Shown: positions 1 to 64,000 of the stretch, one piece after another
How the letters are laid out: each line of letters starts with the position of its first letter
Position numbering within the stretch: position 1 is the first letter of the stretch
Assembly: GCA_900230115.1 (NCBI GenBank)
Contig: LT907983.1
Location: 3,611,001-3,675,000, forward strand
Source: Spirosomataceae bacterium TFI 002
Lineage (GTDB): Bacteria > Bacteroidota > Bacteroidia > Cytophagales > Spirosomataceae
Direction: 5' to 3'
Length of the DNA: 64,000 nt
Notes under the pieces: model-generated
What the model saw: only the letters and a program-made list of their open reading frames with translations
Databases searched by the model: none
What the model was told of the DNA's origin: nothing
Made by a program: the position numbers and the translations under genes

Positions 1-1075
1 CTACTTTTTTCAATCCTTCTAATGTTTCTACATTGAACCTTTGACTTACAAAAAACTTAGCTTCCAATGCTGGTGAGCCATAGGCCAATGGATACACAGA
101 GCAAAAAGGAGTGTTAGCTTCTTCAATAGCCGATTCGCTAGCTCCAGCAAAAGTATAAACCTTACTTGGAGTGAATTCCTTTTCGGCTCCGCCCATCACT
201 AGGTCATAAAACTCAGGTTTGGTTTTGTAATCTCCAATGAGCTTATCAGTAGAGGCACCTTCATTTATCCAAGCAGTAAGTACTTGTATTTCGTATGTTG
301 TGAGCTGTGGTTTTCCTTTTGGAGGCATGTGCTCTTTTTCTTCTAATGGTAACAGAGCTCTTTTGATCAAATGGCTATTTAAAGCATTTCCTGGTTCCCA
401 TAGAAAACCATTTTTACCACCTTTCATTAACTTGGCAATGGTGCTCATGTTGAGCTCTCCTTTTACTTTTTGGTCATTATGGCACTGTATACACTTCTGT
501 TCCAGAATAGGAAATATCTTAGCGGTATAGATATTTGACGAGTCAGTTAATTCTATTTTTTCTTCTGTTTTAAATGCCTCGAAAATAAAATTCTCTCCGT
601 GCGTAATTTCGCCACCAATATGCCCTGCGGCTATCATGGCAACCATTCCTGCTCCTAAAATTCCCCATTCAATTTTTGGGTTTTGAATTTTTGGGAAAAG
701 GTAAATGAGGTAAGCGATCCAGCTAAAAAGTACACCGGTCCATTTATGCCAAAATAACTGATCAATAGAGTATGAGCTCTCGTTGCTGAGAAATAGTCCA
801 AATATTGCTGTAGAAACGGCAAGCAATGCGGTTGTACCAGCTAAGAGCGTAAAGATCTTTGAGAAGGTATCGGCTTCCAGTTCTTTTTTGAAAAGAAACA
901 AGACAATCAAAGCCACAAATAAACCTATAGGCAAATGGAGTAAAAGTGGATGCATCCTTCCTAAAGGTTGCAAAAAAACTGGAACTTGAAGCTTTGATTC
1001 GAATAGAAGAAAGAAAACCAAAAGCACATTTAGACCAACAAGTCCATTGCTTAATATTTTATGAAATTTACTCAT
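1..1075 (-). CDS. Membrane c-type cytochrome, DUF2231-like plus PSCyt1-like domain (partial)
   Basis: I translated this frame by hand; it opens with ATG at 1075 and stays open to the left edge, so at least 358 residues are visible and the C-terminus is missing. Residues 1-160 hold about five hydrophobic segments with conserved membrane histidines (MHPLLLHLPIG near residue 41, FWHKWTG near 108, AGHIGGEITHG near 150), the pattern of DUF2231-type membrane proteins, which may bind b-type haem. A covalent haem site CIQCH lies at residues 195-199, followed by a c-type cytochrome domain of the kind found in Planctomycetes-like proteins, ending in EHMPPKGKPQL and a WINEGAS segment. It is last in a same-strand run with the DUF1501 and DUF1549/DUF1553 genes, which suggests a shared redox or surface function. 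The family assignment is by motif only; the electron partner is unknown. Confidence 0.75.
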   Translation of the reverse strand, partial: MSKFHKILSNGLVGLNVLLVFFLLFESKLQVPVFLQPLGRMHPLLLHLPIGLFVALIVLFLFKKELEADTFSKIFTLLAGTTALLAVSTAIFGLFLSNESSYSIDQLFWHKWTGVLFSWIAYLIYLFPKIQNPKIEWGILGAGMVAMIAAGHIGGEITHGENFIFEAFKTEEKIELTDSSNIYTAKIFPILEQKCIQCHNDQKVKGELNMSTIAKLMKGGKNGFLWEPGNALNSHLIKRALLPLEEKEHMPPKGKPQLTTYEIQVLTAWINEGASTDKLIGDYKTKPEFYDLVMGGAEKEFTPSKVYTFAGASESAIEEANTPFCSVYPLAYGSPALEAKFFVSQRFNVETLEGLKKV

Positions 1076-1187
1076 GGATAAGAGGTAATAACAATTCGCT
1101 TGTATCGGTTGAAATTAGGACGTATGCCTATGTTTCAACTTAGGGTTAAGTGATATATTTTTGATTATTAAATGGATTCCAAAAGTA

Positions 1188-2645
1188 TCAGGCCAATATT
1201 CCTGGTACCAACTTACCGGCAACATCAGTAAGTCTATACCTTCTTCCTAAGTGCTTGTAGGTCAATTTTTCGTGATCTAGCCCAGCCAGGTGCATAACAG
1301 TCGCATGGAAATCATTAACGTGAACTGGATCTTTGATAATGTTGTATCCAAATTCATCTGTTTCTCCATAAACTGTTCCGGGCTTTATTCCACCACCAGC
1401 CATCCAGATACTGTATGCCCTTGGGTGATGGTCGCGACCATAATTGTCTTTTGTAAATGAACCTTGGCAATAGTTTGTTCTTCCAAATTCACCACCCCAA
1501 ATCACGAGTGTTTCGTCTAGCAATCCTCTTTGCTTAAGGTCGGTAATAAGGGCAGCAGAAGCTCTATCCACATCCATAGCTTGACCAGCCATTTCGTTGG
1601 GTAAGTTACCATGCTGATCCCATCCTTGATGATAGAGTTGTACAAACCTCACTCCCGATTCTGAAAGTTTTCGTGCCATTAAGGCATTTGCTGCGTAAGT
1701 ACCAGGTATCAAACATTCTGGACCGTACATTTTTATGATATGGTCAGGCTCTTTGGACAAGTCGGTAAGCTCAGGTACAGCAGTTTGCATTCTGTAGGCC
1801 ATTTCGTACTGTTGTACTTTGGCTTGAATTTCGGGGTCTCCATTTTGCTCAAAGCCCATTCCATTCAATTCGGCAAGCTTATCGAGCATTTTCCTTCTTG
1901 CTTTTTTGTCCAAAGCCTCAGGGTCATTTAGATATAAAATAGGATCTTCTCCACTGCTAAATATAACGCCTTGGTGTGTTGAGTCTAAAAAGCCATTGCT
2001 CCACAATTTGGAATAAACTCCTTGACCATTTCCTTTTCCTCTCGAAAGTAGCACACAGTAGGCAGGCAAGTTTTTGTTTTCGCTACCCAATCCATAACTC
2101 ATCCATGCACCCATGCTTGGCCTGTTGCCAATTTGAGCACCAGTTTGCATAAAAGTAAGAGCAGGGTCATGGTTGATGGCCTCGGTATGCATGGATTTCA
2201 CGATACAGATATCATCAGCGATTTTGGCAATATTGGGAAATACATCGCTTATCCATGCTCCTGACTTGCCATATTGCTGGAAGCCAAACTTTGAACCTAC
2301 CATTGGGAAGCTCTTTTGATTGCTGGTCATTCCTGTTAGTCGCTGAGAACCACGAATGCTCTCAGGCAAGTCTTCTCCAGCTCTTTTTATCAAAGTTGGT
2401 TTATAGTCAAAAGTCTCCAATTGACTAGGGGCACCGTTTTGAAAAAGGTAAATGATCTTTTTTGCTTTAGGTGCAAAATGAGGGATCCCTAATGGTAAAG
2501 AGTCTAAACTAGCACTATTGCTACCAGTAAAAAGATCGGGCATGAGCAATGATCCCAAGCCCATTGCCCCAAGACCAATTGCTGTTTTGCCTAAAAAATG
2601 TCTTCGAGTAACATTTAATTTATGATTCAAAAATTCCTTCTCCAT
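1188..2645 (-). CDS. DUF1501 domain protein with twin-arginine-type leader
   Basis: 485 residues, ATG start. The N-terminus carries TRRHFLGK (residues 13-20) followed by a hydrophobic Gly/Ala stretch, a twin-arginine-type export signal. The body matches DUF1501, an alkaline-phosphatase/sulfatase-superfamily fold common in Planctomycetes and many Cytophagales: KIIYLFQNGAPSQLETFDYK near residue 63, a GGEFGR segment and DHHPRAYSIWMAGGG near residue 404. It lacks the Cys-x-Pro-x-Arg formylglycine motif of true sulfatases. The gene ends 112 bases before the downstream cytochrome start and lies 4 bases after the DUF1549/DUF1553 gene, the usual genetic partner of DUF1501. The enzymatic activity of the family is not established; a role in handling polysaccharides or other polymers outside the cytoplasm is an inference from neighbours. 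Confidence 0.85.
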   Translation of the reverse strand: MEKEFLNHKLNVTRRHFLGKTAIGLGAMGLGSLLMPDLFTGSNSASLDSLPLGIPHFAPKAKKIIYLFQNGAPSQLETFDYKPTLIKRAGEDLPESIRGSQRLTGMTSNQKSFPMVGSKFGFQQYGKSGAWISDVFPNIAKIADDICIVKSMHTEAINHDPALTFMQTGAQIGNRPSMGAWMSYGLGSENKNLPAYCVLLSRGKGNGQGVYSKLWSNGFLDSTHQGVIFSSGEDPILYLNDPEALDKKARRKMLDKLAELNGMGFEQNGDPEIQAKVQQYEMAYRMQTAVPELTDLSKEPDHIIKMYGPECLIPGTYAANALMARKLSESGVRFVQLYHQGWDQHGNLPNEMAGQAMDVDRASAALITDLKQRGLLDETLVIWGGEFGRTNYCQGSFTKDNYGRDHHPRAYSIWMAGGGIKPGTVYGETDEFGYNIIKDPVHVNDFHATVMHLAGLDHEKLTYKHLGRRYRLTDVAGKLVPGILA

Positions 2646-2649
2646 AGTT

Positions 2650-4980
2650 TTATACTCTTACGAGGGTTTCCTCCATGTTGTACATAATTTGAATGGTGTT
2701 CATAAGTGCTGCAACAGCTACTTTGTTGCCCTTATAATTGCTTTCGTATTCTCCCACCAAGAGAAGTTTTTCTGCTTTTGTAGGCTCTTTTTGTAACCTT
2801 TCCTTTTCTTCTTCAAAGTAGGTAAGAAGAACTCCAGTTTCTTCTTTACTTGGTTTTCGGCACAGAATCCTTTGAAAAGCATTTGAAATCGACTTCTCGT
2901 CACCTAGTTTCTTGTTGGTTAAGTTTTCGGCGAGCACCCTTGATGCTTCTACAATAACCGGATCATTTAGCATCACCAATGCTTGCAAGGGCGTATTGGT
3001 TCTGGTGCGAGATACTTCGCATTGGTCTCGGTTACTCGCATCAAAAATGAGCATATTGGGTGGCGGAACAGTACGTTTTATAAATACATACATTCCTCTC
3101 CTATATATATTGTCTCCGTGATCCTGTACGTATTTTGCCAGCGTTCCCCTTCCTGAAGTAGCACTTTCCCAAATACCATCAGGTTGATATGGTTTGAAAC
3201 TTGGTCCACCTACTTCTTCGTTCAATATTCCCGCAGATTTTAATGCTAGGTCCCTGATGCTCTCGGCTGCAATACGGTTACGAGAACTACGAGCAAGGAA
3301 ATTGTTTGCTGGGTCAATTTTTAGATGCTTATCTTTCACAACAGAAGATTGCTGGTAGGTAGCGGACATTAATATTTTTTTAATCACCTTTTTAACATCC
3401 CAACCATTCTCTTGAAAATCAACAGCTAGCCAATCTAATAACTCAGGATGCGAAGGAAGGTCTCCTTGCATACCAAAGTCACCAACTGTTCTCACTATTC
3501 CTTGACCAAAAAACTGCTCCCAAAGGCGATTGACATAAACTCTTGCAGTGAGTGGGTTTTCTTTAGAAGTTAGCCACTGTGCAAGACCATATCTATTTGG
3601 TGCATATTTTATGGTGTCAAAACTCATGATGCTTTTTGGTAGTCCAAAAGTGACGAGTTCACCATTTTGGTCATAGTTTCCACGCTCAAGTATGTACGTA
3701 TTTCTTAAACCAATAGAATCCTTCATTACCATTACTTCTACATCAGCGGTGTCTTTCTTGTTGATGAATTTGAAAATGGATTCAGTTTCTTCCTGTGTGA
3801 TCTTTATGGCAGGCTTGTCTGCAAAAGAAAAATCAATGGTACCAGCTAGTCCTTTCTCGGGGACTTGGTTGAAAAATGCATAGGTGCTGAAATAGTCTTT
3901 CTGGCTGATGGGGTCGTATTTGTGATCATGACATTTTGAACATTCAAATGTCATCGCCAAAAAAGCTTTACCAAAGGTATTGGTACGGTCTGTCACATAT
4001 TCAGATCGGTACTCTTCATCTATTACGCCACCTTCTTGGGTGATTTTGTGGTTCCTATTGAAACCCGTAGCTAGTATGCTTTCCTTGTTTTTATTAGGGA
4101 TAAGGTCACCTGCGAGTTGCCAAGTAATAAATTTATCGTAGCTATAATTTGAGTTAAAAGCATGTATCACCCAATCTCTCCATGGCCACATGGTTCTTAG
4201 TCCGTCGTCTTGATATCCGTGAGAATCTGCATAGCGGGCAATGTCCAGCCAAGAAAGAGCCATTTTTTCACCAAAATGCTTACTTGCCAACAACTTATCT
4301 ACAGCTTTTTCATAAGCATCATCACTTTCGTCTGTTAAGAAACTTTCTTGCACCTCTAGGGTAGGAGGCAAGCCAGTTAGATCTAATGAGATTCTTTTTA
4401 GTAAAGTTGCTTTATCTGCTTTTTCGTTTGGTTCAAGGCCATTTTCATCCATTTTAGCCCAAGTGAAAAAGTCGATTTCGTTTTGTACCCAGTCTTTGTC
4501 TGCTTTAGGAAGTTCGCTTTTTTCTGGAGCGATAAAAGACCAGTGTGGCTTATACTTTGCTCCTTGCTTGATCCACTTTTCTATTAAATCAATTTCTTTT
4601 TGACTCAAGTTTAAGTTCGCTTCTGGTGGCGGCATCAATAGACTAGAGTCTTGGGTGACTATGCGAAGGTATACTTCGGACATTGATGGATCGCCTGCAA
4701 CTAGGGCATGTTTTCCTGGGCTTTCTTTAAGTGCTGCAAAAGCTCCTTCTTCGGTATCTAGTCTGAAATCGGCTTCTCGCTTATTGGCATCTGGGCCATG
4801 GCATTTAAAGCACTTGTCCGACAGGATGGGGCGAATATGGAAGTTGTAGTCTACTAAATCGGGAATTCTCTCTGATGCTTTTGACTCCGTAGTGCAATTG
4901 TATAGCACAACACTGCAAAATAATCCAACAGTAGATAAAATGGCTAGGCTGATATATCTTTTCCGAGATTGATTGAACAT
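2650..4980 (-). CDS. PSCyt1/DUF1549/DUF1553 cytochrome-like lipoprotein
   Basis: An upstream extension to 5034 would need a TTG start; I prefer the ATG at 4980, which gives 776 residues and a clean lipoprotein-like leader ending near LYNC (Cys 29). The first domain is a c-type cytochrome (PSCyt1) with CFKCH at residues 57-61. It is followed by DUF1549 (SLDLTGLPPT) and a second haem-like CSKCHDHKYDP, then DUF1553 (ARVYVNRLWEQFFGQGIVRT and HPELLDWLA) to the C-terminus. This domain order is classical for Planctomycetes proteins and is also frequent in Cytophagales, nearly always beside a DUF1501 gene as here. The two CxxCH sites suggest haem attachment and electron transfer at the periplasmic face or outer membrane; the substrate is unknown. 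Translation is probably coupled to the DUF1501 gene (4-base gap). Confidence 0.85.
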   Translation of the reverse strand: MFNQSRKRYISLAILSTVGLFCSVVLYNCTTESKASERIPDLVDYNFHIRPILSDKCFKCHGPDANKREADFRLDTEEGAFAALKESPGKHALVAGDPSMSEVYLRIVTQDSSLLMPPPEANLNLSQKEIDLIEKWIKQGAKYKPHWSFIAPEKSELPKADKDWVQNEIDFFTWAKMDENGLEPNEKADKATLLKRISLDLTGLPPTLEVQESFLTDESDDAYEKAVDKLLASKHFGEKMALSWLDIARYADSHGYQDDGLRTMWPWRDWVIHAFNSNYSYDKFITWQLAGDLIPNKNKESILATGFNRNHKITQEGGVIDEEYRSEYVTDRTNTFGKAFLAMTFECSKCHDHKYDPISQKDYFSTYAFFNQVPEKGLAGTIDFSFADKPAIKITQEETESIFKFINKKDTADVEVMVMKDSIGLRNTYILERGNYDQNGELVTFGLPKSIMSFDTIKYAPNRYGLAQWLTSKENPLTARVYVNRLWEQFFGQGIVRTVGDFGMQGDLPSHPELLDWLAVDFQENGWDVKKVIKKILMSATYQQSSVVKDKHLKIDPANNFLARSSRNRIAAESIRDLALKSAGILNEEVGGPSFKPYQPDGIWESATSGRGTLAKYVQDHGDNIYRRGMYVFIKRTVPPPNMLIFDASNRDQCEVSRTRTNTPLQALVMLNDPVIVEASRVLAENLTNKKLGDEKSISNAFQRILCRKPSKEETGVLLTYFEEEKERLQKEPTKAEKLLLVGEYESNYKGNKVAVAALMNTIQIMYNMEETLVRV

Positions 4981-5072
4981 TGAAGTGTATTTATAAATTT
5001 TTTTAAAAATAACCTTTCCAATGTAATTTTTCAAGTAAAATTAGGATTAAATACTACTTGTGCTAAACCATG

Positions 5073-6425
5073 TCAAAATTCTATCAGGTTAAGTAAATTT
5101 GCTGTTATAGGTGTTGGATTCCAAGCTTTGTTTATGACTAGTGCTGCACCTAGCGAAGAAGCTATTGCGAGAGAGCTAGCATATACTTTTTTGTCATAAA
5201 ATGCCTCAGAAAGTAGTTTCATGAAAAGCTCATTTTTGGAAAATCCACCATCCACGAAGATGGTTTTTGGCACAACGCTTCCCATTGTTAGTTTCATGGA
5301 AGTTATCTGCTGTACCACAAGATCCATTATGAATTGATGATAAGCTTCTTCGAAAGAAACAAAAGTGTTTAGGTTTCTATCCATGAAAGGACAGTCGAGC
5401 AAATTACCAACTTCAATTTCTTGAGGAAGGCTTTGGTTTTGCTTTTTACGAAGCTTTCTCACAATATTCACATCATAGGCTATCCTTTTGAAATAATCAA
5501 GAGGCTTGTCGAAATGTGCTGAAAGGTGTTTTGTAACTCTATTATGCTCATTTCCTGAATACAGTCTTGCTGCTCTTACAGTCTTACCATCATACCTAAT
5601 GAAGTTAAGGCAGTCGCTCGATAAGCTTTTTGCATCTAGTGTATCGGTTGAGAATGGATTTAGTGTAATGCTCCATGTACCTGTAGAAAGTAAAATAAAT
5701 GGTTCACTTGCCGATTGTAAATAAGGTACAAGTGCCGCTGAGCTATCATGAATTCCAATTCCGTAACTTATTCCATCTTTTTGCTTGAATGTATCTGCAG
5801 GCAGTGGAGGTAGCATTGCACTTTTTAGGTTTTCAGCCTTTATCCATGAGTGGAAATCGTTTTGATTAAAGTCCCAAAACATTGTGTGGCAACCCAAACT
5901 CGTGTATTCATTACTTATTTCACCGCTCAGGAGGTAAATACAGTATTGGGGAAGGTGCAATGAATATTTTATATTTTTAAAACTCTCAGTTTTTTGATAT
6001 TTTATCCAATAGAGTTGATTTGCAGAATTGAGCATACCAAGATCAGGGCTTGCTGTTTCGAGCGAAACTTGAGCCATTGGGCCATATTTTTCTTGAAATG
6101 TGTCTTTACTTTCTTTTGGAAAAGGCTTGGTGTAATTGTAAAGTGGACAAACGGGTTTTCCATCTTTATCTAAATGAACCAAACTAGCACCATATGCAGA
6201 TACATTGACAGCCAAGATTTCTAAATCCTCTCTTTTTTTTAAGGCTTCAAAGCTGCTTTTGATCCAATTGCTGAGTAAGATTAAATCCTCACATTCGTCT
6301 CCATCTTCATCTACAGTAAGAGGTAATTGTTCTTCTTCTTGATAAATTGTTTCAAGATTTTGATTTAAAACAAAAAGCTTTTTGTTGGTTTTGCCAATGT
6401 CATATATGACACATACTTTCTTCAT
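5073..6425 (-). CDS. FGGY-family carbohydrate kinase (rhamnulokinase/fuculokinase-like)
   Basis: 450 residues, close to the usual FGGY kinase length. The N-terminal phosphate-binding motif DIGKTNKK begins at residue 9; the catalytic Asp is probably D227 in GIHDSSAALVPY; the second nucleotide-binding segment is LSTGTWS (245-251); and FVDGGFSKNELF is the adenosine motif near the C-terminus. The enzyme should phosphorylate a ketose or deoxy-sugar with ATP in the cytoplasm. The D-x-G-K-T-N start, rather than D-x-G-T-T, is typical of the rhamnulokinase/L-fuculokinase side of the family, but the exact sugar cannot be assigned. It precedes the DUF1549/DUF1553 operon by 92 bases with no visible terminator, so co-transcription is possible. 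It may serve the sugar island 16 kb away, which has a mutarotase but no kinase. Confidence 0.85.
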   Translation of the reverse strand: MKKVCVIYDIGKTNKKLFVLNQNLETIYQEEEQLPLTVDEDGDECEDLILLSNWIKSSFEALKKREDLEILAVNVSAYGASLVHLDKDGKPVCPLYNYTKPFPKESKDTFQEKYGPMAQVSLETASPDLGMLNSANQLYWIKYQKTESFKNIKYSLHLPQYCIYLLSGEISNEYTSLGCHTMFWDFNQNDFHSWIKAENLKSAMLPPLPADTFKQKDGISYGIGIHDSSAALVPYLQSASEPFILLSTGTWSITLNPFSTDTLDAKSLSSDCLNFIRYDGKTVRAARLYSGNEHNRVTKHLSAHFDKPLDYFKRIAYDVNIVRKLRKKQNQSLPQEIEVGNLLDCPFMDRNLNTFVSFEEAYHQFIMDLVVQQITSMKLTMGSVVPKTIFVDGGFSKNELFMKLLSEAFYDKKVYASSLAIASSLGAALVINKAWNPTPITANLLNLIEF

Positions 6426-6461
6426 CTGGATGCTTTGAATAGAGTGTTCAGGTATTTAATA

Positions 6462-6469
6462 CAAACTTA
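6462..6469 (-). promoter_or_regulatory. Candidate -7 box for the FGGY kinase gene
   Basis: Read on the minus strand the sequence is TAAGTTTG, a full match to the Bacteroidota -7 consensus TAnnTTTG, about 37 bases upstream of the kinase ATG. No good TTG box is found at the expected distance, so this is a weak call. Confidence 0.3.
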
Positions 6470-6558
6470 AAAGAAACTTTTGGATTCTAGGAACTTAGGA
6501 ATACCAATGCATCATTTTGAGTTAAAAAGATATAAGATTTACTGCAAGGCTAAAAGAA

Positions 6559-6589
6559 TTTGGGTTTAAAGAATTCTTAACGACCTTTG
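6559..6589 (+). promoter_or_regulatory. Candidate promoter of purD
   Basis: TTTG at 6559-6562, then a 19-base spacer, then GACCTTTG at 6582-6589, one mismatch from TAnnTTTG. The implied transcription start is about 20 bases before the purD ATG. Confidence 0.45.
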
Positions 6590-6614
6590 CACCCGTCGAA
6601 ATTTAGATTAAAAA

Positions 6615-7898
6615 ATGAACATACTTGTATTAGGCTCAGGAGGTAGAGAACACACATTCGCTTGGAAGTTGAAGCAATCTTCTAATTGTGATCAGCTTTT
6701 TGTTTCACCGGGTAACGCTGGCACGGCACAAATTGCTGTCAATGTTGAGCTCGATACTTTTGAAGACATTGCAGACTTTATTTTGAATAAAAATATTGAA
6801 ATGTTGTTAGTAGGCCCTGAGGCTCCATTAGTTGCTGGCGTTGTTGATTATTTTAAAGCTGATAAGAGATTTAAGAAGTTATTGATCATTGGGCCTGATA
6901 AAGCGGGAGCTCAATTAGAAGGAAGTAAAGATTTTTCTAAGGACTTCATGGTAAAGTATGGAGTGCCTACAGCATATTCTGAAACATTTACGGCAGAAAG
7001 CTTAGCAGAAGGGAAGGCTTATTTGGCAAAACAAAAAGGACCTTACGTACTCAAAGCAGATGGCCTTGCGGCAGGGAAAGGAGTAATAATTACGGCGGAT
7101 TTGGCTGAAGCTCAACAATCGCTACACGAAATGCTCGCCGATGCTAAATTTGGTGAAGCGAGCTCAAAAGTTTTGGTTGAGCAATATTTAGATGGAATTG
7201 AGTTATCGGTATTTGTCTTATGTGATGGATCAAACTATGTGATATTGCCAGAAGCGAAGGATTATAAAAGAATAGGTGTTGGTGATACAGGTCCCAATAC
7301 AGGCGGAATGGGTGCAGTTTCTCCTGTGCCGTTTGCTGGCGAAGAGTTTTTGCAAAAGGTTGAAGATAGAGTTGTGAAGCCAAGTTTGAATGGTCTCAAA
7401 AGTGAAGGGATTCATTATGTAGGCTTCTTATTTATTGGCTTGATGAATATTGCTGGTGATCCGTTCGTTATTGAATATAATGTTCGAATGGGAGATCCCG
7501 AAACTCAGGTTGTTTTACCAAGAATCAAAACTGATTTTGTAAGGTTATTGAAGGCAGCAGGACAAGGGAAATTGGACAAGATTAAGCTCAAAGTAAGTCC
7601 AAAACACGCTGTAACTAGTGTAGTAGTGGCAGGAGGTTATCCTGAAGCATATAAAAAAGGTAAAGTGATGACATTGCCTGAGGAGCAAAGTGATACCTTA
7701 CAGTTTCATGCAGGAACCAAAAACTCAGAAGGGCAGATTGTCACAAATGGCGGAAGAGTTATGGCATTTACAGGCATGGCGAGAACGTTGCAAGCGGCGG
7801 TAAGGAAATCTCAATCCTTGGCACGAAAGGTGGCTTATTCAGGTAAATATTACAGAAAAGATATAGGTAAAGACCTATTGGAGTGGATAAAGAAGTAA
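6615..7898 (+). CDS. purD: Phosphoribosylamine-glycine ligase
   Basis: 427 residues, the standard length for PurD (GARS). This cytoplasmic enzyme joins glycine to 5-phosphoribosylamine using ATP, the second step of purine synthesis. The N-terminal domain begins MNILVLGSGGREH and contains GPEAPLVAGVVDYF. The ATP-grasp region follows with VLKADGLAAGKGV, and GGMGAVSPVPF and EYNVRMGDPETQ mark the active site. ATG at 6615 is the only sensible start and fits the upstream promoter. The gene is not in a purine operon here; the next gene begins 161 bases downstream and is unrelated. No anomaly is seen. Confidence 0.97.
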   Translation: MNILVLGSGGREHTFAWKLKQSSNCDQLFVSPGNAGTAQIAVNVELDTFEDIADFILNKNIEMLLVGPEAPLVAGVVDYFKADKRFKKLLIIGPDKAGAQLEGSKDFSKDFMVKYGVPTAYSETFTAESLAEGKAYLAKQKGPYVLKADGLAAGKGVIITADLAEAQQSLHEMLADAKFGEASSKVLVEQYLDGIELSVFVLCDGSNYVILPEAKDYKRIGVGDTGPNTGGMGAVSPVPFAGEEFLQKVEDRVVKPSLNGLKSEGIHYVGFLFIGLMNIAGDPFVIEYNVRMGDPETQVVLPRIKTDFVRLLKAAGQGKLDKIKLKVSPKHAVTSVVVAGGYPEAYKKGKVMTLPEEQSDTLQFHAGTKNSEGQIVTNGGRVMAFTGMARTLQAAVRKSQSLARKVAYSGKYYRKDIGKDLLEWIKK

Positions 7899-8031
7899 GT
7901 GCTTCATAATAGGCGTGTTTCAGAAATTTGGTATCCAAATCGAATGAAATAAGATTTATTTGTCGCATATTTACATCAGAATCTTTAATTGGATTTTTTT
8001 AAGTTCAAAGGTTCGTTTTGTTTAAATTATA

Positions 8032-8043
8032 GACCCTAGGGTC
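8032..8043. promoter_or_regulatory. Perfect 12-bp palindrome upstream of the ricT-like gene
   Basis: GACCCTAGGGTC is a perfect inverted repeat ending 16 bases before the ATG of the next gene. It could be an operator or a small leader hairpin. There is no T-run, so it is not a typical terminator. Confidence 0.35.
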
Positions 8044-8059
8044 ATTAAGATATATTTTT

Positions 8060-9286
8060 ATGGGTTGTGGACAGTGTTCTTCTGGAAGCTGTGGTAGCAT
8101 AAAGGTTGCTGCGGATGGAGAGAAGTCAAATCACGTAAGTGGTTGTGGTAGTGGAGGTTGTAGTTCGGGAGGGTGTACTAAATTCAATTCTTTTGATTGG
8201 CTCTCGCACATGGAATTACCTGCCGCCATGCGATATAATGTCGTAGAGGTGAAGTTTAAAGGTGGCCGCAAAGATTATTTCCGAAATAATGATGGTTTAG
8301 ATTTATATACGGGCGATTTCGTCGCTTGTGAAATGGCTACTGGGTATCATTTGGGGACTGTTTCACTGCAAGGTGAATTGGTTCGACTTCAAATGATCAA
8401 AAAGGGAATCAAAGACAATAAAGAAGTGCCTAGGCTGATAAGGAAGGCTACAGAATCAGATCTCGAAAAGCATGAAAAGGCAATCAATAGAGACTTGCCA
8501 ACCATGTATAGAGTGAGAGAACTGGTAAAAGAGCGTAACTTGGGAATGAAAATGGCTGATGTTGAATTTCAGTCAGACAACTCAAAAGCAACATTTTATT
8601 ATTCTGCCGAAGATCGAGTAGATTTTAGAGAGTTATTGAAAGTGCTCGCTAGCGAATTCAAGATTCGTGTAGAAATGCGTCAAATAAGTTTGAGGCAAGA
8701 AGCATCTCGTATTGGAGGAATAGGCTCTTGTGGTAGAGAACTTTGTTGTAGCACTTGGCTTACAGATTTTAAATCGATTCCTACAGCAGCTGCGAGGTAT
8801 CAAAACTTATCATTGAATCCTGCAAAATTATCGGGTCAATGTGGTAGGTTGAAATGTTGTCTCAACTATGAGTTAGAAACATATTTAGATGCCTTAATCG
8901 GAATTCCAGAAGTTAGTAAACCACTTTTAACCGAAAAGGGTGAAGCTTACTTGCAAAAGACCGATATATTCCGAAAACTAATGTGGTTTAGTTATAAATC
9001 AGATTCAAACTGGTATTCTATTCCTTGTTCTCAAGTGATAGAAATCATGGATATGAACAAAGCTGGTAAAAAGCCTGTGAGTATTGAGGATTTGAATTTG
9101 CTTGAAAATATTACCCTAACCAAAGTTTCGATCAATTCTGAATTAGATAAGTTGGATCGAAAATTTGCGGAAAAGAAAGGTGCTAGTTCATCCAAGAGTA
9201 GGAATAGGAACAAGAATAAAAAACGAAGGAATAATAACAATAGGAAAAAAGGTAATCGCCCAAACAATGCGAATAATAAAGAATAA
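8060..9286 (+). CDS. RicT-like PSP1-domain protein with Cys-rich N-terminus
   Basis: 408 residues. The centre carries the PSP1 C-terminal domain signature: SCGRELCCSTWL (C224, C229, C230) and QCGRLKCCLNYE (C261, C266, C267). In Bacillus the homologue RicT (YaaT) is part of the Ric complex, which binds Fe-S clusters and affects RNA processing and development; in Bacteroidota the role is not settled. The N-terminus adds six more cysteines in a Gly/Ser-rich segment (C3, C6, C11, C29, C34, C39), and the last roughly 35 residues are a Lys/Arg/Asn-rich tail likely to bind nucleic acid. The stop codon lies inside gldH (20-base overlap), so the two are translationally linked, an arrangement that hints at shared regulation. 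Confidence 0.85.
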   Translation: MGCGQCSSGSCGSIKVAADGEKSNHVSGCGSGGCSSGGCTKFNSFDWLSHMELPAAMRYNVVEVKFKGGRKDYFRNNDGLDLYTGDFVACEMATGYHLGTVSLQGELVRLQMIKKGIKDNKEVPRLIRKATESDLEKHEKAINRDLPTMYRVRELVKERNLGMKMADVEFQSDNSKATFYYSAEDRVDFRELLKVLASEFKIRVEMRQISLRQEASRIGGIGSCGRELCCSTWLTDFKSIPTAAARYQNLSLNPAKLSGQCGRLKCCLNYELETYLDALIGIPEVSKPLLTEKGEAYLQKTDIFRKLMWFSYKSDSNWYSIPCSQVIEIMDMNKAGKKPVSIEDLNLLENITLTKVSINSELDKLDRKFAEKKGASSSKSRNRNKNKKRRNNNNRKKGNRPNNANNKE

Positions 9287-9761
9287 GGCCCTTTTAGTAA
9301 GTGTTTTCGGGTTTTTACTTGCCAGTTGTACGGAGGATGCTCTTTACAAAGGGTATGAGGAAATTCCTACAGCTGAGTGGAAAATAGATGACGCAAAGTC
9401 GTTCACTTTTGAGATTAAAGATCATAGGAACCCAGTAACACTAAATTACCTAGTTCGTAATGCGATAAATTATCCTTTCTACAATCTATATCTTAAAGCT
9501 ACACTGAAAGATTCTTCAGGAAATGTGATTCAGTCTGGTATGGATCAGTTACTCATTTTTAATGAGAAGACAGGGAAGCCTTTGGGAGATGGAATGGGTG
9601 ACTTATTTGATCAAAGAGTTGCCGCTCCTAAATATAAAGATTTTAAATTTCCTTACTCTGGTAAGTACACCATAGAATTACAGCATAATATGCGTCCTGA
9701 TCCTCTTGTAGGACTTTTGGGGGTTGGTGTAGAACTAGTCGACTTGACAAAAAAGGAGTAA
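9267..9761 (+). CDS. gldH: Gliding motility lipoprotein GldH
   Basis: The frame is open from 9165, but the ATG at 9267 gives 164 residues with a proper lipoprotein signal: a charged start, a hydrophobic stretch and a lipobox LASC with Cys 21. The mature part matches GldH (EIKDHRNPVTLNYLVRNA, NLYLKATLKDSSGN, QHNMRPDPLVGLLGVGVELV). GldH is an outer-membrane-associated lipoprotein needed for gliding and for the T9SS in Flavobacterium. Its presence, with the T9SS sorting domain of the protein at 37838-39712, indicates a functional T9SS and probably surface gliding. The start overlaps the 3' end of the PSP1 gene by 20 bases. Confidence 0.9.
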   Translation: MRIIKNKALLVSVFGFLLASCTEDALYKGYEEIPTAEWKIDDAKSFTFEIKDHRNPVTLNYLVRNAINYPFYNLYLKATLKDSSGNVIQSGMDQLLIFNEKTGKPLGDGMGDLFDQRVAAPKYKDFKFPYSGKYTIELQHNMRPDPLVGLLGVGVELVDLTKKE

Positions 9762-9776
9762 ATAAAGGCTATAAAA

Positions 9777-9806
9777 AAGCACCCGAGCAAAATCTGCTGG
9801 GTGCTT
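9777..9806. terminator. Bidirectional terminator between gldH and the thioredoxin gene
   Basis: The arms AAGCACCC and GGGTGCTT, extended by AGC/GCT with one bulge, form a stable hairpin between two convergent genes. A-rich and T-rich flanks lie on the two sides. Confidence 0.75.
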
Positions 9807-9836
9807 CTATTTCTTATCAAAAGATACGTTTCCTGC

Positions 9837-11096
9837 TTATTTTAAGCTAGATACCAATGCTGCAAATTTTGGATCAGATACACCGCTTTTGGTTGCAAGA
9901 TCCATTGCTGTTTTGGCGTCTTTTTTGGCATTAACAAGATCTCCGCTTTTTTGGTATAGTCTTGAAGACTCATAATAATACTCGGCCTTTTGGTTTTCTT
10001 GTTGTATAGATGGCAATGCACTTGCTAACCACTTTCTCGCATCACCTACAAAATTATTATTTGGGAAATTATCAATAAAGACTCGTGTGATATAAACCGC
10101 AGCTGACCCATTTCCTTGATATTTGCCAATGATACTATTTCCAATCGCCAAAGCCTTGGCTGTATTTCCTTCTCTGATATTTGCCTTTGTTTCCAGTTCC
10201 CACATATATGTGTCGGCATATTGACCAGCACCAACAAGTCCCATGTACTTTCTGATATCGTTAAGCTGTGAAGTATTGTAATCTTTTCCTCTATTACCTA
10301 GTAAGGAGTTTTGGATTATTCCTCCAAAAATGTTGTTTTCGTTTCCAGCATGACCATCTTTAGTTTCTATTTCTTTGGCTTTAGCATAATTGTTAAACCA
10401 ATACTTAGCAAAGCCATTGTTTACATCTACGATACATTTTTTGGTGAGTTTCCAGCTAGTTTCACTTCCAAGTTCATCTTTTGGGTAAACTTTAAAAAGC
10501 TCTTCACCAGCTTCTACCGCTCCTGCTGTGTCACGTATTACACGACTGAATGCAGCGTAACTTGCAAGTAAGTCCATTGAACGGTCTCCATCTTTAAACC
10601 TTTTGGCGTAACTATTTGCTCTTTTGCTAGGATCCAAAGCTTTGTCCGCAACGCCAGTTAGTGATGCAACATCTGGGGTTACGTCTGACTGATGAACAAG
10701 ATTTCCGTCTCCATCAAAAAATAAGAACATTGGAAAGCTTGGAAGCCAGATGTTACGGTCATTAAGGTGTTTAACAACTTCTTGCTTGCCTACATCTAAC
10801 TTGAAATTGACGAAGTTTCGGTTGTATTTCTTTGCAACTTCAGACTCTTTGAAAAAGGGTTCCAAAGTTTGACAAACTGGGCATGTAGGAGAGTAGCACT
10901 CAACAAACAGTAATTGGTTGTTTGCTTTTGCTTTTGCAAGTGCTGCATTAAAATCGGCTTCCCATGTAATCTCATTTTCGTTGATAGGGCCTTGAGTGAC
11001 TCCTGTTCCTGTGGAGGTTGCCACATCACTAGTTTCTTGGGAGTTGGATTTACAGCCAAAAAACAAAAAAATACTTAGTATAAATGCTATTCTCAT
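9837..11096 (-). CDS. Thioredoxin-fold lipoprotein with C-terminal helical repeats
   Basis: The frame extends to a TTG at 11102; the ATG at 11096 gives 419 residues beginning MRIAFILSIFLFFGC, a lipoprotein signal with Cys 15. A thioredoxin-like domain follows (about residues 35-140) with the redox motif CPVC (C72, C75) in the context CYSPTCPVCQTLEPFF, like DUF255 or thioredoxin_7 proteins. The remaining roughly 260 residues look alpha-helical and TPR-like (KAEYYYESSRLYQKSGDLV near the end). It probably acts in the periplasm as a thiol-disulfide protein with a protein-binding tail; partners are unknown. The gene is monocistronic, with a terminator downstream and a candidate promoter upstream. 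Confidence 0.8.
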   Translation of the reverse strand: MRIAFILSIFLFFGCKSNSQETSDVATSTGTGVTQGPINENEITWEADFNAALAKAKANNQLLFVECYSPTCPVCQTLEPFFKESEVAKKYNRNFVNFKLDVGKQEVVKHLNDRNIWLPSFPMFLFFDGDGNLVHQSDVTPDVASLTGVADKALDPSKRANSYAKRFKDGDRSMDLLASYAAFSRVIRDTAGAVEAGEELFKVYPKDELGSETSWKLTKKCIVDVNNGFAKYWFNNYAKAKEIETKDGHAGNENNIFGGIIQNSLLGNRGKDYNTSQLNDIRKYMGLVGAGQYADTYMWELETKANIREGNTAKALAIGNSIIGKYQGNGSAAVYITRVFIDNFPNNNFVGDARKWLASALPSIQQENQKAEYYYESSRLYQKSGDLVNAKKDAKTAMDLATKSGVSDPKFAALVSSLK

Positions 11097-11130
11097 TTTC
11101 AATTTATTTTTTAATATTCTTACGAAACTA

Positions 11131-11138
11131 CAAATTTA
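11131..11138 (-). promoter_or_regulatory. Candidate -7 box of the thioredoxin-lipoprotein gene
   Basis: The minus strand reads TAAATTTG, a perfect TAnnTTTG match, about 35 bases upstream of the ATG. The -33 region is poor. Confidence 0.35.
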
Positions 11139-11199
11139 CGGAACGAAGTGAATACTTCTTACAGTTAAAGTACTGTTAATCAAAAATGATTCCAATCGC

Positions 11200-11550
11200 A
11201 TGACTTACAAAGTATACGGCATACCAAATTGTAATACAGTAAAAAAAGCTTTGACTTGGTTAGATGAGCATAGCATTGCATATGAGTTTCATAATTTTAA
11301 AAAACTAGGAGTATCAAATGAGAAACTCGCTGAATGGATGGAGCAGTATCCATGGGAGAAAATCATGAATAGAGCGGGTATGACTTATAGGAAGCTGTCT
11401 GATGAAGAAAAAGCTGCCATTGTAAGTTCAGAAACTGCGATACCAGTACTTTTGGAAAAGACTTCAATGATCAAAAGGCCAATCGTAGAATCTGATAAGA
11501 TTGTTGCTTTAGGCTTTGATGAAAAAGCATATCAAGAAGCTTTCTTATAA
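11200..11550 (+). CDS. ArsC/Spx-family reductase-like protein (YffB type)
   Basis: 116 residues, typical for the short ArsC-family proteins. The N-terminus KVYGIPNCNTVKKAL has a single conserved Cys 11 in the glutaredoxin-like fold, followed by the ArsC insert (WEKIMNRAGMTYRKL) and the MIKRPIVE strand. The family includes arsenate reductases, Spx regulators and YffB-type proteins of unknown substrate; with one N-terminal Cys and no arsenic genes nearby, arsenate reduction is not supported. The 3' end overlaps the convergent GMC oxidoreductase gene by 6 bases, so no terminator separates them. Confidence 0.85.
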   Translation: MTYKVYGIPNCNTVKKALTWLDEHSIAYEFHNFKKLGVSNEKLAEWMEQYPWEKIMNRAGMTYRKLSDEEKAAIVSSETAIPVLLEKTSMIKRPIVESDKIVALGFDEKAYQEAFL

Positions 11551-13263
11551 GTTCTTTTTGTTTAATTCTGACACAGCAAAATCTACTGCTCGAGCTGTAA
11601 GGGCAAGATAGGTAAGACTAGGGTTTACACTTCCAGATGAGCTCATGCAAGCACCATCTGTAACGAATACGTTTTCGCAACCCCAAACTTGATTGTGCGA
11701 ATTAAGAACAGAGCTTTTTGGGTCTTTTCCCATTCGAGCACCACCCATTTCATGTTTTGAAAGTCCCAAAGGGAAATTGGGCATGATAAATGAATTGACA
11801 TTTTTTACGCCCACAGACTCAAGCATCTCGGCTGCATCGGATGCCATCTCTTTTCTCATTTTGTGTTCGTTTTCTTTTATACTAGCATCGAACACAGCTA
11901 ATGGAATACCAAATTGATCTTTTTTGTCTTTGCTAAGTGTAAGTGTGTTATCATCGTAAGGTAAAGTTTCTCCAAAGGCGACTAAACCCATAGTCCAACT
12001 GCCTGGCAAAGTGAGTTCATTTTTAAACTCTGATCCAAAGCTAAATTCTTTAACGTTTTTTTGCCAACCCGATCTTCCAGCTCCTCCTTGATAATTGAAA
12101 CCGCCTAGGTAATCTCTTTTATCATTGCCTAAGTTTCTATAGCGTGGAATAAAAATTCCATTTGCTCTTCTACCAAAATAGTAATCATCTTCATTGCCTT
12201 CCCAGTCACCTTTTGCCCCAACTCTACTGTGGTGATCCATGATATTTCTACCAAGTTGGTCGCCTTCATTGCCCAGTCCATTTGGATGTGCTTGCGATGT
12301 AGAATTCAGCATTATTTGAGTTGTAGCCATTGAGCTTGCATTGAGAAAAACAATTTTGGCATAGAAATCAATTTCTTCTTTTGTCTCTTTGTCCACAATT
12401 CTTACTCCTTTCGCCATCTTGCCTTCATTATCAAAAATGATCTCCTTAGCTACTGAAAAAGGCCTTACAGTAAGATTCCCTGTTGCCATTGCGGCGGGTA
12501 AAGACGCTGACTGTGTACTGAAATATGCTCCGTAAGGACAACCTTTACTGCATGCGTTTCGATATTGACAAGAGGCTCTGCCAAGCTTTTGCTGTTCTTT
12601 TGTGGGTTCCGTTATGTGAGCGGTTCTTCCTATTGTGAAAGGCCTGTCTGGAAAAGTTTTCTTTAGTCTTAGCTTTACCTCTTTTTCAACACAATTGAGT
12701 TCCATAGCTTTCTGGAATACGCTATCTGGTAAATGTGATAAGCCTAATGCTTCACCGCTTACCCCCACAAATTTTTCTACATGAGTATACCAGCTTTCTA
12801 TATCTTTATATCTAATAGGCCAATCAATACCTCTACCTTCTTTGTCATTTGCTTCAAAATCTAAGTCGCTCCATCTATAAACTTGTCGTCCCCATGTAAG
12901 TGACTTTCCTCCAATACCATTTCCTCTAAACCAATTGAAATCTTGTTTTCTTTCGTACGGGATTTCCTCAAAAGGCAACCAGAATTCGCAATTTGACTCA
13001 TCAATAGGGTAGTTTCCTTCAATGCTTTGGTAAGGGAATTTTGCCTTTTGTTCGTTGGTTAAATGTCCTCTATGAGGTAGGTTCCAAGGATCAGTAAGAG
13101 CATTTTTGTAGCCTTCTATATGCTTTATATCTTTCCCTCTTTCAAGTAGTAATACCTTTAATCCTTTTTCACAAAGTTCTTTTGCTGCGTAGCCACCTGA
13201 TATACCGCTTCCTACTACTATTGCATCGTAGGTATTAGATTCCTGATCAATGATGTTGTACAT
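11545..13263 (-). CDS. GMC-family FAD oxidoreductase
   Basis: 572 residues. The FAD-binding motif is GSGISGG (18-24), followed by LLLERGKDI. The FAD-covering segment FNWFRGNGIGGKSLTWGRQ is clear, and a cysteine cluster CSKGCPYG near residue 229 resembles that of gluconate-2-dehydrogenase large subunits. The C-terminus has HEMGGARMG and SSSGSVNPSLTYLALTARA, the region holding the catalytic His/Asn pair. It should oxidise an alcohol or the sugar C-1 hydroxyl and pass electrons to an acceptor. Related Cytophagales genes often sit next to a small gluconate 2-dehydrogenase subunit 3 gene; none is adjacent here, so the partner is elsewhere or the enzyme works alone. A possible -7 box TAGCTTTG lies at 13287-13294 on the minus strand. 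Confidence 0.88.
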   Translation of the reverse strand: MYNIIDQESNTYDAIVVGSGISGGYAAKELCEKGLKVLLLERGKDIKHIEGYKNALTDPWNLPHRGHLTNEQKAKFPYQSIEGNYPIDESNCEFWLPFEEIPYERKQDFNWFRGNGIGGKSLTWGRQVYRWSDLDFEANDKEGRGIDWPIRYKDIESWYTHVEKFVGVSGEALGLSHLPDSVFQKAMELNCVEKEVKLRLKKTFPDRPFTIGRTAHITEPTKEQQKLGRASCQYRNACSKGCPYGAYFSTQSASLPAAMATGNLTVRPFSVAKEIIFDNEGKMAKGVRIVDKETKEEIDFYAKIVFLNASSMATTQIMLNSTSQAHPNGLGNEGDQLGRNIMDHHSRVGAKGDWEGNEDDYYFGRRANGIFIPRYRNLGNDKRDYLGGFNYQGGAGRSGWQKNVKEFSFGSEFKNELTLPGSWTMGLVAFGETLPYDDNTLTLSKDKKDQFGIPLAVFDASIKENEHKMRKEMASDAAEMLESVGVKNVNSFIMPNFPLGLSKHEMGGARMGKDPKSSVLNSHNQVWGCENVFVTDGACMSSSGSVNPSLTYLALTARAVDFAVSELNKKNL

Positions 13264-13383
13264 TTATTATAGAGTTATTGAATTACCAAAGCTAAAAAAA
13301 ATCGACTGCAAAAATTATTTTTCAAGTCTGTATAAACTTATCAAAACTAAATAAGTCTAAGGGTTTATATAAAACATCAAAAA

Positions 13384-13782
13384 ATGAACCTATTAAAATC
13401 AATTTCAATATTATTGCTTTTTGCATCTAGTGCCTTGTACGCACAAGAAGAAAGACTTACACTCACTCCACAGGAAAGAGCTGATAGGGCTACAAAACAA
13501 ATGACCGAAAAGTTATCCTTGAATGAAGATCAAGTTTTTGCTATAACTTTTGTTAATAATGACTTTTATGCATCTAGTAAAGATCGTCCAAATTTCAGAG
13601 AAATGTCAACGGAAGACAGGGAGGCATTTCGAGAAGAAATGAAAGGGAAAAATGAGATCTATCAAGCTTCTATCCAAGCGATTTTGACTAAAGAGCAATT
13701 CGAGAAATGGTCACAGTTACAAGGAGAAGGAAGAGGTTCTCAGTCAGGGGAGAGGTCTAGACGAGGGCAGCGAGGAAATTAA
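13384..13782 (+). CDS. Small secreted Spy/CpxP-like protein
   Basis: 132 residues with a signal peptide ending near LYAQ (residues 18-21). The mature part is short and highly charged: a helical segment with LTPQERADRATKQMTEKL, then LTKEQFEKWSQLQ, an LTxxQ-like pattern repeated in Spy/CpxP-type periplasmic proteins and in DUF4890 proteins of Bacteroidota. The C-terminal roughly 20 residues are Gly/Arg/Ser rich. It probably acts as a periplasmic stress or chaperone-like protein, but no specific function can be claimed. It is flanked by unrelated genes and has no obvious promoter. Confidence 0.65.
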   Translation: MNLLKSISILLLFASSALYAQEERLTLTPQERADRATKQMTEKLSLNEDQVFAITFVNNDFYASSKDRPNFREMSTEDREAFREEMKGKNEIYQASIQAILTKEQFEKWSQLQGEGRGSQSGERSRRGQRGN

Positions 13783-13902
13783 GAAATAGTTTTTATAAGT
13801 TTGGTTAACCGATTAGCTGGTAGAGACTCCACTAGTCCGAATATCTAAACAATTAGGCTTAGGTTTGATTATATTTACCATAAATCAAACTATACTAAAC
13901 CT

Positions 13903-14805
13903 ATGTTTTTATTATTTCTTGGTGTGGCAGCTCTGATAGCCAGTTTTGCAATTAATACACCAGCTTCACCAATAAGCAAGTTGTCTAAACCAGTGCGTTA
14001 CGCGGGTATTGTACTTATCGTTCTCGCTGGTTTATCAAAAACACTTGTTCAGATTAACCCAGGTCAGGTCGGAGTAAAGTCCTTGTTTGGTAATGTTCAG
14101 GAAGGTACCCTTCCAAGTGGTTTGAATTTCGTAAATCCACTAATGGAAGTTCGTGAATTTGACATTAAAACTCAGAATTACACCATGTCTGGTATTTTGG
14201 ACGAAGGTAATAAGGGTGGAGACGATGCGATTCGTGCTCTATCTGCTGACGGACTTGAGGTTATTATAGACTTAACAGTTCTATATCGTATTACGTCAGA
14301 TCAGGCTCCAACAATTTATCGTGAGTTGGGAATAGCTTATAGAGATGTAATTGTACGTCCTATAGCGAGGACTAGAATAAGAGATTTGGCGGCAAATTAT
14401 GATGCAATTTCTTTGTACTCGTCAAAGAGAGAAGAGTTTCAGTCCAAAATATTCGATGCTATATCCAAAGATTTTTCTAATAGAGGACTAGTGCTTGAGC
14501 AGCTTTTGGTTCGTAATATTACTTTGCCACAATCTGTAAAATTGGCAATTGAATCTAAGATTAATGCTGAGCAAGAAGCTCAAAAAATGCAGTTTGTACT
14601 TCAGAAAGAAAAGCAAGAAGCAGAGCGTAAAAGAGTGGAGGCTCAAGGTATCGCAGATTATCAGAGAATTATAACCTCAACATTGACTGATAAGCAGTTG
14701 AAGTACATGGCGATTAATGCTCAGAAAGATTTAGCTGCTTCTGATAATGCAAAGATGATTATTATTGGGGATAGTAAGAATTCTCCATTTATATTGAATC
14801 CTTAA
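13903..14805 (+). CDS. Prohibitin-like SPFH/Band 7 membrane protein
   Basis: 300 residues. Two N-terminal hydrophobic segments (about 1-17 and 31-48) anchor the protein. The SPFH domain follows: VQINPGQVGVKSLFGNVQ, GLNFVNPLMEVREFDIKTQNY, ADGLEVIIDLTVLYRI, and REEFQSKIFDAISKDFSNRG. It ends in a long charged coiled-coil (KINAEQEAQKMQFVLQKEKQ, EAERKRVEAQGIADYQR) typical of prohibitins. These proteins form large ring assemblies in the membrane and often modulate proteases such as FtsH; that role is inferred from family knowledge. It is monocistronic and followed by a clear terminator. Confidence 0.93.
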   Translation: MFLLFLGVAALIASFAINTPASPISKLSKPVRYAGIVLIVLAGLSKTLVQINPGQVGVKSLFGNVQEGTLPSGLNFVNPLMEVREFDIKTQNYTMSGILDEGNKGGDDAIRALSADGLEVIIDLTVLYRITSDQAPTIYRELGIAYRDVIVRPIARTRIRDLAANYDAISLYSSKREEFQSKIFDAISKDFSNRGLVLEQLLVRNITLPQSVKLAIESKINAEQEAQKMQFVLQKEKQEAERKRVEAQGIADYQRIITSTLTDKQLKYMAINAQKDLAASDNAKMIIIGDSKNSPFILNP

Positions 14806-14831
14806 AATAGATTCACAAATAATGTTTTTGA

Positions 14832-14870
14832 AATCCACTTAGTTGAAAAGCTAAGTGGATTTTTTTTTAT
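14832..14870 (+). terminator. Terminator of the prohibitin-like gene
   Basis: An 11-bp perfect stem (AATCCACTTAG with CTAAGTGGATT) is followed by a run of T. The rest of the gap 14806-15134 holds only this hairpin and the opposite-strand terminator at 15074; I see no gene in it. Confidence 0.9.
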
Positions 14871-15069
14871 TCTACTCTTTGGCTTTTGTTTAATTCTCTT
14901 CGACGCTCCCATAACCTTTTATAAGTAGCTGAATTCAACTTTATTGTTGTAATAGTAGACTTCTTAACATAATGGGTAATAATGACCTTTACTAAGTTGT
15001 ATAAATGAATAGAATTTTGGTTGTTCAATTGCCATTAATGAGAGATTATAAATTTAGTTGGGTGTATAC

Positions 15070-15105
15070 AAAAAAAGGGACCGCCCTCAATGAGGCGGTC
15101 TCTTT
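15070..15105 (-). terminator. Terminator of the susC-susD operon
   Basis: A 12-bp stem (AAAGGGACCGCC with GGCGGTCTCTTT, one G-T pair) lies just downstream of the susD stop on the minus strand, and a run of T follows on that strand. Confidence 0.88.
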
Positions 15106-15134
15106 AAACCTTATATTACAACAAACTGTATTAC

Positions 15135-16586
15135 TTATTTATCCCACCAAGTACGAGTTTCCATTTCGTCGGCACCTTGCCTTGAAACAGCCGCTTCATA
15201 ATTGTCTTTGTTCAGTGAGAACTCTAGCTCAGGATATGCTCTTCTACGTGGAATATCTCTTTGTAGTGTAGCATCTGGAGCACGTTGTAGTTGTGGGTAG
15301 TCTAATCTTTTCCACTCATGCCAAGCTTCCATACCTTGCATGTAAAGAGAAACCCACTTTGCTTCTCCAATTGACTTTTTCCAGTTACTTGCGTCAAAAG
15401 TTGCATTGGCAAGGTAGCTAGTACCATCAACTCCCCATTGGTTCATTGAGGCTTCAATTGCTGATTTGTAAAGTGCTTCGGCGTTTCCAGAAGTCCAGCC
15501 TCTTGCAGCTGCTTCAGATTGGTTGAAAAGCACCTCCGACAAAGTTAATATGACAGATGGTGAGCTTGCAGATCTAACAGCGATGCCTGGGAACGAAACT
15601 TCGTCGTTGGTAATACTACCAGCGATAGAGTTACGAACACCGTATGGCATACCTACGTAAGTTTGTGTAGGATCCAAAGGTGCTGGAGCTGGGTCAGCAT
15701 ATACTGATAATCTTGGATCACTAGATGCTTTCATATAATCTACCAAAACATTACTAACAGCGTAGTCAGTTCTTGTTAGGAAATGATCGTAGTATTGGTT
15801 CCAGTTATTGGCATCAGCGACATGTTGGTAAACCGCATTGTCATCGTTTGAAGTAAATACTCCTCCAGCAATTGCAGCACTCACTGCTGCTTTAGCCGCA
15901 CTTTCGTTTACTTCTGACATTCTCATTCCTACTCTTAATAAAAGTGAGTTGGCAAACTTTTTCCATTTGGTCATATCCCCACCATAGAAAACATCTCCTT
16001 GTACTCCCTGAGCATCTAGCTCAATTTGTGAAGCAGCTTGTGTAAGCTCTGTCACCAAATTGGCGTAAATAGACTCTTGTGTGTCATACGATGGTGTGAA
16101 GTTTTCATTTCCTTTTAATCCTTCACTGTATGGTAAGTCACCCCAAAGGTCAGTTGCATTTTGCATGGCCCAAGCCATTAGTATTCTAGCAACAGCTATT
16201 TGATTATTATTCGATCCAGATGCTGAAATAAATCCTTTAGTTTCCTCGTCTGTATTAAGACGAATAATTTCCATTAGATCTATCATTCCGCCATCATCTC
16301 CATTTCCAGTGTACATTGTGTAAAAGCTGGCTGCAGGAGTTTCGTACCTAGAAGTCTCCGTATACTGAGTTTCTGCCCAGTGCTGTGCATATAGAATACC
16401 GGTGGTATTAAATTGCTGATTTACTAAACCTCTCATCGTATTACTAAATAGATAAGAAGAAGGAACTTGACTCACATTGTTAGGGTCAATATTCATTTTT
16501 TCGAAGTTCTCGCAAGAACTTGCGAAAAGTGCGAATGCCAAAGTGATTACTGATAATCCTTTGATTTTTTTAAATATATTTTTCAT
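15135..16586 (-). CDS. SusD/RagB-family outer membrane lipoprotein
   Basis: 483 residues. The lipoprotein leader ends in FASSC (Cys 25) and the next residues are acidic. The body matches the SusD-like families: MNIDPNNVSQVPSSYLFSN, ILMAWAMQNATDLWGDLPYS, TKWKKFANSLLLRVGMRMS and a conserved C-terminal region (EAKWVSLYMQGMEAWHEWKR). SusD-like proteins are surface lipoproteins that bind a glycan or other oligomer and cap the SusC transporter. It lies 27 bases after susC in the same operon. No glycosidase or sensor gene is adjacent, so the substrate cannot be inferred; peptide or other non-glycan ligands remain possible. Confidence 0.93.
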   Translation of the reverse strand: MKNIFKKIKGLSVITLAFALFASSCENFEKMNIDPNNVSQVPSSYLFSNTMRGLVNQQFNTTGILYAQHWAETQYTETSRYETPAASFYTMYTGNGDDGGMIDLMEIIRLNTDEETKGFISASGSNNNQIAVARILMAWAMQNATDLWGDLPYSEGLKGNENFTPSYDTQESIYANLVTELTQAASQIELDAQGVQGDVFYGGDMTKWKKFANSLLLRVGMRMSEVNESAAKAAVSAAIAGGVFTSNDDNAVYQHVADANNWNQYYDHFLTRTDYAVSNVLVDYMKASSDPRLSVYADPAPAPLDPTQTYVGMPYGVRNSIAGSITNDEVSFPGIAVRSASSPSVILTLSEVLFNQSEAAARGWTSGNAEALYKSAIEASMNQWGVDGTSYLANATFDASNWKKSIGEAKWVSLYMQGMEAWHEWKRLDYPQLQRAPDATLQRDIPRRRAYPELEFSLNKDNYEAAVSRQGADEMETRTWWDK

Positions 16587-16613
16587 TTATAATTTCGTTT
16601 AGATTAATATTAA

Positions 16614-19600
16614 TTAAAACCCAAAGTTTAAGTTGAAACCAGTAGAATTGAAAGATGGATGTTGTCCATTCTCAAATCCTTGAATGTTTCCAGAACCTAA
16701 GGCAGCCTCAGGATCAACATTTGGGATATTTTTAAACAAAATTGCTAAGTTTCTACCTACTAGGGAAATACGAGCATTAGTGAAAGGAGTTTTCTTTAAG
16801 ATTGAACTTGGGATACTGTATCCAAGACTGACTTCACGTAACTTGATAAAACTAGCGTCGTAAACAAACTCATCTCTGTAGTTTCTAAGCGTTCCCCAGT
16901 AATCTACTGCTTCAAGATATACAGTGTTTTCTGCACCACTTTCAGTTACACCTTCGGCACGAATTCCACCACCATCAGCTACTGGCTCTCTTTGTTCAAC
17001 ACCTCTGTCGTTAAGTCCAACAGTGTTAGACAGTAATCCTGAGTACGATCCGTACCTGTTAGTTACAGAGTAGATGTTTCCACCTTTTTGGTAATCAATT
17101 ACAGCATTAAGTGAGAAGCCTTTGTAGGCAAAAGTATTGATAAATCCACCAGTGAAATCTGCAAGTACTGAACCTACTACTTGGTTTCTTTCAATTACAT
17201 AGTATCCATTCTCGTCTACTAACTTACGACCTTGGTCATCTAACTTGATTTTTTCGGCAACGATTGTACCGTAAGACTCACCTACTCTAGCATTAACAGA
17301 CGGTCCCCACGAAGCGATAAGGTAGTTATCTAAGCCTGGAGCAAGTTCAACAACCTTGTTTCTGTTTCTTGCAAAGTTTATAGAAACATCCCAACTAAAT
17401 TGGCTGGTTTTGATTGGAGTAGCTGTTAACATAAGCTCAACACCTTTGTTAGTAACTTTACCCGCATTGATAAATGCTCTTGTAAATCCTGACCCTCCAG
17501 ATACTGCAATGTCCAAGATTTGATCCGTAGTAGCATTGTCATAGTAAGTGAAGTCAAACCCTGCACGTCCTTTTAAGAACCTCATGTCCAATCCAATTTC
17601 ATATGAAGTAGTGGTCTCAGGAACAAGTGTTGAGTTATTCAAAGTATTTGGTACGTAGAAAGCTGGATTTGATCCAACTGGATTTGCACTACCATAGTTA
17701 TTTCTTAACTGATATGGATCAGTATCATTACCAACTTTAGCCCAGCTAGCTCTTAGCTTACCGAAAGAAAGTAAATTGTTGTTATCCATTAAGCTAGAAA
17801 ATACAAAACTACCACCCAATGCAGGATATAAGTAAGAATTGTTTGCAACTGGAAGTGTTGAAGAAATATCATTTCTTAACGAAGCATCAAAATATACAAT
17901 GTCTTTGTATCCAATTGTTGCACTACCATATACAGAGTTTACTTGCTTCTCTTGGAAGTAATCAGTAACAGATGGGCGATCGACTGATGCTGCAATGTTG
18001 AAGTAGTTTGGTACGTTCAATCCACCAGCAGTCTCAGAACTGTTTCTGAAATATCTCTCATATCTGATGTTTCCTCCAGCAAGTGCCGATACAGAAATGT
18101 CACCAAATGTTTTTGAGTACTGAGCCAAAAGCTCATAGTTTGTTTCGCTTTGTGTTCTTAGGTCTTCTCTATACCAATCTTGAGGAATAGAACCAGAAGC
18201 AATTCTTTGCTCTCTTCTATCTGTGTAGAAGTCAGTTCTTACAAATCCAGTAAGAGAAAGCTCTGGAGTGAATTGGTATGACAGGTTCATGTTACCAAAT
18301 ACTCTTGATCTTTCGTCAACAGTTGGGCTTTCAAAAAGTACCCAGTAAGGATTTTCCCAATACAATGGATCTAGATTAGTTGGGCTTTTGATGTTCCATG
18401 TTCTATCTTTTCCGTCGGCAGTTTTATAGTTGCTCAACTTGTCCATGTCGATTTGTCTTTGGAACCACTGGTTGAAACTAGTAACAACGTTACCTTGCTC
18501 ATTACCATATCCTGTAGATGGGCGACCGAAACCGTTAGATTTTACGAAATTTCCAACTATGTTAGCTGTAAGTTTATCACTCAACTTGGCACTACCAGAA
18601 AAATTAACAGTGTTTCTGTCAATCTTACTGTTCGGGATAGTTCCTTTTTGCTGTAAGTTAGTGTAAGACAAACGGAAGTTTGTATTGTCTGAAGCTCCAC
18701 TCAATGAGATGTTGTTGTTCAATGTTCTTCCTGTCTCATAAAAGTCTGCAATGTTATTAGGGTTTGGAGAAAATGGAGTCATTTTTCCAAAGTCTTCGTC
18801 ATCTGGGTACCAGCTATACCATTGTCTTACCAATTGGCCATCCATTCTTGGTCCCCAGCTCTCATCAGCAGCATAGTTTACTACTGGCTCACCATTGTAC
18901 TGATCAAAAGACTGCTTATAGCCACCACCATAAGTGTTTTGGTAATCTGGCATAATCAGAATATTGTTGAATTGAGTAGAAGAGTTGATTTGTACACCAA
19001 GTCCTTTCTTCTTTGTCCCTTTCTTTGTCGTGATTAAGATAACACCGTTAGCAGCTCTAGATCCATAAAGTGCTGCTGCTGAAGGTCCTTTCAAAACAGA
19101 AATAGACTCAATGTCATCAGGGTTGATGTCTTGTGCAGCGTTTCCAAAGTCAGTTCCACCATCACCACTTTGAGTGTTCGTAGAGTTGTAGTTAGAGTTA
19201 TCAATAGGAGTTCCGTCCACTACGAAAAGTGGTTGGTTGTTTCCACCAATTGAGTTTACTCCACGAATTACAATTCTAGAAGATCCACCAATGTTTCCAG
19301 GAGAACCTGTGATTTGAACACCAGCAATCTTACCCTGTAACGAGTTAACCACGTTAGCTTCTTTTACTTGAGCAAGACCTTCACCATCGATTTGTTGAAC
19401 GGCATAACCTAATGAACGCTCTTCTCTTTTTACACCAAGTGCTGTTACTACAACTTCTGAAAGTTGAGCTGCATCTGAAGCAAGTGATACGTTAATTACG
19501 GTTTTGTTGCCTACAACCAAAGTTTGAGAAATCATTCCAACGAAAGAATATACAAGACTTGAGCCCTTTGGAGCCTCAATTTTGTAATTACCTTCCACGT

Positions 19601-19760
19601 CTGTCGTAGTTCCTCTTGTGCTACCTTTTAAAGTAACCGATACACCCGGTAGGGGAGAGTTGTCGTCACTGGCAAGTACCTTACCAGAAATTTGAAGTGT
19701 TTGGCCATTCGCCATAAGCGTAGTTAGCCCCACTACAAATAGTAGTAGAAATTTCTTCAT
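16614..19760 (-). CDS. SusC/RagA-family TonB-linked outer membrane transporter
   Basis: 1048 residues, standard for SusC. It has a signal peptide ending near MANGQ, a carboxypeptidase-regulatory-like domain (ISGKVLASDDNSPLPGVSVT, about 24-100), then the SusC signature EVVVTALGVKREERSLGYA and the plug domain (SLQGKIAGVQI, SSRIVIRGVNSI, PLFVVDGTPI). The rest is a beta-barrel ending in an aromatic C-terminus (NSTGFNLNFGF). It imports oligomers through the outer membrane using TonB energy together with the SusD partner. There is no N-terminal anti-sigma (STN) extension, so no direct SusR/FecR-type signalling is suggested. It is preceded by a good promoter and followed by susD. Confidence 0.96.
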   Translation of the reverse strand: MKKFLLLFVVGLTTLMANGQTLQISGKVLASDDNSPLPGVSVTLKGSTRGTTTDVEGNYKIEAPKGSSLVYSFVGMISQTLVVGNKTVINVSLASDAAQLSEVVVTALGVKREERSLGYAVQQIDGEGLAQVKEANVVNSLQGKIAGVQITGSPGNIGGSSRIVIRGVNSIGGNNQPLFVVDGTPIDNSNYNSTNTQSGDGGTDFGNAAQDINPDDIESISVLKGPSAAALYGSRAANGVILITTKKGTKKKGLGVQINSSTQFNNILIMPDYQNTYGGGYKQSFDQYNGEPVVNYAADESWGPRMDGQLVRQWYSWYPDDEDFGKMTPFSPNPNNIADFYETGRTLNNNISLSGASDNTNFRLSYTNLQQKGTIPNSKIDRNTVNFSGSAKLSDKLTANIVGNFVKSNGFGRPSTGYGNEQGNVVTSFNQWFQRQIDMDKLSNYKTADGKDRTWNIKSPTNLDPLYWENPYWVLFESPTVDERSRVFGNMNLSYQFTPELSLTGFVRTDFYTDRREQRIASGSIPQDWYREDLRTQSETNYELLAQYSKTFGDISVSALAGGNIRYERYFRNSSETAGGLNVPNYFNIAASVDRPSVTDYFQEKQVNSVYGSATIGYKDIVYFDASLRNDISSTLPVANNSYLYPALGGSFVFSSLMDNNNLLSFGKLRASWAKVGNDTDPYQLRNNYGSANPVGSNPAFYVPNTLNNSTLVPETTTSYEIGLDMRFLKGRAGFDFTYYDNATTDQILDIAVSGGSGFTRAFINAGKVTNKGVELMLTATPIKTSQFSWDVSINFARNRNKVVELAPGLDNYLIASWGPSVNARVGESYGTIVAEKIKLDDQGRKLVDENGYYVIERNQVVGSVLADFTGGFINTFAYKGFSLNAVIDYQKGGNIYSVTNRYGSYSGLLSNTVGLNDRGVEQREPVADGGGIRAEGVTESGAENTVYLEAVDYWGTLRNYRDEFVYDASFIKLREVSLGYSIPSSILKKTPFTNARISLVGRNLAILFKNIPNVDPEAALGSGNIQGFENGQHPSFNSTGFNLNFGF

Positions 19761-19799
19761 ACAGTTTTTAGTTTTGTTAGAAATAAGTTAATTGAAATA

Positions 19800-19830
19800 C
19801 AAAATTAATAAATAATATTGTGCTAAGCAA
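19800..19830 (-). promoter_or_regulatory. Promoter of the susC-susD operon
   Basis: The minus strand reads TTG (19830-19828), a 20-base spacer, then TAATTTTG (19807-19800), a full match to the Bacteroidota housekeeping consensus, about 40 bases before the susC ATG. The remaining gap 19761-20073 is AT-rich and holds only this promoter and the pgk terminator. Confidence 0.5.
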
Positions 19831-19967
19831 GATAAGCCAAATAAAATATGGGCATTATATGTAATTGTATATTTAAAATAAAGTCAAATTTATTTTTGCA
19901 TATTTTTTAATTTTCGGTGGAGTAGGCAAGGTGTATACGTAATGTAATATTTTAGCTTTAAAAAGTT

Positions 19968-20005
19968 ATAAAAAAAGGGACTTTCCATTACTGAAAAGTC
20001 CCTTT
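19968..20005 (-). terminator. Terminator of pgk
   Basis: An 11-bp stem (AAAGGGACTTT with AAAGTCCCTTT) lies downstream of pgk on the minus strand, followed by a T-run on that strand. Its outer stem resembles that of the susD terminator. Confidence 0.85.
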
Positions 20006-20073
20006 AGGGTAGATGTTATATTTCCTTGTTAATTCAAATTTGAAAAGGTCTAAATATAAATTAAGCTTTATTT

Positions 20074-21261
20074 TTAGTTCAATGCAGCGACACCTGGGAG
20101 TATTTTTCCTTCCATGTATTCTAATAATGCACCACCACCTGTAGATACGTAAGACACTCTTTCTCCGTATCCAGCATTGTTGATTGCTGAAGCAGAATCT
20201 CCACCTCCAATCAATGAAAATGCGTTATTTGTTTCTGTTGCTTCCACCACTGCTTTAGCAATTGCATTGGTACCTGTAGCAAATGTTGGGAATTCGAAAA
20301 CTCCCATTGGTCCATTCCAAAGAATCGTTTTTGAAGTTCTTACAACGCCTGCAAATAATTCAACTGTTTCGGGTCCAATATCAAGACCTTCCCATTCTGC
20401 GGGAATCTCTCCTCTTTTTACGACCTGAGTATTTGCATCGTCACTGAAGTCATCAGCAATAACGTTATCAAGTGGAAGGATGATATTAACACCTTTTTCT
20501 TTTGCCTTTTTAAGAATTTCTAAAGCAAGTTCTTGCTTGTCGGCTTCTAATAGTGATTTTCCTATTTCGCCGCCTTGAGCTTTTGAAAAAGTATATGTCA
20601 TTCCACCACCAATGATAAGGTTGTCTACTTTATCAAGAAGCTTTTCAATGATAAGAATTTTATCTGAAATCTTTGCTCCACCCATAATGGCAGTATATGG
20701 TCTTTCGAAGTTTTCTAGCAGTTTTTGAGCATTTTCAATTTCGGCTTGCATTACATAACCACATACTCTGTCAGTGAAAAACTGACCAATAACCGCTGTG
20801 CTTGCATGTGCACGGTGTGCGGTACCAAATGCGTCGTTAACCCATACATCACCTAGTTTTGAAAGCTTCTCTGCGAAATCTTTGTCACCTTTAGTTTCTT
20901 CTTTGTAAAACCTTAAGTTTTCTAGCAAAAGAACTTCACCTTCTTTTAGGCTAGCTGATAAGTCCGTTGCTTCTTGACCAATACAGTCATTTGCGAACTT
21001 TACGCTTACACCTAAGATAAGAGAAAGAGAAGTAACTAAGTGCTTAAGAGAAGACTTCTCTGAAGGGCCATCCTTCGGTCTTCCAAGATGCGACATGAGG
21101 ATACATGATCCACCGTCGGCTAATATTTTCTTTATTGTTGGAATTGTGGCCTTGATTCTTGTGTCATCTGTAATTTCAAAGTTGTCATTCAGTGGAACAT
21201 TGAAATCAACTCTAACCAGAGCTTTTTTTCCTTTGAAATTATAGTTGTCTAATGTAATCAT
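20074..21261 (-). CDS. pgk: Phosphoglycerate kinase
   Basis: 395 residues, the normal bacterial PGK length. This cytoplasmic glycolytic enzyme transfers phosphate from 1,3-bisphosphoglycerate to ADP. Signatures: [20 protein letters not shown] at the N-terminus, [38 protein letters not shown], and the C-terminal nucleotide loop [10 protein letters not shown] and [13 protein letters not shown]. The ATG at 21261 fits the family. A TATATTTG box at 21301-21308 on the minus strand may be its -7 element. It is monocistronic. Confidence 0.98.
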
Positions 21262-21454
21262 TAAGATTTTAAATTTAAGTTTCAGTAAGGAGTATACCTA
21301 CAAATATATATTTCTTAGAAGGATTGTAAATAGGTGTTTATAAGAAGATTATCTTTTCTATTTAGATTATGCAATAAAATAATCACATTATTCTATTTTA
21401 TTTAAATAGTATGAAAGTTTATGGGTAAGTGAGCTAATAATGAGGTGAATGGTC

Positions 21455-21485
21455 TTGTTTAGAAATTAAAATTGTTATACTTTTG
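21455..21485 (+). promoter_or_regulatory. Promoter of the rpsF-rpsR-rplI operon
   Basis: TTG at 21455-21457, a 20-base spacer and TACTTTTG at 21478-21485 match the Bacteroidota consensus exactly. It is followed by GCAGTCCG and a leader of about 45 bases before rpsF, as often seen for ribosomal promoters in this phylum. Confidence 0.65.
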
Positions 21486-21538
21486 CAGTCCGTTTTACAA
21501 AAGCGGATAAAATTGTTAACACTTTTTAAAAAATTACC

Positions 21539-21922
21539 ATGTTTAAAAACCAATACGAGACGGTGTTCATTTTAACTCCCGTTTTATCTGAAGCTCAGAT
21601 GAAGGACGCCGTAGAAAAGTTTAAAAGTGTGCTGACTGATAATGGTGCTGAGCTAATTAACGAGGAACATTGGGGTCTTCGCAAATTGGCATATCCCATC
21701 CAGCATAAATCTACGGGCTACTATCAGTTGTTTGAATTTAATGCAGAGCCAACGCTTATTGCTACACTGGAGACAGAGTACAAGCGTGATGAGCGTATTT
21801 TAAGATTCCTTACAACAAAGATGGACAAGTATTCAGCTGATTATGCTGAAAGAAGAAGAAATGGAAAGATTGGTAAAAAGAGCCAAGATACTCCTAAAGT
21901 TGAAGAACCTAAAAACGCGTAA
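21539..21922 (+). CDS. rpsF: Small ribosomal subunit protein bS6
   Basis: 127 residues. Begins [20 protein letters not shown] and contains [20 protein letters not shown] and [20 protein letters not shown], all diagnostic of S6. S6 binds the central domain of 16S rRNA together with S18, whose gene follows after 5 bases. The C-terminal extension ([18 protein letters not shown]) is basic then acidic, a usual variable tail. Confidence 0.98.
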
Positions 21923-21927
21923 GTCTT

Positions 21928-22182
21928 ATGTCATTAGTAAACGAAAGAGTAGAACGTAAAGCCCAGGTACGTAAGAAGTATTGTAGATTTCAAAAAGCTG
22001 GCATTAAATACGTTGATTATAAGGATCCAAATTTCCTTTTGAAATTCGTAAACGAGCAAGGTAAAATCCTTCCAAGAAGATTGACTGGTAACAGTCTAAA
22101 GTTTCAACGCAAAGTGTCTGTTGCGATTAAAAGAGCACGTCACATGGCTTTGTTGCCTTATGTAGCAGATGGTTTAAAATAG
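21928..22182 (+). CDS. rpsR: Small ribosomal subunit protein bS18
   Basis: 84 residues. Contains [40 protein letters not shown] and [14 protein letters not shown], the S18 signature. Only one Cys of the usual zinc-binding set is present (KKYCRF), so it is probably a zinc-independent form. It lies between rpsF and rplI in a conserved operon. Confidence 0.98.
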
Positions 22183-22233
22183 GCCAATCTGCATTTCAAT
22201 TAGGATTTTATTGAATAAAAAGATTTTAAACAA

Positions 22234-22686
22234 ATGGAAATAATATTAACAACCGACATTGCTGGTCTTGGATACAAGAACGACACAATTGACGTAAAGC
22301 CAGGTTACGGTAGAAACTACCTAATACCACAAGGTTTTGCTAAATTGGCTACACCAAGCAATAAAAAGATTTTAGCTGAGAACTTGAAACAAGCTGCTCA
22401 CAAAGCAGAAAAAATCAAGTCAGAAGCTGAGGCGATTGCAGCTCAAATTGGTGATAATTCTATCACTATTACAATGAAGGCTGGAGAGTCTGGACGTATA
22501 TTTGGTAGAGTTACCAGTCTTCAAATTGCTGATGCACTTGCTGCAAAAGGAATTATTGTTGACAGAAAGCAAATTGCTTTGGAAGACATCAAATACGTAG
22601 GAGATTTTAAAGCTACTATCGATCTTCACAAAGAAGTGAAGCACGAGATCAGTATCTCTGTAGTAGAAGAGGCTAAAGCTGAGTAA
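22234..22686 (+). CDS. rplI: Large ribosomal subunit protein bL9
   Basis: 150 residues, standard L9 length. Contains the N-terminal rRNA-binding motif DIAGLGYKNDTIDVKPGYGR and NYLIPQGFAKLATPSNKK, then the long connecting helix and the C-terminal domain with AGESGRIFGRVTS. It is the last gene of the operon and is followed by a strong terminator. Confidence 0.98.
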   Translation: MEIILTTDIAGLGYKNDTIDVKPGYGRNYLIPQGFAKLATPSNKKILAENLKQAAHKAEKIKSEAEAIAAQIGDNSITITMKAGESGRIFGRVTSLQIADALAAKGIIVDRKQIALEDIKYVGDFKATIDLHKEVKHEISISVVEEAKAE

Positions 22687-22712
22687 TCAGATAAGGCTTA
22701 CACGCTATTAGT

Positions 22713-22747
22713 AAAAAAGCGATTCCATTTCGGAGTCGCTTTTTTTA
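22713..22747 (+). terminator. Terminator of the rpsF operon
   Basis: The stem AAAAAAGCGATTCC with GGAGTCGCTTTTTT (one G-T pair), a 5-base loop and a T-run lie 27 bases after the rplI stop. Confidence 0.92.
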
Positions 22748-22847
22748 TGCTATCTGGTGCCGTGAATTTATTGTTTGTTCGTAAGATCGCTATACCTTGT
22801 GAAGGGTGGTTCATGTATAGGCGAGCATTGCAGAATAAATGGTTTGG

Positions 22848-23741
22848 CTACTCAAAATCAGGCCAATAGGATTTTATTTTCTTCCGCAAGAAACTCACAC
22901 TTCTGGCTAATTGATCCATTCCATCTACTCCATCTTCGATGCTTATCCAACCATCAAAACCTACTCTTTTTAGTTCTGTAAAAATGGCGTCATAATCATT
23001 AAGCCCTTTTCCTATTTCTCCATGTCTTAACCTTTTTGCATAGCCTAAGGCTCCGCCTTCTTCTTTGCGTAGATCTTCTATGGTTCCTTCTATTAAATAT
23101 CGGTCACTAGCATGCATTGTTACCACACGGTCAGACACCCGATATAATAAATCTAAAGGTTCTTCTCCAGCCAAAAACGTATTGCTTGGGTCATAATTGA
23201 CTCCAAAGTTGGGATGCTTTATACGGTCAACCAATGCACAGAAAACATCCATTTTTTGAGCAAATTCTGGATACTCCCAAAAGTCATCTTTGTAGTGGTT
23301 TTCCAAAATCAATGTAATGCCATATTTCTCTGCCAATGGTAAGCATGCATCTATGCATTCTGCGGCGAAGCTGATACCTTCTTCCATGGAAAGTTCAGGT
23401 CTACGCTGACCAGATAGAACTCGGCAATATTGCCCACCCAATACATGTGTCATTTCTATCCAGCTTTTTTGTTTGGCTATTTCCTTGTCCCGAAATGCTT
23501 TATCTGGATGAGTGAAGTCTGGTGAACAACAAAGCATAGGAATTACTTTTCCATGGCTTTCTACTTGCTGTCTGAACTTTGGCCAATTGTTGGTATCCGC
23601 CATTTCTAGAAAGCCTGCGTACCATTCAATGCCATCTATTTCTAGTTTGGCGGCTAACTCTATCCATTCCGATACTTTCATGGTACCATCTTTACAGAGT
23701 TCTTGCATATAGGCTTTAGGAAATACAGCTAATTTTGGCAT
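22848..23741 (-). CDS. Sugar phosphate isomerase/epimerase (xylose-isomerase-like TIM barrel)
   Basis: 297 residues. The spacing of likely metal ligands fits the AP-endonuclease-2/xylose-isomerase-like TIM barrel: E147 (LILENHY), D184 (GVNYDPSNTF), H210 (VVTMHASDRY), E269 (GWISIEDGVDG). Such enzymes epimerise or isomerise sugars, keto-sugars or inositol derivatives, and some act as decarboxylases or hydrolases, so the exact reaction is open. It is last in a four-gene minus-strand operon (HUMPS enzyme, zinc-type dehydrogenase, SDR, this gene) with gaps of 12, 4 and 30 bases. The set suggests oxidation, decarboxylation or aldol cleavage and isomerisation of one sugar. Confidence 0.85.
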   Translation of the reverse strand: MPKLAVFPKAYMQELCKDGTMKVSEWIELAAKLEIDGIEWYAGFLEMADTNNWPKFRQQVESHGKVIPMLCCSPDFTHPDKAFRDKEIAKQKSWIEMTHVLGGQYCRVLSGQRRPELSMEEGISFAAECIDACLPLAEKYGITLILENHYKDDFWEYPEFAQKMDVFCALVDRIKHPNFGVNYDPSNTFLAGEEPLDLLYRVSDRVVTMHASDRYLIEGTIEDLRKEEGGALGYAKRLRHGEIGKGLNDYDAIFTELKRVGFDGWISIEDGVDGMDQLARSVSFLRKKIKSYWPDFE

Positions 23742-23753
23742 TGATATTGAGTT

Positions 23754-24548
23754 TTAATTATGTGAGCCTTCCCAGCTTTTTGGGAGGTTACGACCCAGTA
23801 AAGGGAATTGTTCTAAATCTAATACTTGAGCACTGACTGGTCCACATTCGTCGGAAAGTAAAAAAGTGGCGGCAGCTGCTATTTCTTCGGGCGAAAAAAG
23901 ACGTTTTGCAGGGGCAAAAATTGCCGGTATATCTTTATACCAGTCATCTTTCATGCCCTCCTTCTTTTTCTTATTTTGTTCGTTTTCTGTTAATACCCAA
24001 CCTGGATTAATTTGATTTACACGAACACCATTTTCTCTAAAAAGGCTGTCACCCAAATTTCTAGTCAAGGTCATTAAGGCACCTTTTGAGATACTATAGG
24101 CTAGTAAATCAGGTTCGCCCCCCCAGGCATTAATAGAGCCAATATTTAATACACAACCTTTTGACTTTTCTAGGTAGGGTAGAGCCTCTCGAATTATAGC
24201 CAGAGGAGCTACAGTATTGGTTTTAAGAATATCAATTAGGAATTCAGAATCTGTGTTTTGTATGGTAGAGGATACTATTTGGGCAGCATTGTTAACAATA
24301 CAATCCAACTTTCCGAATTTTTGAATTACGCTTTCTATTAGTCGTTTAGGAGCTTCTTCTTTTGTGATATCTATTGTAAATATGGTAACGTTTTTTGCTC
24401 CTAAAGTTTCCACAAGGTCAATGCCTAGATGTTCGTCTAAACCATTCACTAAAACTTTTGCACCTTCCTTTACTGCTTTTTGGGCAATAGCCTTACCTAT
24501 ACCCGTGTAGCCGCCAGTTATCAAAATTATTTTGTTTGCTAAACGCAT
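23754..24548 (-). CDS. SDR-family NAD(P)-dependent oxidoreductase
   Basis: 264 residues, classical SDR. The cofactor motif TGGYTGIG is at 11-18, NNAA at 86-89, and the catalytic tetrad is N111, S138, Y151, K155 (AYSISKGAL). The C-terminal region (FSPEEIAAAATFLLSDECG) matches sugar- and hydroxyacid-acting SDRs. It probably oxidises or reduces a hydroxyl of a sugar or sugar acid using NAD(P). It starts 4 bases after the zinc-type dehydrogenase stop, so coupling is likely. Some related enzymes act on 2-keto-3-deoxy-L-fuconate or L-rhamnonate derivatives, but the substrate is not determinable here. Confidence 0.88.
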   Translation of the reverse strand: MRLANKIILITGGYTGIGKAIAQKAVKEGAKVLVNGLDEHLGIDLVETLGAKNVTIFTIDITKEEAPKRLIESVIQKFGKLDCIVNNAAQIVSSTIQNTDSEFLIDILKTNTVAPLAIIREALPYLEKSKGCVLNIGSINAWGGEPDLLAYSISKGALMTLTRNLGDSLFRENGVRVNQINPGWVLTENEQNKKKKEGMKDDWYKDIPAIFAPAKRLFSPEEIAAAATFLLSDECGPVSAQVLDLEQFPLLGRNLPKSWEGSHN

Positions 24549-24552
24549 AAAT

Positions 24553-25578
24553 TTATTCTGGTTTTAAAACACTTTTTATAACGGCACCACGGTGCATTTG
24601 CTCAAAAGCCTCATGCCAGTTCGATGTTGTCCAAATCCCGCCAATAATAGGTCTTACATCTAGCTTTCCACTCGATAATAATGCTAGAACCTTCTCCCAG
24701 ATAGGCCAGTTGTGACTGAAGCTACCTTGTAGTCTTACATTTTTTTGAACCAATTGGTCAATAGAGAAATTTAAAGGCGTTGGTCCCCATCCTACTTTGG
24801 TGATTTGACCATTAGGACGTATCCAATCAAGTGCTAGTTTTAGGGTGGCACTTGCTCCAGAGGCGTCAATGACTACATCAGCCCCTAGACCATCTGCTGC
24901 GGTAGCCCAAGGAAGAGCATCACCTACGATAGTTTCAAAACCATATTGTTGGGCTATTGATAATCTTTTGGCATCGGAAGGTAAGCCAACGAGAGCAACG
25001 TCTGCACCACTTAAATGAGCCATAACCGCACAAAGAATTCCTATTGTTCCTGGTCCTATAACAATTACACGGTCTCCAGGTCTTATTGTAGAATTCATAA
25101 TAACCGCATTATAGGCTACCGAGCAAGGCTCTGTTAAGCAGGCTTGTTCAAATGGTAAGTTGTCAGGCACAACATGTAAGCATCTGGCTGGAACTTTAAC
25201 AAATTTTGTCATTGCCCCATTTACTCCGTAGCCAAAACCCTTTCTGTCTGGGTCAAGATTGTAAAGTCCTTGTCTAGAAAGAGGGCTATTTTGATTGATG
25301 ACGGCGGCTGTTTCGCTCACTACTCTTGCACCTTCTTGCCAACCTTTTACATTTTTGCCAATTTCAACTATATGTCCACCGAATTCGTGTCCTAACACTA
25401 CGGGATAGTTGACGTGCCAGCTATGGTCTGCCGTCCATTGGTGTAAATCACTGCCACAAACACCAACGTTTGCGACCTCAAGTAGCACATCGTCTTCGCC
25501 AATAATTGGTTTGGAGACTTCGCGAATTTCTACACTTCCTTTTTGGGAAGAATAATTAACAACAGCAATGGATTTCAT
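24553..25578 (-). CDS. MDR-family alcohol dehydrogenase lacking the structural zinc site
   Basis: 341 residues. The catalytic zinc ligands are present: C41 (VGVCGSDLH), H64-E65 (GHEFGG) and E150 (TEPCSVAYNA). The Rossmann motif is GPGTIGILCA. The lobe that normally holds four structural-zinc cysteines (residues about 86-118) has no cysteine: it reads VVSETAAVINQN then RQGLYNLDPDRKGFGYG. Loss of the structural zinc is known in the sorbitol dehydrogenase branch of this family. The enzyme likely oxidises a secondary hydroxyl of a sugar, alditol or sugar acid with NAD. It lies between the HUMPS and SDR genes of the four-enzyme operon. Confidence 0.88.
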   Translation of the reverse strand: MKSIAVVNYSSQKGSVEIREVSKPIIGEDDVLLEVANVGVCGSDLHQWTADHSWHVNYPVVLGHEFGGHIVEIGKNVKGWQEGARVVSETAAVINQNSPLSRQGLYNLDPDRKGFGYGVNGAMTKFVKVPARCLHVVPDNLPFEQACLTEPCSVAYNAVIMNSTIRPGDRVIVIGPGTIGILCAVMAHLSGADVALVGLPSDAKRLSIAQQYGFETIVGDALPWATAADGLGADVVIDASGASATLKLALDWIRPNGQITKVGWGPTPLNFSIDQLVQKNVRLQGSFSHNWPIWEKVLALLSSGKLDVRPIIGGIWTTSNWHEAFEQMHRGAVIKSVLKPE

Positions 25579-25608
25579 AAGTATTATATTTTCAATTGAC
25601 TTGAGGAA

Positions 25609-26301
25609 TTAAACGTTACCGTAAGCATGGATTTTTTGGCAGATAAGTCTTAATGAGCTTTCTAAATCACCATCTGCTGTTTTGAAAGAATCTGCATCGA
25701 TGGTTAATGGTGCACCAAGCACAACGAGCGGAGCACCGTACTGAGGGCAAAGTATTGCCTGCTCTAATGATAGGCCACCAACAGCTTGTACTGGCACACT
25801 GACCGCATTCACAACTTCTTTTAATTGGTCGAGCGGACTTGGCATTCTGTGACCATTGGCGGCAATTCCTCTGCGTTCGTCATAACCAATGTGGTGAATT
25901 ACAAAATCACAACCCAAATCTTCCAACCATTTGGCACCTGCCACCATATCGGGGCAGCCTAGGTTATCGCCCATGACCTTAACTCCGTAGTCTTTTCCTG
26001 CTTGAACCATTACTTTTATGGTTTCTTCATGAGCTCTTGCCATCACTACAACATGTGTAGCACCTGCCTTCGCCATCATTTCAGCTTCCAGATAACCGCC
26101 ATCCATGGTTTTTAAGTCGGCTACAATAGGTGTGTTTGGGAAAGCTTCGCGAAGTTTTCGGACTCCATGTAAGCCTTCAGCTAAGATAAGTGGCGTACCA
26201 GCTTCTAACCAATCTACTCCGGCTCTCATGGCCATGGCTGCTGTTTCCAAAGCTTCGTCAATATTGGTAAGATCTAAAGAAATTTGTACAATTGGTTTCA
26301 T
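25609..26301 (-). CDS. HUMPS-family enzyme (hexulose-6-phosphate synthase / keto-gulonate-6-P decarboxylase-like)
   Basis: 230 residues. The orotidine-monophosphate-decarboxylase-suprafamily signature D-x-K-x-x-D is at D62, K64, D67 (ADLKTMDGG), with E33 in DWLEAGTP and a His pair at 136-137 (VIHHIGYDERRG). By recollection of the family, E33, D62, K64, D67 and H136 coincide with active-site positions of E. coli 3-keto-L-gulonate-6-phosphate decarboxylase, but the Arg three residues after the His is Gly139 here, more like the synthase side. The enzyme should make or use an enediolate of a keto-sugar phosphate, by decarboxylation or formaldehyde aldol chemistry. It heads the four-enzyme operon. 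No 6-phospho-3-hexuloisomerase gene is seen, which argues against a formaldehyde pathway. Confidence 0.82.
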   Translation of the reverse strand: MKPIVQISLDLTNIDEALETAAMAMRAGVDWLEAGTPLILAEGLHGVRKLREAFPNTPIVADLKTMDGGYLEAEMMAKAGATHVVVMARAHEETIKVMVQAGKDYGVKVMGDNLGCPDMVAGAKWLEDLGCDFVIHHIGYDERRGIAANGHRMPSPLDQLKEVVNAVSVPVQAVGGLSLEQAILCPQYGAPLVVLGAPLTIDADSFKTADGDLESSLRLICQKIHAYGNV

Positions 26302-26458
26302 GGGCTAGGGTTTCATATAGTTCACTAAAAATACTAATCTTTCTAGAATAATTCATACATATGATTATAAATTGCTTTGAAAACTATGAATCCATCTCAG
26401 TTGAAGAAGGGATGTTTGAGCATCATGCGGCAACTATAAATTAGCTACTCGAAAAAGT

Positions 26459-26495
26459 AAAAAGTCAGGGAAAATTAATTTTTCTCTGACTTTTT
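26459..26495 (-). terminator. Terminator of the sulfatase-mutarotase-dehydrogenase operon
   Basis: A 10-bp outer stem (AAAAAGTCAG with CTGACTTTTT) encloses an inner A/T stem; T-runs occur on both strands. It lies downstream of the minus-strand gene ending at 26550 and separates the two operons of the island. Confidence 0.85.
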
Positions 26496-26549
26496 TAAAC
26501 TGCCTTGTGGGCAAAGATGATGGTATAATTTTTATAGAAAACTAAAATT

Positions 26550-27578
26550 TCAATCCAAATATACAATGGCCTTGATTACATCCTCTTCGGGATTGAGCCA
26601 TAAGGGAAATACTTCAGGAAGGGTTTCAAAGGCTGTTTTGTGAGTTAGCCATGGAGCTGTATTTATCTTTCCTGTTTCCATGAGGTTAATGATTTGCTTG
26701 AAATCACGTGGCAAAGAATTTCTACTCGACATTAGTGTGATTTCCTTTTTATGAAAACTAGGGTCTTCAAAAGTTACTTCGCCTTGGAATAAACCAATGA
26801 ATATAATTTTAGCTCCTTGTGCTGCCAAGCTGAAGCTAGTTTCCATGGATTTTTTGTTTCCTGTAGCGTCAAAAATTACGGTTGGTAAATTTCCAGAAAG
26901 TCTTTCTTTGAGCATTTGGGAAGTAAGCCTGTCATTAAGCTCAATAACCTCGTCAGCAAGATTGTTCTTTAAGCTGAATTGAAGTCTTTTTGCATTAAGG
27001 TCAGCAATAAGAACTTTTGCTCCAGAGAGTTTTGCGAACTGTGCGGTTGAAAGACCAATAGGGCCTGCTCCAATTATTAAAACAATATCGTTCTGTGTTA
27101 TTGTTGCTCTGTTAACTGCATGTAGTCCAATTCCCAAAGTTTCAACTAAAGCCAGCTGGTCGAAATCAAGTTTCGAAGAAGGGTGCACTTTGTCTTGAGG
27201 TAGTTTCATGTACTCGGTCATTCCCCCATCAATGTGAACGCCAAGCACTTGTAAGTTTTCGCAGCAGTTACTCAACCCTCTTTTGCAAGCTTGACAAACT
27301 CTACAATTAATGTAGGGTTCTATAGAAACCTTATCGCCAATCTTCAGGGTTCTGGTATTTTGGTAAGAGCCTATTTCAACAACCTCGGCACCAAGCTCAT
27401 GACCTAATATTCTTGGGTACGTGAAAAAGGGTTGTCTACCTCTAAAAGCATGGTAGTCTGTACCACAAATTCCGATTCGCTTGATTTTAACAAGAACCTC
27501 GTCACTTCCGATTGTTATAATATCTTCTTTGTGGGAATGCGAAAGTGTGCCGGGTTCATTGAGAATTATTGATTTCAT
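26550..27578 (-). CDS. Zinc-dependent dehydrogenase resembling L-galactonate 5-dehydrogenase (LgoD/RspB type)
   Basis: 342 residues. Catalytic zinc ligands are C38 (IGICGTDYHAF) and H60-E61 (ILGHELGAE); the structural site is complete with C92, C95, C98, C106 (NCRVCQACKRGLSNCC). The Rossmann motif is GAGPIGLSTA. Several segments resemble what I recall of E. coli LgoD/YjjN: GRQPFFTYPRILGHE, VLGVHIDGGMTEYM, and IGLFQGEVTFEDPSFHKKE. LgoD oxidises L-galactonate to D-tagaturonate; the 6-deoxy analogue of L-galactonate is L-fuconate, so this enzyme may act on L-fuconate or a related acid. The neighbouring mutarotase supports a deoxyhexose substrate. It lies 15 bases after the mutarotase gene. Confidence 0.88.
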   Translation of the reverse strand: MKSIILNEPGTLSHSHKEDIITIGSDEVLVKIKRIGICGTDYHAFRGRQPFFTYPRILGHELGAEVVEIGSYQNTRTLKIGDKVSIEPYINCRVCQACKRGLSNCCENLQVLGVHIDGGMTEYMKLPQDKVHPSSKLDFDQLALVETLGIGLHAVNRATITQNDIVLIIGAGPIGLSTAQFAKLSGAKVLIADLNAKRLQFSLKNNLADEVIELNDRLTSQMLKERLSGNLPTVIFDATGNKKSMETSFSLAAQGAKIIFIGLFQGEVTFEDPSFHKKEITLMSSRNSLPRDFKQIINLMETGKINTAPWLTHKTAFETLPEVFPLWLNPEEDVIKAIVYLD

Positions 27579-27593
27579 AATTATTTCTTAAGC

Positions 27594-27929
27594 CTAAATC
27601 TTAAAGATTTGGTCCATTAGAACCCATTTCTCTCCCGGCTTAGCACCTGGGACTTCTTTTTGAAATCCCCACATTAGATTTTCCCATTCTACGACGTCAG
27701 GATTTTCCTGGTCCATTTGTGCTGCTTTTTCAAAAGAGAAGTCAGCATTTACTTCCATGATCATGAACATTCTATTTCCAAAGAGGTAGATTTCCATTGA
27801 GGTAACTCCTTTATCTCGAATGCTTTGGTTGATATGTGGCCGTTGGTTCTCTGGTTTATGATGCCATTTATACTTTTCTATAAGTTGTGGATCATCAACA
27901 AGGTCGCAAGTGAGGCAGTATTTTTTCAT
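27594..27929 (-). CDS. L-rhamnose mutarotase family protein
   Basis: 111 residues, slightly longer than E. coli RhaM (104). Conserved segments: KYCLTCDLVDDPQLIEKYKW, HHKPENQRP, EIYLFGNRMFMIMEVNADFS, NPDVVEWENLMWGFQKEVPG. The family interconverts the alpha and beta anomers of L-rhamnose; members in Bacteroidota are often linked with L-fucose genes, so both sugars are possible. It lies 2 bases after the sulfatase stop, so it is translated in the same operon. It works in the cytoplasm to feed an anomer-specific dehydrogenase or isomerase. Confidence 0.9.
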   Translation of the reverse strand: MKKYCLTCDLVDDPQLIEKYKWHHKPENQRPHINQSIRDKGVTSMEIYLFGNRMFMIMEVNADFSFEKAAQMDQENPDVVEWENLMWGFQKEVPGAKPGEKWVLMDQIFKI

Positions 27930-27931
27930 GT

Positions 27932-29518
27932 TTAATCGTTCCAGTGAGTAGCAATTATTTTTTCAATATGAGGGTATGCTTGGTCTTCTTCTTTGTATTT
28001 CTTTCTTTGGTCAATAATTTCCTTTTTTAGATCTGCAATGATCGATTGGTAAGCCGGATTTTTGTATCGATTTACAACTTCATTTGGATCTAAACTCAAA
28101 TCATAAAACTCCCAAGCAGCTGGTGTTGGACCAAAAGGATATGAATCATTTGGGTCTTTAATCCATGTAAAAGTACTTTGTCCATATTTAGATTCATCGT
28201 AATGTGCCCCATAATAAAAAATGAGTTTGTACTTATTTGTTCTAACTCCAAAACTTGAGGGAATATCATGATGAGTTAGGTGCATCCAATACCTGTAATA
28301 TGTAGCTTTATGAAAAGCTAAAGTAGGGTTTTGAGCAACCTTCTTAAAGCTTTCTCCTTGCATATATGATGGCGTATTACCACCTGCTAAATCAATCATA
28401 GTAGGGGCATAGTCTACATTGTTGACAATTGCTTTTGTTCTTTTTCCTGCATTTGTGTTTTTAGTATTCTTCATTATAAAAGGCATACGCATAGATTCGT
28501 CATACATCCATCTCTTATCCATGTAGTCATGCTCACCTAGCATCATTCCTTGATCCGAGGTGTAAATGATAATCGTATTGTCCCACAAGTTATTATCTTT
28601 TAAGTATTTGAACAACCTACCTAAGTTGTCATCAACACCTTTAACGCAGCGGAGGTATTTCTTTAGATACATTTGATATGCTGCAGATGTTGCTTCTGAC
28701 TGGTTTCTGATCGTATCCAAGCCGTATTGTTTAGTGTAATTTCGATATGGGTGTCGCATAGATACTGAAGTTCCAATTCTTCGCTTAAGTGTTCCATCTC
28801 TTCCCAGCGTTCCTTCTGAACCAAAAAATGGTTGAGCGTAAAGACTAGATGGCTCTGGAATAAATGTATCAGCCAAATAAGATTCGTATCTCTCTGGATA
28901 TTCAAAGTCGTCATGTGGAGCCTTGTGATGATGCATCAAGAAAAATGGTTTTGATTTATCTGTCTTATCAAGCCATTCTAGGGTGATATCAGTAATTACG
29001 TCTGATACATACCCTTTGTAATTTACGTAGTTATTTCCCCATTCTCCTTTGCCTTTTTCTTTTAATTTTGGATCAAAATAATCACCTTGGCTATTCAATA
29101 CCTTGTAATAATCAAATGCCGAAGGTTCATCTTTTAGGTGCCATTTGCCTATAACAGCAGTTTGATAGCCCAGTTTTTTCAATTCTTGAGGTAAGTATTG
29201 CTTTTCTCCAGGAAGGTGTCCGTCCAAATCTAAGACCCCGTTGGTTTGACTATATTGACCTGTCAGAATGTTCGCCCTACTTGGAGTACAAATCGAATTG
29301 GTACAAAATGCATTTTCAAAGAGAACGCTTTCTTTAGCAAACAAGTCCAAATTTGGTGTTGGATTAAGTTCTGCTAATCTACCACCGTATGCTCCAATGG
29401 CTTGAGAGGTGTGGTCGTCCGTCATTATATAGATGATGTTTGGTCGATTTTGACCAACACTGATGATGGTCTGGAAAAATAGCCCAATTAAAACGAAAAG
29501 CTTCAGGTTAGAGATCAT
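27932..29518 (-). CDS. Secreted sulfatase (S1 family, formylglycine Cys type)
   Basis: 528 residues with an N-terminal signal peptide ending near SVGQ. The metal site begins NIIYIMTDDHTSQAIGAYG. The sulfatase signature CTPSR is at C77-R81, where Cys should be converted to formylglycine. Downstream come GKWHL, HHHKAPHDDFEYPERY and TSDQGMMLGEHDYMDKRWMY, all typical. It hydrolyses sulfate esters, most likely on a carbohydrate in the periplasm. It is the first gene of the operon with the mutarotase and the LgoD-like dehydrogenase, indicating that desulfation feeds sugar oxidation. The cognate anaerobic or aerobic formylglycine maturase is not in this window. Confidence 0.93.
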   Translation of the reverse strand: MISNLKLFVLIGLFFQTIISVGQNRPNIIYIMTDDHTSQAIGAYGGRLAELNPTPNLDLFAKESVLFENAFCTNSICTPSRANILTGQYSQTNGVLDLDGHLPGEKQYLPQELKKLGYQTAVIGKWHLKDEPSAFDYYKVLNSQGDYFDPKLKEKGKGEWGNNYVNYKGYVSDVITDITLEWLDKTDKSKPFFLMHHHKAPHDDFEYPERYESYLADTFIPEPSSLYAQPFFGSEGTLGRDGTLKRRIGTSVSMRHPYRNYTKQYGLDTIRNQSEATSAAYQMYLKKYLRCVKGVDDNLGRLFKYLKDNNLWDNTIIIYTSDQGMMLGEHDYMDKRWMYDESMRMPFIMKNTKNTNAGKRTKAIVNNVDYAPTMIDLAGGNTPSYMQGESFKKVAQNPTLAFHKATYYRYWMHLTHHDIPSSFGVRTNKYKLIFYYGAHYDESKYGQSTFTWIKDPNDSYPFGPTPAAWEFYDLSLDPNEVVNRYKNPAYQSIIADLKKEIIDQRKKYKEEDQAYPHIEKIIATHWND

Positions 29519-29577
29519 GTTTTGTATTCTTTAGGTTTGAAACAGTATTCCTTATTATTCTAAGAAATCCATTTAAG

Positions 29578-29608
29578 CAAATTTACTTACAATATATTGG
29601 CAGTTCAA
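29578..29608 (-). promoter_or_regulatory. Promoter of the minus-strand sulfatase operon
   Basis: The minus strand has TTG (29608-29606), a 20-base spacer and TAAATTTG (29585-29578), a full consensus match, 60 bases before the sulfatase ATG in the divergent region 29519-29713. Confidence 0.5.
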
Positions 29609-29713
29609 TATTCTAAATATGCTTACCTTGATACGAAATTGGCAACTTGGCTGATAGGGTAAGCCAACAATCCTTAAATTTTATAAATTCGGATCTACTT
29701 CAAAAAATAACAT

Positions 29714-31207
29714 ATGAAAAAAAGCCTTCTTCTTTTACTCATTTCTTCGTTGCTCTTTTCTTGTTCAAAAAAAGAAAAACCAAATGTTCTTTTCTTATTC
29801 ATTGATGACTTGGCATATGATGCAGTTGCGAGTTATGGCAACGATGTAGTGAAAACTCCCAATATTGATAGAATTGCAAGTAAGGGTACTCGTTTTTCGC
29901 ATGCCTATAACATGGGATCATGGAGTGGTGCAGTGTGTACAGCGTCTAGATCGATGATTATTTCAGGTTTGTCCGTATGGCGTGCAAACCAAAACCGTGA
30001 GCTATGGCACAATAATGACAGTACTTCTATTGCCAATACTTGGGGTAAACTGATGGAAAAGCAAGGTTATGATACTTACATGGCGGGTAAATGGCATGTA
30101 GACGTCCCTGCTGATGTTGTTTTTCAAGAAACAAGACATATTCGTCCTGGTATGCCTGGCGATGGATTTAATTTTAAAGTAGTAAAAGAAATGTATGCCG
30201 ATGGAAGGCAGCCAAGTATTGAAGAAGTTACAGAGAAAAGGCCAAACGGTTATTTTAGACCTTTAAGTTCTAGTGATAATTCTTGGTCACCAACAGATAC
30301 TAGTAAAGGTGGTTTTTGGAAAGGTGGGAAGCACTGGTCTGAAGTTTTGCTAGATGATGCCAAAGAGTTTATTGGAATGGCGGAGAAAAAAGAAAATCCT
30401 TTTTTCATGTATTTGGCATTTAATGCTGCTCATGATCCTCGCCAAGCACCACAAGAATACCTAGACATGTATCCTTTGGACGAAATTAAAATTCCTGAGA
30501 ACTTTATGGAAGACTATATGTATCATGAAGAGGTAGGTGCTGGGCCACTCCTTCGTGACGAAGCTCTTGCTCCTTTTCCTCGTACAGAATATGCCATAAA
30601 AGTTCACCTACAAGAATATTATGCTTTGATAACTCACTTAGATATTCAGATTGGAAATATTTTGAAAGAGCTTGAAGATAAAGGACTTCTTGATGATACT
30701 TATGTTTTCCTTACCGCAGATCATGGTTTGGCAATGGGAAGTCATGGCCTATTGGGTAAGCAAAACATGTATGACCATAGCATGAGAGTTCCATTGATGG
30801 TAATGGGTCCTGATGTGAAAGAAGGATTAGTAGTAGATGCTGATGTGCATTTGCAGGATGTAATGGCTTCGGCTTTAGATGTTGCAGGTATTGAGAAGCC
30901 TGATTTTGTAGAGTTCAATAGCTTAATGCCTTACGCTAAAGGTACTGAGACAAAGACAAAGCTAAATGGAGTATATGGTGCTTATTTGAAAAAGCAGCGA
31001 ATGATGCGAAAAGATGGATTTAAGTTGATCGTTTATCCAGAAGTCAATCGAGTTTTGCTTTATGATATGACAAACGATCCACAAGAAATAGTTGATTTGG
31101 GCTCAAATCCTGAATATGCTACTAAGAAAAAAGAACTGATGCAAGACTTACTCAGTCGTCAGAAAGAGTTGGGTGACGATTTGGATTTGGGAAATGCAAG
31201 TATTTAG
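29714..31207 (+). CDS. Sulfatase lipoprotein (S1 family, C-T-A-S-R variant)
   Basis: 497 residues. The lipoprotein signal ends in LLFSC (Cys 17). The metal site is NVLFLFIDDLAYDAVASYGN and the modification motif is CTASR at C75-R79; Ala at the third position is allowed in the C-x-P/A-x-R pattern. GKWHVDVP, AFNAAHDPRQAPQEYL and LTADHGLAMGSHGLLGKQNM follow. It removes sulfate from a sugar or polysaccharide fragment, at the cell surface or periplasm. It is transcribed divergently from the other sulfatase and is followed after 26 bases by an esterase gene. The two sulfatases differ in sequence and motif, which suggests different sulfate positions. Confidence 0.92.
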   Translation: MKKSLLLLLISSLLFSCSKKEKPNVLFLFIDDLAYDAVASYGNDVVKTPNIDRIASKGTRFSHAYNMGSWSGAVCTASRSMIISGLSVWRANQNRELWHNNDSTSIANTWGKLMEKQGYDTYMAGKWHVDVPADVVFQETRHIRPGMPGDGFNFKVVKEMYADGRQPSIEEVTEKRPNGYFRPLSSSDNSWSPTDTSKGGFWKGGKHWSEVLLDDAKEFIGMAEKKENPFFMYLAFNAAHDPRQAPQEYLDMYPLDEIKIPENFMEDYMYHEEVGAGPLLRDEALAPFPRTEYAIKVHLQEYYALITHLDIQIGNILKELEDKGLLDDTYVFLTADHGLAMGSHGLLGKQNMYDHSMRVPLMVMGPDVKEGLVVDADVHLQDVMASALDVAGIEKPDFVEFNSLMPYAKGTETKTKLNGVYGAYLKKQRMMRKDGFKLIVYPEVNRVLLYDMTNDPQEIVDLGSNPEYATKKKELMQDLLSRQKELGDDLDLGNASI

Positions 31208-31233
31208 AAAGTATTGAAAATATATAAATAGTT

Positions 31234-32739
31234 ATGAGATTTAAGTTTATCCTCCTTTACCTATTAGCTTCAAACGTACTTTTTGCTCAAAATGAGTTAA
31301 AGGTTGAAGTGGTTGTAGCAAAACAATTACAGAATGAAGCAAAAGCAGATGGAAGGCTATTTTTGTTTTTGAATCAAAATCCTGATGTAGAACCTAGGAC
31401 ACAGACATGGCCGAGTGCGGGAAATTACATGTTTGCCAAGAATTTCTCAGGTTTAAAAGCCAAGAAAGGAATTGAGATTAAAAGTGAAGATGAATGGATA
31501 GGCACTGCAAATTGGGATTTAAACTCAGTTCCTAATGGTACTTATTACTTACAAGTGCTATGGGATCAAAACACAGAAGAGTCTACACTTCAAGGAGCGG
31601 GCAATTTATATTCAGAGAAGCAAAAGCTTGTAATTGATAAAAATACCAAAGCTAAAGTTACGCTCAACTCTAAAATTGAAGCTCGAAAAATTGTTGATCA
31701 TCCTCTTGTGAAGGTAGTTGATATTAAAAGTGAAGCTTTGAGTGAGTTTTGGGGGAAAGAAATGCGAGTGAAGGCGTCAATTCTATTGCCTTTTGGCTAT
31801 CAGAAAGGGAAGTCCTACCCAATTAGGTATAACATTTCGGGCTACGGAGGTCGCTATGATAGGGTAAACAGAATAGTTAAAAATGAAGCATTTATGAAAT
31901 GGTGGGAGTCTAGCGAAGCACCACAAATAATTAATGTTTTTGTAGATGCTGAAGGGCCGTTTGGTGATAATTATCATTTGGATTCTGACAATAGCGGGCC
32001 TTATGGTCATGCATTAATCAAAGAGCTCGCACCTACAATAGAAGACATGTATCGTGGAGAAAGTGGTTTCAAAACACGATTTGTAGATGGTTGCTCTACT
32101 GGTGGTTGGGTTTCTCTCGGACTGCAAATGTATTATCCTGATTTCTTTAATGGTACTTTTTCTTATAGTCCAGATGCGATAGACTTTGAAAACTATCAGT
32201 TGATCAATATTTACAAGGATGAAAATGCATTTGTAAATGAACACGGCTACCTGCGACCAATTATGAGAGATACCAATGGTGAACCCATGATGAGCATGAA
32301 GGACTTTATTCAATACGAAAACGTGCTAGGAGCAAGTAATACTTACCTTAACTCTGGTGGGCAGTTTAGTGCTCACACTGCTTTGTATAGTCCTAAAGGC
32401 GAGAATGGCTTACCTAGGCCAATGTTTGACCCGCAGACTGGAGTTATAGATCATGAGGTTACAAAAGTGTGGGAGAAATACGATTTTAAGAAATATGCTG
32501 CAAAAAACTGGGCAACACTTGGCCCAAAACTTCAAGGCAAAATATACGTATGGATGGGGGATATGGATAATTTCTATCTCAATACTGGGACGAGAGGTTT
32601 CGAGGCTTTTTTGAAAGAAACCACCAACCCAAAGTCGGATGCCGTGATTGAATACACACCAATGAAAGGTCATTGTGCCAACTATGATAACAAGAAGGTT
32701 TTGTTGCAGATGAAGGAGCGGTTGAGTGAGGTGGAGTAG
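31234..32739 (+). CDS. Secreted alpha/beta-hydrolase esterase (enterochelin-esterase/CE1-like)
   Basis: 501 residues. The signal peptide ends near VLFAQ. Residues 22-150 form a beta-rich N-terminal domain; the hydrolase part follows with SILLPFGYQKGKSYPIRYN, then the nucleophile elbow GCSTGG (Ser 288), a likely acid in WMGDMDNFYLN and the catalytic His in MKGHCANYD near the end. The pattern matches esterase D/CE1-type enzymes that remove acyl or phenolic groups. Encoded 26 bases after a sulfatase, it probably strips ester groups from the same carbohydrate. The exact bond is unknown. Confidence 0.8.
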   Translation: MRFKFILLYLLASNVLFAQNELKVEVVVAKQLQNEAKADGRLFLFLNQNPDVEPRTQTWPSAGNYMFAKNFSGLKAKKGIEIKSEDEWIGTANWDLNSVPNGTYYLQVLWDQNTEESTLQGAGNLYSEKQKLVIDKNTKAKVTLNSKIEARKIVDHPLVKVVDIKSEALSEFWGKEMRVKASILLPFGYQKGKSYPIRYNISGYGGRYDRVNRIVKNEAFMKWWESSEAPQIINVFVDAEGPFGDNYHLDSDNSGPYGHALIKELAPTIEDMYRGESGFKTRFVDGCSTGGWVSLGLQMYYPDFFNGTFSYSPDAIDFENYQLINIYKDENAFVNEHGYLRPIMRDTNGEPMMSMKDFIQYENVLGASNTYLNSGGQFSAHTALYSPKGENGLPRPMFDPQTGVIDHEVTKVWEKYDFKKYAAKNWATLGPKLQGKIYVWMGDMDNFYLNTGTRGFEAFLKETTNPKSDAVIEYTPMKGHCANYDNKKVLLQMKERLSEVE

Positions 32740-32763
32740 TTTTTTTACGCAGTGATAGGAACA

Positions 32764-32799
32764 CGGATAGGACTGATCAGACAGATTTTTCGGATTGTA
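32764..32799 (+). repeat. 9-nt periodic GAT tract
   Basis: Four consecutive nonamers of form C-x-GAT-nnnn: CGGATAGGA, CTGATCAGA, CAGATTTTT, CGGATTGTA. A further GTGATAGGA lies just upstream. Confidence 0.55.
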
Positions 32800-32938
32800 A
32801 TTTCGGACCAGAGTCAGACATGGTCTCTCTGGGAAAACTCCATTTTCTGTTGTGTTTGAAGCTGTCAATTAATTGATATTGTTTGTTATCCTTTAATTTT
32901 TAAGGGAGACTTGCCTACTAACTGTTCTTTCGACGATT

Positions 32939-33145
32939 TCGGCTAAAGCCGATAAGGACTTCGTTCATTTTAGATTATCCACGGCTTGAAAGCCGTGGGA
33001 AGTTTTCGAGTTCTTGAATTTCTTCTATTTTTAAGAAGGAAGTGCTAGCAAACAGTACGAGTAAAACGAGAGCATAAGAATTTAATTACCACGAGGCTTT
33101 AGCCCGTGGATAAGGGAAAGAGTTGAACCGATAGGGCTTTAGCCC
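32939..33145. repeat. REP-like palindromes with GGCT/AGCC core (four copies)
   Basis: Hairpins at 32939-32952 (TCGGCT aa AGCCGA), 32979-32998 (CCACGGCT tgaa AGCCGTGG), 33089-33109 (CCACG-a-GGCT tt AGCCCGTGG) and 33134-33145 (GGGCT tt AGCCC). The two copies with CCACG ends are clearly related to each other. No RAYT transposase is in the window. Confidence 0.65.
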
Positions 33146-33294
33146 AAAAGAAAGGAGTAACTAGTATTGTCTTTTAGCGTTTGTCTGTGTCCCAGCAGAA
33201 GAGTTCAAATGTCATTCAAAGTCTTGAAGTTTTAGCAAAACAAATGTTGAGCCGCAGTAAATTGTTTCTATGCAAACCCCGCAGCAGGGATAGA

Positions 33295-33381
33295 GGCGGT
33301 ACCCCACATCCGTCAGATGACGGAGAGGAGTAAAGCCAAAAGCCCGATCGCCACAGAGCTTTAGCGAAGTGGGGAGCTGCC
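33295..33381. ncRNA. Structured element: possible RNA or mobile hairpin element
   Basis: The 13-nt arms 33295-33307 (GGCGGTACCCCAC) and 33369-33381 (GTGGGGAGCTGCC) pair with one mismatch and two wobbles. Inside is a perfect hairpin CCGTCA-ga-TGACGG (33310-33323) and a weaker TCGC/GCGA stem (33348-33367). This is a multi-stem fold that random sequence rarely gives. The layout recalls structured intergenic elements that recur in Bacteroidota genomes, but I cannot confirm a family. The strand is undecided. Confidence 0.5.
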
Positions 33382-33432
33382 CAAAATATTCACTCAAGCT
33401 TCAGAAAATTAGAATTCCTTAGCCCTTCTCCC

Positions 33433-33440
33433 TATTTTTG
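33433..33440 (+). promoter_or_regulatory. Candidate -7 box of valS
   Basis: TATTTTTG matches TAnnTTTG and lies 36 bases before the valS ATG. The -33 box is weak (TTA near 33409). Confidence 0.4.
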
Positions 33441-33476
33441 TGCGATCATTTCAAAAAGAGCGAATAAAGAGCATAA

Positions 33477-36104
33477 ATGGAGATTTCGAAGACATATAAT
33501 CCGAGAGAAGTAGAAGACAAATGGTATAGCTACTGGACAGACAATGGTTTTTTTAAAGCCACGCCAAATCCAGATAAGGAGCCGTACAGTATTGTGATTC
33601 CGCCACCAAATGTCACAGGTGTGTTGCACATGGGTCATATGCTTAATAATACGATTCAGGATGTGCTCATTCGCAAAGCTCGTATGGAGGGCAAAGAAGC
33701 TTGCTGGGTGCCTGGTACGGATCATGCCTCTATAGCTACGGAAGCCAAAGTGGTTGCGATGCTCAAGGAAAAGGGTATCAATAAGGCGGATCTTTCTCGT
33801 GAGGAATATTTGGAATACTGCTGGGAATGGACAGAGAAATATGGTGGTATAATACTACAGCAATTGCGAAAGCTTGGTGCTTCTTGTGACTGGGACCGCA
33901 CGCGATTCACAATGGAGGAGAGCTTGTATGATGCTGTAATCGATGTTTTTATAGACCTCTATAACAAAGAAGATATTTACCGAGGATACCGAATGGTGAA
34001 CTGGGATCCTGAAGCGAAAACGACGGTTTCGGATGAAGAGGTATTGACCAAAGAGCTTCATCAAAAGTTAGTATATATTAAATATGAAGGTGCTGATGGT
34101 GATGTGGTTATTGCCACTACTCGCCCAGAGACTATCATGGCAGATGCTGCGATATGCGTAAATCCTGAGGATGATCGTTTCAAGCATTTGGTAGGTAAGA
34201 AAGTGAGAATTCCGCTAATAGATCGTGAGATTGAAATCATTGCGGATGAATATGTGGAGATGGAGTTTGGTACGGGTTGCTTGAAGGTAACTCCTGCTCA
34301 CGATCAAAACGATTTTAGGCTTGGCGAGAAGCACAAGCTAGAAGTTATTGATATTCTAACCGACGATGCGAAGCTTAATGAGAAAGCTAAAATACTAGTT
34401 GGTGAGGATAGATTTGTGGCTCGTAAGAAAATAGTAAAGCTGCTAGAAGCATCTGGAAACTTGGTTAAAGTGGAGGATTACACTTCTAACGTAGGTACAA
34501 GTGAACGTACAGGTGCTGTAATTGAGCCAAAAATATCTTTGCAGTGGTTCTTGAAAATGGATAGACTTAGTCAGCCGGCATTGAAAAATGTAATGGATGA
34601 TACAATTCAGCTTTTGCCACCGAAATTCAAAAATACATATCGCCACTGGATGGAGAATGTACACGATTGGTGTATCAGCCGCCAGCTGTGGTGGGGACAT
34701 AGGATTCCGGCTTTTTACATGGAAGATGGAACTTGTATTGTTGCCAAAACAAAAGTAGAAGCTCTTAAAATTGCTCGTGAGAAATATCAACTATTTGCAC
34801 TTAGTGAAAAAGACTTGACTCAGGACGAAGATGTATTAGATACATGGTTCAGTTCTTGGTTATGGCCTATTTCGGTATTTGATGGTTTTAAAGACCCTGA
34901 CAATGCGGATATCAACTATTTCTACCCAACCAATGACTTGGTAACTGCTCCTGAGATCTTGTTTTTCTGGGTGGCTAGAATGATTATTGCTGGGTATGAG
35001 TACAAAGGACAATATCCTTTCAAAAATGTATATCTCACAGGAATTGTTCGTGATAAGCAGGGACGTAAAATGTCGAAATCGCTTGGGAATTCGCCTGACC
35101 CAATAGAATTAATAGAAAAGTACGGTGCCGATGGCGTGCGTACTGGAATGCTTTTCAGCTCGCCAGCTGGTAATGATTTACCATTTGATGAGAAGCTTTG
35201 TGAGCAAGGACGTAACTTTTCTAATAAGATTTGGAACGCCTTTAGGCTTGTAAAAGGTTGGGATGTAGATAATACGGCGGACCAGCCACAAAGTGCTGAT
35301 GCGGCTATTAAGTGGTTTGAATCCCAACTAAACGCCACAATCGCAGAAGTACACGACCACTACGATAAGTTCAGGATTTCGGATGCATTGTTGAGTACTT
35401 ATAATTTAATTTGGAACGACTTCTGTTCGCAATATCTCGAGATGGTGAAACCAGCTTATGTGGATGGAGTGAGTTTGCCGATTGATCAAAAGACTTATGA
35501 TGAAACGATAAAGTTCTTTGAGGAATTGATGACATTGGTTCATCCATTTACACCATTCATTAGTGAGGAGCTTTGGCAGAACCTTAGCGAAAGAGCTGAA
35601 TTGGCGACCATTTGTAAAGCGGAATTTCCAAAAGGGGGAGATGTTGATAAAGGTGTTTTAGCTGAGTTTGAAATTCTATTTGAGTTGGTTTCTTGGATTA
35701 GAAATACGCGTCAGGAAAAGCAAATTTCGCCAAAGGAGGCACTTCCATTGCAAATTAAAACAAGCCAACTAGCGGTGTATGAAAAGATCGGCAGCTTGAT
35801 TACGAAACTCGGAAATATCAGTGAGTTGAGTTTTATGGACGAACTTGAAAACTCAGGAATCATTATCAAAGGAGATGAGTTTGCTCTTGACCTTGGTGAT
35901 AACCTTGACGTAGAAGCAGAAAAGGCCAAACTAGAAGCCGATTTGGTTTATACGAAGGGTTTTATGAAATCTGTTCAAGGTAAATTATCAAATGAGCGAT
36001 TTGTTGCCAATGCCAAGCCAGAGATTGTTGAAAAAGAAAGAGAGAAGTTGGCAGATGCCGAGTCTAAAATAGCAGCCATAGAAATTGCCTTATCTAAACT
36101 ATGA
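33477..36104 (+). CDS. valS: Valyl-tRNA synthetase
   Basis: 875 residues, a normal ValRS. It charges tRNA-Val with valine in the cytoplasm. The class I HIGH-type motif is in PPPNVTGVLHMGHML (N-terminal) and the KMSKS loop is GRKMSKSLGNSPDP. The editing domain contains TTRPETIMADAAI, and CWVPGTDHASIATE is present. The C-terminus ends with the coiled-coil arm (AEKAKLEADLVYTKGFMKSV) specific to ValRS. Its TGA stop overlaps the murI start as ATGA, indicating translational coupling. Confidence 0.98.
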   Translation: MEISKTYNPREVEDKWYSYWTDNGFFKATPNPDKEPYSIVIPPPNVTGVLHMGHMLNNTIQDVLIRKARMEGKEACWVPGTDHASIATEAKVVAMLKEKGINKADLSREEYLEYCWEWTEKYGGIILQQLRKLGASCDWDRTRFTMEESLYDAVIDVFIDLYNKEDIYRGYRMVNWDPEAKTTVSDEEVLTKELHQKLVYIKYEGADGDVVIATTRPETIMADAAICVNPEDDRFKHLVGKKVRIPLIDREIEIIADEYVEMEFGTGCLKVTPAHDQNDFRLGEKHKLEVIDILTDDAKLNEKAKILVGEDRFVARKKIVKLLEASGNLVKVEDYTSNVGTSERTGAVIEPKISLQWFLKMDRLSQPALKNVMDDTIQLLPPKFKNTYRHWMENVHDWCISRQLWWGHRIPAFYMEDGTCIVAKTKVEALKIAREKYQLFALSEKDLTQDEDVLDTWFSSWLWPISVFDGFKDPDNADINYFYPTNDLVTAPEILFFWVARMIIAGYEYKGQYPFKNVYLTGIVRDKQGRKMSKSLGNSPDPIELIEKYGADGVRTGMLFSSPAGNDLPFDEKLCEQGRNFSNKIWNAFRLVKGWDVDNTADQPQSADAAIKWFESQLNATIAEVHDHYDKFRISDALLSTYNLIWNDFCSQYLEMVKPAYVDGVSLPIDQKTYDETIKFFEELMTLVHPFTPFISEELWQNLSERAELATICKAEFPKGGDVDKGVLAEFEILFELVSWIRNTRQEKQISPKEALPLQIKTSQLAVYEKIGSLITKLGNISELSFMDELENSGIIIKGDEFALDLGDNLDVEAEKAKLEADLVYTKGFMKSVQGKLSNERFVANAKPEIVEKEREKLADAESKIAAIEIALSKL

Positions 36105-36847
36105 TAGGTGTTTTTGACTCGGGAATCGGTGGATTGAGTCTTTTGAGAGCGATAAAAGATCGCTTGCCAAAAGAAGACTATATCTACTATGCAGATGTCA
36201 AACACGTACCATACTCCTACCGAAGCAGCGAAGAGATTCGTGATTTAGTAGAAAATGCTTGCCTATTTTTAAGGGAAAAAGGCTGCGATGTAATTGTGTT
36301 GGCATGTAATACTGCTACCAATGTGGCAGTAGAATACCTGCGTGAGAAGTATGACTTTCCGATTGTTGCTATTCAGCCAGCTGTGAAAATTGCAGCTGAC
36401 TTAGGAGACAATAAAGATCGAATTCTAACTTGTGCCACGCCAGTGACACTGTCCTCGGATCGTTACAATAAACTTGTAAAAAGCTTAAATATATCTGAGC
36501 GATTGGATAATCTTCCTTTGCCTAAGTTAGTAGAATTTGCAGAGAAAGGAATATTTGAAGGAGTCGAAGTAGAAGCCTATTTAAAAAAGGAAATAGGAGC
36601 TCTAAATACTCCTGAGCATCATTTCATCGTATTGGGATGTACACACTTTACGTTTTATGAAGACTTGATAGAAAGACTTTTTCCAAATCTTGTTGCTATA
36701 GATGGTAATGAAGGTACAGCGAAAAGAGTTGAATTCGTCATGGCTGAAAATGGGCTTCTGAATTCGAACGGAACAAGTGCAATTACTTTTTATGAATCAG
36801 GAGAAAGGGTAGTGGATGATACGAAGTATTTTGATTTGTTAAGCTGA
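36101..36847 (+). CDS. murI: Glutamate racemase
   Basis: 248 residues. It makes D-glutamate for peptidoglycan. The catalytic cysteines are in VLACNTATN and VLGCTHF; the N-terminus IGVFDSGIGGLSLLRAI is the family signature, and DVKHVPYSYRSSEEI follows. The start codon overlaps the valS stop by 4 bases. The gene ends 58 bases from the convergent recO gene. Confidence 0.97.
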   Translation: MIGVFDSGIGGLSLLRAIKDRLPKEDYIYYADVKHVPYSYRSSEEIRDLVENACLFLREKGCDVIVLACNTATNVAVEYLREKYDFPIVAIQPAVKIAADLGDNKDRILTCATPVTLSSDRYNKLVKSLNISERLDNLPLPKLVEFAEKGIFEGVEVEAYLKKEIGALNTPEHHFIVLGCTHFTFYEDLIERLFPNLVAIDGNEGTAKRVEFVMAENGLLNSNGTSAITFYESGERVVDDTKYFDLLS

Positions 36848-36905
36848 TCTTTTTAGTGGCATTGGGAAGTTGCTAATTTTAAGTTTTTGTATACTATCAG
36901 TTACC

Positions 36906-37595
36906 TCAATGCAGCACATCTGCCAATACAGCAATGGATTTTATGTTTTTGAATTCTTCTAAGTGTAGTTGGTAGAAGTTTAGGAAAATGTCTAACAGGT
37001 GTGATCTGAAATTGTTATTCATCACCAATGGATCTTCCCAGTTGCTTTTTATTAGCTTATCTAGATATTCAACTGTATTGGACTCAATAGGTAGATTTAT
37101 TCCGGCTTCGTAAAATTGGTTTTTTATTTCCTTTGCACTTTGTGGAGCAAAACCAAGATAAGCCGATAGCTTCATTAGGAACTTTAAATGAAAGTTTTCC
37201 ACTTCGTTTTCCAGCGTATCAAAAGTTAAAATAGCCTGATATAGGAAGAAAAATAGCTCCTCATTATCTATCGACTCTTTGAGAGTCTTGCTCAAGATTT
37301 CATTGATAAAAATACCAATTGTTGTTTTTTTTATCTCAAATGGAATATGCTGAAGTGCATTGGGACATTTGATCTCCGAAATACGGTGGAGGTCTTTTTT
37401 TTCATTATGGTAAACAACTAACTCCAGCAATGTGAGTGGCTGAAAAAGAGCAATTTTATTCTTGCCTCTTGCAGAACGCACCCCATTTTCGATATACCCT
37501 TGGATGCCAAATTTTTCGGTATAGATTTTTACCACGATCGAGGTTTCTCGATAAGGCACATAACTCAATACGATTCCCTTGGTTTTGTGTAACAT
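36906..37595 (-). CDS. recO: DNA repair protein RecO
   Basis: 229 residues. The N-terminal OB-fold begins MLHKTKGIVLSYVPYRETS and continues TEKFGIQGYIENGVRSARGK and FQPLTLLELVVYH; the C-terminal helical domain is shorter and lacks the zinc-binding cysteines found in some RecO proteins. RecO works with RecR to load RecA at gaps. The ATG at 37595 is in a stretch that is about 80% identical, over 50 bases, to the end of cox3 at 45331-45380: the upstream side still encodes 15 codons resembling the COX3 C-terminus. This suggests that recO once overlapped the 3' end of cox3. Confidence 0.93.
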   Translation of the reverse strand: MLHKTKGIVLSYVPYRETSIVVKIYTEKFGIQGYIENGVRSARGKNKIALFQPLTLLELVVYHNEKKDLHRISEIKCPNALQHIPFEIKKTTIGIFINEILSKTLKESIDNEELFFFLYQAILTFDTLENEVENFHLKFLMKLSAYLGFAPQSAKEIKNQFYEAGINLPIESNTVEYLDKLIKSNWEDPLVMNNNFRSHLLDIFLNFYQLHLEEFKNIKSIAVLADVLH

Positions 37596-37626
37596 GGTAC
37601 AGCAAAAATAGCAAAATCAGAAACCA
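37582..37626 (-). pseudogene. Vestige of the COX3 C-terminus immediately upstream of and overlapping recO
   Basis: Read on the minus strand in the cox3-equivalent frame, 15 codons give WFLILLFLLYHVTQN, against WLLIFLFLLYHATQN at the end of the intact COX3 encoded at 45329-45922 (12 of 15 identical). The stop codon is changed to CAA and the frame runs into recO. It is part of the 60-nt direct repeat 37571-37630 / 45321-45380 (46 of 60 identical, ungapped). Confidence 0.7.
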
Positions 37627-37837
37627 ATGTGCATTTAAATTGTGCCTATATGTTTGACTTTTACTAAAAACTAAAGCATCTAAAATTGAGGATTTTTGAA
37701 ATTAATAACGATTCAAAAAAATAATTCGATTTAGTCACTAAGCGTTATAAGGGAAAATTCGACGAATAGCTTTTCTAGGTAAAAGGAACACTATTTTTTC
37801 TATTACCCCATTAAAATCTAGATAGCTGAATTTGTCA

Positions 37838-39712
37838 TTATTTTATAAACAATATTCTTTCAGTTTGAATGCCACTTTGGTTTTCAACTTCCAAATAATA
37901 GGTACCAATAGGATATGCACTCAAGTCAACATTTTCACTATTGGTTTTTGGTACAATAGTTTTAATGAGTTGACCGAGACTATTCCGTACTCTAATAGTG
38001 TTCGTATTTGAAGTAGGGGAATTTAACATATTTATGAGTATTGAATTTTTTACAGGATTGGGTCCGTAGGAGAATATTCCTGAATCTGTTACAGATTTCT
38101 TTCTTCCTGCATCTGCTTTGAATCTATTTAGGTGAAGACGAATATTCTTAGTCGTACTATTGCCGCTAGGATCGGTCAGTGTTAGCTGAATATTCTTTAA
38201 AATAGTATCTGCAAGCATAAACTCGGTTTGAGAAAACTCAGAACTAACTATGGAACAATTATCGTAACCTAAAGAGCCAAGTGAGTCTAGGATGATTTCA
38301 GCTTTTCCACTAGAATTAAGAGTAAGAACAATGGAATCCAAAGTAATAGTAGGCTTAATTGTATCTAAAACAGTAATAGTTACCTGTCCTATTTGGGTGT
38401 TGCCTGCATTGTCACTGGCATACACATTTGTAGATTGATCTTTGGCACTGTTGCAATTAAATGATTGATTATCTAATACAGTAATACTCGAAATTCCCGA
38501 AGGGTCATTTACCAAGTTTTCAATCATCGAAGAGCTAAATTTACCTTCCCCTTTTTCGTCGAGATAGATAGAAACAGAACCTGAGATATTTGGAGGTAAG
38601 TTGTCAACAATATTTACCATTAAAGCTTTGGCAGATACATTTCCATGGTTGTCTATTGCTATTATTTCAAGAATTCCGGACGACATTTCTGTTGTTAAAA
38701 TTTCTTGATTTGCTGTAATCTGTTTTATTCCACATGGATCAAAAGCCAGCGGAGCTAACAGCTCTTGGGTCAGTACTACCTGCCCTTGAGCATTTGCAAA
38801 GAATGTTACTGGTTCGTCAATGATGTATGGTTCTATTTTGTCGAAAACTCGAATGCTGACGGCTTTTGAACTTTTATTTCCATAAGTATCCATTGCAGTT
38901 AATATAACCTGCTGGTCGCCTACATCATTACAAGAAAACAAGGTTCTGTCGAGAGATAAATTATAATAACCAGTATTGTCGCTAGTACCATAGTCCAAAT
39001 CTCTAGGATCTAGCTCACCATATCCATCACTGTTTAGGAATACATCAGCAGTTCTTGTTCTCACTATAGGTCCTGTTCTGTCGGCTACGGTTAGTCTTGA
39101 ATAACAAGATGAAGACAACATTTGAACGGTGTTACTTTCAGTAACTGTTAACTGTACATAATACTCGCCTACACTAAATGGGCCGTAATTATCAAGCGTA
39201 AGGTTCAGAGGATTATTGTCTGGGTCAAAGGAGCCATTGTTTGCATCTTCTACCGCCACCATAACTGTTTCAGAATTACCTAGTTCCTTATTGATGTCCT
39301 TACATTTAGCCGTTGGCGGTCTATTTGGGTTTATAAGCGTAATATTAAAATTGGAAGAAGAATTGAAGCTGTCAATGAAGGGCGGTGTAAAAGGAGTGGG
39401 TGGTATAGTAACTCTAATAACCTCAACCACTCTTATTTCATATGCACTTCCAAAATTCAAGTTGTTAATCGTGAATGACCTAGAACTTGCACTAATATTA
39501 TCAATTACTGTAGCAGGCATGCCTACAACATTATAAGAAATTTGAAATCGGTTTAAACTTACTCCAGGGGAAATCGTAACATCGGTTTCTCCCCATGCGA
39601 CCATTACTGAGTTAGATGTTCCTACTTGTGTAACACTCGATATTGGCGTAGTAGCTAAAGTTTCCAATACTGCTAAAAGTAGCAAGCTTAAAATTGTGTG
39701 TATTTTTTTCAT
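37838..39712 (-). CDS. Secreted multidomain adhesin-like protein with T9SS type A sorting domain
   Basis: 624 residues. A signal peptide (about 1-21) is followed by a fibronectin type III domain (about 22-120), then several HYR-like beta repeats beginning near DRTGPIV, DKIEPYI, DNLPPNI and DTIKPTI, each with conserved acidic and Cys residues. The last roughly 80 residues are a type A T9SS sorting domain: SYGPNPVKNSILINM, IRVRNSLGQLIKTIV, LSAYPIGTYYLEVE. The protein should be exported by Sec, then by T9SS, and attached to or released from the surface. It lies 32 bases after the large subtilase-like gene and is probably co-transcribed with it. Function unknown; adhesion or matrix binding is an inference. 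Confidence 0.85.
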   Translation of the reverse strand: MKKIHTILSLLLLAVLETLATTPISSVTQVGTSNSVMVAWGETDVTISPGVSLNRFQISYNVVGMPATVIDNISASSRSFTINNLNFGSAYEIRVVEVIRVTIPPTPFTPPFIDSFNSSSNFNITLINPNRPPTAKCKDINKELGNSETVMVAVEDANNGSFDPDNNPLNLTLDNYGPFSVGEYYVQLTVTESNTVQMLSSSCYSRLTVADRTGPIVRTRTADVFLNSDGYGELDPRDLDYGTSDNTGYYNLSLDRTLFSCNDVGDQQVILTAMDTYGNKSSKAVSIRVFDKIEPYIIDEPVTFFANAQGQVVLTQELLAPLAFDPCGIKQITANQEILTTEMSSGILEIIAIDNHGNVSAKALMVNIVDNLPPNISGSVSIYLDEKGEGKFSSSMIENLVNDPSGISSITVLDNQSFNCNSAKDQSTNVYASDNAGNTQIGQVTITVLDTIKPTITLDSIVLTLNSSGKAEIILDSLGSLGYDNCSIVSSEFSQTEFMLADTILKNIQLTLTDPSGNSTTKNIRLHLNRFKADAGRKKSVTDSGIFSYGPNPVKNSILINMLNSPTSNTNTIRVRNSLGQLIKTIVPKTNSENVDLSAYPIGTYYLEVENQSGIQTERILFIK

Positions 39713-39744
39713 AACTAAATAAGTTTTGATGTTTTCAAATCCAT

Positions 39745-42700
39745 TTATTTCACTATTTCTAAAGGAATGTTGCTGTTCTCGGTCTGAAGTGCTGCTGAAG
39801 AATTGCAGGCACTTTGAATTTTTGCAGAGAAAACTGAACCTGTTTTAGCTTCAAATCCAGGTTTTAATTCAATTGCATTTCCAGCCATGAAATTGACATT
39901 AGCGGGTGAATTAATCTTATTAAGAGCCACTATGTAACTCACAGCCTGCTGAGTCATATTGGAATTGATAGGTGAAACATTCACAATGGTTATTGCCTCG
40001 CCAGAAATTTGTACCGTGAGGATTGCGGGATCGCTATACCTAGTGCATCCTGATTGCGAAAGTTTACACCTAAATTGTTGACCATTCAGGGCAACTGATG
40101 GAAAGGTTAAATCTAAAGTAGGGCTAGTTACATTACTGAAGACCGCATCTGCAATTACGTCCACAAAGCCTGTTCCATTGTTTACTTGCCATTGATATGC
40201 AATACCAGATCCGCTGACTATGGTGCTAAAAGCAGTGTGATTTCCTTGACAAATAGTGCTTGACTCAGGTTGTGAGGTAATGATGCCTGTGAAAATAATG
40301 CCGGAAGATGTAACCTCAGTAGTAGCCGTAGCGGTACAGCCATTTGCAGCCGTAACGGTAACCGTATAAGTTCCGGGATTAGAAATGGTTGCCAAAGCAT
40401 TATTTCCAAGACCATTTGACCATGAGTATGAAGAACCTCCCGTTGCAGTTCTCGTGACAGAGGTATTGGCACAGCTAAGATTTTCGGACCCTAAAATACT
40501 CGGGGTAGGAGGGCTTATATTTCGACTTACAACAGTATTTGCTGTAGCGGAACAACCATTTGCAGCAGTAACTGTTACGGTATATGTTCCAGGGTTAGAA
40601 ATGGTTGCCATAGCATTATTTCCAAGGCCATTTGACCAAGAATAAGAAATACCACCTGATGCAGTTCGAGTGACAGAAGTAGAAACACAATTAAGATTTT
40701 CTGTGCCTGCGATATTTGGCGTTGGTGGACTGATATTTTGCGTTACTTCAGTTGTAGCCGATGCAGTACAACTATTTGCAGTAGTAATTGTAACTGTATA
40801 AGTTCCAGGGGTATTAATGGTGGCAGTAGGGTTGTTGCCCAATCCATTTGACCAAGAATAAGAAATACCTCCCGAAGCTATTCTCGTGACTGACAATAAA
40901 GAACAAGTTAAGTTGTCATCTCCCGAAATACTAGCTGTGCATGCTGGCACATTTACAATAACTTCTGTTGTGGCAGTAGCCGTGCATGTACCACTAGAGG
41001 TAATGGTAACGGTATAAATTCCAGCCATTGCTAGTGTTGCGGATGGTATTGTTGGGTTTTGAGCATTTGAGGTAAAGCTATTTGGCCCAGTCCACATTTG
41101 ACTTGTTCCTCCCGTGGATGACGAGCTTAAGTTAATTGCTGCTCCTACATTAACGGGTGAATTGCTACTTGCCATTGAACTCGTGGGCGGAGAACAAGGG
41201 GTATTTACAATTACACTGGTCGTAGCAGTAGCCGTGCATGTGCCGCTAGAGGTAATAGTAACAGTATAAATTCCAGCCATTGCTAGCGTTGCGGATGGTA
41301 TTGTTGGGTTTTGAGCATTTGAAGTAAAGCTATTTGGTCCAGTCCACATTTGACTTGTTCCACCTGTGGATGACGAGCTTAAGTTAATTGCTGCTCCTAC
41401 ATTTACGGGTGAATTGCTACTTGCCATTGCGTTTGTTGGAGGAGAACAGGCTACCGTATTTATCACTACATTAGTTGTAGCAGTAGCTGTGCATGATCCA
41501 TTCATAGAAGCTACACTCACGGTATAAACTCCTGCCATGCCCAAGTTTGCCGAAGCTATATTGGGGTTTTGAGAACCTGATATGAAAGCATTCGGTCCAG
41601 CCCATGAATAAGTATTTCCTCCTATTGCAGTAGCGGTTAAGTTTATAGTTCCACCCACATTAACTGGTGAGTTACTTCCTGCGGTGACCGAAGTTATTGA
41701 AATAGTTGCTAGTGATGAATTTGCCGATGCACAAGATCCATTCTTTATAACTGCACGGTATTTTGTGGTTTGTGGAATGTTGGCATAATTAAGTGTAGTG
41801 GTGGTATTAGAAATAGGAATTGATGTAAGAAAATTATCAGTTGAAGATTCCCAGCGTAATATGGTACCCGCATGTCCACTTAATGTTAAGGTACCTGAAT
41901 TTGAACTACTACAAAAAGTAGCGTCGGAACTTACGCTTCCACCTACAGAGCCTATGGTGAAAGTAGTGGCTGTACGGCAATCAGGAAAGAGTTGGTTTTC
42001 AACATAAAAGTTAGTTGAGCCTATTGTTGAGGTATTAGGAATACCTGAACCTGCTAGACCAACAGGGTTAAAAACTTCTCCTGTAAATATAGATGAGCCA
42101 CCAGTAGGGACTGTATACCAATTATTAGTTCCATTTGGAAAACCAGCCGAAGAGGCTTGTAATGTGTATGTACCAACAGCCCCAGCTGAAAATGTACTAA
42201 CTACCAAAACATAATTTTGACCAGCTGTTAATGTATGGGTGAGACTAGAAAGTAAACTTACTCCGCCATCATCATCGCCCCTCAAAAAATTAGTAGCCGG
42301 AGAGGCAGGATTAAAAGGGGATTGGTATAATGTTAAATATGAATCATTAGTAATTCCTGGGCTAAGGGATGCCTCTGTTATTGTAAAAGTTACATCGCCA
42401 GAGGCGGGTGCGATAAAGGTATTAGTTGAATAATATCTCGGACCAGATGGATTGTAAGTTGTCGTATTATTTCCTTGCCCTCTTACATATGTAGGTCCAC
42501 TAACGATAGAGCCATCAACACTATTTGTATTTGAAATGGGAACTTTTAAACCTTCACCACTGGGTACAGCTGCATTTTGACAGACGCTATAAGATGCAAC
42601 TGTAGGTATAATTTTGAGGTTTACAACAACTGGTATTGAAACTGATGTCAAAGTACAGGATAGTCTAGTGATGTCCACTGTAAAGTTTCCTGAAGTTTTG

Positions 42701-44691
42701 GCAGTGTATTGAGCATTAGTGGCACCACTAATTGCTACTCCATCTTTTTTCCATTGAAATGTAAAGTTGGTACCTGTATTAGCATTCAAAATTACCGAAT
42801 CACCTTCACAGAAAGTTGTAGAGCCTGTTATTGTGACCACAATTGGTGGACAATCAGGGTTTGTAACTGCCATGACTGCCAAGTCTGCTCTTATTAGCCC
42901 TGCACCTGTACGATAGTCAAATCCTATGTCGAACCCTGGTGTATTTGGGTCATCCATATCTACACAAGAATTGATTAATTCAGTTCGTACAGTGTTTTGA
43001 GTTATTGAGGGGTTTGCTTCATACATCAATGCAGCTACTCCAGCTGCATGGGGAGCTGCTGCTGAAGTTCCACTAAAATTGGGTATTCCATCTGGCTCAT
43101 AGTCATAGCCAGGAATAAAGAAAGACGTATTTGCATTGTCAGGAGCAGTGAACTCTGGTTTCATTCTATCCACGGGACTTGCAAGCCTAACACCCGAAGG
43201 AGAGAACATAATGAGTGTACCGCCTCTGGAGGAATATGATTCTATTTCTGGTATTGGAACACCAAATGCTGGAGTTTTGTCATAGCTCGCTGCACCGCAA
43301 GCTATAGCACCCGCCGCATTAGAGTGTCCAACGCAGGTCCCTGCCCTTATTCCTGCTATTGTAGGAGGGGTAAGTGTCCAGGTAAGTCCTCGATGTCCCA
43401 CTACTTTTAACCTTGTGGGGTCGGGGCCGGATTTCTTAGTAATTAGAATATATTTGTTGGCCAAATTGATGTTTGCAAAGCCAAAGGTTTCAATAGGGTC
43501 ACTGCCAATATTGTTCGTTATAGATTGGCTTACAACCGTATACTCCATAGTAGTACTATTATAACTACAGATATAAATGTTTAAATCAGAAGCTGATCCT
43601 GGAGAACCATTTCCAGCAGAAATATAAGGTTCGTCCCATTGAAAAGTTATAGGTCTGGTTGACCCGTTGACAGGTAAATAATAAATGGGATTTGCTGCTG
43701 TACCAAAGTTATGTGCTGTTTGCCCATCGCCAAATGGTTGGAATGTAGAGGCCTGGTAAGGGGCTTCGTAAGATTGATCACTGGAATTGGCTGCTGATGA
43801 AAAGTAACTTGCACCTTTTACATTTACTGCGTAATCAACCGCTTGAGCAATAATTCCATCTTGGAAATATGGTTCGGCAAAATATCCAACATCATCAACA
43901 ATTACTTTACAACCTGCGTCAGCTAAAGCACGAATACCATCGGCAAATCCGGCTTGTCCATTGAAAGCGGTGTAATAGTACAATTGTGCTCCAGGAGCAA
44001 CATCATGAATGATTTCTAGCATGGCTCTGCCTTCATCGCTTCCTCCGTTAGTCATATCAGCCAAAACTGTTATTGGTGTAGTAAATCCATTTGGGTTGGT
44101 CGTTCCCGGTAATTCGCCTGTAGAAACACCTGCAGATGCCCCATTGAGGTTGTTGTAACTATCTGATAGTACACCAACTTTAACACCAGCTCCATTGAAG
44201 CCCAAAGCACGAGCTAAGTCTGATCGCTGAGCAACATCACCCTGAGATTGAACAGGCCCTGAGTTAGTTTGCGGTTTTATTGAACTCCGCATTGTAACTA
44301 TGCTAGGAGCCTTGTTTAGATAATTAGGGATTTGTTTTATCTCCACCCAGCAAGTAATGAAGTTTTGATGCCTAGCAACTATTTCAACTTGCAGGCTTTT
44401 AAGTTCTTCATAAAGTGCATTTCCATCCCCTTGTGACAGTATATCTACTTTAATTTTTGTGTTATTGTCTTTTAGCGAGATGTAGCTATAATTTGGGACA
44501 TTAACACTGTTTATAATTTGATTGGTACTAGAAAGTGTTACGATTTCCGATAATCCAAACTGAAGTTTTGGGTTTTCATTTGAGACAAGATTATTAATAG
44601 CTCGTTGAGCTTGAGCAAATGAAATGAAAAAGCTCAAGAAAATTATAAGCGTTATTTTAAAGTACAATGCGGAGGTAAAGTGTTTTTTCAT
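39745..44691 (-). CDS. Giant S8-like serine peptidase with Ig-like repeats and a 3-coathanger-type C-terminus
   Basis: 1648 residues. After a signal peptide (about 1-28) comes a subtilase-type domain: the Asp motif VGVLSDSYNN (D177), and the Ser motif GTSAAAPHAAG (S543). The canonical HGT histidine is absent; the equivalent stretch is DEGRAMLEIIHDVAPGA, so E220 may replace it, as in Ser-Glu-Asp sedolisins. From about residue 660 onward come PKD/Ig-like repeats: two 84-residue repeats nearly identical in DNA and three 72-residue repeats (GLGNN core). The C-terminus (NAIELKPGFEAKTGSVFSAKI) is of the 3-coathanger type, not a classical T9SS sorting domain. Probably a secreted surface protease. 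Confidence 0.85.
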   Translation of the reverse strand: MKKHFTSALYFKITLIIFLSFFISFAQAQRAINNLVSNENPKLQFGLSEIVTLSSTNQIINSVNVPNYSYISLKDNNTKIKVDILSQGDGNALYEELKSLQVEIVARHQNFITCWVEIKQIPNYLNKAPSIVTMRSSIKPQTNSGPVQSQGDVAQRSDLARALGFNGAGVKVGVLSDSYNNLNGASAGVSTGELPGTTNPNGFTTPITVLADMTNGGSDEGRAMLEIIHDVAPGAQLYYYTAFNGQAGFADGIRALADAGCKVIVDDVGYFAEPYFQDGIIAQAVDYAVNVKGASYFSSAANSSDQSYEAPYQASTFQPFGDGQTAHNFGTAANPIYYLPVNGSTRPITFQWDEPYISAGNGSPGSASDLNIYICSYNSTTMEYTVVSQSITNNIGSDPIETFGFANINLANKYILITKKSGPDPTRLKVVGHRGLTWTLTPPTIAGIRAGTCVGHSNAAGAIACGAASYDKTPAFGVPIPEIESYSSRGGTLIMFSPSGVRLASPVDRMKPEFTAPDNANTSFFIPGYDYEPDGIPNFSGTSAAAPHAAGVAALMYEANPSITQNTVRTELINSCVDMDDPNTPGFDIGFDYRTGAGLIRADLAVMAVTNPDCPPIVVTITGSTTFCEGDSVILNANTGTNFTFQWKKDGVAISGATNAQYTAKTSGNFTVDITRLSCTLTSVSIPVVVNLKIIPTVASYSVCQNAAVPSGEGLKVPISNTNSVDGSIVSGPTYVRGQGNNTTTYNPSGPRYYSTNTFIAPASGDVTFTITEASLSPGITNDSYLTLYQSPFNPASPATNFLRGDDDGGVSLLSSLTHTLTAGQNYVLVVSTFSAGAVGTYTLQASSAGFPNGTNNWYTVPTGGSSIFTGEVFNPVGLAGSGIPNTSTIGSTNFYVENQLFPDCRTATTFTIGSVGGSVSSDATFCSSSNSGTLTLSGHAGTILRWESSTDNFLTSIPISNTTTTLNYANIPQTTKYRAVIKNGSCASANSSLATISITSVTAGSNSPVNVGGTINLTATAIGGNTYSWAGPNAFISGSQNPNIASANLGMAGVYTVSVASMNGSCTATATTNVVINTVACSPPTNAMASSNSPVNVGAAINLSSSSTGGTSQMWTGPNSFTSNAQNPTIPSATLAMAGIYTVTITSSGTCTATATTSVIVNTPCSPPTSSMASSNSPVNVGAAINLSSSSTGGTSQMWTGPNSFTSNAQNPTIPSATLAMAGIYTVTITSSGTCTATATTEVIVNVPACTASISGDDNLTCSLLSVTRIASGGISYSWSNGLGNNPTATINTPGTYTVTITTANSCTASATTEVTQNISPPTPNIAGTENLNCVSTSVTRTASGGISYSWSNGLGNNAMATISNPGTYTVTVTAANGCSATANTVVSRNISPPTPSILGSENLSCANTSVTRTATGGSSYSWSNGLGNNALATISNPGTYTVTVTAANGCTATATTEVTSSGIIFTGIITSQPESSTICQGNHTAFSTIVSGSGIAYQWQVNNGTGFVDVIADAVFSNVTSPTLDLTFPSVALNGQQFRCKLSQSGCTRYSDPAILTVQISGEAITIVNVSPINSNMTQQAVSYIVALNKINSPANVNFMAGNAIELKPGFEAKTGSVFSAKIQSACNSSAALQTENSNIPLEIVK
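40319..40930 (-). repeat. Three tandem 72-codon Ig-like repeats inside the S8-like gene
   Basis: Period 216 bases, three copies, each containing SYSWSNGLGNN and PGTYTVT. Divergence between copies is moderate. Confidence 0.75.
40973..41429 (-). repeat. Two tandem near-identical 252-base repeats in the S8-like gene
   Basis: The 205-base cores 40973-41177 and 41225-41429 differ at about 10 positions (95% identity), and all differences are silent: the encoded segment from SSNSPVNVGAA to CTATATT is identical in both. A third, older copy lies at about 41470-41690. Confidence 0.85.
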
Positions 44692-45328
44692 GGGATTCTA
44701 TTTAAGGAATTCAAAGGGTAGATTCTTAAATTGTAAAGTTGTTTATGGCTTATTGTGGTGCGTTGTTTGCAAAAAAAGATATTTGTCTACTTAATCGGCT
44801 TTATGCTTTTGAAGAATTATTGAATCTCAATGCGTTTAATTGATAATACCGATTTTAAATGCAGTAAGAATCTTGATCTAAATATTAATCTTAAACAACT
44901 AGGCGAGTTGGCCGCTCAAATAGTGTTAGGTTAAAAAACGGTAGTGGAGCTGTGTGAGTCAGTTGTGGTTTGAAAACAATTGAACCATCATGGGAGTGGT
45001 GAGAGTAGTGTTTTTTCATGGAGCTATTTGGAGTATTTATTCTGAATCAAATTTCAAGAATAATCCTTTTACTCACAATACAGGAAAACATGTATATTTC
45101 ATTTATAAATCTACTAGAAAACCTTTATTAAGAGTGGGTTAATAGATCGAGATAGTAGATTTTGAAATATTACAATTTGTCTTAAAATGTAATAATTTAT
45201 CTGAATTTCTCTTATGGACACATTGGCTTTCCAATCTTACTTTTCAAGGAAGTTTAAAGCGTGATGCCTCTAACTGAATAAGATAAGATGTACTGGTTTT
45301 CAATTATTAGTAGATGAACAAAATACCT
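44692..45328. other. Gene-poor gap inside the putative cox3-recO insertion
   Basis: No convincing gene, promoter or terminator is seen. One point of interest: CCATGAAAAAACACT at the start of the S8-like gene recurs at 45021-45007 on the minus strand, opening a 42-codon frame that resembles nothing I recognise; it may be a remnant of an older start region. The recO-like vestige (45307-45345) lies at the right edge. Confidence 0.5.
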
Positions 45329-45345
45329 TTAGTTTTGCGTAGCAT
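45307..45345 (-). pseudogene. Vestige of the RecO N-terminus overlapping the cox3 stop
   Basis: In the frame overlapping the cox3 stop the minus strand reads MLRKTKGILFIY then a stop; intact RecO starts MLHKTKGIVLSY (8 of 12 identical). This fragment and the region before recO form a direct repeat flanking 7.7 kb. Confidence 0.65.
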
Positions 45346-45922
45346 GGTAAAGCAAAAACAAGAAAATAAGCAACCAAAGTATGTCAAGGAAATGCCAATA
45401 AATAGAGATAAGCTTGATTTTTAGTTGATTTGGCGGATTTACACTGAAGACATAAGAGTCTACATATGAGGTTTTTCTTAAAGCCTCATGTACCAAAAAT
45501 GTAAGAGCAATAACACCGCCTAGCGTGTGAAATATATGTAGGCCAGATAAAATGTAAGTAAAAGAACCTCCTGTACTATTAGCTAAGGTTATTCCACTTG
45601 CCAATAAGGTTGACCAGCCCAAGAGTTGAAGTAATAAAAATAATAGACCAAGGAAATAGCTTGCGGCAATCATCCAGCGGAACTCAGGGAATTTTTCAAT
45701 GCTTAAATATTCCTTGGCTTTCATCAGTGTGAAGCTACTAAGCAAAATTGCAATTGAGCTGAACCAAAAGGATAGAGGGATTTTAATCGGAATTTCATTT
45801 TGTCCCAATTCTTTTCGAACAAAAACAAAAATTATAAATGCGAAAAGTATTACTGAACCCAAAATGCCCAAATAGAGCATAAAGGATAGTGGTTCGCGTC
45901 TTCTGGTAAGTGAGTTAGACAT
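45329..45922 (-). CDS. Cytochrome c oxidase subunit 3 family protein
   Basis: 197 residues, typical of the five-helix COX3/heme-copper oxidase subunit III form. Hydrophobic segments occupy about 13-34, 47-66, 83-108, 120-143 and 173-196. Conserved segments are GWSTLLASG, LSGLHIFHTLGGVIAL (His ligands of family members) and the C-terminal ISIYWHFLDILWLLIF. It is part of a terminal oxidase complex in the inner membrane, but the other subunits are not here. The stop is inside sequence homologous to the RecO start. The gene downstream of a LytTR gene has no recognisable promoter of its own. Confidence 0.9.
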   Translation of the reverse strand: MSNSLTRRREPLSFMLYLGILGSVILFAFIIFVFVRKELGQNEIPIKIPLSFWFSSIAILLSSFTLMKAKEYLSIEKFPEFRWMIAASYFLGLLFLLLQLLGWSTLLASGITLANSTGGSFTYILSGLHIFHTLGGVIALTFLVHEALRKTSYVDSYVFSVNPPNQLKIKLISIYWHFLDILWLLIFLFLLYHATQN

Positions 45923-46073
45923 TTTAGAGTGGACTACTTAAAACTCAAAGCCCGGTTGTTGAAAATTGTTCTCTTTTATTTTAAAACAATGTTACAACGA
46001 ACTGATCGATAAATCGTTTAGCAGTTTTCTCTTTTTTAATTCTTACAACCTTAATCGGAACAATTTGACTTGT

Positions 46074-46415
46074 TTAGCCTAATTGTGCTACAGTGTGTAC
46101 TTGAACCCTTAAGGGATTGTGTGGTTGCCTTCTGCGTGAAATTTTAATAAACTCCTTGGTTTCTTTGATTTTAAAAGATTCCGAATTGGGCATGTAGGTA
46201 GCGTATTGTAGGTTAAGTAACACTTTACGACTTGCTCTGAAAAGCGAGTTTGGTTGCGTACTACAGCGAACCTGTATTTTTTTAAGTGTTGTAGCTACAA
46301 GAAGTTTTTCACCGCTCGTAAAGTGAGCCATAGTGTAATTATCATGTGCTTCAAAAAACTTAATCTCTGCAAGGAAAACACTCCTTCTTGCACCTATCGG
46401 AATCTTTTTTTTCAT
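46074..46415 (-). CDS. Stand-alone LytTR DNA-binding protein
   Basis: 113 residues, made up of little more than a LytTR domain: FLAEIKFFEAHDNYTMAHFT, KIQVRCSTQPNSLFRASRKV and LLNLQYATYMP are the domain's strands. No receiver, sensor or membrane part is present, so it should bind DNA constitutively or be controlled by levels or an unknown partner. It lies 182 bases from a LytTR response regulator on the same strand, with a 151-base gap to cox3. Regulatory targets are unknown. The C-terminal extension (residues 96-113) is not from the domain. Confidence 0.8.
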   Translation of the reverse strand: MKKKIPIGARRSVFLAEIKFFEAHDNYTMAHFTSGEKLLVATTLKKIQVRCSTQPNSLFRASRKVLLNLQYATYMPNSESFKIKETKEFIKISRRRQPHNPLRVQVHTVAQLG

Positions 46416-46596
46416 GGCTATGGATTTTAATCAAGTCCCTGACTACTTAATCAGAAATGTTACTCAATTTACCATATGCATGCTTTTGAAAGACAAAAAT
46501 GTTCTGAATGGGTTGTTTTTTGATATGTATAACCCAATGATTGTTCTGAGTGAAAAGCTCATCTCGAACATCATCCGTAATTGGGCTAATAGGATG

Positions 46597-47307
46597 TTAG
46601 CTTAGTTTTATTTTTTGCAGTATTTCATCTCGATAGCTTTTGCTAAGCGGTATTGTGTGCTCATTCAAGATAATGTGGTCGCTATTGATGGCAGAAACAT
46701 GGTCGAAGTTGACCGCATAGCTACGGTGCACTCTTTGAATCATGGTGGAGTTAATAAGTTCGAGAAGCTGACTGAGGGAGTTTCTTACCACATACTTTGT
46801 GTTTACGAGGTAAATATTCACATATACATGGGAGCTTTCTAGGTAAATAATGTCGGCAACTCTTATTCTTACAAAAAAGTTATTGTCCTTTACAAATATG
46901 GATTCTTTTGCAAGGCTCCCTTTTTGGCTTATTAACTGTTTGTTGAAATTTGAAAAACATATTTCAATGGTTGCATATAGCTCATCCTTGTCAAAAGGCT
47001 TTACGAGGAATGCGGGAGGCTCAGTTTCTTTCACCCGCTCAATGGTTGCTTTGTCGGAATTTGCTGTAAGAAATATGAAAGGAATATTGTATTGAGTTTT
47101 TAGTATCCAAGCGAGGTCTACGCCGTCTTTTTCTCCTTTGATATTGATATCAAGCAAAACAAGATCAGGTTTGAAGTTTTCAAACATTTCTAAACCTTCG
47201 CGAAAAGAAGCTACAGGTTCGTCTACTTCATATCCCATTTTTTGCAATATGAGTCTTAAGCTGTCAGCAATTATCAGTTCATCTTCTACGATGCCAACTT
47301 TAAGCAT
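46597..47307 (-). CDS. LytTR-type response regulator
   Basis: 236 residues. The receiver domain has the acid pocket E8-D9, phosphoacceptor D53 (LLDINIKG), T81 and K103 (LVKPFD). The C-terminal LytTR domain spans about 130-236 (DIIYLESSHVYVNIYLVN, MIQRVHRSYAVNFDHV). It should bind promoters once phosphorylated by the kinase encoded 5 bases upstream at 47313-49244. Target genes are unknown. Confidence 0.93.
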   Translation of the reverse strand: MLKVGIVEDELIIADSLRLILQKMGYEVDEPVASFREGLEMFENFKPDLVLLDINIKGEKDGVDLAWILKTQYNIPFIFLTANSDKATIERVKETEPPAFLVKPFDKDELYATIEICFSNFNKQLISQKGSLAKESIFVKDNNFFVRIRVADIIYLESSHVYVNIYLVNTKYVVRNSLSQLLELINSTMIQRVHRSYAVNFDHVSAINSDHIILNEHTIPLSKSYRDEILQKIKLS

Positions 47308-47312
47308 AGGTT

Positions 47313-49244
47313 TTAATCTGATATTTTAAATTGAATTTCGAAAGTTGATAGCTCTTTGGATTTATGATACTTTACTCCTCCTTCCAATTGCTGAGCTAAT
47401 CGTCTCACTAGCTTTAGGCCCATGTTTTCCGTTTTGGCATCGAGACTGCCATTTGGTAAACCTGGTCCATTATCGCTATAGAACAATGTATAACTTTTAT
47501 CGGTGTTTTCAGTTATTCGGAAGGTAATTTTTCCCAAAGCAGTATTTACAAAAGCATGTTTTAGCGAGTTTGTTATGAGCTCATTACTGATAAGTCCCAT
47601 GGGTACTGCGGTATCAATATCCAATATCGCATTCTCAATTTCATTCAGGAGTATTACTTCTGAGCGTCCCTTGGATAGGGTTCCTACGATTTGACTAAAC
47701 AGCTCATCTATAAATTCTCTAAACTCTACACGGGCAATGTTTTCGGTTTGATATAATTTCTGATGAATGAGAGCAATGGACTTTACTTTGTTCTGGCTGT
47801 CGATTAAAATATTATTTGACCTTTCGTCGTCGCTGTTATGTTTCTGTAATTCAAAAAGCCCACTAATGATAGACAGATTGTTCTTTACTCTATGGTGAAT
47901 TTCTTTTAATAGGATATCTTTTTCCTTTAGTAAAGCGTCTTTTTCTAAGTTATTCGATTCTAGTAAATGGTTCAGTTTTTTCTGGTTTCTTATAAAAATG
48001 AGCGTAATTCCGAGTAATATTAATGTAGCAAGTAAACCTAGGTATAAGAATATTTGATTGTTTTTTGCATCTAGCAATTGTTGGTTTTTTTTAAGAATAT
48101 CAACTTCTAATTCGCTTTCAGCAAGTCGTTTTTCAGAGCTCTCTTTTTCAATTTTTAACGTTCTATTCATGTATTCCTGCTGGTATTCATAAGCTTGTTT
48201 ATAATCACCATTTAGGGCATAAGTTTCACCTATTTTCTGAAGCTTAATTGCAGCATTTCTCTTGTAATTAAGCTTTAGGGCAACATTGTAAGCCTTGCGA
48301 TAGTTAACGAGAGCTGCCTCGTACTCGCCGTGTCTTAAGTCATAATCCCCTAAGCTTTGAAAAAGATAGGTACCAAAAATTGTATTTTCCATTTGATACT
48401 TTGAAAGAGAATCGAGTGCTTTTGCTAGCAAATCGTGGGCTGGTTCATACTTTTCGTCCTCAATTAGATATTCTGCTTTGGATATATTTTCATATTGTTC
48501 GTAATAGGCATCTTTTGTTGCTCTGGCGTAAGTAGTTGCCAGTCTCAAATGCTTATCTCTTAGTTTTATGTCATTTTTGTAAAAAAGAGATAAAGAGGCA
48601 TGCAGCTTTGGTAGGAGGTACTTTTTCTCTGGTGAGTCTGTTTCTTTAAAACCATCCAAGCTCTTTAAAAGGTATTTCTCTATTTCTGCATGGTCATAAG
48701 TTTGGGCATACATTAGGTATAGGTATGCTTTATAAAAGCAGAATTGCGGTGATTCCAGATAAGCCGGGTTATTTTTAAAAAGGGCTGTTTCAGCCTCAGA
48801 GAAGGTTTGCAGACCTTTTTTTAAATTACCATTAAAAACTTCACCAATGGCCTGGGTAAAACTAATATTAAAAGAAAGAATGTCATCTTTACGCTTTGAA
48901 ATATCTAGTTGTTTTGATGCCTCACTCGCAAATACTGCCATCTCATCAAAGTATTGAAAACGCCACATAAGTGAGGCTGCATAACTATTGATTTCGGCTA
49001 AAATGAAGTGATCGACAGGTTGATTATGCTCAAAAAAATCAAGAGCTTCTTTAATTTGAAATTTGGCACTATCTATATTGAATTGAGGCTTTTGAGTATA
49101 ATATTCTGCCTTGCTAAGGTAGTCAGCTACAACCTCGTCCTTTTTTAATCTAGAACTCTGTCCATTTAGATTTGTAGTAAGCAACAACATTGCAATACTA
49201 ACAATGAAGCTGGTTCGATACGCAAGTGGAAACGAGAAAGTCAT
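47313..49244 (-). CDS. TPR sensor histidine kinase (HisKA_2 type)
   Basis: The frame reaches a TTG at 49271; the ATG at 49244 gives 643 residues with a signal-like N-terminus. Residues about 40-370 are helical TPR-like repeats (KAEYYTQKPQF, YKQAYEYQQEYMNR) probably outside the cytoplasm, followed by a coiled coil, a transmembrane segment (about 399-418), and the kinase core: LKEIHHRVKNNLSIISGL with H450/H451, then a HATPase domain (ISNELITNSLKHAF, YSDNGPGLPNG, GLKLVRRLAQQLEGG). It should sense a signal through TPR-type contacts and phosphorylate the regulator encoded next. The kinase class matches HWE/HisKA_2 families usual in Bacteroidota. Confidence 0.9.
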   Translation of the reverse strand: MTFSFPLAYRTSFIVSIAMLLLTTNLNGQSSRLKKDEVVADYLSKAEYYTQKPQFNIDSAKFQIKEALDFFEHNQPVDHFILAEINSYAASLMWRFQYFDEMAVFASEASKQLDISKRKDDILSFNISFTQAIGEVFNGNLKKGLQTFSEAETALFKNNPAYLESPQFCFYKAYLYLMYAQTYDHAEIEKYLLKSLDGFKETDSPEKKYLLPKLHASLSLFYKNDIKLRDKHLRLATTYARATKDAYYEQYENISKAEYLIEDEKYEPAHDLLAKALDSLSKYQMENTIFGTYLFQSLGDYDLRHGEYEAALVNYRKAYNVALKLNYKRNAAIKLQKIGETYALNGDYKQAYEYQQEYMNRTLKIEKESSEKRLAESELEVDILKKNQQLLDAKNNQIFLYLGLLATLILLGITLIFIRNQKKLNHLLESNNLEKDALLKEKDILLKEIHHRVKNNLSIISGLFELQKHNSDDERSNNILIDSQNKVKSIALIHQKLYQTENIARVEFREFIDELFSQIVGTLSKGRSEVILLNEIENAILDIDTAVPMGLISNELITNSLKHAFVNTALGKITFRITENTDKSYTLFYSDNGPGLPNGSLDAKTENMGLKLVRRLAQQLEGGVKYHKSKELSTFEIQFKISD

Positions 49245-49406
49245 ATCTTGGTTGAAAAAACTAAGATACAATGTATTAAGGAAACCATCCCAATGCCCTG
49301 CTTCTATGAAAGCTTAACTGTCCTAATTGCGATTATAAGCCGCCTAAAACTTAGGGAATGGTTTGGAGAAATGAATGGCTTGCTGAGTAAGAGACGTTTT
49401 GCTATT

Positions 49407-50216
49407 TTAAAGTGAACCTTGCCACATTGAAAGCCCTTTGAACTTGGATTCTATGTCAACTTCTTTTTCAAAAATACCGTATACAGTAGATCCACTACCT
49501 GTCATTGAGGCGTAGATTGCACCTTCATCATAAAGCTGAGATTTTAAGTCTGCAATTTTTGGGTAGCTTATCAGTAGTCTTTCCTCAAAGTCGTTTTGAA
49601 TACTGCCTTTCCACATAGAAATCGGTTGGCGAATTAAGTTTATCAAGCTCCTCTCAGGCCTGCGGGGAGTTATGCCCGCATACGCTTCTTTTGTGCCAAT
49701 GTGAATGCTGGGATTTACTAGCACTATATAATATGAACTTAGGTCAATGTCTATTTGCTCGAATTTTACACCACGATCAAATACAAATGAAGGTTTATTT
49801 ACCACAAAAAATGGGCAATCGCTGCCTAGTTGAGCTGCATATTCATGGAGCTGACTATGGTCGAGTTCACACTTAAAAACTTCATTCAAAAGTGTTAATG
49901 CGAAGGCACCATCCGCCGAACCACCACCAAGTCCTGCACCCATGGGAATTACTTTATGCAGGTGAAAATGTGGTTCTTGCTCAACTTGAAAATGAGGTTT
50001 CATAAGTTGAAATGCCTTGTAGATCAAATTGCCCTCGAGTTTACCTGGGATTTCTAAACCTGTTGTATCAAGTTTAAAGCTATCACTATGTACTACTTCC
50101 AAAGCATCTTTCCAGCCAACTGGGTAGAAAATAGACTCAATATTGTGGAATCCATCTTCTCTTTTTTCAATGATATTGAGACCAATGTTGATTTTGGCGT
50201 TGGGGAACGAGAGCAT
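49407..50216 (-). CDS. ispE: 4-diphosphocytidyl-2-C-methyl-D-erythritol kinase
   Basis: 269 residues, within the IspE range. GHMP-kinase motifs: the N-terminal SFPNAKINIGLNIIEKREDG and the ATP-binding loop IPMGAGLGGGSADGAF; a later segment is YASMTGSGSTVYGIFE. The enzyme phosphorylates a cytidyl diphosphate intermediate of the non-mevalonate isoprenoid pathway. ATG at 50216 starts the family motif directly. It is divergent from rpsJ, which has a strong promoter in the intervening 150 bases. Confidence 0.96.
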   Translation of the reverse strand: MLSFPNAKINIGLNIIEKREDGFHNIESIFYPVGWKDALEVVHSDSFKLDTTGLEIPGKLEGNLIYKAFQLMKPHFQVEQEPHFHLHKVIPMGAGLGGGSADGAFALTLLNEVFKCELDHSQLHEYAAQLGSDCPFFVVNKPSFVFDRGVKFEQIDIDLSSYYIVLVNPSIHIGTKEAYAGITPRRPERSLINLIRQPISMWKGSIQNDFEERLLISYPKIADLKSQLYDEGAIYASMTGSGSTVYGIFEKEVDIESKFKGLSMWQGSL

Positions 50217-50261
50217 ATGGGTTTAGATTGTAGTTATTGATGCTATATTAAGGATTATATT

Positions 50262-50291
50262 TTTGAATCTAATAATCTTTCTCTATTTTTG
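50262..50291 (+). promoter_or_regulatory. Promoter of rpsJ
   Basis: TTTG at 50262-50265, an 18-base spacer and TATTTTTG at 50284-50291 match the consensus, followed by GCAGCCCG, similar to the sequence after the rpsF promoter. The leader is about 70 bases. Confidence 0.6.
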
Positions 50292-50366
50292 CAGCCCGAT
50301 TGAGAAGGGTAGGAATAAATGGTTCTTTCTACTGCTTCAATTTCAACTTAAACAATACGAACCGAG

Positions 50367-50672
50367 ATGGCACAAAAAATTAGAATTAAACTAAAGTCCT
50401 TCGATCACAATTTGGTAGATAATTCTGCTGAGAAGATCGTTAAGGCGGTGAAATCTACAGGAGCTGTAGTAAGCGGTCCTGTTCCATTACCAACTAAGAA
50501 AGAGAAGTTTACAGTACTTCGTTCTCCACACGTTTCTAAGAAATCTAGAGAGCAGTTTCAATTGTGTACTTACAAGAGATTGATCGATATCTTCTCTGCA
50601 AGTCCTAAAACTGTTGATGCTTTGATGAAGCTTGAGCTTCCATCTGGTGTTGATGTTGAGATCAAGGTATAA
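50367..50672 (+). CDS. rpsJ: Small ribosomal subunit protein uS10
   Basis: 101 residues. [60 protein letters not shown] and [11 protein letters not shown] are diagnostic of S10. S10 is a 30S protein and also a NusE transcription antitermination factor. Here it stands alone between ispE and a YceI gene, with its own promoter and terminator; in most bacteria rpsJ heads the rplC-containing S10 operon. No other ribosomal gene is adjacent. Confidence 0.98.
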
Positions 50673-50693
50673 GGATATTTTACCAATATGAAG

Positions 50694-50727
50694 AAAACCT
50701 CTCGGTGTAAACTGAGAGGTTTTTTTT
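50694..50727 (+). terminator. Terminator of rpsJ
   Basis: A 10-bp stem (AAAACCTCTC with GAGAGGTTTT) followed by T residues lies 22 bases after the rpsJ stop. Confidence 0.9.
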
Positions 50728-50729
50728 AT

Positions 50730-50774
50730 GTATTTTCGCCACCCTTCGGCTAAACGCTCAGGGCAGGCAAATAC
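50730..50774. repeat. Imperfect 45-nt palindrome downstream of rpsJ
   Basis: Arms GTATTT..GCC..CCCT and AGGG..GGC..AAATAC pair around CTTCGGCTAAACGCTC. It resembles the TTCGGCT...CGCTCAGGG type elements that recur in Bacteroidota intergenic DNA. The rest of the gap 50673-51087 holds only the rpsJ and YceI terminators. Confidence 0.5.
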
Positions 50775-51035
50775 ACTTAGGCACGACTTTCAGCTCATTA
50801 TGCCCCCAGTTTCATTTTCACAAGTTTAGTTTGTGAAATCTCTTTCTACTTTTAATAATTAGTGTAGATAACCCTTTGATTTCGACTTTATCAGTGAGGT
50901 CAGTGTGCTATTAACGTCAAACAGGAATTGCAAATCAAGTTTTGATAGCCATCAGAGTTGACTTTTGTGGTGACTAAGCTTTAAGATTCTTCGCATTTTA
51001 ATTTTCTTTGACCCAAGTCTTCGAAGTCAGGAAAC

Positions 51036-51066
51036 AAAAAAAGCACGCCCTCACGAGCATGCTTTT
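51036..51066 (-). terminator. Terminator of the YceI gene
   Basis: AAAAGCACGC pairs with GCATGCTTTT (one mismatch), loop CCTCACGA, with a T-run on the minus strand. It lies 22 bases after the gene. Confidence 0.8.
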
Positions 51067-51087
51067 CAATTTATGTCTTCTTAGTGT

Positions 51088-51651
51088 TTACTCTTTTGTA
51101 AACTCACCTGAAGCTCTTAGCTCTATGTTATGGCTAAGCATTGCTTCTGGGCTGTCACCAACTCCGAAAGCTGTACGATCAAGGTTTCCTGATACTTTCA
51201 GACCTATCATCATTTTCTTACTACGTGGGTGCTCTATAGGGCCATTCATTGTAACATCAAAAGTTACAGGCTTTGTTACACCGTGCATCGTAAGGTTCCC
51301 TACCATTTTGTATTTTTTACCTTCTACTTTTTTGAACGATGTACTTACAAAATTCAATGTTGGAAACTTCTCAGCATCAAAATAATCAGCACTTTTAAGG
51401 TGCCCATCTCTACGCTCATTGTCTGTGTCAATGCTTGCTATTTGAGCAGTCATTGTGAATTTAGCATCAGATAAGTCTTCTTTGCTTGCTGTGATAGTAG
51501 CATCAAAATCTGTGAATTTACCTTCTACATCCGAAAGCATCATGTGAACAACCGAAAATCCAACATTTGAATGTCCTTTGTCTAATTTCCAAGTTTGTGC
51601 GTTTGCAGATATGGCAAATGCCATCGCTATTACTAAAAGTGTTTTTTTCAT
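51088..51651 (-). CDS. YceI-family periplasmic protein
   Basis: 187 residues. Signal peptide ends near ISANAQ. The mature part starts WKLDKGHSNVGFSVVHMML, then FTMTAQIASIDTDNERRDGH, YKMVGNLTMHGVTKPVTFDV and KVSGNLDRTAFGVGDS, a typical lipocalin-like YceI beta barrel that binds isoprenoids or other lipids. It is monocistronic with its own terminator. Its physiological ligand is not known. Confidence 0.95.
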   Translation of the reverse strand: MKKTLLVIAMAFAISANAQTWKLDKGHSNVGFSVVHMMLSDVEGKFTDFDATITASKEDLSDAKFTMTAQIASIDTDNERRDGHLKSADYFDAEKFPTLNFVSTSFKKVEGKKYKMVGNLTMHGVTKPVTFDVTMNGPIEHPRSKKMMIGLKVSGNLDRTAFGVGDSPEAMLSHNIELRASGEFTKE

Positions 51652-51746
51652 TTTTGATCTAATTTAGAAGTATTTATTTATTAAAGTGTGTTACTACATT
51701 GAATGTCTTAATAGACAATATTTTGATCATAATAATTGCTTATGAC

Positions 51747-52475
51747 TTAGATTTTTTTTGAATCAATAAACTCTCTGAAAACTTTCTTATAGCTATCACT
51801 TACCGGTAGGTATTGGTCCAAAATCTTTACAGAGTCCCTTTCTACTTCCTCTATGGCATCAAATGCAACAATGGTGGAGTTGTGAATTCTAATAAACATT
51901 TCTTTGGGAAGTGCTTCTTCCAAAGATTTCATGGTTTGAAGACTTACAATTTGTTTGCCTTTAGTAATGACGCGTACGTAATCTTTTAAGCTCTGAATGT
52001 AGAGAATATCGGCAAGCTTTACTTTGAGGAGCTTGCTTCCGTCTTTCAAGAAAATATACTCTTGAGAGTTAAATTCTTCCTTTTGATTGGTGGATGGAGA
52101 TTGTTTGTTCTGTTTAAGTTGAATGTGTGCAGTAGCTTTTTCTACTGCTTTAAGGAATCGCTCAAAAGTTATTGGTTTTAATAAGTAATCTATCACATCC
52201 AATTCATAACCTTCAATCGCATATTCTGAATATGCAGTGGTTAAAATCACAACTGGTTTCTTTTGCAAAAGCTTTAATAGCGTGATTCCTGTAATTTCTT
52301 TCATTTGAATGTCGGAGAAAAGGAGATCGACTTCATTGGCCTTAAGAAACTCAAGTGCCTCTAATGGATTGCCAAACGAACGCATCAGCTCAAGGCTTGG
52401 CGTTGATTTAACATAGTCTTCCATCAATCTTCTAGCAAGTGGTTCGTCCTCTACAATTACACAATTGATTTTCAT
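51747..52475 (-). CDS. LytTR response regulator of a YehU-type two-component pair
   Basis: 242 residues. Receiver: acidic E9-D10-E11, phosphoacceptor D55 (LLFSDIQMKEITG), T80, K100 (DYLLKPI). LytTR domain from about 137 to the end (DILYIQSLKDYVRVITKGKQ, FIRIHNSTIVAFDAIE). The start overlaps the kinase stop by 4 bases (ATGA), so the pair is translationally coupled and functions together. It binds DNA, targets unknown. Confidence 0.94.
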   Translation of the reverse strand: MKINCVIVEDEPLARRLMEDYVKSTPSLELMRSFGNPLEALEFLKANEVDLLFSDIQMKEITGITLLKLLQKKPVVILTTAYSEYAIEGYELDVIDYLLKPITFERFLKAVEKATAHIQLKQNKQSPSTNQKEEFNSQEYIFLKDGSKLLKVKLADILYIQSLKDYVRVITKGKQIVSLQTMKSLEEALPKEMFIRIHNSTIVAFDAIEEVERDSVKILDQYLPVSDSYKKVFREFIDSKKI

Positions 52476-53512
52476 AAATCCACTTCTAGTTTAACTTCAA
52501 ACTGATTGTTCTTTCTTTCTGTAGTGAGCTTGTGTTTCCCATTGTAGCTCAAATTTAACCTTCTTTTCGTATTCGAAAGCCCAATTCCAGTGTTAACTGT
52601 TTCCATTTCACCATCTACCACAGAATTACTAACATGGTAAATGCATTTATTACCTTCAAACTTGATAGAAACATTTACCCAAGCGTCGTTGTTAGTTTGG
52701 CTCACTCCATGTTTAAATGCATTCTCCAGATAAGTTATAAAAATAAGAGGAGTGATTTTTAACTGTTCGTAGTTTCCTTCTACAGTCAATACAATAGGCA
52801 CATTATCCTCTAGCCTTAATTTTTCTAAGTCTATATAATTTCTAATGTATTCAATTTCCTTGCTTACGGCTACTTTTTCGCTGTTGGCCTCATAAATCAT
52901 GTATCTCATCATTTGAGAAAGCTTTGAGATAACTTCCTTCGTGTTTGGCGATTGGGTATGTGCCAAGTAGTACAAGTTATTTAAGGTATTGAACAGGAAG
53001 TGTGGGTTGATTTGCTCTTTAAGAAACCTTAGTTCAGATATTAATTTTTCGTTTTCAATTTCCTTTCTTTTGGCTTCCAATTCAAACCAATCCTTGGCGA
53101 ACCTTAACATACTTATAAAGCCTACTATGAATATGGTGCTAATGTAATGTTGAGATACAAAACGCATACTTTGGAAGTAATTCATCATTTTGGGATCACC
53201 TCTCACAATCCACAGTTCACGTTTTAGCCATATATGAATCAAACCTAGGATAAGTAATGGAACAAAGAGCTCCAAAATATATTTAAAAGTGTTTTTATGC
53301 TTAGCAAACCTTGGTAAGAGGATGAAGTAATTAAGGTAACTTATTGCCGCCATAAAAAGTACTTGAGCAATGGCATCCATGGTGGCCTTGGTATAGTCCG
53401 GCTCTACCCCACGTCTAGGGTAAGTGATTTGGTAAAAGAAGAAAGAGAAGTATAAGCCCCAGAAAACTAAGTGTAATAATAGTATTCGGTTTTGCTTAAA
53501 GTATTGCATCAT
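52472..53512 (-). CDS. YehU/LytS-type sensor histidine kinase
   Basis: 346 residues with several hydrophobic segments in the first 140 (for example NRILLLHLVFWGLYFSFFFY, 8-27), then a kinase core starting ELRFLKEQINPHFLFNTLNN with His 171, RNYIDLEKLRLED, and the HATPase segment TYLENAFKHGV and GIGLSNTKRRLNL. It is the histidine kinase of the LytS/YehU family. ATG occurs twice in a row (53512 and 53509). It senses an unknown signal and pairs with the regulator it overlaps. Confidence 0.93.
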   Translation of the reverse strand: MMQYFKQNRILLLHLVFWGLYFSFFFYQITYPRRGVEPDYTKATMDAIAQVLFMAAISYLNYFILLPRFAKHKNTFKYILELFVPLLILGLIHIWLKRELWIVRGDPKMMNYFQSMRFVSQHYISTIFIVGFISMLRFAKDWFELEAKRKEIENEKLISELRFLKEQINPHFLFNTLNNLYYLAHTQSPNTKEVISKLSQMMRYMIYEANSEKVAVSKEIEYIRNYIDLEKLRLEDNVPIVLTVEGNYEQLKITPLIFITYLENAFKHGVSQTNNDAWVNVSIKFEGNKCIYHVSNSVVDGEMETVNTGIGLSNTKRRLNLSYNGKHKLTTERKNNQFEVKLEVDL

Positions 53513-53770
53513 TTGATATCAACTATTTGATAAATCTTGGGTTAAATGTAATTACTTATTGCACTTTGGATGAATAAAATCACCTTTTTTCTACCCTTAT
53601 TGATTAATCTTCGATCCTTCAAGCAAATTTTTCGATTGTTGGCAGAAATGCCGTTTATGACCTATTCGTCGAATATTATAGTCCACCTGTCTATTCTTTC
53701 AAAATATGTCATTCACGTACTATTACTTTGCTTTCGATCCTTGACGACGAGGATATAAACAATTATCTCG

Positions 53771-56308
53771 ATGAATAAATTTACTGGAATTTTATCAATG
53801 CTAATTTTCTTAAGCACACTCTCATTTGCTCAGCCTCCTGGTGGTAGACCGAGTGGAGGAGATGGTAATGGAAGACCAGGTGCTAAATCTTCAGAAAGTG
53901 CTACTTTCGATATGGAGACAAGATTGCCAAAGGGAAATTCTAAGATTTCGGGTTTTGTAATAGATTCAGCTGTGACAATTGCAGTTGAATATGCTACGGT
54001 TAGTATATTGGATGGTAACACAGGAAAAGTCCTTGACGGTACCACTGCAGATGAAAACGGAAAATTCGAATTCAATAAAGTAGGTGCAGGTACTTATGCT
54101 TTGAAAATTACATTCATTGGTTACCAAGACAAGGTAGTTGATAAGTTTAAAGTCGTAAAAGGTTCGGACCTTGATCTTGGTGTTATTAAGCTTTCGGTTA
54201 GTGCAAGAATGCTAGACGAAGTTACGGTTACAGGTCTTAAAAATATTATAGAAGAAAAAGTTGACCGCCTTGTTTACAATGCAGAAAACGATGTGACCTC
54301 AAAAGGTGGAGATGGAGCAGATGTACTGCGTAAGGTTCCAATGCTTTCAGTGGATTTAGAAGGGAATGTATCGCTTCGTGGAAGCTCAAATATCAAGGTT
54401 TTGATTAATAATAAACCTTCTACAATAGTAGCAAGTAGTGTTGCTGATGCCTTAAAAATGATCCCTGCAGATTTGATAAAAACTGTGGAGGTAATTACTT
54501 CTCCATCTGCCAAGTATGATGCAGAAGGAACTTCAGGAATTATTAATATTATTACAAAGCGTTCTAGTATTCAAGGTTACAACCTTTCGTTAAATACAGG
54601 AGTTGGCCTTAGAGGGTCAAACCTTGGATTGAACGGTAACTTGAGAGTTGGTAAGTTTGGATTTAGCTTAGGTGGCTACGGAAGAGCCTTTTACAATAAA
54701 GCTGGAACAAGTTTAAACCAAACAACTTTTAACCCTCTTGGAAATTCGATTACAAAGCAAACGGGTGATGCGAAGGATTTTGGAATGTTCGGTAGATATA
54801 ATCTTGGAGTGGATTATGAAATCAACAAAGATGAGTACGTAACTGGCTCTGTATCATTTGGTCAAAGAAACTTTAGCCGTGATCAGCTATTGACTACAGA
54901 TTTATTCAGAGGTAGCGATCTTTATTCTAGCCAGCAAAGGAATGTGGATTCTAAAAACCTTTCGAACAATGTAGATGTCAACTTAGATTATGTGAAAATA
55001 TTTAAGCCTTCTCAAGAGTGGTCTATCTCTTCTCAGTTTAGTCAAAACAACCTTACCAACGATTTTAATGCAGATATTTTTGCAAGTGATGGTATTCTTC
55101 TTCGTCAGCAAAAGAATATCAATGGTAATGTGAATCGCGAAATAACTCTTCAAACGGACTATACTGCTCCAATTAAGAAGAATCAAATGTTCGAAGTGGG
55201 AGTAAAAGGAATCATGAGAGAAGTGAATAGTGATTACCGTTACCTAAATGGTATCAATGGTAACTTTGAAGCTGATGCATTCAATCCTTCTGGGATTTTG
55301 GATTATAACCAAAACATAACTTCGGGATATGTTTCTTATACATACAGCACGCCGAAAAAACTTTCGATCAAAGTAGGAACTAGATATGAATATACTACCA
55401 TTGACGCAATGGATAGAGCAATTGCCCTTAATTTACCTTCATACGGAAACCTTGTGCCAAGCATAAATATCTCTCAGATGTTTAAAAATGGTACAACAAT
55501 CAAGGTTGCTTATAACAATAGAATTCAACGTCCGGGCTTACAGCAATTGAACCCTAACTTTAATGCAGCTAACCCACAAGATATCAACGTAGGCAATCCA
55601 AACCTAAAGCCTGAAATCTCAAATAATGTAGAATTGAGTATCAGTAAAGCTATCAAGAGAAGTTATGTTAACCTTTCTTTCTTTGGAAGACAAACCAACA
55701 ACTCAATTTTGAAATTGAGCATGCCATCTGATACGCTTTTTGGAGCACTTGTTACCACTTATGATAACATTGGAAAGCAACAAACTACAGGGATGAACTT
55801 CTTTGGAAACTTATTTATTACGCCAAAATGGTCTATCAATGGTGGTGTAGATATGTATTACCAATACTTAGAAGGACAGGTTCAGTCTACTGATGGTTTA
55901 GTACTGACCAATAATGACGGTATCGTAGTGAGTGGTAGATTGATGTCTCAACTTAAGTTAGAAAATGGTTGGTCACTTCAGGCATTTGCTGGAATGAGAG
56001 GCAATGAGGTAATGCTTTTAGGAAGCCAGACAGGAATGCGTTTCTATTCCGTTGGATTCTTGAAAGACTTTGGTAAGAAGGCGTCTTTAGGACTAGGTAT
56101 TGATAATATCTTTGGAGGAATGGTGATTAGGTCAAATACAAGTTCCGATCTATTTCAACAAGAAAGTGTAAACAATATATATAACCAAAACATCAAAGTG
56201 AATTTCTCATACAAGCTTGGTAACATGAAGTTTGTAGAAAAGAAAAGAACTAAATCTGTAAATAATACAGATGTAAAGGCAGGAGGAGATAACTCGCAGT
56301 CAATGTAA
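53771..56308 (+). CDS. TonB-dependent-receptor-like outer membrane beta-barrel protein
   Basis: 845 residues. The signal peptide (1-21) leads to a low-complexity segment of Gly/Pro/Arg, then a carboxypeptidase-like regulatory domain (SKISGFVIDSAVTIAVEYAT, about 57-140), a plug region (DVLRKVPMLSVDLEGNVSLR, TVEVITSPSAKYDAEGTSGI) and a barrel ending in KVNFSYKLGN. The layout matches the OMP_b-brl families of Bacteroidota. The ligand is unknown. It is not linked to a SusD gene. It is located near a LytTR two-component pair but transcribed away from it. A terminator follows. Confidence 0.9.
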   Translation: MNKFTGILSMLIFLSTLSFAQPPGGRPSGGDGNGRPGAKSSESATFDMETRLPKGNSKISGFVIDSAVTIAVEYATVSILDGNTGKVLDGTTADENGKFEFNKVGAGTYALKITFIGYQDKVVDKFKVVKGSDLDLGVIKLSVSARMLDEVTVTGLKNIIEEKVDRLVYNAENDVTSKGGDGADVLRKVPMLSVDLEGNVSLRGSSNIKVLINNKPSTIVASSVADALKMIPADLIKTVEVITSPSAKYDAEGTSGIINIITKRSSIQGYNLSLNTGVGLRGSNLGLNGNLRVGKFGFSLGGYGRAFYNKAGTSLNQTTFNPLGNSITKQTGDAKDFGMFGRYNLGVDYEINKDEYVTGSVSFGQRNFSRDQLLTTDLFRGSDLYSSQQRNVDSKNLSNNVDVNLDYVKIFKPSQEWSISSQFSQNNLTNDFNADIFASDGILLRQQKNINGNVNREITLQTDYTAPIKKNQMFEVGVKGIMREVNSDYRYLNGINGNFEADAFNPSGILDYNQNITSGYVSYTYSTPKKLSIKVGTRYEYTTIDAMDRAIALNLPSYGNLVPSINISQMFKNGTTIKVAYNNRIQRPGLQQLNPNFNAANPQDINVGNPNLKPEISNNVELSISKAIKRSYVNLSFFGRQTNNSILKLSMPSDTLFGALVTTYDNIGKQQTTGMNFFGNLFITPKWSINGGVDMYYQYLEGQVQSTDGLVLTNNDGIVVSGRLMSQLKLENGWSLQAFAGMRGNEVMLLGSQTGMRFYSVGFLKDFGKKASLGLGIDNIFGGMVIRSNTSSDLFQQESVNNIYNQNIKVNFSYKLGNMKFVEKKRTKSVNNTDVKAGGDNSQSM

Positions 56309-56336
56309 AATTTTAAAAATGAATCAATTAGAAAGG

Positions 56337-56363
56337 TAGCACCATTTTGGTGCTATTTTTTTT
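56337..56363 (+). terminator. Terminator of the TonB-receptor-like gene
   Basis: TAGCACC pairs with GGTGCTA across a 5-base loop, followed by a run of T. It lies 28 bases after the stop. Confidence 0.88.
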
Positions 56364-56539
56364 GCTTCAAACCCTGATTTTTTTAATTAAAGTTAGGCTT
56401 CAACTTTAAGCAAAGAATTCGAAAACTATGGATGGGAAAAGCATTTGAATTATATCTAACTGACAAAATTATTTTGTTTCAAAAACCATTTCCTTCATTA
56501 GATTCCTCATAAAATGAGAAATTAATCTAACTTTAGGAT

Positions 56540-57184
56540 ATGAACATCCTTAGCCAGAAAAATAGTATTCTTCTCAATTTCTTAGCCGAGATTCGAGATG
56601 AAAGTATTCAAAAAGACAGAATGCGGTTCCGAAAAAACATTTATCGCATTGGTGAAATAATGGCTTACGAGATATCACAAAGCATGTCTTTTAAAAACAC
56701 AAAAGTGAAGACTGTCTTGGGAGAAAAAGAGACATCAGTATTACGAAATCAGCCTGTTATTGTTTCTATCATGAGAGCTGGACTTCCGCTTCATGAGGGT
56801 TTTCTCGATTTTTTTGACCAAGCAGATAATGCTTTTATAGGAGCCTACCGCGGCACTCGCGACGAAGAAGATCACTTTGATATAGAAATGGATTACATTA
56901 CAAGTCCAGATCTTCGTGGTAGAGAATTGATCATTTGTGATCCTATGTTAGCAACTGGTAAGTCGCTCGAAATTGCTTACCATGCATTGCTACGGTTCGG
57001 GATTCCCTCCAAAACACACTTTGCAACGGTTATAGCAAGTAAAAAGGGTGCAGATTTTGTAAGTAATCGTATGCCAGAATGCAAACTTTGGATTGCTGAC
57101 CTTGATCTGGATTTGAACGATAAATCCTATATTGTGCCCGGATTGGGCGATGCTGGCGATCTGGCATTTGGACTCAAGAACTAA
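56540..57184 (+). CDS. upp: Uracil phosphoribosyltransferase
   Basis: 214 residues, close to the usual 208. PRPP-binding loop DPMLATGKS; VSIMRAGLPLHEGFLDFF and FIGAYRGTRDEEDHFDIEM match the family; the C-terminal uracil loop is YIVPGLGDAGDLAFG. It salvages uracil to UMP in the cytoplasm. The next gene, an MFS transporter, begins 16 bases later and probably belongs to the same operon. Confidence 0.96.
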   Translation: MNILSQKNSILLNFLAEIRDESIQKDRMRFRKNIYRIGEIMAYEISQSMSFKNTKVKTVLGEKETSVLRNQPVIVSIMRAGLPLHEGFLDFFDQADNAFIGAYRGTRDEEDHFDIEMDYITSPDLRGRELIICDPMLATGKSLEIAYHALLRFGIPSKTHFATVIASKKGADFVSNRMPECKLWIADLDLDLNDKSYIVPGLGDAGDLAFGLKN

Positions 57185-57199
57185 CCCTAAAACTATCAT

Positions 57200-58459
57200 A
57201 TGACATTCGACCTTCAAAAAGGTGATCTCAAGCACCTTCTTAGCTTACCTGTTATTGTTGCCGCACTCGGTTATTTTGTTGATATCTACGACATGCAACT
57301 ATTTGGAATTGTTCGAATTCCTAGTTTACAATCTTTGGGATTAAGCAAAGAACAAATCTCAATAGATGGCTCATCTATTTTAGATTTCCAAATGGGTGGC
57401 CTATTAGTAGGTGGGATCTTATGGGGTATTTTAGGTGATAAAAGAGGTAGATTGTCAGTGCTGTTTGGTTCTATAATCACTTATTCATTAGCCAATGTTG
57501 CTTGTGGCTTAATTCCACAAATCACCTTCATGGATCAAATAGAAGCCTATAAATGGTTAAGATTTATTGCTGGTGTAGGTCTAGCTGGAGAATTAGGTGC
57601 TGGAATCACTTTGGTGTCGGAGAGTTTACCAACTAGGTTAAGAGCCATAGGGACTTCTTTGGTAGCTGGAGTTGGTTTGCTAGGTGCCGTGGTAGGAAAT
57701 TTCACAGTGAGACTATCTGGAGATTGGACATTGGCATATTTTATTGGCGGTGCAATGGGATTTGCATTATTGCTTCTTAGAGTAGGGGTAATAGAATCAG
57801 GAATGTTTAAGAATATAACTCACGATAAAAATGTCACAAAAGGTGACTTCTTTAGCTTTTTCACTAATTGGAAACGATTTGTAAAATATGTAAAGTGTAT
57901 AGGTATTGGTGTACCAACTTGGTTTTGTATTGGTATCCTTGCATACTTTGCCAATGAAGTAGGAGAAGCTTTGGGCATTGCTGAACCAGTAGAGCCTGGA
58001 ATGGCTGTGATGTGGGCATACATAGGAATTTCGGCAGGTGACTTTATAAGTGGGTTCTTAAGTCAAGTCTTGGCTTCTCGCAAAAAAGCTATTGCTTGGA
58101 TGATGGGCTTTTCATTATTGGGCGTATTAATTATGCTTTTTGCTCCATTAAGTACTCCCAATATGATGTACGTAATGTATTGTTGGCTTGGACTTGGAAC
58201 TGGTTATTGGGCAATGTTTGTAACTGTAGGTGCAGAGCAATTTGGAACTAATATCAGAGCAACTGCAGCTACTACTATTCCTAATATGGTGAGAGGATCA
58301 GTGATCGGAATGGTTGCTTTGTTTCAGTTTTTTAAACCTGGTCAAGGTGTAATTATATCTGCGGCTATAGTTGCTGTATTTGCATACATTATCGGTTTTT
58401 ATTCTACCCTAACTATTCCTGAGACGCACGGTAAGGATTTAGACTATTTGGAAGATTAA
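57200..58459 (+). CDS. MFS transporter
   Basis: 419 residues with about 12 hydrophobic segments. The MFS signature between helices 2 and 3 is GILGDKRGRLSVLFG; the segment AGVGLAGELGAGITLVSESL and the loop PTRLRAIGTS are those of the SP/aromatic-acid/sialate type proton symporters. Substrate uncertain. It is in one operon with upp (16-base gap), which suggests, but does not prove, uptake of a nucleobase or a related compound. The stop is 7 bases from the convergent hydroxylase gene. Confidence 0.88.
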   Translation: MTFDLQKGDLKHLLSLPVIVAALGYFVDIYDMQLFGIVRIPSLQSLGLSKEQISIDGSSILDFQMGGLLVGGILWGILGDKRGRLSVLFGSIITYSLANVACGLIPQITFMDQIEAYKWLRFIAGVGLAGELGAGITLVSESLPTRLRAIGTSLVAGVGLLGAVVGNFTVRLSGDWTLAYFIGGAMGFALLLLRVGVIESGMFKNITHDKNVTKGDFFSFFTNWKRFVKYVKCIGIGVPTWFCIGILAYFANEVGEALGIAEPVEPGMAVMWAYIGISAGDFISGFLSQVLASRKKAIAWMMGFSLLGVLIMLFAPLSTPNMMYVMYCWLGLGTGYWAMFVTVGAEQFGTNIRATAATTIPNMVRGSVIGMVALFQFFKPGQGVIISAAIVAVFAYIIGFYSTLTIPETHGKDLDYLED

Positions 58460-58466
58460 GAAAGAC

Positions 58467-59738
58467 CTAAGCAAATTTCATTGCTGACTGTTGTGGAGTT
58501 ATTTCCTTAAAGTGGAAGTATAATGTTCCTATACTGCTTACAATAAAATAGGCCAATACGGCGAATTCATATACAGGATTCAAGGATTCAATTCCAAACC
58601 AAGAACCGAAATAAAAGAAGATTCCAAAACCAATGGCGTTTTTTGCTATCTCTATCCAAATTGCGTTTTTGTTTTTATCCATAGCCTCCGTGAGGGCGTA
58701 TATACAAAGATAAATGTAGCCTCCGTAAACAAGGAGAACTTCGATTTCGTGTTTGGCAATACTTGAAAAAAGGTAAAGGAGTAGTCCAAAAATTGCAAAA
58801 AACTGAAACCACGACCACCAAGTGAAAGCTGAGGACACTTTGGGGTAAAATTTTTCGAAATTATAGGGGTCTTCAATCTTAGCGACAGGATATTTACTTT
58901 CTACATCGCTTGGTCTCCAGCCAGTTGGCATGAACCAAAGTCGAAATTTGTCCCACCAGTTTTTGGTCCTAAAACTATCTTGTAAGAGCATCCACCATTG
59001 CTGAAAGTTTATCTTTATTGGGTTCCATGTACTTACTGGAATAGTGATGCCATACACAGGTGGTACATCATCTAGCTCCTCTTGAAATGTTCCAAATAGT
59101 TTATCCCAAATGATGAAAATCTGACCATGATTTTTGTCAATGTAAATGGGGTTGATGGCGTGATGAACCCTATGATGTGATGGAGTTACAATGATTTTTT
59201 CTAAAAAACCTAGTTTACCAATGTAAATGGTGTGATACCAAAATTGGGCAAAAAGATGAAGTGGAGCTACAATACCAATGATTTTTACATCAACTCCTAA
59301 CAATGCGGCTGGAATTAGAAAAATAGTAAAAAAGCCTACTAGGTTTGATATACTTTGGCGTAATGCACATGCCAGGTTAAACTCCTCTGAAGAGTGATGA
59401 ATTAAATGCTGATTCCAGAAGAAATTAATAGAGTGATTAATTCTATGACCTATATAACCTGATAAGTCCAGGGCAATAAAAGCGATAAGAACATTTACCC
59501 AAGTGAGTTCAATATGTGTCAACGCAACCTTGTCGACAAGCCATGAATAACTGATTATAGAAACTCCAATACCAAGTACATCTTTCAGCGTGTTTGTAAG
59601 TCCGGAGCTTAGGCTAGAAATAATATCCATGGCTCTGAAGTCATCACCGAATCGAATTTTGCCATAAAGCTTCTCTATCATTACAAAAACAAAGAATAGC
59701 GGAGAAGCAATGATCAATATTTGAGCGTATTGTTCCAT
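58467..59738 (-). CDS. Sterol desaturase/fatty acid hydroxylase family membrane protein
   Basis: 423 residues with several membrane segments. Histidine clusters that bind the diiron centre: H98 and H102 (GHRINHSIN), H111/H114/H115 (NQHLIHHSSEEF), and SHHRVHH (H188-H193). After the catalytic domain (about 85-240) comes a C-terminal region of about 150 residues with four more hydrophobic segments. It should hydroxylate or desaturate a lipid. Several membrane-hydroxylase families fit; the lipid is unknown. Confidence 0.87.
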   Translation of the reverse strand: MEQYAQILIIASPLFFVFVMIEKLYGKIRFGDDFRAMDIISSLSSGLTNTLKDVLGIGVSIISYSWLVDKVALTHIELTWVNVLIAFIALDLSGYIGHRINHSINFFWNQHLIHHSSEEFNLACALRQSISNLVGFFTIFLIPAALLGVDVKIIGIVAPLHLFAQFWYHTIYIGKLGFLEKIIVTPSHHRVHHAINPIYIDKNHGQIFIIWDKLFGTFQEELDDVPPVYGITIPVSTWNPIKINFQQWWMLLQDSFRTKNWWDKFRLWFMPTGWRPSDVESKYPVAKIEDPYNFEKFYPKVSSAFTWWSWFQFFAIFGLLLYLFSSIAKHEIEVLLVYGGYIYLCIYALTEAMDKNKNAIWIEIAKNAIGFGIFFYFGSWFGIESLNPVYEFAVLAYFIVSSIGTLYFHFKEITPQQSAMKFA

Positions 59739-59761
59739 AATAGTATGCGTGCAGCGTATTG

Positions 59762-59791
59762 TAAAGGTAAGGTTTTGGTTGATATTTTCAA
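59762..59791 (-). promoter_or_regulatory. Candidate promoter of the hydroxylase-family gene
   Basis: Minus strand: TTG (59791-59789), a 19-base spacer, TACCTTTA (59769-59762), one mismatch from TAnnTTTG; about 24 bases before the ATG. Confidence 0.38.
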
Positions 59792-59947
59792 GGTTTAGAA
59801 AACATCAAATAGAGTCGCTAGATGATTCAATTACATAAATTTCATATACAAATGTATTATGGCAGAATTTTTGACCTTATTTTTAACGGATTTCTACACG
59901 CTTAAATAGAATGCAGAAATTGAAATATTAATCAAATCCCACAACCA

Positions 59948-61933
59948 ATGTTTAAATTCCTCTATTGCTTTTTAGGGCTCATTTTGCCTTTTACCTCGCT
60001 TTTTGGACAAAAAAAAGAATCAAAGCCTGAGTTTGGTAAATTACCAATGGCAGAACTAGTGCAAGCGTACAGTGAAATTGATTCTCTAGCCTCAGCAGAG
60101 GTACTATATGATTATGCTGATGTAGATTTTGAGGTAAATGATTATCAAGGCTTTGTGATCACTATGAAAGTTCATAAAAGGATCAAAATATATAACAAGT
60201 CAGCTCTTGATCAAGGGAATTTTACAATCAGAACCTACGAGCAATCGGGAACTAACAGAGAGGTAGTGTCGGGTATAAAAGGACTTACCTATAACATGGA
60301 GAATGGCTTTATGGCTTGGAAGGAGCTAGATAAAAAGTCGATTTTCTTCGAAAAAGTACAAGAAGGAGTTTCTCAATACAAAATTAGTATGCCTAATGTA
60401 AAAGAAGGTTCGGTTGTAGAGCTTCAGTATGTAATAAGTACTCCACTGAATTTACGAAACAAACCAAAAGCATGGCTTTTTCAGGGTGAAATTCCTGTAA
60501 AATGGAGTGAATTGGATATCACTATTCCTTCGCATTTTTTCTATCAAGTAATTATGGGAGGGTATCTTCCGCTTTATAGAAATAACCAGGAAGTAGTAGA
60601 TGTAAGTATGGGAAGCTCTAGGTATGATACCAAAGGAGTTCATTATGACTTTGTGGTTAAAAATGCCCCAGCTTTCAAAGATGAAAAATTTGTACCTGCC
60701 GAAAGCGATTTCATTTCAAGAATTGATTTTGAACTTTCCCGCTTGAATTTACCAGGTCAACCAGAGAAAAGCTTTTCTACTACTTGGGAAGAATTGGATA
60801 GAACATTGCGAAATTCGGAGTTTTGGGGAGGTAGACTTAAGCCTAATAAGGATGTTAAAGATTTAGCTGCAAGTTTTGTTAATATAAATGACCCCTTGGA
60901 GCGACTTACCAAAATACACGGTTACATATCAAGCGTGTTTAAGTGGGATGGTTATGTAAGCGTGTGGGCAAGTGATAAAATTAAAAAGCTTTTTGATACC
61001 AAAACTGGTAATGCCACAGAACTTAATATTTTACTATGCTCAGTATTGAGAGAGGCTGGTTTAGATGCGAATCTCGTAATATTAAGTACAAGAAGCAATG
61101 GCAGAATCAACTTGATTTATCCATTGCTAGACAAATTTAATTATACCATTGTTGGAGTGAGTATAGGAGATCAATTGGTATATGTAGATGCCTCAGACCC
61201 TCTTAGTAGCCCTGGTTTACTGCCCAGTAGATGTATTGTAGAAGATGGTCGATTAATTCATGAAAATGGAGGTTATTTTATAAAACTTAAGACCAATGAT
61301 TCTTATTCGGAAATGATCACAGTAAAAGCGGAGATTCAACCAGAGGATGGAATATTGAAGGGCAGTTTTAATCAATCTAGTGCAGGTTTGCTGGCTTTAG
61401 AGTCAAGAACAAATCATGCCGCAAACGGAGAGGAGTCTTTCAAAGAAAAACTGAAAAACAAAGAAGGGGGATGGGAGTATGACAACATAAGTTTAGTCAA
61501 CTTTGATAACAAAGAGCCAAGTACAACGGTATCCTATGATTTTAAAATCTCGGAGGGTGGAATAATGCCGGATATCATGTATATACCATCAATGCTTACT
61601 CATGCCATCAAAGAAAACCCATTGAAGAGGAAAACAAGAGAGTTTCCGGTTGACTTTGGTCATGTGATTAACCAGACTTATAAAGGAGTGTATAAAATCC
61701 CTGAAGGTTTTGAAGTAGAATCTATGCCTGAACCTATAGGGTTGTCACTTCCTGGCTCAAGTGCCAAATTTTTGTATTCAGTCTCGGTAAGTGGAAATGA
61801 ACTCACAACTTTAAGTAGAATTGTATTTAAGAATAAAGTATTCTCAGCTGAAGAGTACCCTTACTTGAGAGAGTTTTATGCTAAAATTGTTGAAAAACAA
61901 GGAGAACAAATTGTATTAAGACAAAAGATGTAA
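59948..61933 (+). CDS. DUF3857/transglutaminase-like protein lacking catalytic Cys and His
   Basis: 661 residues. Signal peptide (1-20), then DUF3857 (about 55-245: MKVHKRIKIYNKSALDQG, SVVELQYVIS) and a transglutaminase-like domain (about 290-425). At the position where family members have GDC-K-A, this protein has G354-N355-A356, and the later His is Y399 (KFNYTIV); the Asp (VYVDAS, D414) remains. The sequence therefore supports a non-catalytic transglutaminase fold. A C-terminal beta-rich domain follows. The neighbouring paralogue 6 bases downstream has the Cys and His, so the two may act together, one as enzyme and one as binding partner. The location is periplasmic or outer-membrane. Confidence 0.88.
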   Translation: MFKFLYCFLGLILPFTSLFGQKKESKPEFGKLPMAELVQAYSEIDSLASAEVLYDYADVDFEVNDYQGFVITMKVHKRIKIYNKSALDQGNFTIRTYEQSGTNREVVSGIKGLTYNMENGFMAWKELDKKSIFFEKVQEGVSQYKISMPNVKEGSVVELQYVISTPLNLRNKPKAWLFQGEIPVKWSELDITIPSHFFYQVIMGGYLPLYRNNQEVVDVSMGSSRYDTKGVHYDFVVKNAPAFKDEKFVPAESDFISRIDFELSRLNLPGQPEKSFSTTWEELDRTLRNSEFWGGRLKPNKDVKDLAASFVNINDPLERLTKIHGYISSVFKWDGYVSVWASDKIKKLFDTKTGNATELNILLCSVLREAGLDANLVILSTRSNGRINLIYPLLDKFNYTIVGVSIGDQLVYVDASDPLSSPGLLPSRCIVEDGRLIHENGGYFIKLKTNDSYSEMITVKAEIQPEDGILKGSFNQSSAGLLALESRTNHAANGEESFKEKLKNKEGGWEYDNISLVNFDNKEPSTTVSYDFKISEGGIMPDIMYIPSMLTHAIKENPLKRKTREFPVDFGHVINQTYKGVYKIPEGFEVESMPEPIGLSLPGSSAKFLYSVSVSGNELTTLSRIVFKNKVFSAEEYPYLREFYAKIVEKQGEQIVLRQKM

Positions 61934-61939
61934 ACACCT

Positions 61940-63856
61940 ATGAGACTAATTTATTTTGCGTTTTTTGTCCTTTACTTATCTCCAGCAATTGCACAAGACT
62001 TGGCTGTAAAGAATATTCAAGAGGATATGATTACAAATGCCAATGCCATTGTGCGGTATGACAATCTTGAATTTGAAATCAAAAGCAAAGAAGAGACCGT
62101 CACAAAAAGAACTTGGGCAATTACGATTCTCAATGAAAAAGGGGAAAAGGCTCACGGCACCTTTAAAACCTATTACGATAAACTTTCTAAAATTAAAGAT
62201 ATCGAATGTGCTCTTTATGATTTAAATGGAAAGGAGATACGAAAACTTAGAAGAGGAGATATAAGAGATATTGGTCTTGGCTACGCGAGCGATGAAGTGA
62301 TTGATAACCGTATAAAAATTGCGAGTTTTGATGATAAAAGATATGACTATCCATACACTGTGGTATTCAATTATGTAGAAGAGTCCAAAAATTCAATGTT
62401 TTACCCTACTTGGTATCCTATAAGAGCTGAAAACACAAGTTTAGAGAAAGCCACTTTTACCGTTTTAAATCCCAATTCCATTCCTTTTAGATTCAAGGAA
62501 ACTAATTACAATGGCAACATTGAAAGTGATGTTATAATCGCGAATACAAATAAGACTTGGACCGCAAAAAGTTTGAAGGCATACGAGAATGAGTCTATGT
62601 CCTATGAAAATGGTCAAATAGGAATTGTATTGGCACCTGCCATGTTCGAACTTGATGGTAAAAGCGGTGACTTAAAATCATGGGAATCTGCTTCTAATTT
62701 CTATTATCGCTTAAATGATGGGCGTCAAAAATTGCCGTCTAATTCCATAAATAAAGTAAAAGAACTTACAGCTGGTATTACTGATCCTGTGCTCATTGTC
62801 AAAAAAGTATATGAGTACATGCAGTCACATACGAGGTATATGAGTATTCAGCTTGGTGTGGGAGGTTGGCAGACAATTCCTGCAGAAAAGGTTGCCATGA
62901 ACGGCTACGGAGATTGCAAAGCACTAACGAATTATACTGTCGCTTTACTCCATGAACTAGGTCTAAAAGATGCTTGTGCGGCATTGGTGAGAGCAGGTAA
63001 AAGCAATAGATTTCCCTACACTGATTTCTCAAGGATGGATTTTAATCATGTAATAGCATGTATACCCATGAAATCAGACACCATTTGGTTGGAATGCACC
63101 AGTCAAACAAACCCCTTTGGATACTTGGGTTCTTTTACTGGAAACAGAACTGCTCTATTGATAAAACCTCAGGGAGGAGAATTGGTTAAAACTAAAACAT
63201 ATTCACCAATTCAAAATTTACAAAAAAGACTGACGGAAATTTCTGTTTCTGACGACGGAAGTGCAACCATTATGGTAAATGGAACCTACATGGGATTGCA
63301 ACAAGAAACACGTAATTCGGTATTGGAGCAATTGAACACCGAGGATCAAAAAAAGTGGCTATTAGAGCAAGTTAACCTACCCAATTTTGAACTCGTCAGT
63401 TTTAGTTTTGACTCCCAAAAGGAAAGCTTACCAGTAATTAATGAGAAACTTGAAATTGTATCACGAAAGTTTGCTTCCAAAAGTGGTAAACGAATGTTTG
63501 TAAAACTTAACCCAATTTCAACATTTTTTCCTACTCCACCTAAGCTTGAGAATCGTGTAACAGATATCTACCTAAATGAAAATATTTATTCCATAATGGA
63601 TATAGATAGCATTGTTTTTCACTTACCTAAAGATGTTGAAGTAGAGCATTTACCCAAGTCTGCTTTTTTTGAAAGCGAATTTGGTAGCTATGAAGTGAAG
63701 TATGAAAGAAATCAAGATGTACTTGTTGTAAATCGAAAGGTTACAATGACAGGTGGTACATATCCAGCAAGTAAATACAACGAATTATATGAGTTTATCA
63801 AAAGTATAAATAAAGCTGACGCAGCCAGAGCAGTTATTTTACTCGGAGAAACTTAA
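61940..63856 (+). CDS. DUF3857/transglutaminase-like protein with intact Cys-His pair
   Basis: 638 residues; signal peptide (1-19), DUF3857 domain (about 35-240: KRTWAITILNEKGEKAHGTF, YDYPYTVVFNYVEESKNS), transglutaminase-like domain (about 275-395) with C326 (GYGDCKALTNYTVALLHELG), H370 (DFNHVIACIP) and an acidic residue E385 (WLECTSQTNPFGYL). The second active-site segment resembles active cysteine-protease or transglutaminase-fold enzymes. It probably cleaves or links peptides or amides in the envelope; substrate unknown. Same operon as the degenerate paralogue (6-base gap). Confidence 0.88.
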   Translation: MRLIYFAFFVLYLSPAIAQDLAVKNIQEDMITNANAIVRYDNLEFEIKSKEETVTKRTWAITILNEKGEKAHGTFKTYYDKLSKIKDIECALYDLNGKEIRKLRRGDIRDIGLGYASDEVIDNRIKIASFDDKRYDYPYTVVFNYVEESKNSMFYPTWYPIRAENTSLEKATFTVLNPNSIPFRFKETNYNGNIESDVIIANTNKTWTAKSLKAYENESMSYENGQIGIVLAPAMFELDGKSGDLKSWESASNFYYRLNDGRQKLPSNSINKVKELTAGITDPVLIVKKVYEYMQSHTRYMSIQLGVGGWQTIPAEKVAMNGYGDCKALTNYTVALLHELGLKDACAALVRAGKSNRFPYTDFSRMDFNHVIACIPMKSDTIWLECTSQTNPFGYLGSFTGNRTALLIKPQGGELVKTKTYSPIQNLQKRLTEISVSDDGSATIMVNGTYMGLQQETRNSVLEQLNTEDQKKWLLEQVNLPNFELVSFSFDSQKESLPVINEKLEIVSRKFASKSGKRMFVKLNPISTFFPTPPKLENRVTDIYLNENIYSIMDIDSIVFHLPKDVEVEHLPKSAFFESEFGSYEVKYERNQDVLVVNRKVTMTGGTYPASKYNELYEFIKSINKADAARAVILLGET

Positions 63857-63884
63857 AATACCATTTGAGTTATTTGAAAGGTGA

Positions 63885-64000
63885 CTAAATCTCCTTAATC
63901 ATGATGTTTTTCCATGAAACCTTTATTCCACCGCCGTCATGGATTTGAAGAGCAATTGAACCATTTGCAGCTCCAATTTTAGCATCATTAAGTGTAATCA
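63885..64000 (-). CDS. 3-keto-disaccharide hydrolase family (DUF1080), C-terminal fragment
   Basis: Read by hand on the minus strand from the right edge: 37 codons ending in a TAG at 63885-63887. The tail (GSIALQIHDGGGIKVSWKNI) is the C-terminus of DUF1080 domains, lectin-like sugar-active folds found in secreted proteins of Bacteroidota and Planctomycetes. The N-terminal part is outside the window. It is convergent with the preceding transglutaminase-like gene, with 28 bases between. Confidence 0.7.
   Translation of the reverse strand, partial: ITLNDAKIGAANGSIALQIHDGGGIKVSWKNIMIKEI

Follow-up and report, generated by a model that had tools for sequence, protein, structure and literature searches.

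Doubling of a cox3/recO overlap as a probable result of gene insertion in Spirosomataceae bacterium TFI 002

Transposons usually generate target-site duplications of a few to about a dozen bases at the point of their insertion. In the case of prophage e14 in icd, a new end completes the gene, and the old end stays on the far side of the inserted DNA. The locus described here lies in a 64,000-nt stretch of the genome of Spirosomataceae bacterium TFI 002 (contig LT907983.1, positions 3,611,001 to 3,675,000), referred to as the window in the following, and shares features with both systems. As in a transposon target-site duplication, a direct repeat flanks inserted DNA, and as with e14 in icd, the inserted DNA has a copy of one gene end on either side. 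It differs from the former in that its repeat exceeds the usual length by far and a transposase was not seen, and from the latter in that no integrase was seen and the doubled stretch also covers the start of a second gene, recO.

Genes that share bases might seem to be locked together; this locus shows how such a pair may be opened by copying the shared bases, one copy for each gene. Loss of overlap is already known, and the arrangement in the window belongs to a general type of gene-order evolution that has been recognised before. In its main text, a study of overlapped genes in Salmonella counts overlapping pairs that became separated (PMC3843671), and according to the main text of another, published studies of overlaps had addressed how overlaps arise and not their loss (PMC4161906). 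As far as these main texts go, both treat the fate of pairs and changes of start and stop, and the word "duplication" does not occur in either of them (PMC3843671, PMC4161906). The present locus resembles the overlap loss described there for bacteria in that an ancestral overlap was lost and the genes were separated, but differs from it in that both copies of the overlap remain visible (compare the main texts of PMC3843671 and PMC4161906). Within the literature searched, as far as its accessible text extends, no description was found of a doubled overlap around inserted genes. The locus is a well-documented case of an overlap that was opened with both genes retained.

Table 1. Features of the cox3/recO locus and its upstream neighbourhood (window coordinates)
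Feature	Position	Strand	Basis
recO, 229 aa	36906..37595	-	Pfam RecO_N 7.6e-19, RecO_C 2.8e-15
recO-side repeat copy (recO start and cox3-end relic)	37571..37630	-	46/60 to 45321-45380
Relic of the cox3 3' end, outside any intact cox3	37596..37650	-	nhmmer E 0.0015
Block gene 2, secreted-type, fn3 and Por_Secre_tail, 624 aa	37838..39712	-	Pfam
Block gene 1, subtilase-like secreted-type, PKD repeats, 1648 aa	39745..44691	-	Peptidase_S8 1e-15, PKD 6.1e-13
cox3-side repeat copy (cox3 end and putative recO-start relic)	45321..45380	-	46/60 to 37571-37630
Putative recO-start relic, roughly 24 nt, of which 17 nt fall within cox3	45322..45345	-	Joint-profile match ends at 45322
cox3, intact copy, 197 aa	45329..45922	-	Pfam COX3 3.5e-5, profile positions 114-256 of 258
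Second insertion (three genes) separating ispE from cox3	46074..49271	-	Pfam; ispE and cox3 adjacent in relatives
Short LytTR gene	46074-46415	-	Pfam
Response regulator with LytTR	46597-47307	-	Pfam
Histidine kinase	47313-49271	-	Pfam
ispE-like GHMP kinase	49407..50216	-	GHMP_kinases_N and _C; adjoins cox3 in relatives

In the window, the distance between cox3 and recO has opened to 7.7 kb (Table 1). Neither gene contains an internal stop, both are open and complete, and cox3 has the length and the alignment of its counterparts in relatives; judged by their reading frames, both genes appear to have stayed intact after their separation. Outside the two secreted-protein genes of the intervening block, no open frame of at least 60 aa exists between 37658 and 45328, and neither of the two genes matches an integrase, recombinase or transposase in Pfam. 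Eleven inverted-repeat pairs occur in 37000-46500, none of them at the block ends; the pair nearest to these (37945-37968 with 45476-45499, 24 nt, 75%) has one arm within block gene 2 and the other within cox3. A transposon with target-site duplication finds no support, since there is no transposase and there are no terminal inverted repeats at the ends of the block.

Searches with RecO and the window cox3 across 222 genomes of the family gave a recO match in 214 and a cox3 match in 215. Among the matches listed, relatives without the two secreted-protein genes at this site have recO starting within the end of cox3 in all 22 genomes with a recO match from groups g9 (10 genomes), g16 (1), g18 (1) and g23 (10), these being the groups in which the overlap was seen (G107 of g9, with neither match, was omitted). 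The overlap measures 11 nt in 17 of these 22 genomes and 32 nt in five, again among the matches listed. Two of them, G142 and G147, have a cox3 that is only 30-32% identical yet runs into recO, and the main comparison covers the other 20. The gene overlapping recO in these two genomes is a strongly diverged cox3 (L149:7765-8325 and L150:8043-8693), which in G142 does not match any Pfam family at E 0.001. The arrangement in the relatives supports an overlap of cox3 and recO as the probable ancestral state. The first-pass annotation had proposed such an origin with an overlap of 17 nt; the overlap itself is confirmed, but 17 nt is the value of the window lineage, the relatives having 11 or 32 nt.

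Directly upstream of cox3, an ispE gene is found in 13 of the 22 overlap genomes (those of g9, G125, G127 and G146), and it is absent from the locus in the remaining g23 genomes. At eight loci examined in g30 and g26, ispE adjoins cox3 and recO is absent from the locus, which suggests that ispE and cox3 form the older pair and that recO joined later.

In the window, cox3 is also parted from ispE, a feature that the first-pass annotation did not mention. The insertion comprises three genes (span 45923-49406) and separates a pair that is adjacent in many relatives, the GHMP kinase at 49407..50216 being presumably ispE. A search for repeats across 45700-49700 found none linking the end of ispE to the start of cox3, and alignments of the gaps yielded nothing either.

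The two 60-nt copies at the block ends align within the window as an ungapped direct repeat with 46 of 60 positions identical, and 40 of 50 in the core (bins -30 to +20), in agreement with the figures first given for this locus. Translated from the minus strand in the frame of cox3, the recO-side copy gives HWFLILLFLLYHVTQNQG, where cox3 itself has LWLLIFLFLLYHATQN followed by the stop; in the frame of recO, the cox3-side copy gives MLRKTKGIL, where recO itself has MLHKTKGIV. The earlier reading of these copies, as encoding the COX3 C-terminus before recO and the RecO start at the end of cox3, was thus correct on both sides. Neither copy has the stop that terminates cox3 where the overlap is 11 nt; both continue as the relatives with the longer overlap do. 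For comparison with other pairs of sequences, the best ungapped 60-mer match was determined at every separation from 300 to 39,999 nt within the 64-kb window. Three separations score at least 42, and the repeat pair, with 46, ranks second among them; the first (48) and the third (43) are both internal to the secreted gene 39745-44691. A seeded repeat search requiring 9 exact bases did not pick up the pair, since the longest exact run that it contains is 8.

The extent of the doubled stretch was assessed with profiles that were built from 20 relatives and excluded the window. A joint profile of the cox3 and recO junction gives two significant matches in the window, 45916-45322 and 37650-37477, the latter including recO. 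On the cox3 side the match stops at 45322, 24 nt into recO, and on the recO side it begins at 37650, 55 nt before recO. With a profile of cox3 only (nhmmer), one further significant match is found in the window, directly before recO at 37650-37596, the next match having an E of 0.56. The overlap is present at both block ends, although the match to a profile of the recO start alone (45345-45313, E 0.21) is fourth in the window and by itself not significant. From +25 to +60, the cox3 side shows no similarity to recO. Longer recO remains on this side were rejected, since 106 to 230 of 300 shuffles matched the local alignments; this held whether or not the first 25 nt were included, and the recO genes of G125, G132 and G101 were used for comparison as well. 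The recO-start remnant of the first-pass annotation is retained, with its edge moved to about +24.

On the recO side, similarity to cox3 fades with distance. In 36-nt windows placed in 18-nt steps upstream of recO, the mean identity to cox3, averaged over the genes of the 20 relatives and of the window, is 24.0, 21.9, 17.1 and 10.6, the fourth value not being above that of shuffles (11.2). For the segment from -72 to -37, none of 300 shuffles reaches the value obtained against the cox3 of relatives in register (P 0.05 with shifts allowed). Against the window's own cox3, the relic beyond the 60-mer gives 13/35 (P 0.11), and in an anchored extension 11 of 200 shuffles reach the score, so that the relic does not stand out. 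Further upstream a shift of 30 nt fits better (-90 to -54, P 0.005; -108 to -72, P 0.07; -126 to -90, P 0.41; -129 to -55 overall, P 0.025), and a free local alignment with the window cox3 arrives at the same 30-nt offset, with 3 of 300 shuffles reaching the score. By the profile matches, the cox3 relic is shown to 55 nt upstream of the recO start, and its possible continuation to about 37724 is suggestive. With a relic reaching at least this far, the duplicated stretch is longer than the 60 nt originally assigned to it, even though the repeat as such was rightly recognised.

The Bacteroidota-type promoter motif consists of TTG, a spacer of 15-23 nt and TAnnTTTG. A motif search found it neither before recO, nor before the first secreted gene, nor before cox3; a lone TAnnTTTG is located at -15 of recO, within the relic.

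We propose that the ancestor would have had the order ispE, cox3, recO, with the start of recO within the last codons of cox3. In the lineage of the window, a stretch comprising the end of cox3 (at least 55 nt) together with roughly the initial 24 nt of recO would have been doubled, and DNA with the two secreted-protein genes would have ended up between the doubled stretches. The upstream copy would complete cox3 and hold a dead recO start, and the downstream copy would start recO and hold a dead cox3 end. We consider this account as a whole, from the ancestral overlap to the retention of both genes, to be likely. Duplication and insertion were presumably one event in the window lineage, and the overlap would have survived twice because selection required both genes to be intact. 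Similarity rises towards the recO start, which suggests that the terminal part of the relic was retained as the start region of recO, and the relic is presumably best kept next to recO because it serves in this function. A relic of one gene may thus be retained as the start region of the next. An insertion that leaves both overlapping genes whole must copy the overlap, so that a scar is to be expected in any survivor, and for this reason the scar does not identify the enzyme. The block bears no trace of its route of entry, and neither an integrase nor a transposase was seen in it. The earlier claim that a block was inserted with duplication of the overlap, both genes remaining intact, is borne out in outline by the relatives and the relics; that it was inserted in one step is what we infer. 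Of the two observations that the first-pass annotation named as refuting its account, neither was made: cox3 does adjoin recO in relatives lacking the block, and the 60-nt match is better than nearly all other pairs compared in the window.

Both genes of the block belong to families with further members in the same genome. The partner (block gene 2) has three paralogs, 40-41% identical to it, and each of these directly follows a gene that shares the C-terminal region of the subtilase-like protein. Such a cassette of a giant PKD-type protein and its partner is found at 37838-44691 in the window, and three more are located elsewhere in the genome (see loci L145-L148). Block gene 1 looks like a mosaic, since its front part (residues 16-648) is closest in the genome to a separate paralog (G000:C1:4885876-4887789, 63%); it looks as if a subtilase-type front had been fused to the back end of a cassette. 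Within this gene, repeats of roughly 216 and 250 nt occur at 40317-41448, one pair being 91% identical, suggesting recent internal expansion.

Several other explanations of the two copies were weighed against the proposed doubling. Chance or shared composition, the match being an accident of AT-rich sequence that codes for a hydrophobic segment, is hardly credible: the match does fall in a T-rich membrane segment, and tests on the flanks only give modest results, but its second rank among the separations compared in the window argues against an accident, as does a profile match located exactly at the recO start, in the register and the orientation of the relatives with overlapping genes. A site-specific element could have brought a replacement cox3 end and left the old end before recO. 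The geometry, with a displaced gene end at the far side, and the largely synonymous differences between the two ends would fit, but a block without open frames of at least 60 aa besides the secreted-protein genes, neither of which resembles an integrase or recombinase, makes such an element very improbable. An integrative element carrying a replacement gene end finds no support for the same reason, no integrase or recombinase gene being found in the insert. A tandem duplication followed by loss deserves more attention, even if we regard it as rather unlikely. Here, the secreted-protein genes would originally have been located between the LytTR gene and cox3; a segment from these genes through cox3 into the start of recO would have been duplicated, and the secreted pair of the first unit and the cox3 of the second would have been lost, leaving LytTR, cox3, the secreted pair, the cox3 relic and recO. 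This accounts for the abrupt end of the recO part at about 24 nt together with the fading edge on the cox3 side, and for the position of cox3 between the LytTR gene and a secreted-protein gene. The genome contains 56 LytTR matches, 40 of which are counted as short stand-alone genes. One of these is in the window; of the other 39, 15 are followed immediately by a secreted-like gene of the same strand, compared to 44 of 250 other genes at the same loci (Fisher P 0.004, with secreted-like genes called by a crude signal-peptide rule); this is possibly a recurring unit of regulator and surface protein. One paralogous cassette (L146) also runs in the order LytTR, giant protein, partner. Among the remains that lost copies would leave beyond the overlap, a longer cox3 relic has partial support. 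Nevertheless, tandem duplication demands more steps, and the 151-nt gap between LytTR and cox3, aligned against both secreted-protein genes and both other gaps, holds no remains of a secreted-protein gene (72 to 152 of 200 shuffles reach the score). Moreover, no LytTR gene is found beside the subtilase relatives in L148, L151 (a contig that ends about 450 nt before the subtilase relative) and L152, or before the giant gene in L147.

Acquisition of one end from a related bacterium by recombination, with the block or after it, would mean that the two copies already differed when they met. The identity between the copies (46/60) lies between the means of relatives from different genera (41.5, 117 pairs) and from the same genus (47.9, 73 pairs), which lends loose support to the first-pass view that the event is old. 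Among relatives, the best match is G149 for the recO-side copy (48/60) and G150 for the cox3-side copy (50/60), both values being above that between the copies. Since the copies are not mutual best matches, the event is undated, and their divergence does not provide a clock because both are partly under selection; 60 nt under selection are a poor clock and a poor tree. This kinship may be compatible with an old event or with recombination with a related bacterium. Recombination would also agree with the best matches of the two genes, which differ: the intact cox3 is most identical to that of a g9 genome (61%), and recO to those of g16 and g21 (65-67%). In the cox3 tree, however, the window gene groups with g21, g16 and g23 and not with g9 (support about 48-49), and sixty bases under selection decide little, so that we consider acquisition of one end improbable. 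Given this weakly supported grouping no transfer is shown, and a foreign origin of cox3, also tried, finds no support in the tree. A search of the genus returned the window genome only and thus no second species, hence no intermediate stage was seen; a scan of named genomes, in which records very close to the window may be missing, yielded nine loci, the best of them 56% identical in RecO.

The proposed doubling would provide a simple signature, searchable in related genomes, of past insertions. Doubled overlaps could be used to polarise gene order and to gauge how frequently overlaps are opened by duplication. Whether the doubling of overlaps is the regular route by which overlapping pairs part without loss of a gene, so that doubled overlaps would record insertions into bacterial operons, is a generalisation that we put forward tentatively and rather doubt.

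Other changes at the same junction are apparent in the sister groups. In a tree of ValS and RecO, the window genome groups with g21, g4 and g16 (support 100, with 39-51 for the branching among them). The g16 genome G125 retains the overlap of cox3 and recO, but the three genomes of g21 and the one of g4 do not, the pair being split or cox3 missing. In G131 and G132 (g21), some 3.7 kb separate cox3 from recO and contain two oppositely oriented genes, which in G132 encode a barrel protein of the outer membrane and a Porph_ging protein. No cox3 relic is visible before recO in either genome. In G132, the end of cox3 retains CATGCTTC and recO retains ATGCTTCATAAAACC, so that at least 7 nt of the overlap would also be doubled there, unless this stretch was re-created by chance; in G131, the end of cox3 is altered and has no such stretch in common with recO. 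The third g21 genome, G130, has the same two kinds of genes as G132, but cox3 is missing from its place. The split in g21 was probably an event separate from that in the window lineage. In G047 (g4), cox3 is gone and ispE runs straight into recO, which by its gene order seems to have swapped one overlapping upstream partner for another. These arrangements thus show that the junction was altered in several ways, the start of recO being kept each time. In G047, ispE overlaps recO by a single base (TAATG, L064:7996-9497).
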